Shown one piece after another: positions 1 to 43,333 of a stretch of 43,333 nucleotides of DNA. The stretch is taken from positions 1 to 43,333 of the IMG/VR virus record IMGVR_UViG_3300005663_000017; one strand, 5' to 3'. Under the pieces are notes generated by a model, which saw nothing but the letters and a program-made list of their open reading frames with translations, had not been told where the DNA came from and did not search any database. Each line of letters starts with the position of its first letter. Within the stretch, counting starts at the first letter, position 1. The translations under genes were made by a program, and so were the position numbers. Origin of the DNA: a virus.

Positions 1-113
1 ACAAAGAAGCGGCCACCATAAACCCCTGGATAAACCCTGGACCGGAAAAAGTCCATATTTTCAGGGCTGAACCAACGGCCCCCGACCTTCTCATGGGCCC
101 TTTGAATTGCTCC
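1..113. repeat. Left copy of exact 113-bp terminal direct repeat
   Basis: Bases 1-113 are identical to 43221-43333. This is what a circular or circularly permuted phage genome gives when assembled as a linear contig. The repeat lies inside a leftward gene that reads continuously across the junction, so it is most likely assembly overlap rather than a functional terminal repeat. A genuine short terminal redundancy cannot be excluded. Confidence 0.95.
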
Positions 114-143
114 GACACTCTTGAACTTTCCGTTTGCACTCAT
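1..143 (-). CDS. Junction-spanning hypothetical protein, 5' part
   Basis: First part of a leftward gene that continues at the other end of the window. The ATG at 143-141 (MSANGKFKKS...) is preceded by AGGAGGGG at a good distance. The frame stays open to base 1, which equals base 43221, and then continues to the stop at 43055. The joined product is about 103 residues. It resembles small phage proteins with a phenylalanine/tyrosine-rich core (FFRSRVYPGVYGGRFFVTSE). I know of no function for that family. It is an early gene of the leftward operon, 14 bases downstream of the 158-382 gene. Confidence 0.75.
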   Translation of the reverse strand, partial: MSANGKFKSVGAIQRAHEKVGGRWFSPENMDFFRSRVYPGVYGGRFF

Positions 144-157
144 GCGCTCCCCTCCTC

Positions 158-382
158 TTAGGCTGTGTGATACTTCCAGCCGAGCCATAACAAGGCCCAC
201 CTTGCTAACTCTCGCGCCGAGGCATCATAGATGGAGCCAAGCGGCGCACCGCCTTGGATGGCGTCTCTTTTGTCCTCAACAAAGTAGAATATGCCGCCCG
301 CGACTCTGGGCGTGGCAAAGCACCCGGCCTTGATGCAACAGGCGGGGACGCGATAGCAAAAGCGTAACTCTGCGTGGGTCAT
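158..382 (-). CDS. Small hypothetical protein
   Basis: 74 codons from the ATG at 382 (MTHAELRFCYRVPACCIKAG...). The start overlaps the stop of the upstream gene (ATGA at 382-379), the usual sign of translational coupling. A longer frame to 457 exists, but it would lie inside the neighbour. The protein has several cysteines near the N-terminus and two tryptophans near the C-terminus. I do not recognise it. Second gene of the leftward operon. Confidence 0.6.
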   Translation of the reverse strand: MTHAELRFCYRVPACCIKAGCFATPRVAGGIFYFVEDKRDAIQGGAPLGSIYDASARELARWALLWLGWKYHTA

Positions 383-588
383 GGTTGGGGGTCCTCTCGG
401 TCGCAGGAGCAAACTGTATATGCACGCTCCGTCACTTGGCCGTCCTCGGTGATCCATTCGTCCTTGTGGATATGGTCGTAACCATGCGCTTTGGCTGCCC
501 GCCTCGCCTGCCCCTCGGTGTCGTAGCAGGCGACCTCGCAGCCGATAGGCGTATGGCCCCGTGCTAATCTAACCTCGTTGCGGGGCAT
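379..588 (-). CDS. Small hypothetical protein, first gene of leftward operon
   Basis: 69 residues starting MPRNEVRLARGHTP, with AGGAGG 8 bases before the ATG. It is the first gene after the leftward promoter at 656-628, whose predicted start site gives a leader of about 33 nt. The central part (VACYDTEGQARRAAKAHGYD) resembles the short alpha/beta phage proteins that carry an 'ARRAAK' helix. No catalytic motif is visible and the function is unknown. Confidence 0.65.
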   Translation of the reverse strand: MPRNEVRLARGHTPIGCEVACYDTEGQARRAAKAHGYDHIHKDEWITEDGQVTERAYTVCSCDREDPQP

Positions 589-627
589 GGCCGAATCCTC
601 CTCTGTGGGGTTAACTCCTTACTATTT

Positions 628-656
628 AATATAGGTCATCTGTTGACGCCTGTCAA
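628..656 (-). promoter_or_regulatory. Leftward sigma70-type promoter
   Basis: On the minus strand TTGACA (656-651), a 17-base spacer and TATATT (633-628) match the sigma70 consensus in 6/6 and 5/6 positions. The predicted start is near 621, 33 nt before the 588 gene. It should drive the whole leftward block through the circular junction to the repeat array at 40001. It overlaps a weaker rightward promoter within the palindrome TTGACgcctGTCAA. Confidence 0.7.
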
Positions 657-673
657 TAGTCCTGGGCGATTAT
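643..673 (+). promoter_or_regulatory. Possible rightward promoter overlapping the leftward one
   Basis: TTGACG (643-648) is followed at a long 19-base spacing by GATTAT (668-673), upstream of the terminase genes. The match is weaker than the opposing promoter. Its -35 box and the leftward -35 form the two arms of the palindrome TTGACgcctGTCAA (643-656), so RNA polymerase could occupy only one promoter at a time. The region may also hold a repressor site. Confidence 0.35.
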
Positions 674-731
674 TCCTTGATTCGGGACGATTTATTTGAT
701 AGCCTTCCAGACCAAAAAGGAAGGGACCTCA

Positions 732-1340
732 ATGGCAACCGAGGTGCTTGAGACTACAAGGCCAGTCTGCGGGGCAAAGACGACCACAACAGGGCACCCC
801 TGCAAGCTCCTGGCCGTACTCGACTCCCCGATAAAGCGGTGCAAGTGGCATGGTGGAGCGCAGCCTGTTGGCCTAGCACATCCCAACACGACTCATGGTC
901 GCTACTCGAAGCACCTGGGCTGGACCCTGGCGGAGCGCGTAGAGCACCATTTGAAGGATCCCGAGCTCATGAGCATCACGGTCAGGGTCGCGGAGCTCAC
1001 GGCTTTACGCAACGTCTGGATGTTGAGGCTTGAGGCCGCCGGCCACCGGTGTGAGCATTGTGGGATAGCTGACCTTGATTTAGATACGATGAAAGAGCTT
1101 GTTGCGGTCATTGGCGAGGAGGTCAAGGCTATCGAGAAGGCAGGGCGTCTTGAGGTCCAGCGTGGGATGGTGCATGTCCGGTTCTTGGACATTCTTGTTA
1201 GTGCGATATTGGAGGCAGTAGCCCTTGAGTATGGAGACAGAGAGAAAGCAGCCGAGCTCTTTACCCGTGTCATCTCTGGATTACGCCTCCCGAGCGGGCA
1301 TGAAGTGGCTGTCACGGACGACGAAGGCGGCGATCGCTGA
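732..1340 (+). CDS. Terminase small subunit-like protein (HGGA-motif family)
   Basis: 202 residues. The ATG at 732 (MATEVLETTRPVCG) is chosen over the in-frame 696 because GGAAGGG precedes it. The N-terminal 50 residues carry CGAKTTTTGHPCK, a cysteine later, KWHGGAQ and THGRYSK. This small zinc-binding module with 'HGGA...HGRYS' is typical of phage proteins encoded just upstream of the large terminase. A second CxxC (CEHCG) lies mid-protein and the rest is helical. The role as small terminase, recognising DNA for packaging, is inferred from position and motif. Its 3' end overlaps the large-subunit gene. Confidence 0.65.
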   Translation: MATEVLETTRPVCGAKTTTTGHPCKLLAVLDSPIKRCKWHGGAQPVGLAHPNTTHGRYSKHLGWTLAERVEHHLKDPELMSITVRVAELTALRNVWMLRLEAAGHRCEHCGIADLDLDTMKELVAVIGEEVKAIEKAGRLEVQRGMVHVRFLDILVSAILEAVALEYGDREKAAELFTRVISGLRLPSGHEVAVTDDEGGDR

Positions 1341-3075
1341 GATCTCCGGCACCACCAGGGAGCGGATCGAGCGGTCTTTCTGGATACGCGACAAGCACGG
1401 GAACATCATCCCCCTGAAGCTCAACCTCACCCAGGATCGCCTTATGACTGCGATAGAGGGCTGTCAGGCGGCTGGCGCCCCTGTTAGGATTGCCGTCCTG
1501 AAGTCTCGCCAGAAGGGCGTAAGCACGCTCATAGAGGCCGTTCTCTTCGATACGGTGGACAGGAGCCCTAATAAGTCTGCCATCGTCATTTCGCACGATA
1601 AGACCTCCTCAGCCCACCTTCTGCGTATGTCCATGAGGTTCTACCACAAGCTCCCCGAGCAGGAGCAGAAGCCCTTGAAGGCAGAGTCCAAAGAGCTCAT
1701 CCAGTACCAGATGCCCCACGACTCCGACATGAGGATTGACACGGCCCGCAACGTCGGGGCTGGTGCTTCCTTCACTCACCAGTACGCTCACCTGTCCGAA
1801 GTCGCCAGATTCGGGGAGGACGGCGTAGACCCGGCTGAGTTGTTCGGCAACCTCATGCCATCCATCCCGTCAATACCTGATTCAATGGTGTTCGTCGAGT
1901 CAACTGCCGAAGCGCACGGGGACTTCTTCCACAACCTGTGGAAGGATGCAAAGGCGGGCAACAACAACTTCATTCCTTTGTTCTTCCCGTGGTACTACGG
2001 CGAGGACTACGCCCTACCGTTCAAGGACAACGGAGCTAGGCAAGACTTTGAGGCCAGCCTTGACGATGAAGAGGTAGCGTTGCGAGAGCAGATAGAGAGG
2101 GAGGCACTACCCCTCGATGTGCTGGAGCAGTTGCATTGGAGGCGATGGGAGATTAAGGACATGCCCTCGAAGGATGAGTTCCGAAGGGCATACCCCTCCA
2201 ATGACGTTGAGTGCTTCCAAGCTGCTGGTGTGTGTAGGTTCGATAGAGGGGTGATACTCAACGACATGCTTCCAAACTGCCACCCACCCCCCCTCGAAGG
2301 TGTATTAGAGGAGGTTGATGTAAATTTCAAAATTCCGTTTGGTTTGGGTGTGGGGACCGAGAAGGTTATTCAGTTGAAGCCTGACTCGGGTGGCTGGTTT
2401 AAGGTTTGGGAGGTCCCCGTGAAAGGTCGTCGTTATGCGATTGGCGTTGATACTTCGGAGGGGATTGAGACGGAGGACTCTGTGACTGACCCTTCTTCTG
2501 TTCATGTGGTCGACATAACGAATGGTCGCGTGGTGTGCGCGATGCACGGGTATATTTGTCCCGATTTGCTGGGCGGCGAGTTGGTCAACTTGGGGCAGTA
2601 CTATGAGGGGGCTTTGATTCTGGTAGAGGCAAACAACACGGGCTTGACGACGTTGAAGGCATTGAACCGTTTGCGATATCCGAGGATTTACCATCGGTCG
2701 GTGGAGGAGGAGCGCGGTCGTCGTCAGACTCGCAAGATGGGGTTCAAGACGACTTCTGTTACGCGCGGTCCATTGATTGACTTCTTGGCGGGCGCGATAA
2801 GGGACAAGGAAATCTTTGTCCCCGACTCTGATGCGCTGGACGAGTGTATCGGTTTTGTGCGGAACAAGGCCGGGAAGTATGAGGCCGGTACGGGGGGGCA
2901 CGATGACCGGGTGTTTTCCCTGGCCTTGGCATGGAAGGGCCTGATGGAGTTGCCGGCGTATGTTGATCCGCCGGATGAGCGCCCGGAGGGCTTTGCGATA
3001 AATTTCGATGATTTTATTGACCAGATAGAGAAGGAGAATCGTATCGGGCTCAAGAGGCGTGGGGCTTATGGGTAG
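1300..3075 (+). CDS. terL: Terminase large subunit (packaging ATPase/nuclease)
   Basis: 591 residues if translation starts at the ATG at 1300; TTG 1225 and ATG 1231 are in-frame alternatives. The motor that cuts and pumps phage DNA into the prohead. The ATPase half shows a divergent Walker A (LKSRQKGVST, about 67-76), the acidic strand YAHLSEVA (162-169) and VFVESTAE (197-204). The nuclease half has RNase-H-like acidic positions in AIGVDTSEG (about 380-388) and HDDRVFSLALAW (about 534-545), with VEANNTG between. The last residues, ENRIGLKRRGAYG, recur at the end of the methyltransferase gene. The stop overlaps the next start by 8 bases. Confidence 0.9.
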   Translation: MKWLSRTTKAAIAEISGTTRERIERSFWIRDKHGNIIPLKLNLTQDRLMTAIEGCQAAGAPVRIAVLKSRQKGVSTLIEAVLFDTVDRSPNKSAIVISHDKTSSAHLLRMSMRFYHKLPEQEQKPLKAESKELIQYQMPHDSDMRIDTARNVGAGASFTHQYAHLSEVARFGEDGVDPAELFGNLMPSIPSIPDSMVFVESTAEAHGDFFHNLWKDAKAGNNNFIPLFFPWYYGEDYALPFKDNGARQDFEASLDDEEVALREQIEREALPLDVLEQLHWRRWEIKDMPSKDEFRRAYPSNDVECFQAAGVCRFDRGVILNDMLPNCHPPPLEGVLEEVDVNFKIPFGLGVGTEKVIQLKPDSGGWFKVWEVPVKGRRYAIGVDTSEGIETEDSVTDPSSVHVVDITNGRVVCAMHGYICPDLLGGELVNLGQYYEGALILVEANNTGLTTLKALNRLRYPRIYHRSVEEERGRRQTRKMGFKTTSVTRGPLIDFLAGAIRDKEIFVPDSDALDECIGFVRNKAGKYEAGTGGHDDRVFSLALAWKGLMELPAYVDPPDERPEGFAINFDDFIDQIEKENRIGLKRRGAYG

Positions 3076-3301
3076 GTGGTGGCACAACGACCTGAACGCC
3101 CCCATTGACTACCTTGAGGCCTTCAAGGCTGGCGTGAAGGAGGGCCTGCGGATGTTGAAAGAGCCCGCGGCTCGGGGGGGCTCGCACCACGATTGGGATG
3201 CCGTCCAGCGCCGGTTTCTTAATCAGCCCAAATACATGCTGTGGTGGGCCTACGGGTTCACTTACTCCGACCCGTGGGACCTTGCAATAGCGGGGGTGTG
3301 A
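3068..3301 (+). CDS. Hypothetical protein, RWW/YMxW family
   Basis: 77 residues starting within the terL stop region (MGRWWHNDLNAPIDY). Unrecognised. It shares spaced features with the 63-residue protein at 4328-4519: RWW followed by N near the start, QP(K/R)YM(L/M)W in the middle, and a C-terminal AGV. Both genes begin right after a gene ending in GLKRRGAYG. The two look like diverged copies of one small gene, separated by the methyltransferase. Confidence 0.6.
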   Translation: MGRWWHNDLNAPIDYLEAFKAGVKEGLRMLKEPAARGGSHHDWDAVQRRFLNQPKYMLWWAYGFTYSDPWDLAIAGV

Positions 3302-3350
3302 TGGCCGCGCCGGAAACGTCGGGGGGCCTACAGCTAAGGCGGGCGACGGG

Positions 3351-3383
3351 ATTTCGGTGAAAAGGCGAGGGGCGTATGGATGA
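3351..3383 (+). repeat. Vestigial copy of the KRRGAYG gene tail
   Basis: Read in frame, 3351-3383 encodes ISVKRRGAYG followed by TGA, without an upstream start codon. The same tail ends terL (3040-3075) and the methyltransferase (4299-4335). This orphan copy overlaps the methyltransferase start, as if the methyltransferase segment entered by recombination at a short repeated gene end. Confidence 0.6.
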
Positions 3384-4335
3384 AGGGGCCAGATTAAATG
3401 TCTTGGGTCTATGTTCCGGCATTGGAGGAATCGAGCTTGGCCTTCATCGAACTGGAGGCTTTAGAGCTGTCTGCTACGTTGAGAAAAACCCTTGGTGCGT
3501 GGCTGTCACTATTAGTCGAATCAAAGATGGTCTGCTCTGCGATGCCCCAATCTGGACAGACCTCAAGACCTTCGACGGTAAGCCTTGGCGTGGAGTTGTG
3601 GATTGCATCGCTTCGGGCTTCCCGTGCCAGCCAGTCTCTACTGCCGGCAAGCGACTCGGCGAGGAAGATGAACGGTGGCTCTGGCCCGAAATCATCCGAA
3701 TCATTTGCGAGGTACGACCCCGAATCGTCTTGCTGGAGAATGTCCCAGGGCTCCTTGTTCGAGGGTTTGGACGAGTTCTCGGAGACTTGGCCGAGGGCGG
3801 GTATGACGCGGAGTGGGATGTCATTTCAGCTGAGTCCGCTGGTGCGCCGCACCTCCGAGAGAGAGTGTTCATTGTGGGCTACTCCAGCGAGTTGGGATTC
3901 GGTGGGGAGTACAGGCGGGGGACAGGGACGGAGCTTGAGGACGGACGTGAGGAGGTGGCCCACGATAACAGTAGAGGATGCGGGTCGGAAAGGAAGCGCA
4001 GAGGGGTGGAAGAAATACGAGGAGAAGGGCCAGACCTCCCAATGGCGGTTACGAAACTGGGTCAAGGTGTGGCCCACGCCGACGCAGAGGGATTCACGCA
4101 CATTTTTGGGGGCGGCAAGGCGGCCATATTGGCAGGGTGGAGAGAACTTGGTAGCGACGGCTGGTGGAACGCTGAACCCCTATTGGGTCGAGTGGCTCAT
4201 GGGGTTCCCAATCGGGTGGACCGCCTTAGAGCCCTTGGAAACGCCGTAGTGCCACAGGTGGCCGAGGTTGTGGGTAGGATGATTTTAGAGCGGGAGAACC
4301 GCGTGGGTTTGAAACGTAGAGGCGCATATGGATGA
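3376..4335 (+). CDS. DNA (cytosine-5) methyltransferase
   Basis: 319 residues. Transfers a methyl group from S-adenosylmethionine to cytosine C5, probably protecting phage DNA from host restriction. Motifs appear in canonical order: I, GLCSGIGGIELGL (11-23); IV, GFPCQPVS with catalytic Cys84; VI, ENVPGL (121-126); VIII, RERVFIVG (161-168); X, ALGNAVVPQVAEVVG (286-300). Residues 170-270 form the target-recognition region. No restriction nuclease is adjacent, so it is an orphan enzyme. The C-terminus carries the GLKRRGAYG tail shared with terL. A second reading frame stays open through most of the gene. Confidence 0.92.
   Translation: MDEGARLNVLGLCSGIGGIELGLHRTGGFRAVCYVEKNPWCVAVTISRIKDGLLCDAPIWTDLKTFDGKPWRGVVDCIASGFPCQPVSTAGKRLGEEDERWLWPEIIRIICEVRPRIVLLENVPGLLVRGFGRVLGDLAEGGYDAEWDVISAESAGAPHLRERVFIVGYSSELGFGGEYRRGTGTELEDGREEVAHDNSRGCGSERKRRGVEEIRGEGPDLPMAVTKLGQGVAHADAEGFTHIFGGGKAAILAGWRELGSDGWWNAEPLLGRVAHGVPNRVDRLRALGNAVVPQVAEVVGRMILERENRVGLKRRGAYG
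3398..4249 (+). other. Overprinted 283-codon open frame inside the methyltransferase
   Basis: A +2 frame with ATG at 3398 is open for 283 codons within the methyltransferase gene. Its translation carries segments I recall from many phage database entries: SFARYDPESSCWRMSQGSLF, ETWPRAGMTRSG and LNPYWVEWLMGFPIGWTAL. Such entries seem to arise because conserved methyltransferase motifs, read one frame over, give conserved strings. No good ribosome-binding site precedes 3398. Whether the product is made is unknown. Confidence 0.3.
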
Positions 4336-4519
4336 TCGCTGGTGGGCAAACGCGGGGATTCCGGCGACGGCTTGGGAAGCCCTAGACGTAAACGCTTTTG
4401 CGAGGTATGAGGCGCTCCATCTGGGGCGTCTTTTTCAGCCTAGATATATGATGTGGCGGACCCTTGGGAGGCGGCTCGCATATGTGGAGGCGTCAGACCT
4501 TCCCCCTGCGGGGGTGTAA
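4328..4519 (+). CDS. Hypothetical protein, RWW/YMxW family copy
   Basis: 63 residues (MDDRWWANAGIPATAW...). The start overlaps the methyltransferase stop (ATGGATGA). It resembles the 3068-3301 protein in its RWW-x-N start, central QPRYMMW and final AGV, so the two are probably diverged paralogues. A 15-codon frame at 4520-4567 (MIMQTERNRVAARGE) follows immediately and may be a remnant. Function unknown. Confidence 0.55.
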   Translation: MDDRWWANAGIPATAWEALDVNAFARYEALHLGRLFQPRYMMWRTLGRRLAYVEASDLPPAGV

Positions 4520-4566
4520 ATGATAATGCAGACTGAGCGCAACCGTGTGGCGGCAAGGGGAGAGTG

Positions 4567-4929
4567 ATGAAGAACCCAAGGATTAGGTTGTTCGGCTACA
4601 AGGTCGTCACGCAACTTCTCATCAGGCTCGACCGAGTTAGGGACCGAATCATGCCGTGGGGCGAGAGGTTTCAATACAGAACAGATAGGGTGTGTTACGT
4701 TCCCAACAGGACGGTTTTCTCATGTTGTGATTGCGGCTTGGCTCATTTAGTGTGGCCCCTTGACGGAGAGGATTTCAAGGAGCCCGCCTTCAGGATGCTC
4801 CCACTTCGTCCTTTCAACTATGACTATAGTTGGAGAATCGGCGCGCCCTCGGTTGGCTTTGACCTTAACGATGAGCCCGAAATAATCCAAGAGATAATTG
4901 ACGCAGAGTTTGGTAAGGAGCCCCGATGA
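4567..4929 (+). CDS. Hypothetical protein with Cys motif
   Basis: 120 residues. The ATG at 4567 is chosen over GTG 4564, with GGGGAG upstream. The N-terminus is basic. The centre has CCDCGLAHLVWPL, where paired cysteines suggest a metal-binding knuckle, and the C-terminus is acidic. I do not recognise the family. The stop overlaps the next gene's start (ATGA at 4926). Confidence 0.6.
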   Translation: MKNPRIRLFGYKVVTQLLIRLDRVRDRIMPWGERFQYRTDRVCYVPNRTVFSCCDCGLAHLVWPLDGEDFKEPAFRMLPLRPFNYDYSWRIGAPSVGFDLNDEPEIIQEIIDAEFGKEPR

Positions 4930-5096
4930 CCGACCGCAACCGTGAGGATTTTTACAAATGCCCCCACTGCGGCCAATTCGAGGCCGGGGAGTTTCACTAC
5001 AAGTATTGCTGGCTCACCGATGAACCCATCATTACCACGCAATACTGCCCTGTTTTGAAGCGGCGGGCGAAAAGGCAGGTGGAATTTGCTCTATGA
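4926..5096 (+). CDS. Tiny zinc-ribbon-like protein
   Basis: 56 residues starting MTDRNREDFYKCPHCGQFE. CPHCG and a later YCW/YCP give four cysteines that could bind zinc. The gene overlaps both neighbours by 4 bases. Its initiation region (AAGGAGCCCCG then ATGACCGACCGCAA) nearly repeats those of the genes at 34097 and 35582. Confidence 0.55.
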   Translation: MTDRNREDFYKCPHCGQFEAGEFHYKYCWLTDEPIITTQYCPVLKRRAKRQVEFAL

Positions 5097-5179
5097 GCAG
5101 CCTTGACCTATTCCTATGGTGCGTGTTTCTTTTTTCGCTGGAAGTGATGTTCGTTTTGTCGGTGTTGTTACTCGCATGA
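5093..5179 (+). CDS. 28-residue single-span membrane peptide
   Basis: ATG overlaps the previous stop (ATGA). After MSSLDL the peptide is almost wholly hydrophobic (FLWCVFLFSLEVMFVLSVLL), enough for one membrane span. A short AGGAGGG follows for the next gene. Real because of its coupling and composition, but the function is unknown. Confidence 0.4.
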   Translation: MSSLDLFLWCVFLFSLEVMFVLSVLLLA

Positions 5180-5193
5180 AAGGAGGGTGAGAA

Positions 5194-5334
5194 ATGCCGA
5201 GCAAAGTTGTAAAGCGCGGATCGAAGTGGGCGGTGGTGGAGAAATCGTCCGGCAAGGTGAAGTCGCAGCACGACACCAGAAGGAAGGCCGAGGGTTCCCG
5301 TCGCATACGGGACTCTGCGAGGGAGAAAAAATGA
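5194..5334 (+). CDS. Small basic protein, DUF2188-like
   Basis: 46 residues with AGGAGGG upstream. The pattern, a short VVKRGSKWAVVEKSSGK beta hairpin followed by TRRKAEGSRRIRDSAREK helix, resembles the DUF2188 family of small basic proteins. The resemblance is by eye only. The stop overlaps the next ATG. Confidence 0.5.
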   Translation: MPSKVVKRGSKWAVVEKSSGKVKSQHDTRRKAEGSRRIRDSAREKK

Positions 5335-5444
5335 CTAGCTCCCTTTGGGTTTTAATAAGCGCTGTAGCTATCTTCGCCATGTGGTTCATCTTTAGTATAA
5401 CTGTGATATATTACGAAATGCGAGCCATAAAAATGAGGAAATAA
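5331..5444 (+). CDS. 37-residue membrane protein
   Basis: ATGA overlap with the previous gene. One transmembrane segment (about residues 5-26: LWVLISAVAIFAMWFIFSIT) is followed by a basic tail (RAIKMRK), which predicts N-out/C-in topology. Unknown function; one of many single-span peptides in this genome. Confidence 0.5.
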   Translation: MTSSLWVLISAVAIFAMWFIFSITVIYYEMRAIKMRK

Positions 5445-5447
5445 ACC

Positions 5448-5780
5448 ATGACGACAACCATATCACAGCTTGAGAAGAAAGCCCGGGGGAAGGCGTCGGC
5501 ATTGGGCCACGCCTTGGGCCAATTAACGAAGTGGACCTACAAAGTCGGCACCGAGTTCAATCCAACAGGCAAAAGGGAAAGGCCGCGCCAAGGCGGTTCG
5601 TTGTATTGCATAAAGTGCGACAAAGGTGTAGTGCTCCGGGTTTCCCCGAGGACAGGGTTCCCGTGGACCGAGGAACATATCGCGGGCTTCGGGGTTCGGG
5701 ATGAGCCCCCCGGCGGAGGCAACCCCGGAAGGCTCGGCAAGATGAACTGGTGGCAAGCCGAGTGTGGGCAGGGGGCATGA
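5448..5780 (+). CDS. Hypothetical protein with one CxxC
   Basis: 110 residues. Basic N-terminus, a central LYCIKCDKGVVLRV beta strand with CxxC, then a glycine/proline-rich stretch (EPPGGGNPGRLG). No known family recognised. The stop overlaps the HNH gene start (ATGA). Confidence 0.55.
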   Translation: MTTTISQLEKKARGKASALGHALGQLTKWTYKVGTEFNPTGKRERPRQGGSLYCIKCDKGVVLRVSPRTGFPWTEEHIAGFGVRDEPPGGGNPGRLGKMNWWQAECGQGA

Positions 5781-6151
5781 GTCGCCAGCGGGCTTGTTCT
5801 ATTGAGGGTTGCGGCGCGGAACACTATGCGCGCGGGTGGTGTAAAAAACATTATATGCGTTGGTTTAGGTACGGAAGCCTCCTTGCAAGAGAAAAGGCGC
5901 CCAATGGTTCAGGTTACATCACCAACCAAGGACGCAGAATGGTCTCCCGCCTTGTTGATGGAAAACACCAAAGGACCTTCGACTATCGAGCCCTTGTTGA
6001 AGGAATATTAGGTCGCCCACTAAAGCAAAGCGAAGTTGTCCACCACATAGACGGCAATCCGCTAAATAACGACCATAGCAATCTGGTGGTCATGGAGGAT
6101 AATATGCACAGGCACCTTCATTGCGCGATGGAGAAGGCCGAGAACACTTAA
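5777..6151 (+). CDS. HNH endonuclease (free-standing, HNH_3-like)
   Basis: 124 residues from the ATG at 5777. An N-terminal zinc site (C7, C12, C22, H25) is followed by the HNH core EVVHHIDGNPLNNDHSNL (86-103): His89-His90, the conserved Asp-Gly-Asn and the downstream Asn-Asp-His expected of the beta-beta-alpha-metal nuclease fold. Such genes are usually selfish homing endonucleases that nick related genomes. It sits among tiny genes, with a promoter (6178) just beyond, consistent with insertion between operon units. Confidence 0.8.
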   Translation: MSRQRACSIEGCGAEHYARGWCKKHYMRWFRYGSLLAREKAPNGSGYITNQGRRMVSRLVDGKHQRTFDYRALVEGILGRPLKQSEVVHHIDGNPLNNDHSNLVVMEDNMHRHLHCAMEKAENT

Positions 6152-6177
6152 TGTCATGGATTAACCCCAACCGCCGT

Positions 6178-6206
6178 TTGACATTGTTGCCGACGTAGCG
6201 TATAGG
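6178..6206 (+). promoter_or_regulatory. Sigma70-type promoter with almost no leader
   Basis: TTGACA (6178-6183), 17 bases, TATAGG (6201-6206). The predicted transcript start near 6213 is only about 2 nt from the ATG at 6215. If used, the mRNA for the first gene would be nearly leaderless, and the promoter would mainly serve genes from 6507 onward. Confidence 0.55.
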
Positions 6207-6214
6207 ATGAAGGC

Positions 6215-6514
6215 ATGACCCCCATATCCGCTGGTGACGGCTTGGTTTTTTGTTCTGACTGCGAGGAGCCGCTTGAGTCGGTCATCTTCGGCGGCGAGAT
6301 ACGGGCTTACTGCCGTAGTTGCGATTACGAAAAGCCGTGGTTGGACATGTTGGAGGGGGTGGGGGCGGTTCCCGTCAAGATAAAGATTGCTGTTGCCCCA
6401 AATGTGACCGTGGAGGTCACGGTGGAGAAGGACTTGCCCCCTGGGAGCATGATAGTCGGCTCCAAGGGGAAATTTATTGACATCGAAAAAGCGGAAGGAG
6501 AAGCAAATGCCTAA
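6215..6514 (+). CDS. Hypothetical protein with zinc-ribbon start
   Basis: 99 residues. The first 45 contain CSDCEEP and YCRSCDYE, two CxxC pairs that would form a zinc ribbon. The second half is beta-rich (VPVKIKIAVAPNVTVEVTVE). No family recognised. Located directly after the promoter at 6178 and overlapping the next gene by 8 bases. Confidence 0.6.
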   Translation: MTPISAGDGLVFCSDCEEPLESVIFGGEIRAYCRSCDYEKPWLDMLEGVGAVPVKIKIAVAPNVTVEVTVEKDLPPGSMIVGSKGKFIDIEKAEGEANA

Positions 6515-6677
6515 GCATCCTGGCAAAGGACAAGGAATCGACAAGGGTTCTCACAAGCAGCCATCGTCGCCCCCGAGGTTGGGTCCGTCCAAGTCGACCG
6601 GCAACCCGCAGAAGGTCGGCAAGGGGAGCAACCCCGGCGGCATCGAGAAGAGCCAGAGCAGGGTGAAGGGGAGGTAG
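6507..6677 (+). CDS. Basic low-complexity protein
   Basis: 56 residues from the ATG at 6507, preceded by GGAAGGAGAAG. Rich in Lys, Gly, Pro and Ser (MPKHPGKGQGIDKGSHKQ...) and almost certainly disordered. It could bind nucleic acid. Composition and spacing support a real gene; homology could not be assessed. Confidence 0.5.
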   Translation: MPKHPGKGQGIDKGSHKQPSSPPRLGPSKSTGNPQKVGKGSNPGGIEKSQSRVKGR

Positions 6678-6680
6678 GCG

Positions 6681-7169
6681 ATGACTCCGACTACGGCGTT
6701 AGAGAAAAAGGCAGATGCGGTTGTCAAGGAACTCGAGGCCGCGAAGAAGAAGGAACTCCTCGACAAGACCCGAGAGCTTTTGAAGGTTACGGAATCGAAG
6801 CTCAAGACCTTGGAGAGCATCGACGAGAACGATGCCTTTCCAAAGAGCGAACGGGAAGAACTGCTTGAGGAGTTTACGGATCGCGCCAGCGGCGAACTGG
6901 AGAAGGCCGGTCGGGAGATGGCCCTCGGCCTGGTCTATCTCAGCATGGCCGAGATTAAGGCCGAAACGTCGAGATTCTTTCCCCCGACGATGAAGCCGGC
7001 GGCGGTCAATGCGATGGTCAAGTGCATGGTCGTTGAGACGTTCGCCAAGAAGTACGTCATTCCGGCGCTGGCGAAGGAAAAGCTCCGGATTAAGCAAGGC
7101 GAGGTCCAGCCCGAGATCATGCACCTTCGCATCGAGATTCAGAGACTCCTGGGGGAGCTTGGGAAGTAA
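6681..7169 (+). CDS. Helical hypothetical protein
   Basis: 162 residues, highly charged and predicted helical. Residues 1-80 have coiled-coil character (KKADAVVKELEAAKKKELL, LLKVTESKLKTLESI), followed by a more hydrophobic helix and a final amphipathic helix. It lies upstream of the portal gene in the late operon, so a head-assembly role is possible but unproven. Confidence 0.6.
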   Translation: MTPTTALEKKADAVVKELEAAKKKELLDKTRELLKVTESKLKTLESIDENDAFPKSEREELLEEFTDRASGELEKAGREMALGLVYLSMAEIKAETSRFFPPTMKPAAVNAMVKCMVVETFAKKYVIPALAKEKLRIKQGEVQPEIMHLRIEIQRLLGELGK

Positions 7170-7181
7170 GCGAGCATTACG

Positions 7182-7685
7182 ATGATTAAGAAGTGGTACA
7201 TTTGGCTGCTGATCGTTCTCTTGGCCGGCGGAATTGGGGTTTGGTTTTTTGCCCCCGTCACGCCCTTGCGGGTGACTATATCGAGCTTCGAGTTTCACAA
7301 TCAGGCCGGGAACGATTGGTTGCGCGTGGTGTGGAAAATCTACAATCCCTCCTCGTCCTATGCCGAAGATATTATCGTAGAGACTGCTCACTTTGATGGG
7401 GGGTCGTGGTTGAGCCCTATCAAGAGTTCGAGCGGCTACACCATTGCGGGGGGGGATTTTACAGAGTTCGTCACCACGATGGCGACTAGGGTGGCCCCGA
7501 AGTGTTATCTAGGCATCGGGACGATGACGATTAACGAAACTCCTACATCTTACAATATGTGTCAAGCCCAAGAGCCTCCCATGTATCTGCAAGTGAAGGT
7601 CCGGTGGACGGCGGCGGGCTATTTCCGGCGCGAGGTCGTGAGAGGCTTTGCTCTGAGGGCAGAAGGCCACAGGGAGGGCATCTGA
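7182..7685 (+). CDS. Membrane-anchored hypothetical protein
   Basis: 167 residues. MIKKW then one hydrophobic segment (about 6-25: YIWLLIVLLAGGIGVWFFAP), followed by a beta-rich domain that would lie outside the cytoplasmic membrane. The fold resembles small Ig-like LEA/FxLYD-type domains (FHNQAGNDWLRVVWKIYNPS), by eye only. It directly precedes the portal gene, whose start touches its stop. Confidence 0.55.
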   Translation: MIKKWYIWLLIVLLAGGIGVWFFAPVTPLRVTISSFEFHNQAGNDWLRVVWKIYNPSSSYAEDIIVETAHFDGGSWLSPIKSSSGYTIAGGDFTEFVTTMATRVAPKCYLGIGTMTINETPTSYNMCQAQEPPMYLQVKVRWTAAGYFRREVVRGFALRAEGHREGI

Positions 7686-9542
7686 TTGCCTCTTAGGTTT
7701 CCCATACGTCCCGAAGGACTCACAAGCGGTCCTACGCTTAGGCCGTCAGGTGGCCCCAATGGCGCCCCCACCTACGAGATGTGGAAAAGGCGCATCGGGG
7801 CTTCGCTTGCCCGTCGGGACGAGTGGAAGGAAAGCGTAATACGCTTCTTTGTAGAGCTTCGGGGTGAAAGGGTCATAACCTGGGGCGCAGAGGAGATGCA
7901 ACAATACTTCGACTTCTGGGTGAACATCCTCTACTCGAACGCCAAAATCCTCCTCGGGCATATTTACTTCCAAGACCCCAAGTTGATCGTTAAGAAAACC
8001 ACCGACAGGGTGATTGAACTCGCGCCGATGATTGAAGCGTTAGCCCAATACTACCAGCGAGAGTTGAAAATTAAGAGGACCAACCAAAAGGCCCTCATAA
8101 ACGGAATAATCACCAACCTTGGGGTAACAAAGACCGGGTACAAGGCAATCTTTGGCGAGCCCATTGAAGCCGTAGATGAGAGAGACGAGGACAGCATCGC
8201 CGTCACCGAGCGAAGCCTGAGACAGATGGGGCTCCTAAAAGACGAAAAGAAGGGCGTTCTTGACCCTGAGAAATATCACGAACTTATCGCCGACGAGAGG
8301 CCCTTCGTAATAAATGTCTCCCCATTCGATATGCTCTTTCCGGTAGGCTCGAAGGAGATGGATGAACTTCAATGGGTTGGTCAAGAAATTACGACCTTTC
8401 TCTCAACCGTTAAGAATAACCCCCTCTACCCGAAGGAACTTACCGAAAACCTCCAAGGAACTCATATTGTCGAGATGCCCGAAGGACGCAGGATGCTTGG
8501 CATCGATAGGGACGCTTTCGCGGGCGACGAGGAATATAAAATCATCCGAATATATGAAATCTATGATATGAAAAACAACCAGTTTCACATCATAGAGCCT
8601 ACGGTCCGCGACTTCCTTCATTCATCGGCCAATCCCTATGAAGTGCTGGACGGGCACCCCTACGACTTCTTCCAGCCCTGCATTTCTCCAGGGAAAGACG
8701 TTTACGGAACCCCCCTACCGAAGATAGACGAAGCGGTAAGGCTTGAGTACGTCACTATCCGGCAAAGGATTATGGCCCACATTGACAAGTTTGTTGCGAG
8801 GCTGGCAGTAAGGTCAGATGGTTTAGATGAAGCCACCCTTAGACAGGCAAAGCAGGGCGACCTTGGCTCCATTATCATAACGACGGACGACCCCAACAAG
8901 GTTTTTTCTGGAATGCCCAATCCTGGCATCGACCCTGCGACATTTATCCACCTAAATCAGTTACTGAATGACCTTAGAATTTCAACAGGCATTTCGGAAG
9001 CCAAGAGATCGGGAGAGGGTAGGAGAAAAACCAAAGGCGAGGCCGTTCTTATCGAAAAGGGTTCCGATGTAGCCCTGAGCGTTGACCAAGATAAAGTCGA
9101 TGACTTTGTGACTGGTCAGGCCCGAAGGTTGGTCCAGGTGATTCTCAGGTTCGTGGACTATCCCATCGCTCTGATGTTTGCAGACCCAGGCCAAGCGGAG
9201 CAGGAAAGGGCGGTTATTCCATCGGAGGACATTCGGGCAGAGGTACATTTTTCCGTCAAGGTCGGCTCGTCGCAACAGCCCAACCCGGAGCTCGATAGGA
9301 TTCTCAAGACGGATTTGTTCTCTCTTGCAATCAATCCAGCGACGAGGGAAGCGTTGGGTTTTCAAGGAAAGGCCCCCGATTACGTCCGGATGTTCGAGGA
9401 TGTCGTCGCCGCCCACAACCTTCCCAATCCAGAGGACTACCTAGTGGACCTTCCCCCGCCCGAGCAAGAATTAGAGGAGGGTGAAGAGGGCGGGCAAGAG
9501 CCAGCAAACATACTCCAGGCACTTGCGGGGGGCCAGCAATGA
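7686..9542 (+). CDS. Portal protein
   Basis: 618 residues. The TTG start at 7686 directly follows the previous stop and has GGGAGGG at proper distance; the next ATG (7779) would cut off 31 residues. The dodecameric portal forms the DNA channel at one head vertex. Evidence is the length, the position between terminase and scaffold/coat, and the long helical body with segments seen in podovirus portals (YFDFWVNILYSNAKILLGHI, RLEYVTIRQRIMAHIDKF, GISEAKRSGEGRRKTKGEA). The C-terminus is Glu/Pro-rich and probably flexible. Confidence 0.7.
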   Translation: MPLRFPIRPEGLTSGPTLRPSGGPNGAPTYEMWKRRIGASLARRDEWKESVIRFFVELRGERVITWGAEEMQQYFDFWVNILYSNAKILLGHIYFQDPKLIVKKTTDRVIELAPMIEALAQYYQRELKIKRTNQKALINGIITNLGVTKTGYKAIFGEPIEAVDERDEDSIAVTERSLRQMGLLKDEKKGVLDPEKYHELIADERPFVINVSPFDMLFPVGSKEMDELQWVGQEITTFLSTVKNNPLYPKELTENLQGTHIVEMPEGRRMLGIDRDAFAGDEEYKIIRIYEIYDMKNNQFHIIEPTVRDFLHSSANPYEVLDGHPYDFFQPCISPGKDVYGTPLPKIDEAVRLEYVTIRQRIMAHIDKFVARLAVRSDGLDEATLRQAKQGDLGSIIITTDDPNKVFSGMPNPGIDPATFIHLNQLLNDLRISTGISEAKRSGEGRRKTKGEAVLIEKGSDVALSVDQDKVDDFVTGQARRLVQVILRFVDYPIALMFADPGQAEQERAVIPSEDIRAEVHFSVKVGSSQQPNPELDRILKTDLFSLAINPATREALGFQGKAPDYVRMFEDVVAAHNLPNPEDYLVDLPPPEQELEEGEEGGQEPANILQALAGGQQ

Positions 9543-9883
9543 GATTTCGCCTGAAAGTCCATTGGCCTTGGTTTGCGCTCCTCGGCGGCTTCATCCTTGT
9601 CCTGTGGACCGCCGCCATCTTTCACATTCGCTTCTATCAGGCAAGGGCCGACTGGTACGCTTCGTCTGCCCTTTACGCAGAGAACGAAGCCCGCATGGAG
9701 CAAATAAATCAGAAGTGGGAGCGCATCATAGCCCTTGAGGAGGCATCCGGAGATATATCTTCTAAGCACACTCGGGACCTTTTTAAGTCTCTAGCCAAAC
9801 TTCAAATGCGAATGACCAAGGCTGAGGACAGGCTGGACATTATCGGGGAGCGCTTGGTAAAATGGCGACTCCTAAACCCGTAA
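9539..9883 (+). CDS. Membrane-anchored coiled-coil protein
   Basis: 114 residues, overlapping the portal stop by 4 bases. One transmembrane segment (about 11-30) is followed by a long coiled coil (ENEARMEQINQKWERIIALE, LAKLQMRMTKAEDRLDIIGE). Such proteins beside portals are common but without known function. It could be a spanin-like or head-assembly accessory protein; neither is supported by a clear motif. Confidence 0.6.
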   Translation: MRFRLKVHWPWFALLGGFILVLWTAAIFHIRFYQARADWYASSALYAENEARMEQINQKWERIIALEEASGDISSKHTRDLFKSLAKLQMRMTKAEDRLDIIGERLVKWRLLNP

Positions 9884-9888
9884 GGGTT

Positions 9889-9972
9889 ATGGTACGATAC
9901 TTTGTTCATTGCGCGAAGGATGTGCTTGAAATATACAAGGAGCGTTGGAGGCTGCTGTGGGCAGGAGAGTAA
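9889..9972 (+). CDS. 27-residue hypothetical peptide
   Basis: ATG at 9889 with AAGGG just upstream, product MVRYFVHCAKDVLEIYKERW then RLLWAGE. It ends inside the next gene and is probably coupled to it. Small and uncertain. Confidence 0.35.
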   Translation: MVRYFVHCAKDVLEIYKERWRLLWAGE

Positions 9973-10274
9973 AGGAGCGATTCATCTATTGCCGGGAGCA
10001 AAAGAAGGTCGTTCCCGCAGGAGAGGTCAAGCACTACCGGGCTGGCATCGGGCCAGCGGTGCAAATAATCAAGCCCCATTTTAACCCTTCATTGGGGCAG
10101 TACGTTACCTCCAAGAACGACCTGCATAGAAAGTTTGAAAAGAAAGGGCTTGCGCCAATCGAAGATTTCCCTCATTGTAAGGAGGGCGTCCACAAGACCG
10201 TCCGGACGAAGCCGGACATAAAGGACGCGATGGAAAGGGCTCGGGCCCGATTGAAGGAGCGGGGCGAGATATGA
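9957..10274 (+). CDS. Hypothetical protein (RFIYCREQ family)
   Basis: About 105 residues from GTG 9957 (GGAGG 6 bases upstream); TTG 9945 is an alternative. It begins GRRVKERFIYCREQKKVVPA, a start I recall from small phage proteins found between portal and capsid genes. The C-terminal third is basic and helical (KDAMERARARLKERGEI). Function unknown. Confidence 0.55.
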   Translation: MGRRVKERFIYCREQKKVVPAGEVKHYRAGIGPAVQIIKPHFNPSLGQYVTSKNDLHRKFEKKGLAPIEDFPHCKEGVHKTVRTKPDIKDAMERARARLKERGEI

Positions 10275-10420
10275 AGTGCGGCTGGTGTAAAAAATGGAAC
10301 CCAGGGCACAGGCCCAACGATTGCGAGGAAAGAACAAAGCCGCCCGCCTTTTTTTCGGCTCTGATTCGTCGAGCCCTGATGCGAGACATTGAACGGGTGG
10401 AGAAGGGGTTGACCCGATGA
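10271..10420 (+). CDS. Tiny Cys-motif protein
   Basis: 49 residues starting MKCGWCKKWNPGHRPNDCEE. C3, C6, H13 and C18 could form a zinc knuckle. Overlaps both neighbours by 4 bases, which strongly suggests a translated gene. Confidence 0.5.
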   Translation: MKCGWCKKWNPGHRPNDCEERTKPPAFFSALIRRALMRDIERVEKGLTR

Positions 10421-10662
10421 CCAATCGGAGAGCAAAGCCGAAGAAGGTTGTTCGAGCGGCACAACCCCCGCCCGAGACGATTACGATGTCCATAATAATA
10501 CCTCCTGATGCTCCTCCGTTTGTTGAGGGGCCGCTTAACGACCCCATCAGGGCATACGGAATTTTAAAGATAGGAGAGAAATTGCTCGACGCTTATTACG
10601 ATGCGTTGAGGGAGAAAATGAAAAACGAGGAGCCTAGAATAATTCTTCCGACGACACACTAG
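10417..10662 (+). CDS. Hypothetical protein, last gene before terminator
   Basis: 81 residues, a basic start (MTNRRAKPKKVVRAA), a proline-rich middle and a C-terminal amphipathic helix. It overlaps the previous gene by 4 bases and is followed by the terminator at 10723. Not recognised. Confidence 0.55.
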   Translation: MTNRRAKPKKVVRAAQPPPETITMSIIIPPDAPPFVEGPLNDPIRAYGILKIGEKLLDAYYDALREKMKNEEPRIILPTTH

Positions 10663-10683
10663 GCACTTCTTCATAGGATAACG

Positions 10684-10701
10684 CCCCGCCGGCCAGCGGG
10701 G
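10684..10701. other. GC-rich hairpin upstream of terminator
   Basis: CCCCGC (10684-10689) and GCGGGG (10696-10701) form a perfect 6-bp stem with a 6-base loop. It has no T-run. It is the first of four hairpins between the portal operon and the capsid operon. Confidence 0.5.
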
Positions 10702-10722
10702 AAGTCCAAAGGGAAAGCATAG

Positions 10723-10761
10723 CCCTATCCGTTGCAACGGGCGGATAGGGTTTTTCTTTTT
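10723..10761 (+). terminator. Rho-independent terminator
   Basis: CCCTATCCG (10723-10731) pairs perfectly with CGGATAGGG (10742-10750), followed at once by TTTTTCTTTTT. It should end or attenuate transcription from the portal block, letting the scaffold/coat genes be expressed at a different level. Confidence 0.85.
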
Positions 10762-10781
10762 GGGCGTAACGGGCTATAAAC

Positions 10782-10831
10782 GCGGCGGTTGGCAAACCGT
10801 CGCACCGGGCGGGGTGCAGCCGACCCCGCCC
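10782..10831 (+). other. Double hairpin in the scaffold/coat leader
   Basis: GCGGCGGTT/AACCGTCGC (10782-10790 with 10795-10803, one G-T pair) and GGGCGGGGT/ACCCCGCCC (10807-10815 with 10823-10831, perfect) lie side by side, 60 bases before the next gene. No T-run follows, so they are not ordinary terminators. They may stabilise or define the 5' end of the abundant scaffold/coat mRNA. I found no clear sigma70 promoter here. Confidence 0.6.
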
Positions 10832-10892
10832 ATCCCTAAATATCGGGCTCTAAATAGCGATGGTCGAAGCCGGACCATGGGGAGGACGGAAA

Positions 10893-11627
10893 ATGCCAGG
10901 AGAAGTGGACGACAAGGGTAACCCAGAGGAGCGAACGGTCCCGCTCGAAGTGCTGACAGCGCAGGGCAAGGACAAGGACGCCAGAATTGCCGACAGGGAT
11001 GAGGAAATTCAGAATCTCAACCGGCAAATTGCGGCTCTAAAAAGCCCGACCGAGGATGGTGGTCCTGCACCAACGCCGGAGGTAGAGGCTCCAGGGGACT
11101 ACAAACCCGAAGATGTGGCCTTTATCGAAGGGCTGATTTCGAAAGCCGTTGGGGGCCTGGATAGTTCCAGGGTGGCCCCGATGGTGGAGATGGTGAAGTC
11201 GCTGTTAGAGTCGCAACACTCCGTTGGTCTGCAAACCAAAGTCTCCGCGATTAAGGAAGTGCCTCCAGAGTTTCAGCCGGAAGCACTTTCGGCGGAGATC
11301 GCGGCGGTCAAGGCAGAGGCAGGAGCGGCGGGCAGATTTATTACCGCCGAAGAGGCTTACGGGCAAATTATCGTAGGTAAGTTGCCCGAACTCCTCGAAG
11401 CCTCTGGTAAGACCTCGGAGGCAGAGCGTGTGAAGCTCCTCGCAGAAAAGAAGCTGACGGTTGCGGTACATTCCGGGGAAGGCGTGTCCCCAGAGATGGT
11501 GGGCACGGAAGGGCGTGAATGGTATGACAAGCTCCCCCATGAGGACAAGGAAAAGAAAGAGCAAGTCACCCAAAGCGTCTATCACAAAGTCCTTACTCGG
11601 TTGGGGATTCCGATTCCGCCAGCTTGA
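10893..11627 (+). CDS. Putative scaffolding protein
   Basis: 244 residues. The ATG at 10893 (MPGEVDDKGNPEERTV) has GGAGGACGG 8 bases upstream and is preferred to 10860. The N-terminal coiled coil (AQGKDKDARIADRDEEIQNL) and acidic, proline-containing middle, followed by helices, match scaffolding proteins, which sit just before the coat gene and guide prohead assembly. Assigned mostly from position and composition. Confidence 0.6.
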   Translation: MPGEVDDKGNPEERTVPLEVLTAQGKDKDARIADRDEEIQNLNRQIAALKSPTEDGGPAPTPEVEAPGDYKPEDVAFIEGLISKAVGGLDSSRVAPMVEMVKSLLESQHSVGLQTKVSAIKEVPPEFQPEALSAEIAAVKAEAGAAGRFITAEEAYGQIIVGKLPELLEASGKTSEAERVKLLAEKKLTVAVHSGEGVSPEMVGTEGREWYDKLPHEDKEKKEQVTQSVYHKVLTRLGIPIPPA

Positions 11628-11637
11628 GGATAGCTAA

Positions 11638-12615
11638 ATGGCGATTGGAGGCGCGGAAATCACAACCAAGATCCTCGCCGAAACGCTGTTCGAGCTCTCG
11701 CCCGTAATGGAGGACAATGTATCGAAGATGATACCTTTATTCTGGTTCTTGAGAGCCAAGGACCAGATGAAGGAAGTTACGGGCGCCAGAGATTTCCGCG
11801 AACGGCTGATGTACGGCAAGGGCTCTTGGGACTACTACGAGAAATGGGGAACTCTGGACATGACGCCTCAAGAAGGCTTCACCCATGCCATCTACACCCA
11901 GGTAAGGGGTGCGGCCCCGATTGTTCTTGAGGACTGGGAAGTTCTCCAAAACGCCGGTGTCCATCAATTAGGGGACATCGTGCGCGACACCCAAGTTCAA
12001 GCCGAAATCACAATGGGCGAGGGCCTGGGGGTTGACCTCTTCAACGACGGGTCTGACTCGGCTCGGATTCACGGGCTGAGGTTTCTCATCGCAGACGATC
12101 CGACAACCGGAACGGTAGGAGACATCGACAGGTCGGACGCCCTCAACATTTGGTGGAGAAACCAGGTCAAGACCACGGCGCTTACGTCATTCAAGGCGAC
12201 GTGGCTCGATGGCTGGCACCACCTAGAGGAAACCTACCTCGATGCGTCGAAGCGGTCGAATGACAGCCCAAACTTCTGTGTCACGACACCGCTGATCTAC
12301 CGTTTCTACACAGCCGGCCCGACGGACAGGACTCGCGTAGGCACAAACGAGCTTCTTGCCAAGGTCGGCTTCGCAAACGCCGCGTTTCACGGTGCCGCCG
12401 TGGTGTACGATGAGAATTGTCCGGCGGACCACTTCTACTTCCTGAATACGCGGTATCTCAGGATCAAGGTTCTCAAGGGCGGGAACTTCCGGATGTATCC
12501 CCCGGCCTCGCCCGCCAATCAGCCCTGGCTGGCCGTCTCGGCCATAGTGCTGATTGCCCAGTTAACCATGAGCAACGCCGCAAAGCAGGGCGTCTCAACC
12601 AACATCACGGGTTAG
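11638..12615 (+). CDS. Major capsid protein
   Basis: 325 residues. It follows the scaffold-like gene and shows coat-type sequence: an N-terminal helix, RDFRERLMYGKGSWDYYEKW (loop), AAPIVLEDWEVLQNAGVHQL, a mid-domain with DGWHHLEETYLDASKR, and a C-terminal beta-rich end (NTRYLRIKVLKGGNFRM). Length and context fit an HK97-fold coat protein of the kind found in podovirus-like metagenomic phages. It forms the head shell. Confidence 0.8.
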   Translation: MAIGGAEITTKILAETLFELSPVMEDNVSKMIPLFWFLRAKDQMKEVTGARDFRERLMYGKGSWDYYEKWGTLDMTPQEGFTHAIYTQVRGAAPIVLEDWEVLQNAGVHQLGDIVRDTQVQAEITMGEGLGVDLFNDGSDSARIHGLRFLIADDPTTGTVGDIDRSDALNIWWRNQVKTTALTSFKATWLDGWHHLEETYLDASKRSNDSPNFCVTTPLIYRFYTAGPTDRTRVGTNELLAKVGFANAAFHGAAVVYDENCPADHFYFLNTRYLRIKVLKGGNFRMYPPASPANQPWLAVSAIVLIAQLTMSNAAKQGVSTNITG

Positions 12616-12626
12616 GGGGAATGATG

Positions 12627-13157
12627 ATGAAGCGAATACTTAGAAGCCTCATCGTGTCGGCCCTCATCTTCGTGATGGTTGCGCCGGCATGGGCAATAAG
12701 AACCCCGAGTTCCATCGGAAGAACGGATTCCGATTGGATCATCATAAACGTCCGGAACGTCTGTCACACAGCCGGCACTACGAACTGTGTAATGTTTGCC
12801 GGCGAGGTCGTTGAGTGGGTGGTTGGAGCCACCAATCCAGGCGTGGACGTACAGAAATCGAATACGAATGACAGCCCCTTAATTGCGGGGCTCATTGTTG
12901 GTCCGGCCTCTGCCGTTACGTCCAAGAGCGGGACCGTGGCCTCTGGTGAGTTGGCGGCGATGTTGATATACGGGTATTACGCCTTCGCCATGACCACCGG
13001 AACCCTGGTCAACGGGGACATCCTCGGGACCTCTACCACTCTTGGTGTAGCGGATGTTTCGGCTGGTACGGCGGGTACAATTCTAGGGACGATTATTGCT
13101 GATAGCGTCTCTGGTGCGCCGTCCAACACCAACGGGGTTTTCATCGACGTTCGATAA
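12627..13157 (+). CDS. Capsid decoration-like protein with Sec signal peptide
   Basis: 176 residues from the third of three consecutive ATGs (12621, 12624, 12627; AGGGGGA upstream). Residues 1-23 form a classic signal peptide: MKR, a hydrophobic core and the cleavage site APAWA before IRTPSS. The mature part is Gly/Thr/Val-rich and reads like capsid cement proteins (NDSPLIAGLIVGP, VNGDILGTSTTLGVADV). A secretion signal on a protein encoded right after the coat gene is unexpected, because heads assemble in the cytoplasm. Confidence 0.6.
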   Translation: MKRILRSLIVSALIFVMVAPAWAIRTPSSIGRTDSDWIIINVRNVCHTAGTTNCVMFAGEVVEWVVGATNPGVDVQKSNTNDSPLIAGLIVGPASAVTSKSGTVASGELAAMLIYGYYAFAMTTGTLVNGDILGTSTTLGVADVSAGTAGTILGTIIADSVSGAPSNTNGVFIDVR

Positions 13158-13164
13158 ACGCGGT

Positions 13165-13235
13165 GACGGGGGGAGGGGCCGAGTCTCATAGGCACCCTCC
13201 GTGAGGCACCGCTCAAGTGCATCCCTCCCCTCGTC
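13165..13235 (+). other. Structured intergenic segment with 13-bp closing stem
   Basis: GACGGGGGGAGGG (13165-13177) pairs with CCCTCCCCTCGTC (13223-13235) over 13 positions with one G-T pair. The 45 bases enclosed contain smaller possible stems (CTCA/TGAG, GCAC/GTGC). No T-run follows. It separates the decoration-like gene from the O-antigen-ligase-like gene and could be an mRNA stabiliser, processing site or small RNA. Confidence 0.6.
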
Positions 13236-13271
13236 AATGGGGTTCTTCTGCCTCAAAGCAAGGAGGGTGTC

Positions 13272-14597
13272 ATGGTAAGAGGGTTAATATTCTTTCTAGC
13301 GGTACAATCGTTTTTCCTCATCCCGCAGGGTGGGGCTACGGGTTACGCTAGAGTTCCCCCAATTGGGGACAGGGTTACTACTCCGCGTGAGCTCCTGACC
13401 TATTGGGCCATCTACGGCCTTATAGGTTGGTGGATGTGGAAGGGCGACAAGACAATTGCTCAGAGCAAGTGGCTGGCCGCTTTCGTCGTTTGGTCTGCCT
13501 TCGGGGTTATCTATCCCCTTTCCTTCACGATGCAAAAACTTTTCTTTTATGTAGACCCTGTCGGGCTCAAGTTTTTCCACTCGGCCTTATTCTTTTCTCT
13601 TGCATGGATTATTCTGAGCGGCTCCTTGGGGCGCCTTGACGTTTTCAAGGTGAACACGGCTCTAGTGATTATAGGGTCTGTCCACGCAGCTATTGTTTTA
13701 CTTCACGTTGCCGGCTATCCCGCGATTGGGTGGCTTCCATTATTGAAAAACCCTAAGTGGCACCACGCGAAGCCCGAACACGTCATCGGGATTGTCGGGA
13801 ATACTTGGCACATGGCGGCGTACTTGGCCTTCATCTTTCCCTTGACGCTGGATCGGTTCAGGCCCTTCCCCAATTATCTTATTTACGGGCTGATTATCGG
13901 TGCCCTGATAGTGACCAAGAGTTCATCTTCGATGGTCGCGGTTTTGGCCGGATACATCACCTACGCTGGCCGGACGCTACTCATAGGGTGGCGCCGACTG
14001 GTGGTGGTGGGGCTGATAGGTGTAATTCCTGCGTATGTTCTCTTCATCGACAGGCCGGCTTATGCCGATTGGGACAGGTGGCAGATTTGGAAAACCACCA
14101 TTCAAATGGTTCCCCTCCCAGGCCAGAGAAAGACATTGCCAGCGAACGCATTGACTCAGGGAGAGAAAAAAGCGTTCCTTCCCGAGTCAAGTGCATGGTT
14201 GATAGGTTACGGAGCATCGGGCTACGCTCAGATATTCCCTCATATCAGCGGACAAGACGAGACGGGCCACTACTGGTTCAATTACCCCGGCTCTGGCCCG
14301 AAGAACATAGGTAAGCCTGGTTATCAGGGGCCGAATTGGAACCTCCACGCCCACAATGAGTATCTACAAGTGCTGTTCGAGCATGGGCTTGTGGGGCTGG
14401 TCATGGTGTTCGGCTTCATCTACTGGCTCTTTAGGCGGGCACGCGGGCTCATGGGGAGCCTCGAACTCCGGCGGTGCATGGGCGCGGTTGTAGCAATCCT
14501 AGTCCACAGCTTCTTTAACCCCACAATGCATGTCGCACAGCTAGCGACGGTGGCGGTGGTGGTTTCGTCGGGGGCTTATGTTCTCACAGAGAGGTAA
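13272..14597 (+). CDS. O-antigen ligase/polymerase-like membrane protein (Wzy_C family)
   Basis: 441 residues with about ten hydrophobic segments. A large external loop at about 270-370 ends in NLHAHNEYLQVLFEHGLVGL (358-377), the hallmark of the WaaL/Wzy ligase family, whose essential His lies in this region. Family members transfer or polymerise O-antigen on lipid carriers at the periplasmic face of the inner membrane. In a phage this would alter host surface polysaccharide, for example to block superinfection. GAAAGCAAGGAGGG lies upstream. It is inserted between capsid and neck genes, as expected for a moron. Confidence 0.75.
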   Translation: MVRGLIFFLAVQSFFLIPQGGATGYARVPPIGDRVTTPRELLTYWAIYGLIGWWMWKGDKTIAQSKWLAAFVVWSAFGVIYPLSFTMQKLFFYVDPVGLKFFHSALFFSLAWIILSGSLGRLDVFKVNTALVIIGSVHAAIVLLHVAGYPAIGWLPLLKNPKWHHAKPEHVIGIVGNTWHMAAYLAFIFPLTLDRFRPFPNYLIYGLIIGALIVTKSSSSMVAVLAGYITYAGRTLLIGWRRLVVVGLIGVIPAYVLFIDRPAYADWDRWQIWKTTIQMVPLPGQRKTLPANALTQGEKKAFLPESSAWLIGYGASGYAQIFPHISGQDETGHYWFNYPGSGPKNIGKPGYQGPNWNLHAHNEYLQVLFEHGLVGLVMVFGFIYWLFRRARGLMGSLELRRCMGAVVAILVHSFFNPTMHVAQLATVAVVVSSGAYVLTER

Positions 14598-14603
14598 AGG
14601 GAA

Positions 14604-14945
14604 ATGAGCGTTTTGAGCTACGGCTGGTTTAGGAAAACGGTGGCGGCGTCGGGGACACCAGAGGCATTGAAGCCTAATGCGTTCAAGGTCTTATGGTGGA
14701 CCCTGACGCCGATTCAGGGGAACTCGGGGGCGAACGTCTACGTTGGAAGCGACGACATGCCTCCAAGTAGCAACGCTTATCCTTTGACCATTGGTGAGCA
14801 TTTCCCTTCGCCCCTGAGTGGCGGGCAGAGCGTTTTGCACGCTGGCGGGCTCAGGGATGACTTGAACAAGATTCAGATCGACGTGGATACAAGCGCTGAC
14901 GGCGTGATTGTGCTCTACGCCAGCTATCCGGGGGATACGCCATGA
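14604..14945 (+). CDS. Hypothetical virion-region protein
   Basis: 113 residues, beta-rich and soluble, with an AAAGG ribosome-binding site. Glycine/serine-containing loops and a C-terminal VDTSADGVIVLYASYPGDTP strand suggest a small virion or decoration protein. Its stop overlaps the next start. Not recognised. Confidence 0.5.
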   Translation: MSVLSYGWFRKTVAASGTPEALKPNAFKVLWWTLTPIQGNSGANVYVGSDDMPPSSNAYPLTIGEHFPSPLSGGQSVLHAGGLRDDLNKIQIDVDTSADGVIVLYASYPGDTP

Positions 14946-15811
14946 AGCGCATAAATAAGAATCGAAGCTCGCCTAACAAATGCTTCGTCGTTGTTCTGCT
15001 TGCGGCGTTGTTTCTCGCCTATCAATTCGCTCCTCGGGTCTTGTACGTCGGCAGGCCGGAGGTGGCAATGGCGGTTTTTGGTGTTCGGGGGACGCCCTCG
15101 ACGATAAACAAGGATATTACATGGAGGGACAGCAAAAAAATCAAGTTCGGCACCGACGGCGACTGCACTTTGGAGTACGACGGCTCCGACCTAGTGTTTA
15201 CCTGTACGACTTCGAGCAGCGGGATAAGCTTCGACCTCGCCGACACGACCGGCACGTTAATCTTTGACAATAAAGGCAATAGCGGCGTTACAATGATAGC
15301 GTCAGGAACACTAGACTTTAACCCCGCAAACTTAACATTCTTTGGGGCGAACGTTACTAGCGGTGCTGGCCAAGTAGCCTTCGATAATGCTGCAACCCCG
15401 CCGACCTCCTTAGGCATTGACTCTTTTGCGCTCTGGTCGCAGGACATAGCCACAGGCCAAGCGGCCATGTTCCTCATGACGGAGAGTGAGGGTATTTCCT
15501 CCTGGAACAACCTGAATGGAACTACCAATAGGTGGGGCACGCAGGAAGACGTTGCCGATTCGGGCAAAGTCATAATGGCGGCCCCCTCAAATGGAGGCTT
15601 TGGCTTTGCAAGGCTTGGTGATGCTGAGTATGCGTTGTTTACCTTTACCTCTGCCGCTGCCGTGACGCTCATATCTACAAGCGGTGCCAATGTCGGAACC
15701 ACGGAGGATAACGATACTACCTTCAACATCTATGACAACGGGACCGCCGTCGGGTTCAACAATGAACTGGGCTCCACGCTCAACCTATTCGTCATGGTCT
15801 GGTACGATTAA
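14942..15811 (+). CDS. Fibre-like virion protein with N-terminal membrane segment
   Basis: 289 residues. A basic start (MKRINKNRSSPNK) and hydrophobic stretch (about 15-31) resemble a signal peptide or anchor, with a possible cleavage site at EVAMA. The remainder is Thr/Ser/Gly-rich beta sequence, including ITWRDSKKIKFGTDGDCTLE, a form common in phage appendage proteins. It precedes the neck gene. Either it is exported after synthesis or the hydrophobic segment has another use. Confidence 0.5.
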   Translation: MKRINKNRSSPNKCFVVVLLAALFLAYQFAPRVLYVGRPEVAMAVFGVRGTPSTINKDITWRDSKKIKFGTDGDCTLEYDGSDLVFTCTTSSSGISFDLADTTGTLIFDNKGNSGVTMIASGTLDFNPANLTFFGANVTSGAGQVAFDNAATPPTSLGIDSFALWSQDIATGQAAMFLMTESEGISSWNNLNGTTNRWGTQEDVADSGKVIMAAPSNGGFGFARLGDAEYALFTFTSAAAVTLISTSGANVGTTEDNDTTFNIYDNGTAVGFNNELGSTLNLFVMVWYD

Positions 15812-16788
15812 TGCGTAATTACCTCCAGATGAAACAACAGGTTCAGCGTCGGATTAGGAACACGACCATTTCCACGGCCTCGGCAGACATGGGGGACTGG
15901 TTCGAGGGGGCCCGCGAGTGGTTAATGCAATATAATTGGCGGTGCCTACGTTTTACCTGGACCTTTGTTACCGTAGCATCTCAAGCCGAATACGGACTTA
16001 CGCCTCTAATATCGGATATTAGGGTTGTCAAGTTCACGACGGATATAGAAAAGTACCTGTTTCCGAAAGACCTCCAAGAGATTGACCTCCGCGATCCAAA
16101 TCCTTCCACGACCACTTACCCGAACTTTTACTATTTGAACGGAACGAGGAATGTAAAGAATCAGCCCTCAAGCGCATCGGTGGTCACGGTTTCCTCAGAC
16201 GATGCGTCCGACGACACCCAAAAAATAAGGATAACCGGGCTGGTAGGAGGGATTGAGAGAACGGAGGAACTTTCCCTTAACGGGACAACGGACGTGGTGG
16301 GCTCCTTGAGCTTTACAGAAATTCTCTATGGTCCGGCCCTCGATGCTGTGGCTGTGGGCGTTATTACGGCCACAAGCAACTCAGCCGCCGTGACACTCGC
16401 CGAGCTACCACCCAACAAGATTGCGGTTGATTACACGACTTTGGGGCTCTATTTGACCCCTTCCACGGCGGGCAAGACGCTCACCGTTAGGGGCGACATG
16501 GAGCTTGCGGTTTTGGTCAATGACGATGATATTTGGCCCGCCCAAGTTCAGCAACTAGGGATGCAGCACGTTTACGCCCGGTGGTTGGAATATGATGGGC
16601 ACCAGAAGGCCGGTCCTGCGTTGGCAGAACTTTTTCACCCCCTGAGTGGTCGGCCAGGGCCGATGTTGAGTAGGGCTCTTATTAAAAACATGAGAGAGCT
16701 AAACAGGGTTCATTTTATTCAGGGGGGCAGAAGAGGCGTTAGCACACAAACCCTTCTCCTAGATGGCGACTTTCCTCCTGTTTGGTAA
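15811..16788 (+). CDS. Head-tail adaptor/neck protein (tail tubular-like)
   Basis: 325 residues. The start overlaps the previous stop (TAATG). The N-terminal helices (MRNYLQMKQQVQRRIRNTTI, GDWFEGAREWLMQYNWRCLR) match podovirus adaptor proteins (P22 gp4 / T7 gp11-like), which attach below the portal. The middle contains an inserted Thr/Val-rich beta domain (about 115-195). The C-terminal helix region (MQHVYARWLEYDGHQKAGPA) returns to the adaptor pattern. Assignment by eye. Confidence 0.55.
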   Translation: MRNYLQMKQQVQRRIRNTTISTASADMGDWFEGAREWLMQYNWRCLRFTWTFVTVASQAEYGLTPLISDIRVVKFTTDIEKYLFPKDLQEIDLRDPNPSTTTYPNFYYLNGTRNVKNQPSSASVVTVSSDDASDDTQKIRITGLVGGIERTEELSLNGTTDVVGSLSFTEILYGPALDAVAVGVITATSNSAAVTLAELPPNKIAVDYTTLGLYLTPSTAGKTLTVRGDMELAVLVNDDDIWPAQVQQLGMQHVYARWLEYDGHQKAGPALAELFHPLSGRPGPMLSRALIKNMRELNRVHFIQGGRRGVSTQTLLLDGDFPPVW

Positions 16789-16794
16789 GAGGTT

Positions 16795-18597
16795 ATGGCT
16801 AGACTTTATCAGCCTATTGAGATACTCACCCCGCTTGGGGTGAACGACCGAGACGCCCGCATGGGCGGCTACCCGAACGAGTCCACCAATTGCAGGAACG
16901 TGGACTTCTTCGGCGACCATATATCTACGAGGAAGGGGCGGGATAGGTACAACACCGCAAGGAACGGCAGCGGTCTTGACATTTACAGCCTCCACTATTT
17001 CACCGATGAGACGGGGGCTGGACACCTACTAAAGACGGCCGATGATGCAATATGGTTGGGCTCTGCCCTTTCTAAAACAGGGACGTGGACGAGCAAGAGG
17101 GCGGGATTCACGGCCGACAAGGTGTGGACCTCTACGACCTTCGTAGAAGGAACGAGAATATATCTTGCGCTGACTAATGGCGTGGACGCCCCCCAGAAAT
17201 ACGACCCGCAAACAGGGGACGTTACCGACCTATCAGACGATGCCGATCTGCCAAAGGGCCAACTATGCTTCACCCTTGCCGACAGGGTGTTTATAGGCCC
17301 CATGACCGCCACAGACCAGGACTTCAGATTTGAGCACTCTAAGGACCTCGACGTTGCGGGTGCGACTTCTTGGAGCGAGGCAAATAACTTCGTCCAGATT
17401 CCAGGCCGTAGCATACCAAAAGGCGGCGTGGTTATGGGCGATGTAGCCTTCGTCCTCAACGAGGAGGAGATATTCGCCATTCTTTATACGGGTGATGCGG
17501 TCACGCCATTTTGGATTAGGCGCGTCGGGGACATGGGAACGCTCTCCTTCCAGACAATCAAGGTCCTTCCCGGCGAGAACGCATTTGTTTTTCTAGGCAC
17601 AGACGGGATGGTTTATAAGTTCGACCTCCAATACAGGCTAGAAAAGATAGGCGTCAAGATTCCTGGCGTCCTATTCGGAAGCGATGACACCGATTTCAGC
17701 GGCCTTAACAAGGCCCAGATTGCAGGGGCCGTGGCCGGGGTTGACCCCGAATTGCAGAAATATATGCTCTTTGCTCCTGATGCCGGAGACTCGTACAACT
17801 CCTTGGCCCTCGATTATTATTGGGGTACGAAGCTGATTGACATTGACCCTGTTTCCAGAAGAGGGAGCGGTCTTTTCTTGGGCCAATGGTTCTACAGCGA
17901 CGCCGACGTTAGGGCGATAGTGGTCGGGAGGGACAGCAACGATAAGAGGGTAATCCTGACCTCATCTGGCAAGCCCGACTATGTAACAGGGACGGTTTCC
18001 ATAAGTGCTGGTGGTGTGGTGACGGGGAGCGGCACCGCCTTCGATCAGAGCATGGTGGGAAACGACTTCATACCTACTTCTACGGGTACGGCTTTTGTAG
18101 TTACGTCGGTTGCGGGAGCCACATCTCTCCAGCTAACCAGCTACACCGAAGGTGCTGTCGCCGCTGGTGAGGCGTTCACCATAAGCCGTCGTGGGATAGT
18201 CTTTCAACAGGACAGCGGGGCGAGCGACGACGGGGCGGCTATCGACTCTTTTTGGTTCAGCCGGTGGCACACACACGGACGCATGGACCTCTTTAAGCAC
18301 TTCCCCGAGATGGATGTTATTACCAGGAATGTCGGGGATTGGTTATTGCAAGTAAATCACATGGTTGATTTCCAAGATGGCGTTGGCCTCCAGAAGACAA
18401 TTAACCTTGCGCCGGACTCGGCGATAGTCGGGACGGCGATAGTCGGAACGGCGGTGATAGGATCGCTTGGGGCCGTCCCGAGAAAGGTGCCGACCAACTC
18501 TTACGGAAAGGCCATTAGGTATCGTTTCAGAACGAATGGCCTCAATGAGAAGTTCACGCTCTATGGATACATCCCCTACGTTGAGGCCACGTCCTGA
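16795..18597 (+). CDS. Tail hub/stabilisation protein, propeller-like
   Basis: 600 residues. The N-terminus (GGYPNESTNCRNVDFFGDHI) and the repeating beta-strand pattern with aromatic/Gly motifs match the P22 gp10-like 'phage stabilisation' proteins that plug the portal and carry tail spikes. Residues about 395-465 are an inserted Ig-like stretch (SISAGGVVTGSGTAFDQSMV). Near the end the short repeat AIVGTAIVGTAVIGS encodes a small tandem duplication. It lies directly after the adaptor gene, as in podoviruses. Confidence 0.6.
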   Translation: MARLYQPIEILTPLGVNDRDARMGGYPNESTNCRNVDFFGDHISTRKGRDRYNTARNGSGLDIYSLHYFTDETGAGHLLKTADDAIWLGSALSKTGTWTSKRAGFTADKVWTSTTFVEGTRIYLALTNGVDAPQKYDPQTGDVTDLSDDADLPKGQLCFTLADRVFIGPMTATDQDFRFEHSKDLDVAGATSWSEANNFVQIPGRSIPKGGVVMGDVAFVLNEEEIFAILYTGDAVTPFWIRRVGDMGTLSFQTIKVLPGENAFVFLGTDGMVYKFDLQYRLEKIGVKIPGVLFGSDDTDFSGLNKAQIAGAVAGVDPELQKYMLFAPDAGDSYNSLALDYYWGTKLIDIDPVSRRGSGLFLGQWFYSDADVRAIVVGRDSNDKRVILTSSGKPDYVTGTVSISAGGVVTGSGTAFDQSMVGNDFIPTSTGTAFVVTSVAGATSLQLTSYTEGAVAAGEAFTISRRGIVFQQDSGASDDGAAIDSFWFSRWHTHGRMDLFKHFPEMDVITRNVGDWLLQVNHMVDFQDGVGLQKTINLAPDSAIVGTAIVGTAVIGSLGAVPRKVPTNSYGKAIRYRFRTNGLNEKFTLYGYIPYVEATS

Positions 18598-18824
18598 TGG
18601 TAAGGAGAACCTTTACGCCGCGACACCAATTTCCGGATATCCCTGGGCTGAGGAGGGAGCTTGATGAGATATCACGGATGTTCCTTAATCCAACCGCCGT
18701 GAAGAGGACTCCGTCAAGCGCGACGGATTCGGGCAACCAGGGAGATTGGACCTATGATTCAAGTTATTTATATCTTTGTACCGCGGATAACACTTGGCGC
18801 CGCATAGCGCACAGCACTTGGTGA
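18597..18824 (+). CDS. Small tail protein
   Basis: 75 residues, TGATG overlap with the previous gene. The C-terminal half (GDWTYDSSYLYLCTADNTWR) is a short beta domain widespread at the ends of phage tail or fibre proteins, typically ending in a 'W.R.A...W' signature as here. Probably an accessory of the tail. Confidence 0.55.
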   Translation: MVRRTFTPRHQFPDIPGLRRELDEISRMFLNPTAVKRTPSSATDSGNQGDWTYDSSYLYLCTADNTWRRIAHSTW

Positions 18825-18827
18825 TTT

Positions 18828-19316
18828 ATGAAAAACCGATTTTGGTCACGAGTGAATATTCTAGACCGGGACAGCTGTTGGATTTGGAAAGGAACCTTGA
18901 ATAAGACAGGTGGTGGATATGGCACGCTCCAGCTTAACGGCAAACAGGCAGGGGCGCATCGAGTAGCTTATGAAATGGAGGTTGGGCCAATCCCCGAGGG
19001 AATGTTTGTGTGCCATCATTGCGACAATCCGCCCTGTGTAAATCCGTCTCACTTATTTGTGGGCACGCAGAAAGATAATATTCAAGATGCTGCTTCAAAG
19101 GGCCGCATGGCTTCTGGGGAACGACATGGGTTGAGGCTTCATCCAGGGCGTGTTTCACGAGGGGAACATCGTCCATCAGCAAAACTAACGGAGGAAATTG
19201 TTAAGGAAATTCGCCTGGACAAGAGAAGCGGTGTGGAACTGATGAAGATTTATGGAGTTAGCTCGTCTACCATAAGTGAAGCAAGAACAGGGGAGACGTG
19301 GAAACATGTTAAATAA
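18828..19316 (+). CDS. HNH endonuclease with C-terminal HTH (homing type)
   Basis: 162 residues. N-terminal CWIWKG and GAHRVAYE, then the HNH core [20 protein letters not shown] (61-80), with His63-His64, three cysteines and Asn72/His75, and [13 protein letters not shown] after it. Residues about 119-158 form a helix-turn-helix ([20 protein letters not shown]...SSSTISEA) that would contact target DNA. This is the layout of free-standing phage homing endonucleases. Inserted between tail genes; its end overlaps the next gene by 11 bases. Confidence 0.85.
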
Positions 19317-19710
19317 AGGGTTGCGATTTCTACTTGGTAGCCTTTTTGTCTTTAGCCTCTTCCCGGGGACGGCTCAGGCCCACACCCCTATTTTGAACAA
19401 GGCCACCCTTCATGCGGCCACCAGGGGGCTCCGGGCCGATTACGAGAAGCTCAAGCGGGAGATGATGGAAGCCTACGCTTCGGGCGACCTTGGAAGAACC
19501 AAGGAGGAAGTAGCCAGGGCGACGAGGAGGCTGAACGGGGCTGATGCCGATATAGAGATTAGGCTCAACTTCATAATCCAGATGACGAACGAATATATCC
19601 AAAAGCCTTCGGACTATAAGGCCGTGAGGGTTCAATGGGAAATAGGCGAAACCGCAAAGCTAATCTTTGACCAGAGACGCCGGATCAAAAGGCTTCGGGG
19701 GATTGAGTAA
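19306..19710 (+). CDS. Hypothetical exported helical protein
   Basis: 134 residues from the ATG at 19306 (GGGGAG upstream). Residues 1-25 are a clear Sec signal peptide (MLNKG, hydrophobic core, cleavage after GTAQA). The mature part is charged and helical ([20 protein letters not shown]). No family recognised. An exported protein within the tail operon is unusual. Confidence 0.6.
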
Positions 19711-19907
19711 TGGGCGAAACCGTGGAAATCCCAAGAATTGCACTCGTAGCTATCTTGGATAGCATGAGGATGAACTGTGTGGTCCTTGAAAAACTCTTAC
19801 GGGGAGAGCCGATAACGACCCTCGACCCTATCGAGCCGGTAGAGCCTTTCGACTTTGACGAGGCCGAGCGGAGTGCTCTTGAGGAGCCAGATGATGAAAC
19901 CGAGTAA
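19710..19907 (+). CDS. Small acidic protein
   Basis: 65 residues, start overlapping the previous stop (TAATG). One amphipathic helix (residues 5-32), then an acidic Pro/Glu-rich tail (DPIEPVEPFDFDEAERSALE). Overlaps the fibre gene by 14 bases. Unknown. Confidence 0.5.
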   Translation: MGETVEIPRIALVAILDSMRMNCVVLEKLLRGEPITTLDPIEPVEPFDFDEAERSALEEPDDETE

Positions 19908-20955
19908 GCGGTTAGCAATTGCGGTCCTTGCCTTGGTGGGGGCGTGGTTCGTCGGCTCAAAGGCGCTGGCGGGCACAATAAGCCTTGGTAGGGTTTCGAC
20001 GGGCGACACCATCACGGCTTCTTCGATTAACGACCCTCGGGCCACGCTCGAAGCCACTATCAACGGCGGGATAGAGAACGTCAACATCTCTGCCACCGCC
20101 GCGATAAGTGAGTCCAAGATTGCTTTCACAAGTGGTGGGCATGACCACGGCGGCGGCTCTGAGGGAACGCCTGTCGTCGGTGTGGCCCTCCAGGGCTATT
20201 TATTCGGCCTTGGCATATCCAATGCTGCGGGCGACACAGCCCACGATATTGACATAGCTGTAGGGCGTGCCACCGACTCAACGGACTCGACCAACCTTGC
20301 CGTTTCAGCCACGCTCACAGCCGCCATAGATACCCAAGGCATTAACGGGATGGACGACAACGATGATGTCACAAATGATGCCGAGGCCGACACCTGGTAC
20401 GAAGTTTTGGTTGTCCAGAAAAGCGACGGGACGGCCATAGGCGGGTATTACAATAAGATAGCGACTTCGATGAATTGCCCGTCGGGGTACACCAATTGCA
20501 CCTTTAGGATAATCGGATATGTCCGGACAGGCTCAGGAAACAATATCATCAACTTTACTCGGGTTGGAAGGTATTTCAGGTGGGATGACCCGATTAAGGA
20601 TGTTGACGACAACACTATCACAAACGACACCGCAGAGACGGGCACCCTGACCGCACCACCTACTACGCTTGCCTTGGTTCGTCTAAGGGTTGCTTCTGAT
20701 GGGGACCAGGGCAACTTTCTATTTGGTGGTCTGGTACGTCCCACGGGGGACTCCGACACTACGGCCAACGAGGACGAGTTTTGCATTGGAGTGGAGGCCC
20801 AATCCGGAGATGGTAGCACCGATGGAGTAGTTGGAGAGTGTACGGTTCTGGTGGATAGTAACTCTCAAATGGAATATATGGCTGTTGAGGATGCGAACAC
20901 CACTACCGTTATAATCAACACCCTCGGCTATTGGGACACCATAGGGATTGAGTAA
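19894..20955 (+). CDS. Tail fibre-like protein with Sec signal peptide
   Basis: 353 residues from the ATG at 19894 (GAGGAG upstream; 19891 also possible). Residues 1-26 form a signal peptide (MKPSKR, core, cleavage after SKALA). The mature N-terminus resembles phage fibre sequences: GDTITASSINDPRATLEATI, ISESKIAF and a HDHGGG element. The rest is Asp/Thr-rich beta sequence. If exported, this fibre-like protein would leave the cytoplasm before assembly, or it has a role outside the virion. Confidence 0.6.
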   Translation: MKPSKRLAIAVLALVGAWFVGSKALAGTISLGRVSTGDTITASSINDPRATLEATINGGIENVNISATAAISESKIAFTSGGHDHGGGSEGTPVVGVALQGYLFGLGISNAAGDTAHDIDIAVGRATDSTDSTNLAVSATLTAAIDTQGINGMDDNDDVTNDAEADTWYEVLVVQKSDGTAIGGYYNKIATSMNCPSGYTNCTFRIIGYVRTGSGNNIINFTRVGRYFRWDDPIKDVDDNTITNDTAETGTLTAPPTTLALVRLRVASDGDQGNFLFGGLVRPTGDSDTTANEDEFCIGVEAQSGDGSTDGVVGECTVLVDSNSQMEYMAVEDANTTTVIINTLGYWDTIGIE

Positions 20956-21245
20956 TGGTAATAACCTATAAGTGTGAGGGTTGCGGGGCCTGTTGCACGG
21001 TGAATAACCCCTTTACCGGACTTGAGAGGTGTCCTAAGCTAACCGAGGATAATAGGTGTTCCATCTATGCTACCCGACCCGATATGTGCAGGTCGCGGAA
21101 GGTTGCTGATGCCCTTGGTTTGACGGACGAGGAGTATGATGAGTTAGCCAACGGGTCTCGCAGATTTCTACGAGAACTTGTTTACGGGGGTGATGTAAAC
21201 CCAACCCCCCTATCAGGAGGAATTAAAGATGCTGTCGCTAGTTAA
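20955..21245 (+). CDS. YkgJ/UPF0153-like metal-cluster protein
   Basis: 96 residues, TAATG overlap with the fibre gene. Cysteines C7, C10, C13, C14, C26, C35 and C45 occur in CEGCGACC...RCPKLTEDNRCSIYATRPDMCR, the signature of the YkgJ family of small zinc- or iron-chelating proteins. Its cellular role is not known to me. It is out of place among tail genes and may be a moron, or may modify an appendage protein. Confidence 0.75.
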   Translation: MVITYKCEGCGACCTVNNPFTGLERCPKLTEDNRCSIYATRPDMCRSRKVADALGLTDEEYDELANGSRRFLRELVYGGDVNPTPLSGGIKDAVAS

Positions 21246-22044
21246 AAAGCTCTTGAGGGCTTTCTGGAACGGCTGGAAAGAGAGATGGGCCGAGTGGGTC
21301 GAGGAGAGCGTGTGGGGCCAAATACAAAACCCCCGCAGCGTTATCTTAGCCGAGCCGATTAGTGGGACGATGCTTGCTCTGATGGCCGCCCTAAGTGCCG
21401 CTGGCGGCATCGGGGGTGCTCTTTTGAAAAAGACCCCAAGTGCTCCTGCGCCCCTACCCACTCCCCAATTCGACCCTGGGAAGGCGTTGTCGAGCTTTCA
21501 ATCTTTAGAGGCTGGACTTGGGGGCCGACCTGACTTCACTAGGTTTCTTGACAGCGCGACGGGCAGGGCTCTTTCTGGTGCGACCACGCGGATTTCATCG
21601 GCTCCTGTATTAAAACAGGCCGGTCGTGGCAGGGCGCAGAGGTCGGAGACGGCCAAGAAGTTCGGATTTCAGAGGACGGGCGGGTTTCTAAGGAGAGAGG
21701 ACGAGGCCCAACGTGACCTCTTGGATGTGATGTCGCTGATTGGAGATAAGACCTTCGTTCAAATGCTCCAGAACTTCATACAGACACAGCAAGCCCCCCA
21801 TGAGAGGCGCATTGCTGGCGCGACACGAATAGGCACCGCTGGCATGGGGCCACAGAGGTTCGGCCCGGTTCAGCCCGTAGACAATAGGCTTTCCGGGGCC
21901 GTTCAGGCGGGCGGTGAGTCGGCTGGCGACTTCGCGGCCCTCATGGTTCTGTTGCAAGCCATGCAGAAGATGGGCACCGGCGGTGGTGGCGGTGGTGGCG
22001 CAGGAGCCGGTGGCCTCTTTCCACTAGCGCCCCCGACAGCATAA
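21229..22044 (+). CDS. Putative internal virion (ejection) protein
   Basis: 271 residues with AGGAGGA before the ATG. Amphipathic N-terminus, a short hydrophobic segment (about 45-66: SGTMLALMAALSAAGGIGGA), then an Ala/Gly/Arg-rich region and a polyglycine tract near the C-terminus. It heads three consecutive genes that look like podovirus ejection proteins, which leave the head first and form a channel across the cell envelope. Confidence 0.5.
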   Translation: MLSLVKKLLRAFWNGWKERWAEWVEESVWGQIQNPRSVILAEPISGTMLALMAALSAAGGIGGALLKKTPSAPAPLPTPQFDPGKALSSFQSLEAGLGGRPDFTRFLDSATGRALSGATTRISSAPVLKQAGRGRAQRSETAKKFGFQRTGGFLRREDEAQRDLLDVMSLIGDKTFVQMLQNFIQTQQAPHERRIAGATRIGTAGMGPQRFGPVQPVDNRLSGAVQAGGESAGDFAALMVLLQAMQKMGTGGGGGGGAGAGGLFPLAPPTA

Positions 22045-22048
22045 ATAA

Positions 22049-23416
22049 ATGCCTAGCTTCGCTGAAAAGGTAACGAGGGCGCTCCAGACGGTTGCCAATA
22101 TACAGGCGCAGCGCCAACGGGAAAAGGATCGGCGTGAGCGGCGAGCCGAGCGCGAGAGGACCCGTAGGCTTGAGGACGCGGCCCGCCGTGGTGAGGCCGA
22201 AGCCGCCGGGCTAGAGGAAGGATTGCCCGCCGTAGACATTGAGAGAAAATTACCATCGGCGAAATTGAGGACCAAAAGGATATTTAGCGCCCGCGAAGCG
22301 GGGATACCCGAAGAAGCAATAGCTGAAACCAAGGGCCGCCCTGGCGACCTTCCTCGACTCATTAGGGAAAAGGAACAGGAAACCAAAGTAAAGCAGCGGG
22401 GCCTCCTTGCCAAAGAAACCAACACGAGACGCCTCAACTTGGAAGGGGGCGCTATTGGGGTGCCACGCCTTGAAGGTGAGACAAACCCTCAATACGCTAA
22501 AAGAATTACGGCCGAGGAACTATTCAGAGGCCTCGATAAGCGGGGCAGGGATGTAAACTTGTTCCGCAGGAAAAACGAGACGCCCGAACAATACCAAAGT
22601 CGGATAGTGAAAGCAGAAAGAGCGCGCAAGGTAGAGACGGGGAAGGAAGCTAGGAAAACAAAGAGAACGGAGGACCTCAACCTCGAAGCCGCCGCATTGG
22701 GACTATCCCCGCGAGGCGTAGAGGAAACAAACATTGACCTCAAGAAGAGGATTGGGGTGGCCGAGGAAGAGAGGCGAACGGCTAGGGGCGAAAAGATAGA
22801 CGTTCGGGCAGAGGAACGGTTTGACAAGAGGCAAGCGGCCCTCCTAAAGACGAGAAACGTAGAAAGGCTCAAGGGTGACTTGGTACGGTTTAGGTCTAGG
22901 GTCGCTGGAAGGTCAACCCCCATTACAACAACAAACGCCAAAGGGGAAAAAGTCAAAAGCAGAAAGATAATCCTTTCCTTTGAAGAAAAGGTGGAACTTA
23001 GAGGCGAAATGGAAAGGCTGGCGGCGGCAGGGATGTTCCCGAAGGAGGAGTTTGTTCCATCCTACTTACTCACGTTCGAGGAGATTGCCCAGGTTACGCA
23101 GGAGGTCCTCGCGGAGAACCCTGAATTTCAGACCCCTAGCTTCCTGGGGAGAGCCAGGAGGATTGCAAGCGATTTCTTTCATAAAGGGGCCATTGGTGCG
23201 CTCGCCCCTCTTCTAAGAGGGGAAGAAAAGGAGAGAGCACTTAATGTACTCCTCCTTGAGAAAGCAGACGCACTTATTCGGCTCCCGAAGCCAGCACCGA
23301 AGGGCAAGAAGCTCTTAGGAACGAAGCCCCCCAAGCCCACGACCCAAGAGGAGTTGAGCAAGCCCATCTCACAGAGGTCTAAGGAGTTTCACCTGCGACA
23401 AGCGGGCCTAAGGTAA
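22049..23416 (+). CDS. Highly charged internal virion-type protein
   Basis: 455 residues, extremely rich in Arg, Glu and Lys with long predicted coiled coils (QRQREKDRRERRAERERTRR). Two or three degenerate repeats occur at about 135-255, recognisable by LNLEGGAIGVPRLEGETN, VNLFRRKNETPEQYQSRI and LNLEAAALGLSPRGVEETN. Position suggests an ejection or head-interior protein. Its stop overlaps the next start (TAATG). Confidence 0.55.
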   Translation: MPSFAEKVTRALQTVANIQAQRQREKDRRERRAERERTRRLEDAARRGEAEAAGLEEGLPAVDIERKLPSAKLRTKRIFSAREAGIPEEAIAETKGRPGDLPRLIREKEQETKVKQRGLLAKETNTRRLNLEGGAIGVPRLEGETNPQYAKRITAEELFRGLDKRGRDVNLFRRKNETPEQYQSRIVKAERARKVETGKEARKTKRTEDLNLEAAALGLSPRGVEETNIDLKKRIGVAEEERRTARGEKIDVRAEERFDKRQAALLKTRNVERLKGDLVRFRSRVAGRSTPITTTNAKGEKVKSRKIILSFEEKVELRGEMERLAAAGMFPKEEFVPSYLLTFEEIAQVTQEVLAENPEFQTPSFLGRARRIASDFFHKGAIGALAPLLRGEEKERALNVLLLEKADALIRLPKPAPKGKKLLGTKPPKPTTQEELSKPISQRSKEFHLRQAGLR

Positions 23417-26400
23417 TGGCCGAACTAGAAAGAACAATCCCCTTCGATTGGGATGTTTATAATGAGACGCTCACGCCCGATGTGACGCGAAGGACTAATT
23501 CTGTTTTTGAGCTAGAGAGGCGCGGGGAGCTCCCGAAGGCACAGCTGGAGTCACTTCAAGAACTTCGCCGCCGCGGCCTTGTCCCATCCAGGCAGACCGA
23601 CATTTCCTTGGAGCCAGAGCAGGAAGCCGAGTTCCAAGAATGGATGAGCACCGCCAATCCTAATATCGGCGACCCCGACGACCACCGCCAGCAATACGAT
23701 TACCGCAGGGCGTTCCTGTCGGGGATGGTTCCACAGACCGACCCCGCTACGGGCCAGCAACACGGAGCCTCCACTTACAAGGCCCCTGACCACCCCAATA
23801 GGTTTGTCGAGAACGAACAAGGCGAACTCATAGATACCATCACCGGGCAGCGCATGGGGGCTGAGGCGGTGCCCAAGGACAACGGCGTTCAAGTCCACCT
23901 TATTAAAAAGGCCCCCTCCAAGAGAAGGCAACTTATTCGCACCCTGGGCGAGCTAGGGCTAGGGGAAGTCGAGGGCGATCCCCTGCCAGAGGGGGACGAA
24001 ACGGAGGTTTCTCAGATACAATCGCCCTTCATGTCTGCCGAAGAAACGGAAGCGGAAAGGCTCGCAGAATTGGCGTTCTTGGGTACGGAGCCATATAGAG
24101 CGAAGCCGTTTGGGGGGATCGCTGGCCAGATTGCTCATGGCACATTCTATGCGTGGATGATTGGTGCCGCTGGCATCTATTCAATAGTGACGGCTCCCTT
24201 CACAGACGACGACCCGCTTGCGAAATTGCAGGAGCAATTAGCTGAGACACCGTTGGTGGAGGGCGGCGATACCTTCGCTGAACAGGTCGCCTTTGGTGCT
24301 GGTGCCTTCATTGGCACCATACCGCTGATGATAATAGGCCACCAAGCCGTCGTGGCGGCCCTGCCGGGTCTTTCTGCGACACTCGCTGGGAGAAGCGTCC
24401 AGGCTATGTTGGTTTTCATGGCCCTCCACCAAGCCCAGACGGGGCGAAAGATTGACCTTCTTGGCCTTACTAGGGCGGCGCTTACGGGGCTCATGCTACC
24501 GATAACGGGTCGGGTCGGTGGCACTTTGCGTCCCGCTCGTGCGGGCGCGGCCAGGTTCGGTGCTGGCACCGGCCTTGGTGCGACAATCTCTGCTCTCACC
24601 GGAGAGGACACGGAGAGCACCGTCCAACACGCCCTGATGACCGGCTTCCTCGCCCTGATAATGGGCCGGACAACCCACCTTCCTTTTAGTGAAAGGTCGA
24701 GGCTTCTAAAAGAGCAAGCACCAAGAGCCCGAAGGATACCCCCCACGGTTGAGGCCAAGATAGCGGAAGAAGAGGCCAGGTTCCAAGCGGCGCGAGAAGC
24801 AACAGCCAAGAGGCCGAGGACCGCCGAAGAAGAGCTCCTCCGGTTGGACCTAGAAGTGAAAGAGGCACCGGAGATACCCAACTTTGAAGAACGCCTTGCG
24901 GCCTCCGAGCTACTCGACCCGGAATTTACCGACCTGCTTAGAGCGGTTGATGAGGGCGAGGTTGGCCTAGAGGATGCCACAACATTCGTGACGGAAAGAG
25001 GGGCCGATGAGGTTTTCACCGTCGAGGAGCAAACGTCCTTAATAGAGCGGGCCGCAGAGGTTCCCGAGGAGCGGGCCTTCACCCTCCCGTCCGAGGAGTT
25101 TGCCCAAGAGGCCGCGCCCGTGGTGCCAGCAGAGGTTATACCGCCCACGGAGCGGGTTCCTGGCTTGGAAGATTTGGAGAAACAGACCGCATCTCAAATG
25201 ACGGTTGAGGAGCTTGATGTTGCCATAGAAGCAAGAAGATTAGCAGACAAAGAAGGCTTGGTGGAAGTATTCGGCGAACAGGGCGCTAAAGACTATGAAC
25301 GTCTTGAAAGAATAGCCAATACCTCTCTCGACCCCCAAAAAGCCGATAGGGCCTCTGAGGAACTTCAGGAAAGGTTTGGAGACTTAACTCCTGAACAGGA
25401 ACGATTGGTGTTTGGACTTGGTGAAACCGAGCCAACCGTTGAAGAATTGCGGGAAATACGGGAAAGAAAATTAGACCTGGAGGGGGCAGGGCTTCCCCCC
25501 ATTGACAAACCCCCGCCCCCCGAAGAAGCCGAACCCGCTCTTTCGAGAGAGGCTTTTCTAAAGAGGTGGGTTGAACAAATCGAAGCCGCAGAGGCCGAGC
25601 CCGCCGCCGCCGACACCGTCCCCATTCAGGAAGCCATCGACCGCCAAGTGGAGGTAGTCGAGGGCTCCAAGGGTGCTGAGTTCGAGAAGCAAAAGGCGGT
25701 CCTTGAAGAACTAATCGAGGCGCAGAGCGTAGGGATTCGTGATGTGTCGAGCACCTTTGTTGCGGAGCCGCCCGAGCTGGCGCCCCGCACAGAGATAACG
25801 CCAGCAGGGGAGCAAGCCCTTGTCCCAGGCACCCCGCGACAGGAGCCCTTCAAGCGACCGCTGACGCCCGAGGTCGAACAGCAGGAGCGGATAAAGGCTC
25901 TGGAACCCGTCGAGCCTTTGCCTCCAGAGCAATTGGAGATTGAGGAGGCCGAGGCGCTAGAGCTTGAGAAACTTTCTGTAGAGGAACGGGCAAGAATAGA
26001 ATCGGAGCGGGAACTCAAACTTGTTACGGAAGGAGAGACAAAGGAACAGCGCAAATTGGTTAGAGATACCATTCGCCGACTTGGCCGGCTCAACAAGAGA
26101 GATATAGACATAGCAGGTGTAGGGGAGGATATTCACCCATCCCTCATCAATGCTAAGGGCGGCGGCGTCATCTTGGATAATCTCATTGAGGCATTTGTTG
26201 AGGAAGGATTATTACCAGACCTGCCCGCCACGGATCCTTTTGCCTCAACTCAGGATGATGTCGTAGCTCTTATTATTGATGCTCAAGCAGACCTCAGACC
26301 TGTTTCTAGGAAGAGAGGGCTTTTCACGAAAAAGAAAGCTGAAAGGTTCCCTCGGCCCCTTGGTGCGGCGGCTGAGTTTGGCGAAGTGCAACGGATCGCT

Positions 26401-28320
26401 ATCGAGAGAGTTAGAAAGGAACTCAGAGAGGCCGGGTTTGGGGAAGAGGAAATAGATAATGTCTTGTCGAGCATAGAGGACCCTCAATTCAGAAAGTCTA
26501 TGGCCGAGGTTGGAAAAACGCCCCTGCTACGGAAAAAGACCGGGGCAATTGATGTTGATAAAAGAGAACCCTCCATCGAGGAATTTGAACTCGACCCTGC
26601 GCTGGAAGCGCCCGTTGGATGGTTTTATAGATACCTCAAGCCAAAGCGCAGAAGCGTTGGCAATAAGATAATCTTCCGGATGCTTGAAGCCAAGACCGGG
26701 TCACTTCAAACGGGGGCCAGATATAACGCGGTCCTGCGGCGAGCCTTAAAACAATTCAGGCCCTCCGTCTTTAAGGCGCGGGATAAAGTGAGAGCCGAAT
26801 CAAGGAGGAGAATATTTGATTTCCTAGACGGGAAGCCCGTAGACCCCAAGCTCACGCCCGATGAGATGGCGGCGGCTAAAATAATGCGCGTGGAGTTCTT
26901 CGACAAGGCTTTCGTGGAGTTCGAGCATGAAAATTATGTGTTTCAATTTGCCCCTCGCCGCGCACCTTTCGTGGAAGATTGGGAGGTAAAAAAGTTCGCG
27001 CCTCAAGAGATAGAGAACATCCACAGGCTTCAACGAACCGGCGATATGCCGGGGCCAGAGAGAGACATTTGGTATGCCGCCAAAGCCTACATCCGCACTA
27101 ATATAAATGAGAAGTATTATAACCCCATGATAGTTGACATAGAGCCGCAGCTGGCGAAATTAAGTCCATCAAGGAGAAGAATCGCTGACGATATGCTCAA
27201 GCACCAAGTCCTTGCCCAACCTACGGAAGCGCAGAAATCTCTCAATCAAAGCCTTAAAAGCCTCGGGGAAAAAATTGGTCTTAACCTGAACGACCGTGCT
27301 TGGGAACAGATAACCGGCTCCTTGCACGAAGCACACCTCCAGGGAGCAATGGCCTTTCGCATAAGGCTGGTCACAAGAAACGCAATACAGCAGCATATAA
27401 TATGGATTGAGGCGGGGGGCGAACCCTTCTCTTGGGCCAAGAAGAATCTCAGCACGACCGAAGGCCAGAACATTATAGACGAGAGCATAGTCGTCAAGGC
27501 CAGAGAGCTTTTCTTCATGGAGGACTTTACAAAAGACCTACCGAGCATTTACCCCGACAAGGTGAAAAGGGCGGGGATGTTTCTTTATCGAAAAATCGAC
27601 TTTAATAGTGTAAAAACAGCCGTTCTTGCTGGCTATAGAAAAAGCCGCCTTGCTGGTGAGTCACACGAAGAAGCAATCGCGGCGGGCAACGCGCTTGCTT
27701 GGCAAACCCAATGGGGCTACGGCATTGATATGCCGGGAATCCAGACGGGGGCGCTGAGGCCGTTTACTTGGTATATGTCTTGGCCGCTTTATTACATTGA
27801 TTATCTCCACACTCTTTTAGAGAGCCCGATTAAAAACGCCCCGCAAGTTGGCCGATTCGCAGCAGTAGCCGTGCTTGCGTTTATCATTAAAGAAGTCACG
27901 GGGATCAATATCCCTGCGATGGTGGCCTTTGGCCCCGCCGTGGCATTGGCGGGCAGGGGGGTTGCCCCATTGCCCGGCGCCCTGTATCATCTTATTCTGG
28001 CGGGTGCCGCTACCTACGGCGGAGAACTCAAGAAAGCAGATCGGGAGTTACAGAAAGCGTGGCGGAGCATAAAGATTTTCTTCCCTTGGGAATGGCTCAT
28101 TTGGAAAGACCTTCAAAAAGCGGCCGAGGGAGATATTGCGAATTTCCTGTTTCACATGGAGAAGCGAAAAAAGGGTGAGGCCCCACCACTCAGCACAAGG
28201 CCGACGCCACCCTTCCCTTCGCGGCTGGAGGCTCGCCCCCCGGCAGCGCGCGGTGGCCTCCCAGCGGGCGGCTCCCCGCGTAGATTCGAGCATCTAAAAG
28301 AATTGGTCCGGAGGCGATGA
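23416..28320 (+). CDS. Giant internal virion/ejection protein (1634 residues)
   Basis: The largest gene. Residues about 60-130 (YDYRRAFLSGMVPQTDPATG, YKAPDHPNRF) match a motif found at the N-terminus of giant phage proteins. About 233-320 hold hydrophobic segments (FYAWMIGAAGIYSIV, FGAGAFIGTIPLMIIGH). About 430-900 are Glu/Pro-rich and probably flexible. About 1060-1450 are folded and helical. About 1480-1540 are hydrophobic again. Such proteins are carried in the head and injected with the DNA. No peptidoglycan-lytic domain could be identified by eye. Confidence 0.6.
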   Translation: MAELERTIPFDWDVYNETLTPDVTRRTNSVFELERRGELPKAQLESLQELRRRGLVPSRQTDISLEPEQEAEFQEWMSTANPNIGDPDDHRQQYDYRRAFLSGMVPQTDPATGQQHGASTYKAPDHPNRFVENEQGELIDTITGQRMGAEAVPKDNGVQVHLIKKAPSKRRQLIRTLGELGLGEVEGDPLPEGDETEVSQIQSPFMSAEETEAERLAELAFLGTEPYRAKPFGGIAGQIAHGTFYAWMIGAAGIYSIVTAPFTDDDPLAKLQEQLAETPLVEGGDTFAEQVAFGAGAFIGTIPLMIIGHQAVVAALPGLSATLAGRSVQAMLVFMALHQAQTGRKIDLLGLTRAALTGLMLPITGRVGGTLRPARAGAARFGAGTGLGATISALTGEDTESTVQHALMTGFLALIMGRTTHLPFSERSRLLKEQAPRARRIPPTVEAKIAEEEARFQAAREATAKRPRTAEEELLRLDLEVKEAPEIPNFEERLAASELLDPEFTDLLRAVDEGEVGLEDATTFVTERGADEVFTVEEQTSLIERAAEVPEERAFTLPSEEFAQEAAPVVPAEVIPPTERVPGLEDLEKQTASQMTVEELDVAIEARRLADKEGLVEVFGEQGAKDYERLERIANTSLDPQKADRASEELQERFGDLTPEQERLVFGLGETEPTVEELREIRERKLDLEGAGLPPIDKPPPPEEAEPALSREAFLKRWVEQIEAAEAEPAAADTVPIQEAIDRQVEVVEGSKGAEFEKQKAVLEELIEAQSVGIRDVSSTFVAEPPELAPRTEITPAGEQALVPGTPRQEPFKRPLTPEVEQQERIKALEPVEPLPPEQLEIEEAEALELEKLSVEERARIESERELKLVTEGETKEQRKLVRDTIRRLGRLNKRDIDIAGVGEDIHPSLINAKGGGVILDNLIEAFVEEGLLPDLPATDPFASTQDDVVALIIDAQADLRPVSRKRGLFTKKKAERFPRPLGAAAEFGEVQRIAIERVRKELREAGFGEEEIDNVLSSIEDPQFRKSMAEVGKTPLLRKKTGAIDVDKREPSIEEFELDPALEAPVGWFYRYLKPKRRSVGNKIIFRMLEAKTGSLQTGARYNAVLRRALKQFRPSVFKARDKVRAESRRRIFDFLDGKPVDPKLTPDEMAAAKIMRVEFFDKAFVEFEHENYVFQFAPRRAPFVEDWEVKKFAPQEIENIHRLQRTGDMPGPERDIWYAAKAYIRTNINEKYYNPMIVDIEPQLAKLSPSRRRIADDMLKHQVLAQPTEAQKSLNQSLKSLGEKIGLNLNDRAWEQITGSLHEAHLQGAMAFRIRLVTRNAIQQHIIWIEAGGEPFSWAKKNLSTTEGQNIIDESIVVKARELFFMEDFTKDLPSIYPDKVKRAGMFLYRKIDFNSVKTAVLAGYRKSRLAGESHEEAIAAGNALAWQTQWGYGIDMPGIQTGALRPFTWYMSWPLYYIDYLHTLLESPIKNAPQVGRFAAVAVLAFIIKEVTGINIPAMVAFGPAVALAGRGVAPLPGALYHLILAGAATYGGELKKADRELQKAWRSIKIFFPWEWLIWKDLQKAAEGDIANFLFHMEKRKKGEAPPLSTRPTPPFPSRLEARPPAARGGLPAGGSPRRFEHLKELVRRR

Positions 28321-28568
28321 TGGACCCAGACTTGCGAGACAAAATTATCAAGACGGCCACTAAGGTTGAGGGCATTGAAGCTGACGTGGGCGAGATAAAA
28401 GAAGGACAGGGAAAGATATGGACGGCGATAGACGGTCTGCGGGAGGACGGGCAAGAAACCAGGGTGGCTCTTGGAAAAATCAACTGGCTACCGAAGGTCG
28501 TTTATGGACTGTTAATGGCGATCATCGGTAGAGCACTTTGGATAATCGGCGCGGCGGGAAAACCATGA
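28317..28568 (+). CDS. XhlA-like coiled-coil/TM protein (possible holin accessory)
   Basis: 83 residues, GGAGG upstream and a 4-base overlap with the previous stop. An N-terminal coiled coil (KVEGIEADVGEIKEGQGKIW) is followed by one C-terminal membrane span (about 60-78). This is the layout of hemolysin XhlA-type proteins found in phage lysis regions. Placed directly before a peptidase gene, so a lysis role is likely. Confidence 0.6.
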   Translation: MMDPDLRDKIIKTATKVEGIEADVGEIKEGQGKIWTAIDGLREDGQETRVALGKINWLPKVVYGLLMAIIGRALWIIGAAGKP

Positions 28569-28588
28569 GCGACGATGGGGGTTAGGGA

Positions 28589-28846
28589 ATGACTTATTTA
28601 GAGTTCTGCCTTGCGATTCGAGAACTACAGATGTCGGCAAGGTTCAGCGTTACGTCTTGGTGGAGGAGCCCCGAGCGAAATAAGAAAGTAGGCGGCGTCG
28701 GCAACTCATGGCACTTGTGCGGAAGGGGCCTCGATGTTATTCCAGACACCGACGAAGACAGGGCTGAGATATTGAGGCTGGCCCCCATCCTAGACCTAGA
28801 GGTAATAAACGAAGGCGACCACTTGCACTTGGAGCCGAAGAAATGA
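28589..28846 (+). CDS. Endolysin-type M15 peptidase (short)
   Basis: 85 residues. SWWRSPERNKKVGGVGNSWH followed by GRGLDVIP, and HLHLE near the end. His42, Asp49 and His80 fit the zinc ligands of the Peptidase_M15_3 family, which cuts peptide cross-links in peptidoglycan. It is shorter than most, probably a minimal catalytic domain. It has no signal peptide, so it would need a holin for release. Confidence 0.8.
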   Translation: MTYLEFCLAIRELQMSARFSVTSWWRSPERNKKVGGVGNSWHLCGRGLDVIPDTDEDRAEILRLAPILDLEVINEGDHLHLEPKK

Positions 28847-29283
28847 GTGTCCAGCGATATAAAGACTACATCGAGCGATGGGAGAACCCGCCCTTCTACG
28901 GTATAGATTATGCTGACCAGGTTCGGGGGGAAGCAGAGTACATACGCTCGGATGGGTGTTCGGGCGTATTGGACATACATGTGGATGTCTGTTACGAACA
29001 CGACATCCACTATGCTACGCATCGTTGTTTCTACCTCGGAGACGAATTGACACAAGAGGATGCCGACAGGTATTTGAAGTGGGGCATCCAATATCATTCG
29101 TGCTTGGGGCGGCAGTCCCCGATGGCCCTCTGGCGGTACTGGGCGTTGTCCAAGAAGAAAGGCTTGGGCTTGGGACGGCAATCGTGGGAAACTGGACCGG
29201 AGAGATTGAAGCGCCGGCTAGCAGAGCCACATCGAAAGTTCGATGAAGAACACATTGAAGCGCGAAAGATGATGGGGGCCTGA
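28843..29283 (+). CDS. Phospholipase A2-like protein
   Basis: 146 residues, ATGA overlap with the peptidase gene. DGCSGVLDIHVDVCYEHDIH and the following YATH contain the PLA2 signature C-x-x-H-D-x-x-Y (Cys50, His53, Asp54, Tyr57) preceded by an Asp-Gly-Cys-Ser-Gly segment that resembles the calcium loop. The His-Asp pair is the catalytic dyad in secreted PLA2s. Located in the lysis region; it might attack the inner or outer membrane during lysis or entry. Activity is inferred from motif only. Confidence 0.6.
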   Translation: MSVQRYKDYIERWENPPFYGIDYADQVRGEAEYIRSDGCSGVLDIHVDVCYEHDIHYATHRCFYLGDELTQEDADRYLKWGIQYHSCLGRQSPMALWRYWALSKKKGLGLGRQSWETGPERLKRRLAEPHRKFDEEHIEARKMMGA

Positions 29284-29576
29284 TGGGCGAGTGTAACGAT
29301 TGCGGCTGTCCGGAGATGTGGAAGGACGATGGGCAGAGGCGCGACCGCATAAAGATTCTCCATAGCTTTATGGCCGTGACCTACAAGGGCCTAGTCGCGC
29401 AATTCCACCTAGACGACGACCGGCTGATGAACCTTATTATGTATTCTTACTTCTTGGCAAAGGCGACCTCGCCTGTTACAATGGAACGGATGGGGGAGCT
29501 AGAAGCTCAAACCATCGGCGACATTCAAGAGTACCTCGAAGAATGCGGCGGGGAGCTCGACATGCACAAACTCTAA
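29283..29576 (+). CDS. Hypothetical protein with N-terminal Cys cluster
   Basis: 97 residues. CNDCGCPEMW at the start could bind metal; the rest is helical and amphipathic (LVAQFHLDDDRLMNLIMYSY). Start overlaps the previous stop. Unrecognised; late-operon context only. Confidence 0.55.
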   Translation: MGECNDCGCPEMWKDDGQRRDRIKILHSFMAVTYKGLVAQFHLDDDRLMNLIMYSYFLAKATSPVTMERMGELEAQTIGDIQEYLEECGGELDMHKL

Positions 29577-29592
29577 CTTGGGAGGGTGACAA

Positions 29593-30342
29593 ATGGCTTA
29601 CGACCCAATGACTCAGGGATTTGCTGGGCGTCCTGCGCCAGAGGGCGACAACGGTGCGGGCCAAATCTACCTTGCCCACATCGGCCCCGTGGTGACGAGG
29701 ATGACCAGAAACTACGCCGACATCTTCATGGCGACGGGACTCATCAAAAGATACAGAAATGTTTACAACCAGGGCTTCGTCCACATCACCAAGTCCAAGT
29801 TGCGCTATTGGTTCGGGAGCTTCTTGCTTGAGAAGGAGCTACACGCCGCCACCATCGGCCACCCGACATTCAGCACGGCTTATGAGGCCGTAGAGAACCT
29901 ACTGCTCGTCGGGTGGGGTCACAGCCAAGAGTTCGCCCGTCACCACTTCGGCATCGAGTCCCCGCTGGACTTGAAAAGTATAGCTGACGGGGTGAGCATG
30001 GCCGACAAGGCCATCGCTATCAAGGAAGATTGCGGGACCGTGGCGAAGGCCGTCGTGGAAAGTTTCACCGTAGACGGTTGGCTGGCCGATGGCTCACCTG
30101 ACCTCCCTTGGTTGCCGACCGGCTTCAAGAACGAGGACGGCGCGATGACCGAGATGGTGCGCGGCGACGATTTCATCGACCCCGATATGTACGATGACGG
30201 GTATCGCTACACCAGGGCGATGGTTGACCGAGCCGCCCTGATAATGTGGCTCTGGATCAACCAGAAAATCGTCCCCTGGACAATCGAAAAGATGAACCTC
30301 GTTGACTCATCGCGTGGCCATGTTCTCGGCACCGGCGGCTAA
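29593..30342 (+). CDS. Hypothetical late protein
   Basis: 249 residues with GGGAGGG upstream. Mostly helical, with several His/Trp/Tyr-rich segments (YAHI-like IYLAHIGPVVTRM, FARHHFGIESPLDL). No transmembrane segment and no motif I recognise. Position after lysis genes could make it a late virion or host-interaction protein. Confidence 0.55.
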   Translation: MAYDPMTQGFAGRPAPEGDNGAGQIYLAHIGPVVTRMTRNYADIFMATGLIKRYRNVYNQGFVHITKSKLRYWFGSFLLEKELHAATIGHPTFSTAYEAVENLLLVGWGHSQEFARHHFGIESPLDLKSIADGVSMADKAIAIKEDCGTVAKAVVESFTVDGWLADGSPDLPWLPTGFKNEDGAMTEMVRGDDFIDPDMYDDGYRYTRAMVDRAALIMWLWINQKIVPWTIEKMNLVDSSRGHVLGTGG

Positions 30343-30541
30343 CGTGCCCCCTGAGAACAAGAAACCGCCCGCACCGAGGCCCAAAGTTCAAACTTGGCTA
30401 CCGCCGTGGGTTCGAGGGATCCTCGCTATTGTAGCAACGGCCTCGACGGCCTGGATGATTCTCGACAAGATAGAAATCCCCGGCGAGTGGTGGCTGGTGG
30501 TCGCCAGCGTCAACGCTTTCTACTTCGGCACTAAGGGTTGA
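30320..30541 (+). CDS. Small two-span membrane protein (holin candidate)
   Basis: 73 residues from the ATG at 30320, overlapping the previous gene by 23 bases. A proline-rich cytoplasmic start is followed by two hydrophobic segments (about 32-50 and 55-70, the second WWLVVASVNAFYFGTKG). The 'W..V.....FYFG' ending is common in small phage holin-like proteins. Last gene before the late terminator. Confidence 0.5.
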   Translation: MFSAPAANVPPENKKPPAPRPKVQTWLPPWVRGILAIVATASTAWMILDKIEIPGEWWLVVASVNAFYFGTKG

Positions 30542-30601
30542 CCGCGAGGCCCAGGGTTGCTATATTTAAGCTAATCGTGAGAGCATCTTTTCTTCGGGCG
30601 T

Positions 30602-30640
30602 GGGCCAGCTAGAGCGCATCCTAGCTGGCCCTTTCTTTTT
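30602..30640 (+). terminator. Strong late rho-independent terminator
   Basis: GGGCCAGCTAG (30602-30612) pairs perfectly with CTAGCTGGCCC (30621-30631) around an 8-base loop, followed by TTTCTTTTT. It ends the long late transcript just before the next promoter. Confidence 0.93.
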
Positions 30641-30653
30641 GTCCAATCGGGAC

Positions 30654-30682
30654 TTGACAAGCCGAGCCAAAAAAGCTACATT
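30654..30682 (+). promoter_or_regulatory. Consensus sigma70-type promoter
   Basis: TTGACA (30654-30659), 17 bases, TACATT (30677-30682). Predicted start near 30689, only about 11 nt before the GTG of the excisionase-like gene but still leaving GGAGGA for ribosome binding. It drives the second rightward block. Confidence 0.85.
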
Positions 30683-30699
30683 AGTAACAAGGAGGAAAC

Positions 30700-30912
30700 G
30701 TGGCCAATCAGAGCGAAAATCCCCTCAGAGTAAAATCCGCTGCCGCCTACCTTGAAGCCAAGGGGTGGAAGATTTCTGTCGATACCATGAACAGGTGGCG
30801 GTCCAAGGGCAAGGGGCCCAACTACGTCAAATGGGGTGGTAGAATCTTATATTACCCCTCCGATCTGGACCGGTTTGTTGAAGAGCAAAAAGTCGTGCCT
30901 TCGGAGAAATAG
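30700..30912 (+). CDS. Excisionase/AlpA-like DNA-binding protein (HTH_17)
   Basis: 70 residues, GTG start 4 bases after GGAGGA. RVKSAAAYLEAKGWKISVDTMNRWRSKGKG followed by KWGGRILYYPSDLDRFV has the winged-helix pattern of MerR-like excisionase proteins (helix-turn-helix, then a wing). First gene after a strong promoter, so a regulator of the early/middle block is likely. No integrase was found. Confidence 0.7.
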   Translation: MANQSENPLRVKSAAAYLEAKGWKISVDTMNRWRSKGKGPNYVKWGGRILYYPSDLDRFVEEQKVVPSEK

Positions 30913-31014
30913 ATGATAACTGTTAGCTCGGCTGACATTCTAACCGTCGTGCTGGTCATCGTTGTTCTTTTGATTGTGGGTGGGGTGTTAGTGCTTCTTT
31001 TTGAGGAGGATTGA
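30913..31014 (+). CDS. 33-residue membrane peptide
   Basis: Directly follows the regulator stop. MITVSSADIL, then a long Val/Leu/Ile run forming one span, then EED. The stop region contains GAGGAGGATTGACCC, the ribosome-binding segment of the next gene. Unknown function. Confidence 0.4.
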   Translation: MITVSSADILTVVLVIVVLLIVGGVLVLLFEED

Positions 31015-31017
31015 CCC

Positions 31018-31215
31018 GTGAAGCTGTCTTGGTTGAGGGCGCGGATGTTCTCTAGGGCTTTCGACTCGGAGGACATATCAAAGCTGTATGAGGACTTTGT
31101 TGAGCAATTCCCCGACGAGAAAGAAAAGTACCTTTATAAGTGCTACGAGGGATATGTGGATCGTGAGTTGGCCGCGAAAGGAGGAGGAGGATTGACCCGT
31201 GAAGTTTCGAGATGA
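31018..31215 (+). CDS. Small hypothetical protein
   Basis: 65 residues, GTG start preceded by GAGGAGGATTGACCC. Helical and charged (FDSEDISKLYEDFVEQFPDE). Its end contains GGAGGATTGACCCGTGAAG again, which serves as the initiation region of the following gene. Unrecognised. Confidence 0.5.
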   Translation: MKLSWLRARMFSRAFDSEDISKLYEDFVEQFPDEKEKYLYKCYEGYVDRELAAKGGGGLTREVSR

Positions 31216-31681
31216 GGAATTTTTCAGCAAGGAGATAAACAAGGTAATAGATGTGCTTGACGCAAGGGTTAAGATGGAAAGGTCCCTGTGGGCCTACCCG
31301 AACCAAGAACATCTAGGCGCCGTCTGGCATCGGCTTGAATCCGGCAGAGTTGACCTTTACATGGCAGCGGGCCATCAAAAGGAACTAGAGGCCGTCACTC
31401 GACACCTTGCCAAAGTGCTTGGTATAGCCTTCGAGTCCCATCAATACGAATGGGAAAATGATGCTATGAGGATGGTCGGCAATCTTAACGGTGTAAGGAT
31501 CGAGATTGAGGGCGGCTTCTTGGAGGCTTGCCAGATGGTCGAGGTTCCTGAGCTCCTCCCCGCGCAAGAAGCCCTGCCCGAAAGGGTAAAGATGAGGAAG
31601 CGGTTGGTCTGCCCCGAGAAGCCCTTGGTGATTGACGAGGTGGGCCAATGGAAAGTTAAGTTGGGAGGGGAGGATAGCTAG
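31199..31681 (+). CDS. Hypothetical protein
   Basis: 160 residues, GTG start with the same GGAGGATTGACCC leader as the previous gene and a 17-base overlap with it. Mixed alpha/beta, with a conserved-looking centre (WHRLESGRVDLYMAAGHQKE). Located upstream of the recombination genes. No recognised family. Confidence 0.55.
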   Translation: MKFRDEEFFSKEINKVIDVLDARVKMERSLWAYPNQEHLGAVWHRLESGRVDLYMAAGHQKELEAVTRHLAKVLGIAFESHQYEWENDAMRMVGNLNGVRIEIEGGFLEACQMVEVPELLPAQEALPERVKMRKRLVCPEKPLVIDEVGQWKVKLGGEDS

Positions 31682-31692
31682 GCCCTTTGTGC

Positions 31693-31742
31693 GGGGGCGG
31701 GTGCCCTAGCGGCCATCTGATCGGCCAATCCTGCCCGCTCCC
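31693..31742 (+). other. Hairpin upstream of nuclease gene
   Basis: GGGGGCGGG (31693-31701) pairs with CCCGCTCCC (31734-31742), one G-T pair; an inner GGCC/GGCC stem lies between. It is followed by CGAGGAGGATTGC and the GTG at 31763. There is no T-run. Possibly an mRNA processing or stability element. Confidence 0.5.
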
Positions 31743-31762
31743 ACCTACGAGGAGGATTGCAA

Positions 31763-32578
31763 GTGGTTGCGCTGGAAACGAACGAGAAGAGACCCCATCT
31801 GTCGCCGTCTCAAATCCTGATGATGCAACGGTGCTCTGCCCAATGGTATTACCGCTATGTCTGCGGACTCGTAGTGCCGCCGAGCGGGGCCATGAGCTTA
31901 GGCTCTGCCGTGGACACGGGGATCACCCACAACTACGAGCAGAAGATCGAGTCTGCTGCCGATCTGCCGACGGACGATGTCCTGGACGCGTTCTCTACCG
32001 ACTTCGAGGCCCGCAAGGGTGAAACTCAATGGGGCAAGGATGAAAAGGTCGGGGATGTAAAGGACGACGGCGTGAGGGTAATTAAAGTGTATCAAGATGA
32101 GATTGCTCCCACCGTCCAGCCCGTCGCCACCCAACAAAAGGTGCGGCTGGAAATCCCCAATTTCGACTATGACTTACTCATCGTGCCCGACGTTGAGCAA
32201 ACGGGTAACATAATCAGGGACACCAAGGTGGTGGGCAAAAGCCCCCCAGGTGTCAAATCTGGCAACCCACAGCCACAGCCGCATCACTTCGTTCAAATGA
32301 CCGCATACGCTATGGCAACGGCGGCCAGGACGGGAGAGCCGACCAAGGGCGGCGTGGTGGATTACTGTGTGAAAACCAAGACGGCCAAGGTCGTGCCTGT
32401 TCCGGTTAGCTTCACCGAGAGTGACTACACTTATTTCAAGAACATGATTGCGCTCACGGCTCGACAGATCGAGCTTGAGCATTTTGTCCCAAATAGGCAG
32501 AGCACTCTCTGTTCTCGAAAGTATTGCGGATACTTCGCCGAGTGCGAAAAAGATTTTGGGGGGAGGGTGAAGGAATGA
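31763..32578 (+). CDS. PD-(D/E)XK exonuclease, Cas4/AddB-like
   Basis: 271 residues from GTG 31763 (GGAGG 7 bases upstream). N-terminal LSPSQILMMQRCSAQWYYRY with Cys24, then MSLGSAVDTG, VPDV (Asp143), RDTKVV (Asp153, Lys155) and HHFVQMTAYA (Gln178). These are the PD-(D/E)XK nuclease motifs in order. The C-terminal CSRKYCGYFAEC adds three cysteines which, with Cys24, could hold an iron-sulphur cluster as in Cas4. It probably resects DNA ends for recombination with the annealing protein encoded two genes downstream. Confidence 0.75.
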   Translation: MVALETNEKRPHLSPSQILMMQRCSAQWYYRYVCGLVVPPSGAMSLGSAVDTGITHNYEQKIESAADLPTDDVLDAFSTDFEARKGETQWGKDEKVGDVKDDGVRVIKVYQDEIAPTVQPVATQQKVRLEIPNFDYDLLIVPDVEQTGNIIRDTKVVGKSPPGVKSGNPQPQPHHFVQMTAYAMATAARTGEPTKGGVVDYCVKTKTAKVVPVPVSFTESDYTYFKNMIALTARQIELEHFVPNRQSTLCSRKYCGYFAECEKDFGGRVKE

Positions 32579-32796
32579 GCGAGCGCCATCTCAAGGCCAA
32601 TGATTGTCTGCACGATGCCATACATCACACTAAAAACGCTTTCGACGGGTTGCTCATTCGGATTATGTATCCAGAAAGGAACGGCTTGGTTGTGACCAAA
32701 TATTCTCTCAGCAAGGCAAAGGAGGACCTGTCAAGAGCGATGGAAGCCGTTGACGATGGCCTAGAAGTAATAAAGAAGGAGGAGGAGGAGTCATGA
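32575..32796 (+). CDS. Small helical protein
   Basis: 73 residues, ATGA overlap with the nuclease gene and with the next gene. Helical throughout, acidic lysine/glutamate tail (VIKKEEEES). Its location between nuclease and annealing protein suggests a recombination accessory, but no motif supports it. Confidence 0.5.
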   Translation: MSERHLKANDCLHDAIHHTKNAFDGLLIRIMYPERNGLVVTKYSLSKAKEDLSRAMEAVDDGLEVIKKEEEES

Positions 32797-33578
32797 GCAA
32801 GGAAAAAGAAGGTCCGATGGCCGGGGTTGAAACGCCAGAGATAGTCGCGCCGGCACCCGAGGAAAACGACAAGCAAGCCCCGGCACATGACGCTGAGATG
32901 TATCTCGTCATGGAGAGGCGCGACGAAGCGCAAATCGTAGAGGCCCTAGAGGGTCGCTACATCGAGGAGTTCGTCTACGAGTTCGAGTCGGGCGGGCGCA
33001 AGGTGACGGGCCTTTCGTGGATGGGCATCCAAGAGGCGTCGCGGGAGTACGGTGGCATAGTGTGTCCCATCGAAAAAATGATAATGAAGCTCACGAAAAC
33101 CCACGTCGCCGTCACAATCGAAGCCAAGGACATCAAGACCGGCTCGGTGAGGATCGGCCACTCCAAGCAGCAACGTCGCATGAGCCTCAGAAGCGGCAAG
33201 TTCCTGGACGACGAATTCGCCGAGCAGAAGGCCATCAGTAAGGCCCAAAGGAACGCCATCCGCCAACTCCTGCCGCAGACCCTTCTCAAGCAATGGATCG
33301 AGCGGCACAGAAGCGGAACGGGCTCGGCGGCAAAGCCCAAGGAGGCCCCGAAAGCCGCTGAGAAAAAAGAGGCGCCGAGCAACGGGGGCCTAGAGGCCCT
33401 GATGTTTAAGATGGAGTCTGCCGAGACCGTCGCCGATCTGTCGGCCATTATCAACGAGAGCGTTGACATCTGGAACGGGCTGAAAGGGAAAGACAAGGCC
33501 GAGTTCAACGCGGTTCGGGCCAGGATGATGGACGAGTTGAAGTCCACAGCGGACGCAGGCCAAAAGAATTTGCTATAG
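32793..33578 (+). CDS. Putative single-strand annealing/recombination protein
   Basis: 261 residues. The core (VTGLSWMGIQEASREYGGI, KTHVAVTIEAKDIKTGSV, AEQKAISKAQRNAIRQLLPQ) resembles phage proteins annotated as recombination mediators, with 'SKAQRNAIR..LP' the most diagnostic segment. A Lys/Ala/Pro linker (about 170-195) leads to a helical C-terminal domain that could contact a partner. Pairing with the nuclease at 31763 mirrors two-gene phage recombination systems. Family assignment is by eye. Confidence 0.55.
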   Translation: MSKEKEGPMAGVETPEIVAPAPEENDKQAPAHDAEMYLVMERRDEAQIVEALEGRYIEEFVYEFESGGRKVTGLSWMGIQEASREYGGIVCPIEKMIMKLTKTHVAVTIEAKDIKTGSVRIGHSKQQRRMSLRSGKFLDDEFAEQKAISKAQRNAIRQLLPQTLLKQWIERHRSGTGSAAKPKEAPKAAEKKEAPSNGGLEALMFKMESAETVADLSAIINESVDIWNGLKGKDKAEFNAVRARMMDELKSTADAGQKNLL

Positions 33579-33650
33579 CCGGGGCTCCGAGTCGAGGCTT
33601 GTGTTCTTGGAGTGGTCGAGGGTCGGGATCCAGTCCCGGCCCTTCCCCGG
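33579..33650 (+). other. 72-nt structured intergenic element
   Basis: CCGGGG (33579-33584) pairs with CCCCGG (33645-33650). Inside are CTCC/GGAG (33585-33588 with 33609-33612) and a 9-bp hairpin GGGTCGGGA/TCCCGGCCC (33620-33628 with 33634-33642, one G-T). It thus forms a three-way junction immediately after one stop codon and before the next RBS. It is not a tRNA, since there is no T-loop consensus. Function unknown. Confidence 0.55.
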
Positions 33651-33666
33651 CGGAGGAGGGGGCGTT

Positions 33667-33879
33667 ATGAGTTGTGAGAATTGCGAAGTTCCAAGAACTG
33701 AGCCATCTTGGAAGGTCGGGGATAAAATTGAGTGCATGGAGACTGCGGGCTCTATTGGAGTATTGCAGCCCAACAAAATTTACACAATTATCGGCTTTTA
33801 TGAGAACGACGACATAGAGCTAGAAGGCGATGAGGGCTCTGGCTGGCATCGTGGCCGATTTGATTTGGTGGCGGGATGA
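33667..33879 (+). CDS. Small beta-barrel-like protein
   Basis: 70 residues from the ATG at 33667 (GGAGGAGGGGG upstream). CENC near the start, then a compact beta sequence (WKVGDKIECMETAGSIGVLQ, KIYTIIGFYENDDIELEGDE) that looks like an SH3-like barrel. Unknown function. Confidence 0.55.
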   Translation: MSCENCEVPRTEPSWKVGDKIECMETAGSIGVLQPNKIYTIIGFYENDDIELEGDEGSGWHRGRFDLVAG

Positions 33880-33895
33880 GCCTAATGGGGGAGTG

Positions 33896-34081
33896 ATGGA
33901 TAAGAACAAGAATATATTCACAATGACCCTATTCCTTTATAAATGCTTACGCTGTAAGAACGCTTGGGCTTCGCCAAGTGCGGCTTGGGAATGTCCAAGG
34001 TGCAAGCATAACCAATTTGAAGTTAGACGAGACGAACCAAAGATGGCGAAGGGGAGTCATGCCCCAAACCGATATGCCTAA
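33896..34081 (+). CDS. Zinc-ribbon protein
   Basis: 61 residues from the ATG at 33896. YKCLRCKNAW and WECPRCKHNQF give two CxxC pairs typical of rubredoxin-like zinc ribbons. Short basic C-terminus. May bind nucleic acid or protein. Confidence 0.55.
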   Translation: MDKNKNIFTMTLFLYKCLRCKNAWASPSAAWECPRCKHNQFEVRRDEPKMAKGSHAPNRYA

Positions 34082-34096
34082 GAAGGAGCCGACCCC

Positions 34097-34279
34097 ATGA
34101 CCGAGCGCAAAAAAGAAAGTAATCCTGATGTCGATATTAGGTTTTGTGGCCCTCCTAAATGTAAAGAGGGGGAGCATGATTGGAGCGGTGGGCCGCATTA
34201 CTTCGAGGACGGGTCGGGTGGTGAATCTACCTGTGCTAAGTGCGGAATTGGCTACGGCTCTATCGTGGCGTGGATGTGA
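34097..34279 (+). CDS. Small Cys-motif protein (MTERK start)
   Basis: 60 residues. CGPPKC and CAKCG could bind zinc. The initiation region (AAGGAGCC then ATGACCGAGCGCAA) is shared with the 35582 gene. The stop overlaps the resolvase start. Confidence 0.5.
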   Translation: MTERKKESNPDVDIRFCGPPKCKEGEHDWSGGPHYFEDGSGGESTCAKCGIGYGSIVAWM

Positions 34280-34737
34280 TGAACCTAATTGCGTTCGACC
34301 TCGGAAAGGCCATGACCGGGTGGGCGCACGCAAAAGACGAGATCGTCCAGACGGGAGAACACAGCTTTAAGGGGATTGAACCTCATGGGGCCCTGTTCGA
34401 TGCTTTCGATGCATGGCTCGACGAATTATATGACCTTACTCATCCTTGGGAATTCGCGTTGTTCTATCATATCCATGCACCAGGCGCAGCCGCCTCGGTA
34501 ATCTTCGGGGGCTTCAGGGCCTTCCTCTTGCGCTTCTGTTGGGAGCGTGACGTTGCGGTGGATACAGCCGCAGACTCAACGGTAAAGAAATTTGCCACGG
34601 GCAGAGGTAACGCCTCGAAGGAAGAGATGATGGAAGCCTATCTCCAAGACCGGAAGTGTTCACCACTTAGCCATGACGAGGCCGACGCCTATTGGCTGAT
34701 GAAGTACGGCCTCGAAAAGATAGGGGCGAAGGCGTGA
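34279..34737 (+). CDS. RuvC-like Holliday junction resolvase
   Basis: 152 residues from the ATG at 34279. Asp7 in FDLGKAMTGWA, the STVKKFATGRGNASKEEMME segment (100-119) and HDEADAYWLMKYG (132-144) are hallmarks of phage RuvC-like resolvases, which cut four-way junctions before packaging. The second acidic position, normally Glu in 'YE..', reads YHIHAPGAAA here (His64), so a usual catalytic residue is replaced. Glu58 is close and may substitute. Overlaps both neighbours. Confidence 0.75.
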   Translation: MNLIAFDLGKAMTGWAHAKDEIVQTGEHSFKGIEPHGALFDAFDAWLDELYDLTHPWEFALFYHIHAPGAAASVIFGGFRAFLLRFCWERDVAVDTAADSTVKKFATGRGNASKEEMMEAYLQDRKCSPLSHDEADAYWLMKYGLEKIGAKA

Positions 34738-34910
34738 TGCTAAAAACCATATTTACTCGGGCGGCGTGGCTTTTTGTCCTTATATCTATCCTCTGGCTTT
34801 TCCACGACCAATTTTATTTACTCAAGACCGTTTCAGTTCAAAACGATATTCTTAACGAGCTGGTTGTGCGCCTAAAGAAAGTCGAGACAGGGCACAGGGT
34901 TAGCTTTTAG
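34737..34910 (+). CDS. Small membrane protein with coiled-coil tail
   Basis: 57 residues, TGATG overlap with the resolvase. One span (about 8-26), then a short amphipathic tail (VQNDILNELVVRLKKVET). Unknown. Confidence 0.5.
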   Translation: MLKTIFTRAAWLFVLISILWLFHDQFYLLKTVSVQNDILNELVVRLKKVETGHRVSF

Positions 34911-34921
34911 GAGAATCCGGA

Positions 34922-35119
34922 ATGATGAACAAAGCCATCGCTCTCTGCTCCGTTTTTCTGCTGGTGAACGGGATAATGCTTTTCTTCCAATGGTTGTTTT
35001 ATAGTCGAGGGGCCTTAGACGAGTGGCAGACGTGGCCTCAAGAGTGGGCAGGTTTTTTCGCCCTTCTCTTGATTGCCCTGTGCCTGATAAGGCATAAAAT
35101 GGAGAGGCGGGAACCATGA
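34922..35119 (+). CDS. Two-span small membrane protein
   Basis: 65 residues with AGGAGAATCCGG upstream. Hydrophobic segments at about 6-27 and 43-57 flank a polar loop with three tryptophans. Holin-like in layout, but located in the middle block, so a lysis role is uncertain. Confidence 0.5.
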   Translation: MMNKAIALCSVFLLVNGIMLFFQWLFYSRGALDEWQTWPQEWAGFFALLLIALCLIRHKMERREP

Positions 35120-35433
35120 CTAGAGACTTGACCGACCACGTACGAGAGAGAGATGAAGCGGCGGGCGAACACAGGCCCGTCACCGACAAGGAGGCAGCTT
35201 CCATTGAGGCGGTCCTCGATGAATTTGTGGATATTGGGGTGGGCAACATGGAGATTCCCGGTTGCTCAAACGATACGGCACGCCGCCTCCTGCGCGACCG
35301 CGACGTGGCGATGGAGATGATTAAAGAAGCCGCAGACATCGCGGAGATGGTCGAGGCTGATTACGAAGAAGCATACGATTTTCGTGTCAAAGCCCGCGCA
35401 CTCATCGCGGCGGTGAAGGAGGAGGAGGAGTGA
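35116..35433 (+). CDS. Hypothetical protein, RLLRDRxVAME family
   Basis: 105 residues. The C-terminal half (ARRLLRDRDVAMEMIKEAAD ... VKARALIAAVKEEEE) is shared with the leftward gene at 40899-41243 (DRLLRDRNVAMEIIEETSRD ... CKARALVAATRG). The two are paralogues in opposite operons. Helical; unknown function. Confidence 0.6.
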   Translation: MTRDLTDHVRERDEAAGEHRPVTDKEAASIEAVLDEFVDIGVGNMEIPGCSNDTARRLLRDRDVAMEMIKEAADIAEMVEADYEEAYDFRVKARALIAAVKEEEE

Positions 35434-35585
35434 TGCGCCCAACCGTCACACACCAATGCCCTCGTTGTTTTATACACTCAGGTCATATGGTTAGGCAGGG
35501 AGACTCTCCTCCTTCATGTTGTGGAGGAGTGCTCATGGACGAGGTAAGAGTTAGATGGCCTAAGAAAAAGGAGCCCCGCCCATGA
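35433..35585 (+). CDS. Tiny zinc-ribbon-like protein
   Basis: 50 residues, TGATG overlap. HQCPRCFIHSGH and SCCGG supply four cysteines. The last bases form the AAGGAGCCCCGCCC initiation segment of the next gene. Confidence 0.5.
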   Translation: MRPTVTHQCPRCFIHSGHMVRQGDSPPSCCGGVLMDEVRVRWPKKKEPRP

Positions 35586-36052
35586 CCGAGCGCAAGCTGA
35601 CGGCAGAAGATATTGCGATGATTGCGGGGTGGATAAACCCCTATCGCACCCACCTAGCCGACCTCATCCACGACCTTGGGGCGGCGGAGGCCGAGCTAGG
35701 CGAGTACAAGAAGGGCTATTGGGGTAATCCCTGCGAGAAGCATCATAATGTGGAAGCCTGGGTCGCAGGCATAAAGAAGGATGCCGAGGGCCTTCATTGT
35801 TTCGGATGTTTTTTGGAGGCTCGAAGCCTACCCGAAATTGAAGCATTGGAGGCCGAGGTCGAGCGGTTGCAGGAGGCGTTGGAAGAAAAGGAAGCGGAAA
35901 TCGCGGAGTACCGGGAGCGCATCACTAACATAAAAAATCAGGCCTTCACCGCACTTGAAAGGCCAAAGATAAGGGAAGCGGCGAAGGGGGCACCTTCACC
36001 GCCTGGCCCCCCAAAACCTCCGAGAGTCAAGGGTGATAGGCCGCAAGGGTAG
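35582..36052 (+). CDS. Coiled-coil protein with Cys motif
   Basis: 156 residues (MTERKLTAEDIAMIAGWI). A CEKHHN...CFGCF segment (about 51-80) is followed by a long coiled coil (IEALEAEVERLQEALEEKEA) and a Pro-rich tail. Shares its ATGACCGAGCGCAA start with the 34097 gene. Unknown. Confidence 0.55.
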   Translation: MTERKLTAEDIAMIAGWINPYRTHLADLIHDLGAAEAELGEYKKGYWGNPCEKHHNVEAWVAGIKKDAEGLHCFGCFLEARSLPEIEALEAEVERLQEALEEKEAEIAEYRERITNIKNQAFTALERPKIREAAKGAPSPPGPPKPPRVKGDRPQG

Positions 36053-36081
36053 CGAAGCCCAAGCCGCCCTGGAGGAGAGCG

Positions 36082-36303
36082 ATGAGTACAAAGACGGTTG
36101 AGCTTATAATTGCCATCATATCAACCCCGCCAGATGATTACGCTGGCTCGGAGCAAGAGGCGTTTCCATCAGAAGAAGCGTTGGAGAACACCGTGCGCTG
36201 GATACGGCAGAAATGGTCAGAGCGGGTGGACAGTTACTCGATGGTGACAACTCTTTGTGGGATTAAAGTTGATGACCAAGCCGCCCTGGAGGACGCAGAG
36301 TGA
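36082..36303 (+). CDS. Small hypothetical protein
   Basis: 73 residues with GGAGGAGAG upstream. Mixed alpha/beta (KTVELIIAIISTPPDDYAGS). The final bases CAAGCCGCCCTGGAGGA repeat the region before its own start (CAAGCCGCCCTGGAGGA, about 36060-36077), giving consecutive genes the same RBS block. Confidence 0.5.
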   Translation: MSTKTVELIIAIISTPPDDYAGSEQEAFPSEEALENTVRWIRQKWSERVDSYSMVTTLCGIKVDDQAALEDAE

Positions 36304-36596
36304 TGATACCCGAAGGGAAGTGCCCTTATTGCAACAAGGAACATCATATGCCTGGGCTTGGTTGCCCTGAGATGGTGACAATCCAAAATAGCGAACATAA
36401 TAAAATGAAAAACAAAGAAGTCGCCCGCCTCACCGCCGAGAACGCTGCGCTGGTGGAGCAACAGATAGAGATTTATGATGCGGCTTTCCATTACTTTATG
36501 GACAAAGACAATCTAGACAATCAGGAAAAGTTTAAGAAGGTTCTTAATAAACTCACAGATGATTTAGAAGCCCGCAGCGCCCTGGAGAAGCGATGA
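36303..36596 (+). CDS. Hypothetical protein with N-terminal CxxC
   Basis: 97 residues from the ATG at 36303 (GTG 36300 adjacent). CPYCNKEHHMPGLGC suggests a zinc knuckle; the rest is a coiled coil (KEVARLTAENAALVEQQIEI). Unknown. Confidence 0.5.
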   Translation: MIPEGKCPYCNKEHHMPGLGCPEMVTIQNSEHNKMKNKEVARLTAENAALVEQQIEIYDAAFHYFMDKDNLDNQEKFKKVLNKLTDDLEARSALEKR

Positions 36597-36733
36597 ATAG
36601 ACCCACAATTCTACCTCTTTGTATGATTTGCAGGAAGGTTGAACCCACGTTTTTTCCATCCGATGCGACAACCCTTGGGATATGCTGGTTCTGCGATGAT
36701 AAATATAAAAGAATCAAGGGGGTTAGGAGATGA
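36593..36733 (+). CDS. Tiny zinc-ribbon-like protein
   Basis: 46 residues, ATGA overlap. CMIC and CWFC form two CxxC pairs; basic C-terminus (KYKRIKGVRR). An 18-codon frame (36730-36786) couples it to the next gene. Confidence 0.45.
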   Translation: MNRPTILPLCMICRKVEPTFFPSDATTLGICWFCDDKYKRIKGVRR

Positions 36734-36782
36734 CCAAGCCTAAGCGCATACCCCGCGCCGTGCTTGCCGAGGCAGTGAAAGC

Positions 36783-36947
36783 GTGAAGGCTTGTACTAAG
36801 TGCGGGTACGTTTCAAAGAACTGGTATCAGATGTCCATTGTGAGGCCCACGGGGCTTGGCAAGGACGTGATATATTGCACACCTTGTTATGTCGGGTGGC
36901 TTAAAGAACAACCCGGCCCTGGTCCGCATGAAGCGGGTCGGGGCTGA
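36783..36947 (+). CDS. Tiny zinc-ribbon-like protein
   Basis: 54 residues, GTG start overlapping the stop of an 18-codon frame. CTKCGYVSKNW and YCTPCYVGW form two CxxC pairs. Pro/Gly-rich end. Unknown function. Confidence 0.45.
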   Translation: MKACTKCGYVSKNWYQMSIVRPTGLGKDVIYCTPCYVGWLKEQPGPGPHEAGRG

Positions 36948-36961
36948 GGGGAGGAGGTTCC

Positions 36962-37141
36962 ATGAGTGAGTATGATGACCTTACGCTGGACGAACTGGTC
37001 CATTTGGCCCGCTACCACCTAAAGGGTGTCGACGGGCTAATCGCACAAGAACACTTTGGAGCCGTTCGGGACACCTTCCGTCGCGTTGAGCGCGTTCTTG
37101 ATGTGGCAGAGGGAGTGCTGGCTGTAATGGCTGAGGGCTAA
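36962..37141 (+). CDS. Small helical protein
   Basis: 59 residues with GAGGAGG upstream. All-helical (LTLDELVHLARYHLKGVDGL, RVERVLDVAEGVLAVMAEG). No family recognised. Confidence 0.5.
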   Translation: MSEYDDLTLDELVHLARYHLKGVDGLIAQEHFGAVRDTFRRVERVLDVAEGVLAVMAEG

Positions 37142-37217
37142 TTTGGGGGTCCGCGAACTTGGCGGACCAAGCCAGGAGGCCCAAAACAGGCGTGGAACAC
37201 GGTTTTCTCGGTGCCAG

Positions 37218-37427
37218 ATGATGCCGGGCAAGGGTAAGGCCAAGAAAAGGCCCTGTGGGTGCGGTTGCGGCATTTTGTTCGCGGGCCCTAAAAATAAGAA
37301 GTTTCTACGCCCCACCCACCGCTGGAGGCACCGCGACAAGGGTAGGCGTGAGGCCCATAAAAGGCTCATGGGCCTTGTGTCAAGGGTCGAGGAGTTAATC
37401 GGCGAGATAAGGGGGCGCGAAAAATGA
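37218..37427 (+). CDS. Basic Cys-rich small protein
   Basis: 69 residues from the ATG at 37218; the frame is open upstream to TTG 37143. RPCGCGCGILFAGPKNKKF, then an Arg/Lys-rich stretch (HRWRHRDKGRREAHKR) and a helical end. The combination suggests nucleic-acid binding. Overlaps the next gene by 4 bases. Confidence 0.45.
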   Translation: MMPGKGKAKKRPCGCGCGILFAGPKNKKFLRPTHRWRHRDKGRREAHKRLMGLVSRVEELIGEIRGREK

Positions 37428-37726
37428 CTAGGCTTCTTTTTGTTCTGCTGTTGCTTCTCCCATCTACGGCTTGGGGCCAGCCCGAGCTGAAGGTGGGGCA
37501 GGAGGTTAAGTGGGATTGTAACACCTGCGTATATGAAGGGAATGGTTTGTATCGTTGCACCGCCATGCTTTGTCTCGGGTCCGCGCCGAGGCCGGAGTTT
37601 AAATTGCCAGAGTATATAATTAGTGGGGTTACTGAGGGGGTTATGATGATAAATGATGAAGCCATCGCAGACGAGCTTCGCTGGTTGCGTGAAAGGATTG
37701 AGCAAATTGAGCAACAGGTGCCTTGA
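37424..37726 (+). CDS. Exported hypothetical protein
   Basis: 100 residues. Residues 1-19 form a signal peptide (MTRLLFVLLLLLPSTAWG). The mature part has three to four cysteines (CNTC, RCTAMLC) that could form disulphides outside the cytoplasm, and a C-terminal helix (DELRWLRERIEQIEQQ). Last gene before the replication promoter, which overlaps its stop codon. Confidence 0.6.
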   Translation: MTRLLFVLLLLLPSTAWGQPELKVGQEVKWDCNTCVYEGNGLYRCTAMLCLGSAPRPEFKLPEYIISGVTEGVMMINDEAIADELRWLRERIEQIEQQVP

Positions 37727-37751
37727 CAGCCCTGGGGCGGTGTGTGACAAT
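37723..37751 (+). promoter_or_regulatory. Promoter for replication gene
   Basis: TTGACA (37723-37728), 17 bases, GACAAT (37746-37751), with an extended -10 TGT just upstream of the -10. The perfect -35 and extended -10 compensate for a weaker hexamer. Predicted start near 37758 gives a leader of about 100 nt containing the hairpin at 37795. Confidence 0.65.
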
Positions 37752-37794
37752 GGGCTTCGGTGAACGCAAGGAACGGACCAACTTCCTTCCATCT

Positions 37795-37826
37795 GGGGGT
37801 CGGTGCTCATCCCATCGGCCCTCCCC
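37795..37826 (+). other. Leader hairpin before replication gene
   Basis: GTCGGTG (37799-37805) pairs with CATCGGC (37813-37819, two wobbles), extended by GGGG (37795-37798) with CCCC (37823-37826) across a small bulge. No T-run. It sits about 30 bases before the GTG start and could modulate translation. Confidence 0.5.
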
Positions 37827-37856
37827 GCCTTTCTAGCTTGGATGAGGAGCTAAGGG

Positions 37857-38306
37857 GTGGCAAACTTTCGTAGCATCCATACTAAGATGTGGTCGGATCG
37901 CCACTTCGAGGCGCTCTCACCGTATGCCAAGCTCATCTTTGCTTATCTGCTCACCAACCCCCACCGGACACCATCGGGTCTCTATCAAATTACCACCCGA
38001 CGAATTGGCGTGGAAACCAGCATGAATAACGGCGAGGTCGAGGGCGGGTTGGCAGAGCTAATTAAGGCGGAGCTCGTACTCTATTGTGACGACACCGCGA
38101 CGGTCTTTATCATCAACGCCGTTAAGTACCTCCAGAACACAAAGCAGATGCGCCTGTCCATCGTCAAGGATGTTCTCTACAACAACTCGCCCCTCTCCGA
38201 AAAGCTCCTCATCAAGCACAACATCAGGTCGTGGGCTGAGTGGGGCGACGACGAAGAACTGGCTCTTGCACAAAGGGAAGCCGAAGGGCTGGAGGAGGAT
38301 GGATGA
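37857..38306 (+). CDS. Replication initiation-like protein (winged helix, DnaD/O-like)
   Basis: 149 residues, GTG start with GAGGAG 7 bases upstream. The N-terminus (ANFRSIHTKMWSDRHFEALS, YAKLIFAYLLTNPHRTPSGL, TTRRIGVET) follows the pattern of phage replication proteins whose winged helix begins 'k.W.D..F..L....K.....L'. It probably recognises origin DNA and recruits host helicase. It is short and lacks a second domain. The hexamer-repeat region at 38492 downstream would be its binding site. Confidence 0.6.
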   Translation: MANFRSIHTKMWSDRHFEALSPYAKLIFAYLLTNPHRTPSGLYQITTRRIGVETSMNNGEVEGGLAELIKAELVLYCDDTATVFIINAVKYLQNTKQMRLSIVKDVLYNNSPLSEKLLIKHNIRSWAEWGDDEELALAQREAEGLEEDG

Positions 38307-38488
38307 TGGGAAAACGAACGATCTTTCTGGCTTGCTGTGGCGAAACCCTGATTGATCTTATGCATGAGCCGCCCGAAATGCTTGGCCCAGAAGGAGACAA
38401 AACCGTCTACTTTTCAGAGTGCTCCATTTGCTCTGACAGGATTACAATAGCCGTCAACTATGTAAAACCATCAGCCGATGTAACATAA
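38303..38488 (+). CDS. Small hypothetical protein with Cys motif
   Basis: 61 residues starting at the ATG at 38303 (GGAGGAGG upstream), overlapping the replication gene by 4 bases. ACCGE and CSICSD resemble a small metal site. Unknown. Confidence 0.5.
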   Translation: MMGKRTIFLACCGETLIDLMHEPPEMLGPEGDKTVYFSECSICSDRITIAVNYVKPSADVT

Positions 38489-38491
38489 CCC

Positions 38492-38577
38492 CACCTGATG
38501 ATAGCCCTACCATCAGACACCATCAGGTGATGATACTATTCTAAGGATAAGTACTAAGGCTAAGGTTAAGGTAAAAG
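38492..38577. other. Candidate replication origin (palindrome plus hexamer repeats)
   Basis: CACCTGATG (38492-38500) and CATCAGGTG (38521-38529) are a perfect 9-bp inverted repeat. It is followed by tandem hexamers: CTAAGG 38541, ATAAGT 38547, CTAAGG 38554, CTAAGG 38560, TTAAGG 38566, TAAAAG 38572. The segment is A/T-rich relative to its surroundings, non-coding, and follows the replication gene closely, as iteron-type phage origins do. Confidence 0.5.
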
Positions 38578-38603
38578 ACGTACGATAGGTAGAGGGGGGC
38601 CGA

Positions 38604-39089
38604 ATGGGAAAGAAAAAAAAAGAAACAATGGCTGTTGGATTTCCTGAGAGAGTATCCATCAAGAGACGATCCCTCTCGGTTAAGGGAAGCCTGACGTTCA
38701 ATGAGTGGTTGGATGTCGGCTATCTGCTCAAGGACATACATGGCTCTATTATGTTTTGGCTCGGGGACTGGCTTAATTACGGAGAAAATAGATATGGCGA
38801 GCAGTACGCCCAGGCAGTCGAGGTTTCAGGCTACGCTCCTCAAACGCTGGCTGACGCAAAGTGGGTGGCCTCTAGGATCAAACCTTCGTTACGAAACGAA
38901 CATTTGACCTTTGCCCACCATAGGGCCATCGCTCCCCTCGGCGAGAAGGATCAGAAGAAATGGCTCAGGAAGGCATGGGAAGATAAGTTGACGAGCTCGG
39001 CTCTGAGGCTTGCGGTCCCGGGGGGCTCGAAGTCGAAGGCGGCAAAGAAAGTTGAGTGCCCACACTGCAGGAAGGAGTTTGAACTCTAA
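38604..39089 (+). CDS. Hypothetical DNA-associated protein (WLNYGE family)
   Basis: 161 residues. A basic start (MGKKKKETMAVG), then LTFNEWLDVGYLLKDIHGSI, FWLGDWLNYGENRYGEQYAQ and LTFAHHRAIAPLGEKDQKKW. I recall this combination from phage and plasmid proteins near replication genes, with a helical, ParB-like arrangement. A C-terminal CPHC is half of a zinc motif. Located just after the candidate origin; a replication or partition role is inferred. Confidence 0.55.
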   Translation: MGKKKKETMAVGFPERVSIKRRSLSVKGSLTFNEWLDVGYLLKDIHGSIMFWLGDWLNYGENRYGEQYAQAVEVSGYAPQTLADAKWVASRIKPSLRNEHLTFAHHRAIAPLGEKDQKKWLRKAWEDKLTSSALRLAVPGGSKSKAAKKVECPHCRKEFEL

Positions 39090-39106
39090 CCAAGGAGGGC
39101 AATATC

Positions 39107-39412
39107 ATGGGAACAGAGCAGACAGAGAGAGTTCCAAGTAGAGCAGACCAAGTAGAGGCGAAGCGGTCTACGCTGACCGAAACCCACGGCGAAATTCTCC
39201 AAGTGGCTGATCGGTTGCTGGAAAAAGCCGGCGAGTTGGGTTGGAGGGTCCGGGGACATGGGGGCGGAGCACCGACAGACGAAAAAAGTGCCCCAACACC
39301 CGTCGAGCATCGGTTTCTCGATAGCGCCGAGGAAGCCTTGGGCGTTCTTATACAAGTTGAAGCGCGCCTAAATGAGTCGATTATTAACTTTGACAACTAC
39401 TTCGGGGCATAG
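39107..39412 (+). CDS. Hypothetical protein, last gene of rightward block
   Basis: 101 residues, AGGAGGG upstream. Two helical regions flank a Gly/Arg/Pro linker (RVRGHGGGAPTDEKSAPTP). The first (HGEILQVADRLLEKAGELGW) looks like a four-helix-bundle fragment. No family known. No terminator was found between its stop and the structured element at 39421. Confidence 0.55.
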   Translation: MGTEQTERVPSRADQVEAKRSTLTETHGEILQVADRLLEKAGELGWRVRGHGGGAPTDEKSAPTPVEHRFLDSAEEALGVLIQVEARLNESIINFDNYFGA

Positions 39413-39420
39413 GGCTTTTG

Positions 39421-39516
39421 GTGCGGGCGGCTAACCGGCGGGGCTGATGTGTCCTCGTTAGAACGGGACCGTGGGGCCCAGATACCTTCCGGTGGCGGTG
39501 GGCCCCTGACCCGCAC
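39421..39516. ncRNA. Cloverleaf-like structured element abutting the repeat array
   Basis: Closing stem GTGCGGG/CCCGCAC (39421-39427 with 39510-39516). Inside are CGG-CTAA-CCG (39428-39437), a 7-bp stem with one bulge around TAGA (39451-39469), and GGGGCCC/GGGCCCC (39473-39479 with 39500-39506), whose top on the minus strand is ACC-GGAA-GGT, a GNRA tetraloop. The 3' arm of the closing stem overlaps the first repeat unit. It is not a tRNA, because there is no T-loop and the arms differ. The GNRA loop mildly favours minus-strand transcription, placing it at the 3' end of a gene-array-structure transcript. Confidence 0.6.
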
Positions 39517-40015
39517 GCTCTGCTCTTATGGGTTACTCGTCCAGCTTGGCCCGCTCTAAGTATATGGGTTGCTCTAATACAATGGCACGCTCAACCTCAA
39601 CGGGTTGCTCCAATACAATGGCACGCTCGACCTTCATGGGTTGCTCTAGAGATATGGCCCGCTTCTAGGCTATGGGTTGCTCTCCTGATGTGGCCCGCTC
39701 TTCTTATTTGGATTGCTCTTTACTAATGGCTCGCTCCATTTCCCTGGGCTTCTCGACAGGGTTGGCTCGCTCTCTAAGTATGGGTTGCTCACTCAGCGCG
39801 GCTCGCTCATCGACGATGGGTTGCTCGTACACAATGGCCCGCTCTTCATTTTTGGTTTCCTCATCCAACGTGGCACGCTCTTTTCTCCTGGGTTCCTTCC
39901 ATGAAATGGCCCGCTCGTTTCGGTTGGGTTACTCTTACTACCTGGCTCGCTTCGAGGACATGGGTTGCTCCTTTCACTTGGCTCGCTTGCGGCTAATGGT
40001 TTACTCTTCCGCCGT
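39512..40015. repeat. 28-unit array: alternating 9-mers with variable 9-nt spacers, exact 18-bp period
   Basis: Fourteen units of type B (GGCNCGCTC, at 39512, 39548, ... 39980) alternate with fourteen of type A (GGGTTGCTC and variants, at 39530, 39566, ... 39998), always 18 bases apart. Each is followed by nine variable bases, 26 of 28 of which end in T. On the minus strand the unit reads GAGC(A/G)N(C/G)CCA plus eight variable bases. The spacers are nearly all different; taatacaat/caatacaat is the only close pair. The array starts inside the stop codon of the Transposase_20-like gene. It is not CRISPR (period and spacer far too short). Function unknown. Confidence 0.95.
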
Positions 40016-40675
40016 GGCGTGAACCTTGCCCAAATACTCCTCCGCGTAGGGGGGCCTTACCGTCAACCCCTCGATGGTCCTCCACTCAACGTAGAGGTCT
40101 TTGATGAACATCTTGACCATGTAGCGGATCGAGGCGTTGTGCCTATGACCATCCGACTTGCCCCACTCTTTGCTGATGAGCCGATGCTTGTAGTTATCGT
40201 AGAAGTCTCGATACGGCGAACTACACTTGAGGAAGCTCGGCCCCAACACTCCAAGCAACTTAGACTTGAGGAAAGAGTTGTAAGCCAACTTCTCGCCCTT
40301 CTTGCGCTTCTCGGCCGTCCCGTCCGAGTTGACCGCCAATCCTCCGAACCTCCACATCTTTGATACATTTTCAGCGATGGAAATATCATACTCTGCAAGG
40401 ATCACACCCCCCATTGTCGGGCCAATGCCCTTGACGCCCTTCAAGAAGCCGTCCCAAATCGGGAACGCTTTAAGCAATTTATTGACCGTTAGAAGCTGGG
40501 CACGTTCTAGGCCATTAAGCGCCTCCGCAATCCCAGCGATACGCTCCTGGTCCTTGTCGGAAAGATGTATCTCGGTGGCCCTTGCTTGTATCCGGCCCCC
40601 GGCCTGGAGCCTTAACCGCTGAAGGTCGTAAAACATCCGCACTTCAAATCTTAATTGCTCACGCAATGCGCTCAT
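40001..40675 (-). CDS. IS110-type Transposase_20-domain protein lacking the DEDD nuclease domain
   Basis: 224 residues from the ATG at 40675, overlapping the upstream stop (ATGA). Residues 1-75 are helical. Residues 80-92 (GVKGIGPTMGGVI) are a helix-hairpin-helix, followed by MWRFGGLAVNSDGTAEKRKK (107-126), LAYNSFLKSKLLGVL and SPYRDFYDNYKHRL, then RHNASIRYMVKMFIKDLY. This is the order seen in the C-terminal domain of IS110 transposases, which carries a catalytic serine; Ser117 is the candidate here. The RuvC-like DEDD domain of true IS110 enzymes is absent. The stop codon lies in the first repeat unit, so gene and array are probably cotranscribed. Confidence 0.75.
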   Translation of the reverse strand: MSALREQLRFEVRMFYDLQRLRLQAGGRIQARATEIHLSDKDQERIAGIAEALNGLERAQLLTVNKLLKAFPIWDGFLKGVKGIGPTMGGVILAEYDISIAENVSKMWRFGGLAVNSDGTAEKRKKGEKLAYNSFLKSKLLGVLGPSFLKCSSPYRDFYDNYKHRLISKEWGKSDGHRHNASIRYMVKMFIKDLYVEWRTIEGLTVRPPYAEEYLGKVHATAEE

Positions 40676-40902
40676 GGCGTGGCCTCCTCTCTCGGCATCT
40701 CTACTTCCATAATCGGCCTCGCGGCTTGAATCTCCGAGAGCGGATACCACTTGGGGCCTTCGGTGGCGGGAAGGAGAAAAAAAGTGAAAGCTAGGGTGTT
40801 CTCGTCGGAGACGATAGAGACGGCCAGGACCGGCAACCACTCGACCGGCGGCATGGTGAGGGACGCTTCCAGGTGGGTCGGGGTTGAAATCGCTAGGCTC
40901 AT
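40672..40902 (-). CDS. Small hypothetical protein
   Basis: 76 residues from the ATG at 40902, coupled by ATGA overlaps to genes on both sides. Beta-rich (PPVEWLPVLAVSIVSDENTL, AFTFFLLPATEGPKWYPLSE). It lies immediately upstream of the Transposase_20-domain gene in the same operon. Function unknown. Confidence 0.55.
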   Translation of the reverse strand: MSLAISTPTHLEASLTMPPVEWLPVLAVSIVSDENTLAFTFFLLPATEGPKWYPLSEIQAARPIMEVEMPREEATP

Positions 40903-41243
40903 GGCGTGGTGACCTCCCCTCTCGTCGCGGCGACGAGGGCGCGGGCTTTGCAACGAGGACATTTCCCACCACAGGAACCCTCATTATCTCTTAGCATCCA
41001 ATGAAGGTTTTGCTCGTACCAGCAACAATCCCGGGATGTTTCCTCGATTATTTCCATCGCCACGTTGCGGTCGCGGAGGAGGCGGTCTGCCCGCATCTTC
41101 CACCTAAGCTCGTCATCGGTTTCGGTGGGGGGCTCATGGGAAATGACACCCTGCCATTTGTCTGCCTCGGCGTCGGTGACTATCCCTTGGTCGGTGAGCC
41201 TCGCAAGCCGGCTGTCGAGTCGTTGCTCTTCTGGTGTTTCCAT
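40899..41243 (-). CDS. Hypothetical protein, RLLRDRxVAME family
   Basis: 114 residues, AGGAGGG upstream. Shares DRLLRDRNVAMEIIEE and CKARALVAA with the rightward gene at 35116-35433. It adds a CGGKCPRC cluster (four cysteines in the C-terminal third) that the paralogue lacks. Coupled to the next gene by ATGA overlap. Unknown. Confidence 0.6.
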   Translation of the reverse strand: METPEEQRLDSRLARLTDQGIVTDAEADKWQGVISHEPPTETDDELRWKMRADRLLRDRNVAMEIIEETSRDCCWYEQNLHWMLRDNEGSCGGKCPRCKARALVAATRGEVTTP

Positions 41244-41255
41244 TTATTAACCCTC

Positions 41256-41429
41256 CTAATCAACCTGTTCAATGGATACGATTGTCATGTCGTAGTTTTC
41301 TATTGCCCCCGAGGCGATTCCGAGGGCTTCGGTTATGTTCTTGGCCTTGATGGTCCACTCGTTCTCAAAAACATTCTCCCCGGCCCCGCCGCAGACCACA
41401 ACCAAGTAGTCGAACATGGGCTTACTCAT
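41256..41429 (-). CDS. Small alpha/beta protein
   Basis: 57 residues, MSKPMFDYLVVVCGGAGENV then FENEWTIKAKNITEALGIAS. It reads like a short ferredoxin-like fold. The start overlaps the previous gene's stop by 8 bases. Not recognised. Confidence 0.5.
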   Translation of the reverse strand: MSKPMFDYLVVVCGGAGENVFENEWTIKAKNITEALGIASGAIENYDMTIVSIEQVD

Positions 41430-41697
41430 CGTCCTCCCCCTCTGGCGGATCGTCCGCCTTGATAATCTCCCGCAGGGCTTCGACCTCCTTGCGAGAAAGT
41501 TGCACCAACCCCTGAGCGCCTATCCGCTTTATGACCTTGAGCTTCCCGCCCTCGATATACTTGTGGACCCGCTGGCGGGTGCGCCTGAGGATTGCTGTGG
41601 CCTCGCCCACGGTGATGAGCTCGTCGTCGGGCTCGAGGGCGTCCTCTAGTTCCATCTCTCTCTTGCGCGTGTAGGCGTCGGCCTCATGGTCGGTCAC
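41422..41697 (-). CDS. Excisionase/MerR-type helix-turn-helix protein (HTH_17)
   Basis: 91 residues. ITVGEATAILRRTRQRVHKY (about 28-47) forms the helix-turn-helix, and GGKLKVIKRIGAQGLVQLSR the wing, as in HTH_17 proteins. The acidic ends are probably flexible. It may regulate the leftward operon or bind DNA near the divergent promoters. Confidence 0.7.
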   Translation of the reverse strand: MTDHEADAYTRKREMELEDALEPDDELITVGEATAILRRTRQRVHKYIEGGKLKVIKRIGAQGLVQLSRKEVEALREIIKADDPPEGEDDE

Positions 41698-41872
41698 GGT
41701 TTTCCTCCTCGAGCTCTCTTGCTAATCGGTCGAAGTACGCGCGCATGTCGGATTTAAAGCCCTCGGGGTCCTCTTCATAAAACACCATCACGAGGGAGGG
41801 ACCGATTGGAAGCGAAATAATGGAAGCAAGGTAATCCATAAACTCTTTCTCTTGCTCGGAGGGATTATTCAT
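41684..41872 (-). CDS. Small acidic protein
   Basis: 62 residues, overlapping both neighbours. Helical with a hydrophobic centre (YLASIISLPIGPSLVMVFYE), then an acidic tail. Unrecognised. Confidence 0.5.
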   Translation of the reverse strand: MNNPSEQEKEFMDYLASIISLPIGPSLVMVFYEEDPEGFKSDMRAYFDRLARELEEENRDRP

Positions 41873-42173
41873 TTGCGGTGGGCTCCTTTCTCTCGGCCTC
41901 CCGGGTCAGCGCGATTTTATCGCGGGCGATCTGGAGCATGTAGTTGATGGCCGCTTGGGCCTCAAAGCCGGCCTTGCTGGCACCGTCTGCGCCCTCTGGC
42001 CGCACCGTCGGGGGCCGACCCCAATCAACCGACCACCGGCCCCGCCTACCGCCTCGGTTGACAACCTCCACGGTGACGGTGGCCCGGTGCTCCTGGGGGG
42101 GAGCAACCGCCTTGGCTGGCTCTGCTTCCTTGGTGTTTTCGGGTACGTCGAAAAGGTCAAGGGGCCTGCCCAT
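41865..42173 (-). CDS. Hypothetical protein
   Basis: 102 residues, MGRPLDLFDVPENTKEAEPA, then a beta segment (HRATVTVEVVNRGGRRGRWS) and a C-terminal helix. GGAGGAGAGCGC precedes the ATG. It could be an adaptor with a flexible N-terminus. Unknown. Confidence 0.55.
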   Translation of the reverse strand: MGRPLDLFDVPENTKEAEPAKAVAPPQEHRATVTVEVVNRGGRRGRWSVDWGRPPTVRPEGADGASKAGFEAQAAINYMLQIARDKIALTREAERKEPTANE

Positions 42174-42185
42174 GCGCTCTCCTCC

Positions 42186-42398
42186 CTATGTGTTCCGCTT
42201 CAACTGAATAAGGCGAATATTGGGGCAACCGCCTCGCCTGACTACCTTTTGCTCTCCGGGGCATTGGTCGGGGATTATCTGAATGGAGTCAACGGCCCGA
42301 CCTTTTAAGTCTCTTAGCCCCACCCTGATATTGACAATCCCAAGGGGCGTTTCAATGTGTAGGACTTTTCCCGGCTCCTTGTGGCGCATTCTTCTCAT
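42186..42398 (-). CDS. Small hypothetical protein, CsrA-like by appearance
   Basis: 70 residues. ETPLGIVNIRVGLRDLKGRA and VDSIQIIPDQ form beta strands resembling small RNA-binding regulators of the CsrA type, but the match is weak. Start at 42398 overlaps the previous stop; 42389 is an alternative with better RBS spacing. Confidence 0.5.
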   Translation of the reverse strand: MRRMRHKEPGKVLHIETPLGIVNIRVGLRDLKGRAVDSIQIIPDQCPGEQKVVRRGGCPNIRLIQLKRNT

Positions 42399-42559
42399 TC
42401 CTCCTCCTCCACGGCGACATAATGCACCGGGCCGTCGTTGTGGTCGTACACGCCTCCGTCACGAGGAGCACCAAGCCTTATGGCCTCCTCCTCGTCATGG
42501 GCCTCGACGCCTTCCGTTGAAAGGTAGGGCGTCAGCATATAAACCGTGTATTTCTTCAT
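42395..42559 (-). CDS. Small acidic alpha/beta protein
   Basis: 54 residues (MKKYTVYMLTPYLSTEGVEA) with AGGAGG upstream. DEEEAIRLGA and DHNDGPVHYVAV complete a compact domain like other tiny phage proteins with a beta-alpha-beta pattern. Unknown. Confidence 0.5.
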   Translation of the reverse strand: MKKYTVYMLTPYLSTEGVEAHDEEEAIRLGAPRDGGVYDHNDGPVHYVAVEEEE

Positions 42560-42563
42560 GTGC

Positions 42564-42983
42564 TCATCCTCCTCTAAAGATTACAATCGCCGACGGGAAC
42601 GGGGCGGAGTTCTTGTGACCGTCGAACTTGAGCCGACCCTTGATAAACCTGATTTCGTCGGCCCTCATAACGTAGTCGTGCCACCAGCGCGTGTCGGTCC
42701 TTGAGGGTATGAGGCAGACGACGGTGGCCCCGTCCAAGGCTGACTCGTAAGCCTTCTTCATCCAGCGGCCAATTTCTCGGCCGTATGGGGGATTAAGCCA
42801 ACAGGTTTCCCCCAGCCACAGAAAAGTCAACCCGTCCTCATCTTTAGAATAGAAGCGCCGGCATTTTGCATTTTCGGCCGTGGCGCATACGTCCACCGTG
42901 AAGCCGAACTCCGCATCTAGTTCGTCAAATACGCCTTGCGGCGTGGCCCAGTCGAGGCGTTGGCTGGAGAAATGAACCTTCAT
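42564..42983 (-). CDS. DNA N6-adenine methyltransferase (phage Dam type)
   Basis: 139 residues from the ATG at 42983 with AGGAGGAGG upstream; the frame is open further to 43058. DWATPQGVFDELDAEFGFTV and DVCATAENAKCRRFYSKDED form the N-terminal motif, WLNPPYGR (62-69) the catalytic NPPY, and APFPSAIVIFRGG the end. These define the phage Dam family (PF05869 by recollection). It methylates adenine, probably for protection from restriction. It is the second DNA methyltransferase of this phage. Confidence 0.88.
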   Translation of the reverse strand: MKVHFSSQRLDWATPQGVFDELDAEFGFTVDVCATAENAKCRRFYSKDEDGLTFLWLGETCWLNPPYGREIGRWMKKAYESALDGATVVCLIPSRTDTRWWHDYVMRADEIRFIKGRLKFDGHKNSAPFPSAIVIFRGG

Positions 42984-43054
42984 GGCCTCCTCCTCTGTTC
43001 GGGTTGATTGCTCCTGCGGGGCCACCACCGGAGCGATGGCCCCTGGCCGAGCCG

Positions 43055-43333
43055 TCAAGCCGTGGCCAGTTCCTCGGCCTTAGCTTGGGCCTTCTTGAGC
43101 GTGGAAAACTCTTGGAATTCTCCCGCCGTTTCAATGTCTCCCTCGGGGGTCGCCTCTCGAATGGTGAAAAGCCGAGGGTAGGTGTTCCCCGTCAAGCAAC
43201 CGCTCTGCTTCTCGGAGGTCACAAAGAAGCGGCCACCATAAACCCCTGGATAAACCCTGGACCGGAAAAAGTCCATATTTTCAGGGCTGAACCAACGGCC
43301 CCCGACCTTCTCATGGGCCCTTTGAATTGCTCC
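43055..43333 (-). CDS. Junction-spanning hypothetical protein, 3' part
   Basis: Remainder of the gene whose start is at base 143 after circularisation. An internal ATG at 43276 exists, but the frame stays open upstream to the RBS-preceded ATG at 143, so the longer product is preferred. The protein is a soluble, mixed alpha/beta polypeptide ending in an alanine/lysine-rich helix (STLKKAQAKAEELATA). The stop overlaps a possible TTG start for the adenine methyltransferase frame. Function unknown. Confidence 0.75.
   Translation of the reverse strand, partial: GAIQRAHEKVGGRWFSPENMDFFRSRVYPGVYGGRFFVTSEKQSGCLTGNTYPRLFTIREATPEGDIETAGEFQEFSTLKKAQAKAEELATA
43221..43333. repeat. Right copy of exact 113-bp terminal direct repeat
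   Basis: Identical to bases 1-113. Removing one copy leaves 43,220 bp of unique sequence. Joining the copies restores an uninterrupted leftward gene of about 103 codons, from an ATG at 143 to a stop at 43055. Confidence 0.95.

What the first reader, a model, noticed from the sequence alone, without database searches (positions are those of the whole stretch)
39421..40675. Possible new system: RuvC-less IS110-type protein plus an array of short variable sequences
A gene encoding only the Transposase_20 (C-terminal, serine-bearing) domain of IS110 transposases ends inside the first unit of a 28-unit array. The array alternates two conserved 9-mers with variable 9-mers at an exact 18-bp period, and its other end abuts a cloverleaf-like structured segment. 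IS110 enzymes are guided by a bridge RNA that has two different loops carrying short guides of similar length to these spacers. The alternation of two repeat types with short variable segments next to an IS110-derived domain is therefore suggestive. Possible roles: a multi-guide RNA for phage recombination or targeting, a decoy array, or a DNA-binding platform. All are inference.
Basis: partly seen in the sequence, partly recalled or inferred. Interest (0 to 1): 0.95.

Follow-up and report, generated by a model that had tools for sequence, protein, structure and literature searches.

The report
Phage TIGR-TasA guide-RNA array
The feature is a phage copy of a known RNA-guided DNA-binding system (TIGR-Tas, described in 2025): a nuclease-free TasA protein beside an array that should yield 14 small two-part guide RNAs, so it is real and looks functional but is not a new kind of system.

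Summary
On the minus strand, window 39511-40024 holds 29 alternating 10-nt repeats (edge GAGCGNGCCA, loop GAGCAACCCA) separated by 28 spacers of exactly 8 nt: 14 units of 36 nt. It starts inside the 3' end of a 224-aa gene (40001-40675, minus). The protein is a solo Nop/IS110-C-terminal domain. It passes NCBI's curated TIGR-Tas model (135.9 bits, cut-off 100). Its closest solved structures, by sequence and by predicted fold, are TasR and TasH; IS621 comes after them. The array matches the sequence-level hallmarks of a dual-repeat TIGR array in Faure et al. 2025, except for a U-tract terminator. Of 80 homologous viral loci, 76 carry such an array, always on the tas-sense strand. The claim of a possible new system is not: it is a TIGR-TasA locus. 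Most likely a TasA dimer loads 36-nt tigRNAs and binds, without cutting, DNA matching 5'-spacerA-(0-2 nt)-rc(spacerB). Targets are unknown; tests for self-targets and cross-targets were at background. The 'cloverleaf' is not significantly stable and not conserved.

The parts
40001..40675 (-). tasA: 224-aa solo Nop-domain (TIGR-associated, nuclease-less) protein
   Evidence: NCBIfam NF052498 TIGR_Tas_endo 135.9 bits, above cut-off 100; phmmer to TasR 9mty E 2.4e-22 and TasH 21kl E 2.2e-10; AlphaFold2 model (pLDDT 85.5) matches TasH TM 0.80 and TasR TM 0.72-0.73
39511..40024 (-). dual-repeat TIGR array: 29 alternating edge/loop repeats and 28 8-nt spacers, i.e. 14 predicted 36-nt tigRNAs; overlaps the last codons of tasA
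   Evidence: chain parsing and phase statistics
40015..40024 (-). 5'-truncated first edge repeat (GTTCACGCCA), inside the tasA 3' end
   Evidence: sequence; the same layout in most related arrays
39511..39520 (-). 3'-truncated last edge repeat (GAGCG|TGCGG)
   Evidence: sequence; the same layout in related arrays
39421..39510 (-). G+C-rich foldable segment directly after the array (the 'cloverleaf'), no U tract; possibly a transcript 3'-end structure, not conserved
   Evidence: MFE -47 kcal/mol for 39411-39535, z -1.75; no Rfam match; absent in relatives

Best explanation
This is a phage-borne TIGR-TasA system. The minus-strand transcript of tasA runs into a 514-nt TIGR array. TasA, a Nop-domain protein expected to form a dimer through its coiled coil, binds each unit through symmetric box D (AG) and box C (CCA) motifs in the edge and loop repeats. 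A host RNase, with TasA present, cuts within the edge repeats to give 14 tigRNAs of 36 nt (half edge, spacer A, loop, spacer B, half edge). Spacer A pairs with one strand and spacer B with the other strand of a DNA target of form 5'-A-(0-2 nt)-rc(B). With no nuclease domain the complex most likely binds, bends and blocks the DNA, interfering with competing phages or plasmids or repressing host genes, rather than cutting it. Shown here: protein family, predicted fold, array anatomy, strand, co-occurrence. Taken from the published TasR/TasH/TasA work: processing and two-strand targeting. Inferred: co-transcription with tasA, blocking as the effect, and the kind of target.
For: Curated TIGR-Tas model passed. 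PDB sequence search: TasR E 2.4e-22, TasH E 2.2e-10; with a profile of the family, TasR 3e-49, TasH 5.6e-38, IS621 8e-5. Predicted fold: best PDB matches are TasH and TasR, then IS621/ISCro4. Array: 10-nt edge and loop repeats with AG and CC in the same places, an A-rich loop, an extra C-G pair in the edge (C-G in 408 of 466 edges, U-A as the consensus of G003), spacers almost without information. Truncated edge repeats at both ends. All 76 detected arrays in 80 Tas loci lie on the tas-sense strand, none on the other; shuffled controls score at most 13 against a threshold of 25. Starting from the DNA pattern alone, the same arrays and tas genes are recovered. Non-coding: 7-10 stops in every frame of the RNA strand and 17-19-nt steps in relatives. 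Reference description: PMC12045711.
Against: No transcript data. No U-tract terminator directly after the array, and no convincing promoter. No target was found: tests in 20 records and across 1146 units were at control level. The Pfam hit alone is below its cut-off. Some loop repeats in this array are changed (e.g. GAGTAAACCA, AAGGAACCCA), so a few units may be inactive.
Confidence: 0.96

Rival explanations
1. A genuinely new RNA-guided system: an IS110-derived protein with a multi-guide array, separate from any described family.
For: RuvC-less IS110-type domain beside an array of paired short variable segments.
Against: Protein passes the curated TIGR-Tas model; TasR and TasH are its nearest solved relatives; the array has the sequence-level hallmarks published for TIGR arrays.
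Confidence: 0.02
2. A coding repeat: the array is a hexapeptide-repeat tail of the IS110-like protein (EQPxxxERAxxx in the tas frame) that has decayed.
For: Period is a multiple of 3, the array lies in frame with the gene on the same strand, and the edge repeat varies at a synonymous Arg position (CGN).
Against: 7-10 stops in each frame of that strand; relatives have 17- and 19-nt steps that break the frame; the variable edge position is the unpaired one between the two halves of the edge repeat; spacers are random while box C and box D are kept.
Confidence: 0.01
3. An inert remnant: the tasA gene and array are a decaying leftover with no present role.
For: Several repeats depart from consensus; one 36-nt unit looks like a diverged duplicate (spacers TTGTATTG and TTGTATTA).
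Against: tasA is an intact frame with a ribosome-binding site; all 28 spacers are exactly 8 nt; box C and box D are kept in most repeats.
Confidence: 0.05
4. A DNA-level platform: the alternating 10-mers are tandem protein-binding sites (e.g. a segregation or replication locus) and no guide RNA is made.
For: Regular spacing; Faure et al. report ParB-like partners in some tasA operons; a regulator-like gene lies nearby (38604-39089).
Against: Strand fixed relative to tas in every locus; RNA-type pairing of the edge halves with covariation; three Tas proteins were shown to bind 36-nt RNAs; the nearby gene resembles the LmbU family, is on the other strand, and has no relative in the fetched loci.
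Confidence: 0.03

Closest known systems
TIGR-TasA, dual-repeat type (e.g. FpTIGR of Flavonifractor plautii; Faure et al. 2025, PMC12045711)
   Same: Solo Nop-domain protein; alternating edge and loop repeats of about 10 nt; 36-nt unit; truncated edge repeats at the ends; array next to the gene on the same strand; phage setting.
   Different: Spacers of 8 nt rather than the usual 9; no U-tract terminator directly after the array; array begins inside the tasA 3' end (also true of many relatives here).
TIGR-TasR (9mty) and TIGR-TasH (21kl, 9w04)
   Same: Nop domain, predicted fold, array logic; the published TasH array also has 8-nt spacers (16 nt in all).
   Different: No N-terminal RuvC or HNH nuclease here, so binding rather than cleavage is expected.
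IS110/IS621 bridge-RNA recombinases
   Same: Homologous C-terminal RNA-binding domain; guide RNA with two short pairing segments.
   Different: No DEDD/RuvC domain; an array instead of a single bridge RNA; sequence match far weaker (8e-5 against 3e-49).
CRISPR arrays
   Same: Array of repeats and variable guides next to an effector gene.
   Different: Two alternating 10-nt repeats and 8-nt spacers; the effector and its neighbours have no match in the PADLOC defence library.

Membership tests
TIGR-Tas (dual-repeat) | Nop-domain Tas protein | tested here: met
   NF052498 135.9 bits over the 100-bit cut-off; TasR and TasH best by sequence and fold
TIGR-Tas (dual-repeat) | Two distinct alternating 8-12-nt repeats interspaced by short spacers, 36-nt unit | tested here: met
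   (10-nt repeats, 8-nt spacers, 14 units)
TIGR-Tas (dual-repeat) | Box C and box D shared by edge and loop repeats; A-rich loop; extra, covarying edge pair | tested here: met
   AG and CC in both repeats; C-G edge pair, U-A in G003
TIGR-Tas (dual-repeat) | 5'- and 3'-truncated edge repeats at the array ends | tested here: met
TIGR-Tas (dual-repeat) | Rho-independent terminator after the array (typical, not universal) | tested here: not met
   G+C-rich structure without a U tract directly after the array; the nearest terminator-like site on the same strand is about 200 nt further on
TIGR-Tas (dual-repeat) | Array processed into 36-nt tigRNAs bound by Tas | not testable with these tools
   Needs small-RNA sequencing
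TIGR-Tas (dual-repeat) | Tandem-spacer pairing with both strands of a DNA target | tested here: inconclusive
   No target found in own or related phage DNA above control; 16 nt is too short for searches of large collections
TasA subtype | No nuclease domain | tested here: met
   224 aa, starts directly in the predicted coiled-coil helices; no nuclease hit
IS110 transposase | N-terminal DEDD/RuvC-like catalytic domain | tested here: not met
   NF033542 not reached by the window protein
IS110 transposase | Bridge RNA flanking a transposable element | not tested
   No Rfam match in the window and a TIGR array instead; element ends were not searched for

The most novel reading that the evidence does not exclude
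A nuclease-free TasA loaded with 14 guides acts as a multiplex, cleavage-free RNA-guided silencer that a phage uses against rival phages or host genes; the function of TasA loci is unproven in the published work.
Probability: 0.45. Interest if true: 0.65.

Novelty: new member of a known kind. Interest (0 to 1): 0.3.

Why it matters
It adds a clean TasA locus, from a contig with a 113-bp terminal repeat (probably a complete phage genome), to a family whose natural role, targets and spacer origin are open questions. The search also shows how tightly tas genes and arrays go together (76 of 80 loci), that strand orientation is invariant, and that spacers do not detectably target the carrier phage, which points away from self-regulation. 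Tas genes in cultured phages annotated as 'transposase' or 'hypothetical' (Microcystis phage Mvi-JY20, mycobacteriophages) offer tractable systems for finding real targets.

Tried and rejected
Coding-repeat reading: rejected (stops in all frames, frame-breaking steps in relatives). Conserved structured element after the array: rejected. Self-targeting of the phage genome by 5'-A-(0-2)-rc(B): no excess over mispaired spacers in any of four geometries over 20 records. Cross-targeting among related phages: 5 exact matches against 4 in the control. Conserved partner genes: window neighbours have almost no relatives in the fetched loci; the weak ParB hit of 38604-39089 is better explained by the LmbU regulator family, itself below its cut-off. 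Close relatives in species-level bacterial and archaeal genomes: none found. Spacer searches in whole public collections were not run, because by my estimate 16-nt patterns would give tens to hundreds of chance hits.

Full report
What is there. The minus strand of the window carries a 224-aa gene at 40001-40675, with GGAGG 8 nt before its ATG. Its last codons run into an array at 39511-40024. Read on the gene's own strand, the array alternates an edge repeat GAGCGNGCCA and a loop repeat GAGCAACCCA: 29 repeats and 28 spacers, all spacers exactly 8 nt, hence 14 units of 36 nt. The periodicity is far beyond chance (phase information at period 36 of 1.03 bits per column against a maximum of 0.33 in 2000 shuffles). 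The array is not coding: each frame of the RNA strand has 7-10 stops, and relatives include 17- and 19-nt steps.

What the protein is. Pfam gives only a sub-threshold Transposase_20 match, but NCBI's curated model NF052498 'TIGR-Tas system RNA-guided endonuclease' is passed at 135.9 bits against a cut-off of 100. That model's name is misleading for this protein, which has no nuclease domain. The nearest solved sequences are TasR (9mty, E 2.4e-22) and TasH (21kl, E 2.2e-10). A family profile gives TasR 3e-49, TasH 5.6e-38 and IS621 only 8e-5. An AlphaFold2 model (pLDDT 85.5, pTM 0.81) matches TasH (TM up to 0.81) and TasR (0.72-0.73), then the IS110-family recombinases IS621 and ISCro4. The relatives have no nuclease hit either. 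This makes it a TasA.

What the array is. Faure et al. 2025 (PMC12045711) describe TIGR arrays as two alternating 8-12-nt repeats with short spacers, 36-nt processed units, box D and box C motifs shared by both repeats, an A-rich loop, an extra covarying pair in the edge, truncated edge repeats at both ends, and usually a terminator. Over 466 edge and 454 loop repeats from the window and its related records, AG and CC stand at the same positions in both repeats, the loop is A-rich, the edge has an extra C-G pair (U-A in G003), and spacer positions carry almost no information. [quoted passage not shown] Only the terminator is missing: a G+C-rich foldable segment without a U tract follows, with no significant stability (z -1.75), no Rfam match and no counterpart in relatives.

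Two-way association. Starting from the protein, 76 of 80 homologous IMG/VR loci carry a matching array, always on the tas-sense strand and never on the other; shuffled sequence scores at most 13 against the threshold of 25. Starting from the DNA pattern alone, 17 stretches were found. Pooling these with the first protein hits gives 19 records besides the window, all with arrays. A tas gene is present in 15 of them. In three of the other four (G006, G017, G018) the array runs to the contig end where the gene would lie; one (G013) is an orphan array.

How it most likely works. From the published TasR, TasH and TasA experiments, the array is transcribed, the Tas protein binds it, an unknown host RNase cuts within edge repeats, and each 36-nt tigRNA guides a Tas dimer to DNA in which spacer A pairs with one strand and spacer B with the other. 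The published 8-nt 3' overhang implies the target form 5'-A-(0-2 nt)-rc(B)-3' (my derivation from the cleavage rule). Without a nuclease, blocking or bending of the target is the likely effect; this step is inference, and the biological role of TasA is unproven in the literature too.

Targets. Spacer pairs do not match the carrier phages above mispaired controls, nor related phages (1146 units, 5 exact matches against 4 in the control). This makes self-regulation unlikely for this clade and leaves competing elements or the host as candidates, but 16-nt targets are too short for a meaningful search of large collections.

Verdict. This is a new member of a known kind, TIGR-TasA, in a virus record with a 113-bp terminal repeat.

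Noticed in passing
L027 2318-3385 (Microcystis phage Mvi-JY20, PP438412.1): A cultured cyanophage encodes a Tas protein (NF052498, 193 bits; annotated hypothetical) followed by an array of ATGCGAGCC / ACGAAACCC repeats with 9-nt spacers and a U-tract terminator. A good host-phage pair for finding natural targets.
   Followed up: partly
L028 (mycobacteriophage BPBiebs31 gp74), L025 (Gordonia phage Morrissey gp42), L026 (Rhodococcus phage Peregrin gp187): Tas proteins annotated 'transposase' or 'hypothetical' pass NF052498 at 206-232 bits and have palindromic stem-loop units in the gap upstream, as expected for stem-loop TIGR arrays; a tblastn search finds relatives in 73 Mycobacterium phage records.
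   Followed up: partly
window 1-113 and 43221-43333: 113-bp direct terminal repeat: the record is probably a complete circular or terminally redundant genome.
   Followed up: yes
window 38604-39089 (+): LmbU-family regulator-like protein (103 bits, below the curated cut-off of 125) next to the TIGR locus on the opposite strand.
   Followed up: partly
window 42564-43058 (-) and 3376-4335 (+): Two DNA methylases: a phage Dam-type N6-adenine and a C5-cytosine methyltransferase.
   Followed up: no
G013 25804-25958 (loci L037-L039): Orphan 9-repeat TIGR-like array with no tas gene detected in a 44-kb viral contig.
   Followed up: partly
L149 3732-6632; G008 17957-20171: Very long arrays of about 160 and 121 repeats (about 80 and 60 units), far above the typical 5-15 units reported.
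   Followed up: no

Follow-up and report, generated by a model that had tools for sequence, protein, structure and literature searches.

A GC-rich branched element between convergent genes of an uncultivated phage: a candidate 3'-terminal structure of a TIGR precursor RNA

What is the role of a compact, GC-rich, foldable segment that separates two convergent transcription units in a phage genome? The segment lies in a 43,333-base uncultivated virus record (analysed over its whole length and referred to here as the window), which encodes a terminase, a major head protein, a DNA methyltransferase, and DnaD-like replication genes. The element is intergenic, with a GC content of 69%, and fills the entire gap between the convergent units. 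A first-pass annotation had described it as a cloverleaf-like structure that might cap, process, or anchor the transcript of the adjoining repeat array. Its placement between convergent units and exactly at the array boundary is confirmed: the gap of 108 nt runs from the + strand stop at 39412 to the minus-strand array, whose truncated edge repeat begins at 39520 (Table 1). With a probability that we put at roughly 0.55, the element forms the structured 3' tail of a TIGR precursor RNA at this convergent gene junction. On the + strand side, the last open reading frame yielded no match in a search of protein families, and the two neighboring + strand proteins had no homologue in IMG/VR. Repeats of the CCATCAG/CTGATGG type occur in both orientations at 38470–38540, just after the DnaD-like replication gene, and are a candidate replication origin.

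Table 1. Features at and around the element (positions in the window; sequence evidence)
Feature	Position	Strand	Basis
Last ORF of the convergent + strand unit, stop 8 nt before the element	39107..39412	+	ORF list
GC-rich branched element, putative 3' end of the TIGR array transcript	39421..39516	-	sequence, folds
Closing-stem 3' arm CCCGCAC; also complementary to edge-repeat GCGGG	39421..39427	-	perfect partner 39510-39516
Bulged hairpin GTCC-CGT/ACG-GGAC, + strand sequence GTCCTCGTTAGAACGGGAC	39451..39469	-	sequence
Robust core: perfect 8-bp hairpin GGGGCCCA/TGGGCCCC enclosing an ACC-GGAA-GGU stem	39473..39506	-	inverted repeat 8/8
3'-truncated last edge repeat GAGCG	39516..39520	-	in phase with array
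TIGR dual-repeat array, 14 units of 36 nt	39516..40024	-	unit table, 18-bp steps, 36-bp period
TasA, solo Nop-domain protein, 224 aa	40001..40675	-	phmmer, PHROG

Which kind of array does the element adjoin? The protein encoded upstream of the array matches TasR (9mty_A, E 2.4e-22) and TasH (21kl_A, E 2.2e-10) in phmmer searches as well as phrog_4285 (E 1.9e-38), and is 41–47% identical to other array-linked Tas proteins. Its 224 aa, counted from the ATG at 40675, include no nuclease domain, and we therefore assign it to TasA. The array lies directly downstream of tasA and is read on the minus strand, each unit consisting of an edge repeat (GAGCGNGCCA), an 8-nt spacer A, a loop repeat (GAGYAACCCA), and an 8-nt spacer B. 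It starts with a 5'-truncated edge, GTTCACGCCA, at 40024, overlapping the end of tasA, and finishes with a 3'-truncated edge, GAGCGTGCGG, at 39520. The locus thus combines a Nop-domain Tas protein with two alternating repeats of 8–12 nt, short spacers, and a 36-nt unit next to the tas gene; judged by this sequence organization, the array is a TIGR dual-repeat array as defined by Faure et al. (2025, PMC12045711) and a further instance of that recently described kind. By analogy with the known TIGR-Tas family, it would be transcribed into processed guide RNAs.

Several other features of this region deserve mention. In two adjacent units at 39592–39628, the A spacers (TTGTATTG and TTGTATTA) are almost the same, and the B spacers preceding them are also alike (TGAAGGTC and TTGAGGTT); a unit may have been duplicated recently, or both guides may address variants of one target. 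The antisense strand of the array (39528–40022, +) contains two long open frames of 46 and 116 aa, which stay open because the 18-bp period preserves the frame and are not likely to be genes. The minus-strand region that holds tasA also encodes a Dam-type DNA adenine methyltransferase (42564–43058; Pfam Dam, E 3.2e-31).

Is the element a leader or a tail of the array transcript? To place it among its relatives, we drew on eighty-odd Tas loci collected from IMG/VR and GTDB genomes, the closest of which encode Tas proteins less than 50% identical to this one across most of their length. Practically all of these loci share the 36-bp period, and in practically all of them CCA boxes are spaced 18 bp apart on the Tas strand, a pattern that the opposite strand almost never shows. 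The minus strand is therefore taken as the sense strand, which makes the element a 3' tail rather than a leader.

What does the element fold into? All four stems of the first-pass annotation are present in the sequence, although its 7-bp GC stem turned out to have 8 bp. An inverted-repeat search recovered the closing stem, GTGCGGG/CCCGCAC, with 7 of 7 positions paired (39421–39427 with 39510–39516), and the GC stem with 8 of 8 (39473–39480 with 39499–39506). The latter forms one of 14 perfect hairpins of at least 8 bp with a loop of 3–20 nt in 43 kb. Within it, the sequence contains the ACC-GGAA-GGU motif, an inner 3-bp stem that on the minus strand closes a GNRA loop, exactly as had been read, and a 3-bp CGG/CCG hairpin is present elsewhere in the element. 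The overlap of the closing stem with the array, likewise noted earlier, is real but short: the stem's minus-strand 5' arm starts within the truncated edge repeat, GAGCG(TGC).

Does this structure exceed what base composition would produce? The main rival to a 3' tail is that the element is a GC-rich intergenic spacer which folds by virtue of its composition and holds, apart from chance hairpins, no selected RNA structure—a reading that we regard as unlikely and that nevertheless accounts for several observations. The folding energy is below that of dinucleotide shuffles by z = −1.98 (RNA, +), −2.25 (RNA, −), and −2.55 (DNA). An energy excess over shuffled controls, proposed earlier as a check, is hence present on both strands and modest, at about 2 SDs, and a complete lack of excess is not clearly what the data give. 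The element's raw + strand minimum free energy is the lowest among 1,802 sampled + strand windows, but z scores as good as its own occur in 4–9% of the 96-nt windows of the phage genome; much of its stability therefore reflects GC content. These z values of merely −2 to −2.5 are what a composition-driven spacer would yield, as are the instability of the closing stem in context and the lack of a conserved homologue of the element. Against such a spacer stands the joint geometry—a nested closing helix of at least 7 bp spanning at least 75 nt, a perfect local helix of at least 8 bp, and one further helix—which arose in 0.05% of 4,000 shuffles and has no second site in the window, a figure to be read with caution since the criterion was designed post hoc, once the element was known. 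Also hard to square with it is the location of the 8-bp hairpin, one of so few in the genome, where relatives often have hairpins.

Pairing probabilities in genomic context separate a robust core from less stable parts. The 8-bp hairpin pairs with a probability of about 0.87 or more in all contexts tested and near 0.99 in most of them. The bulged hairpin reaches 0.7–1.0 in short and medium contexts and falls to about 0.36 when the whole array is included, while the closing stem ranges from 0.01–0.18 in several flanking contexts to 0.7–0.95 in others. The CGG hairpin is barely populated (about 0.05–0.1 for the element alone; 0.1 or less in context).

How do TIGR arrays end in other genomes? Most relatives share a truncated AGCG element at the end of the array. 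Of 50 distinct array ends with a recognizable truncated edge, most lead directly into a ribosome-binding site, that of the next gene, and because this gene begins there, most relatives lack a strong array-end hairpin; the others carry a hairpin beginning at or inside the truncated edge, often an intrinsic terminator. Hairpins with z below −2 were found at 22% of the 50 array ends vs. 8% of 400 random windows from the same loci (Fisher P = 0.004). Textbook terminators with a U-tract follow the array in L043 (GAGCGAAAACAGGGA..TCCCTGTTTTTT), L056 (GAGCGGAGCGGGGG..CCCCCGCTTTTTTT), and L002 (GAGCGAAATATAAAGGGGC..GCCTCTTTATATTTTT). U-less ends exist as well: L061 has a perfect stem of which the truncated edge is part, and L011 has an 8-bp hairpin. 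These array-end hairpins agree with Faure et al. (2025, PMC12045711), who state that a truncated edge and then a predicted terminator close TIGR arrays.

The same collection contains other neighbors of TIGR arrays. A tRNA gene lies just after the array in L013 (1984–2068; called Met cat by ARAGORN), and tRNA-like sequences were seen by eye after the arrays of L016 (approximately 5045–5125) and L050 (approximately 5440–5515). ParB-like genes, also recognized by eye, directly precede tasA in L002 (3308–3983) and L003 (3247–3957), matching the already described arrangement of tasParB operons; none was recognized beside tasA of this phage.

Could the element be a terminator, and if so for which unit? 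The stable GC hairpin of a classical intrinsic terminator is there; the U-tract after the stem is absent on both strands, and the element does not appear in a terminator scan of the window. The same phage has a canonical intrinsic terminator on the + strand at 30602–30631, with an 11-bp stem and a TTTCTTTTTG tail, and given this contrast we do not call the element an intrinsic terminator. It might instead act in both directions or mainly for the + strand unit ending at 39412 rather than for the array, an improbable alternative in our judgment. The stop codon does lie only 8 nt before the element, the + strand fold is equally stable, and the closing stem forms with a probability of about 0.95 behind the + strand gene; however, the + strand has no U-tract, and a truncated edge joined to a hairpin is the pattern of the TIGR side.

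Is the element conserved as a structure? A single-sequence covariance model, whose reach is limited by its one sequence, recovered only the element's own window among 84 sources, so that the search for like elements beside arrays, suggested with the original description, came back empty. Nothing in Rfam matched at the gathering threshold or at E 10, and DNA similarity searches of phages and plasmids were empty or at chance level. The closing-stem DNA pattern had at least 120 unrelated matches in IMG/VR; no Tas gene was present in 80 loci fetched from among them, where one borderline covariance-model match (E 9.9) was taken as chance. The GC-rich array ends of L012, L016, L054, and L003 look similarly branched by eye, and homology to them received no support from the covariance model. 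With a modest energy excess, a closing stem that is not robust in context, and no homologue from searches of the 84 Tas loci, of phages and plasmids, and of Rfam, the idea of a special conserved cloverleaf is not supported, and the case for a precise four-armed fold is mixed. What survives of the proposed role in the array transcript is the capping of its 3' end, the most plausible function.

The CCCGC arm of the closing stem has a second potential partner. On the minus strand it competes for pairing with edge-repeat GCGGG at 39550–39554 (P = 0.24–0.82, depending on context) and 39838–39842 (P = 0.48), as would be expected of an accessory TIGR RNA whose arm serves as a tracrRNA-like anti-repeat that guides processing. 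Such a function is very improbable: the pairing extends over merely 5–6 bp with a subset of edges (the GCGGG type), relatives have no counterpart, and no accessory RNA was found by the authors who described TIGR-Tas (Faure et al. 2025, PMC12045711). Equally remote is a structured RNA of a known kind, tRNA-like or otherwise, or a site that forms a DNA cruciform, such as an origin or attachment site, for despite the 7-bp closing stem, the cloverleaf outline, and the tRNA gene after the array of L013, ARAGORN finds no tRNA, the T-arm is absent, the arms come in the wrong order, Rfam has no match even at E 10, and no integrase is among the genes scanned.

How, then, might the element work as a 3' tail? 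The minus-strand transcript would cover tasA and the 14 array units, pass the truncated edge GAGCG, and continue into the very stable GC hairpin (39473–39506) and the second, bulged hairpin, both of which the 7-bp closing stem may sometimes enclose. The structure may set or protect the 3' end of the precursor, by stopping or stalling the polymerase or by blocking a 3' exonuclease, and so separate the precursor from the convergent + strand unit. Cleavage within the truncated edge would then free the last tigRNA from the hairpin tail. A barrier or stabilizer at the 3' end probably describes such an element better than classical intrinsic termination. This reading is supported because the element spans the gap between convergent units, where 3' ends must form, and because the hairpins of relatives start at or inside the truncated edge and are enriched at array ends. 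Counted against it are the absent U-tract, the z score of about −2, the many relatives without a strong hairpin, and the lack of a homologue of the structure. A bolder version, which we consider a long shot, is that a multibranched, U-less element fused to the truncated edge is a dedicated 3'-end or processing element that replaces a terminator and possibly alternates between being closed and being paired to edge repeats.

These results identify the phage array as a TIGR-TasA guide array, and the roughly 50 array ends describe how such arrays finish: the last repeat is a truncated edge, and next comes either a gene start or a hairpin. The U-less array-end hairpins among them are testable objects for 3'-end formation and processing of TIGR precursors.

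How does the locus compare with known systems? Like a Rho-independent terminator, the element offers a GC-rich hairpin where convergent units meet and a transcript would end; unlike one, it has no U run after the hairpin on either strand. The closest match is the TIGR-Tas system of the TasA type (PMC12045711), with which the locus shares a solo Nop protein beside an array of 36-bp period. In both, two repeats alternate and are separated by two short spacers, the outermost edge repeats are truncated (5' at the start of the array, 3' at its end), and structured sequence follows the 3' truncated edge. The locus differs in having 10-nt repeats and 8-nt spacers by our own division (9 nt by that of the paper), a box D of GAG rather than UG, and a terminal hairpin region that is branched, lacks a U-tract, and faces a convergent gene.
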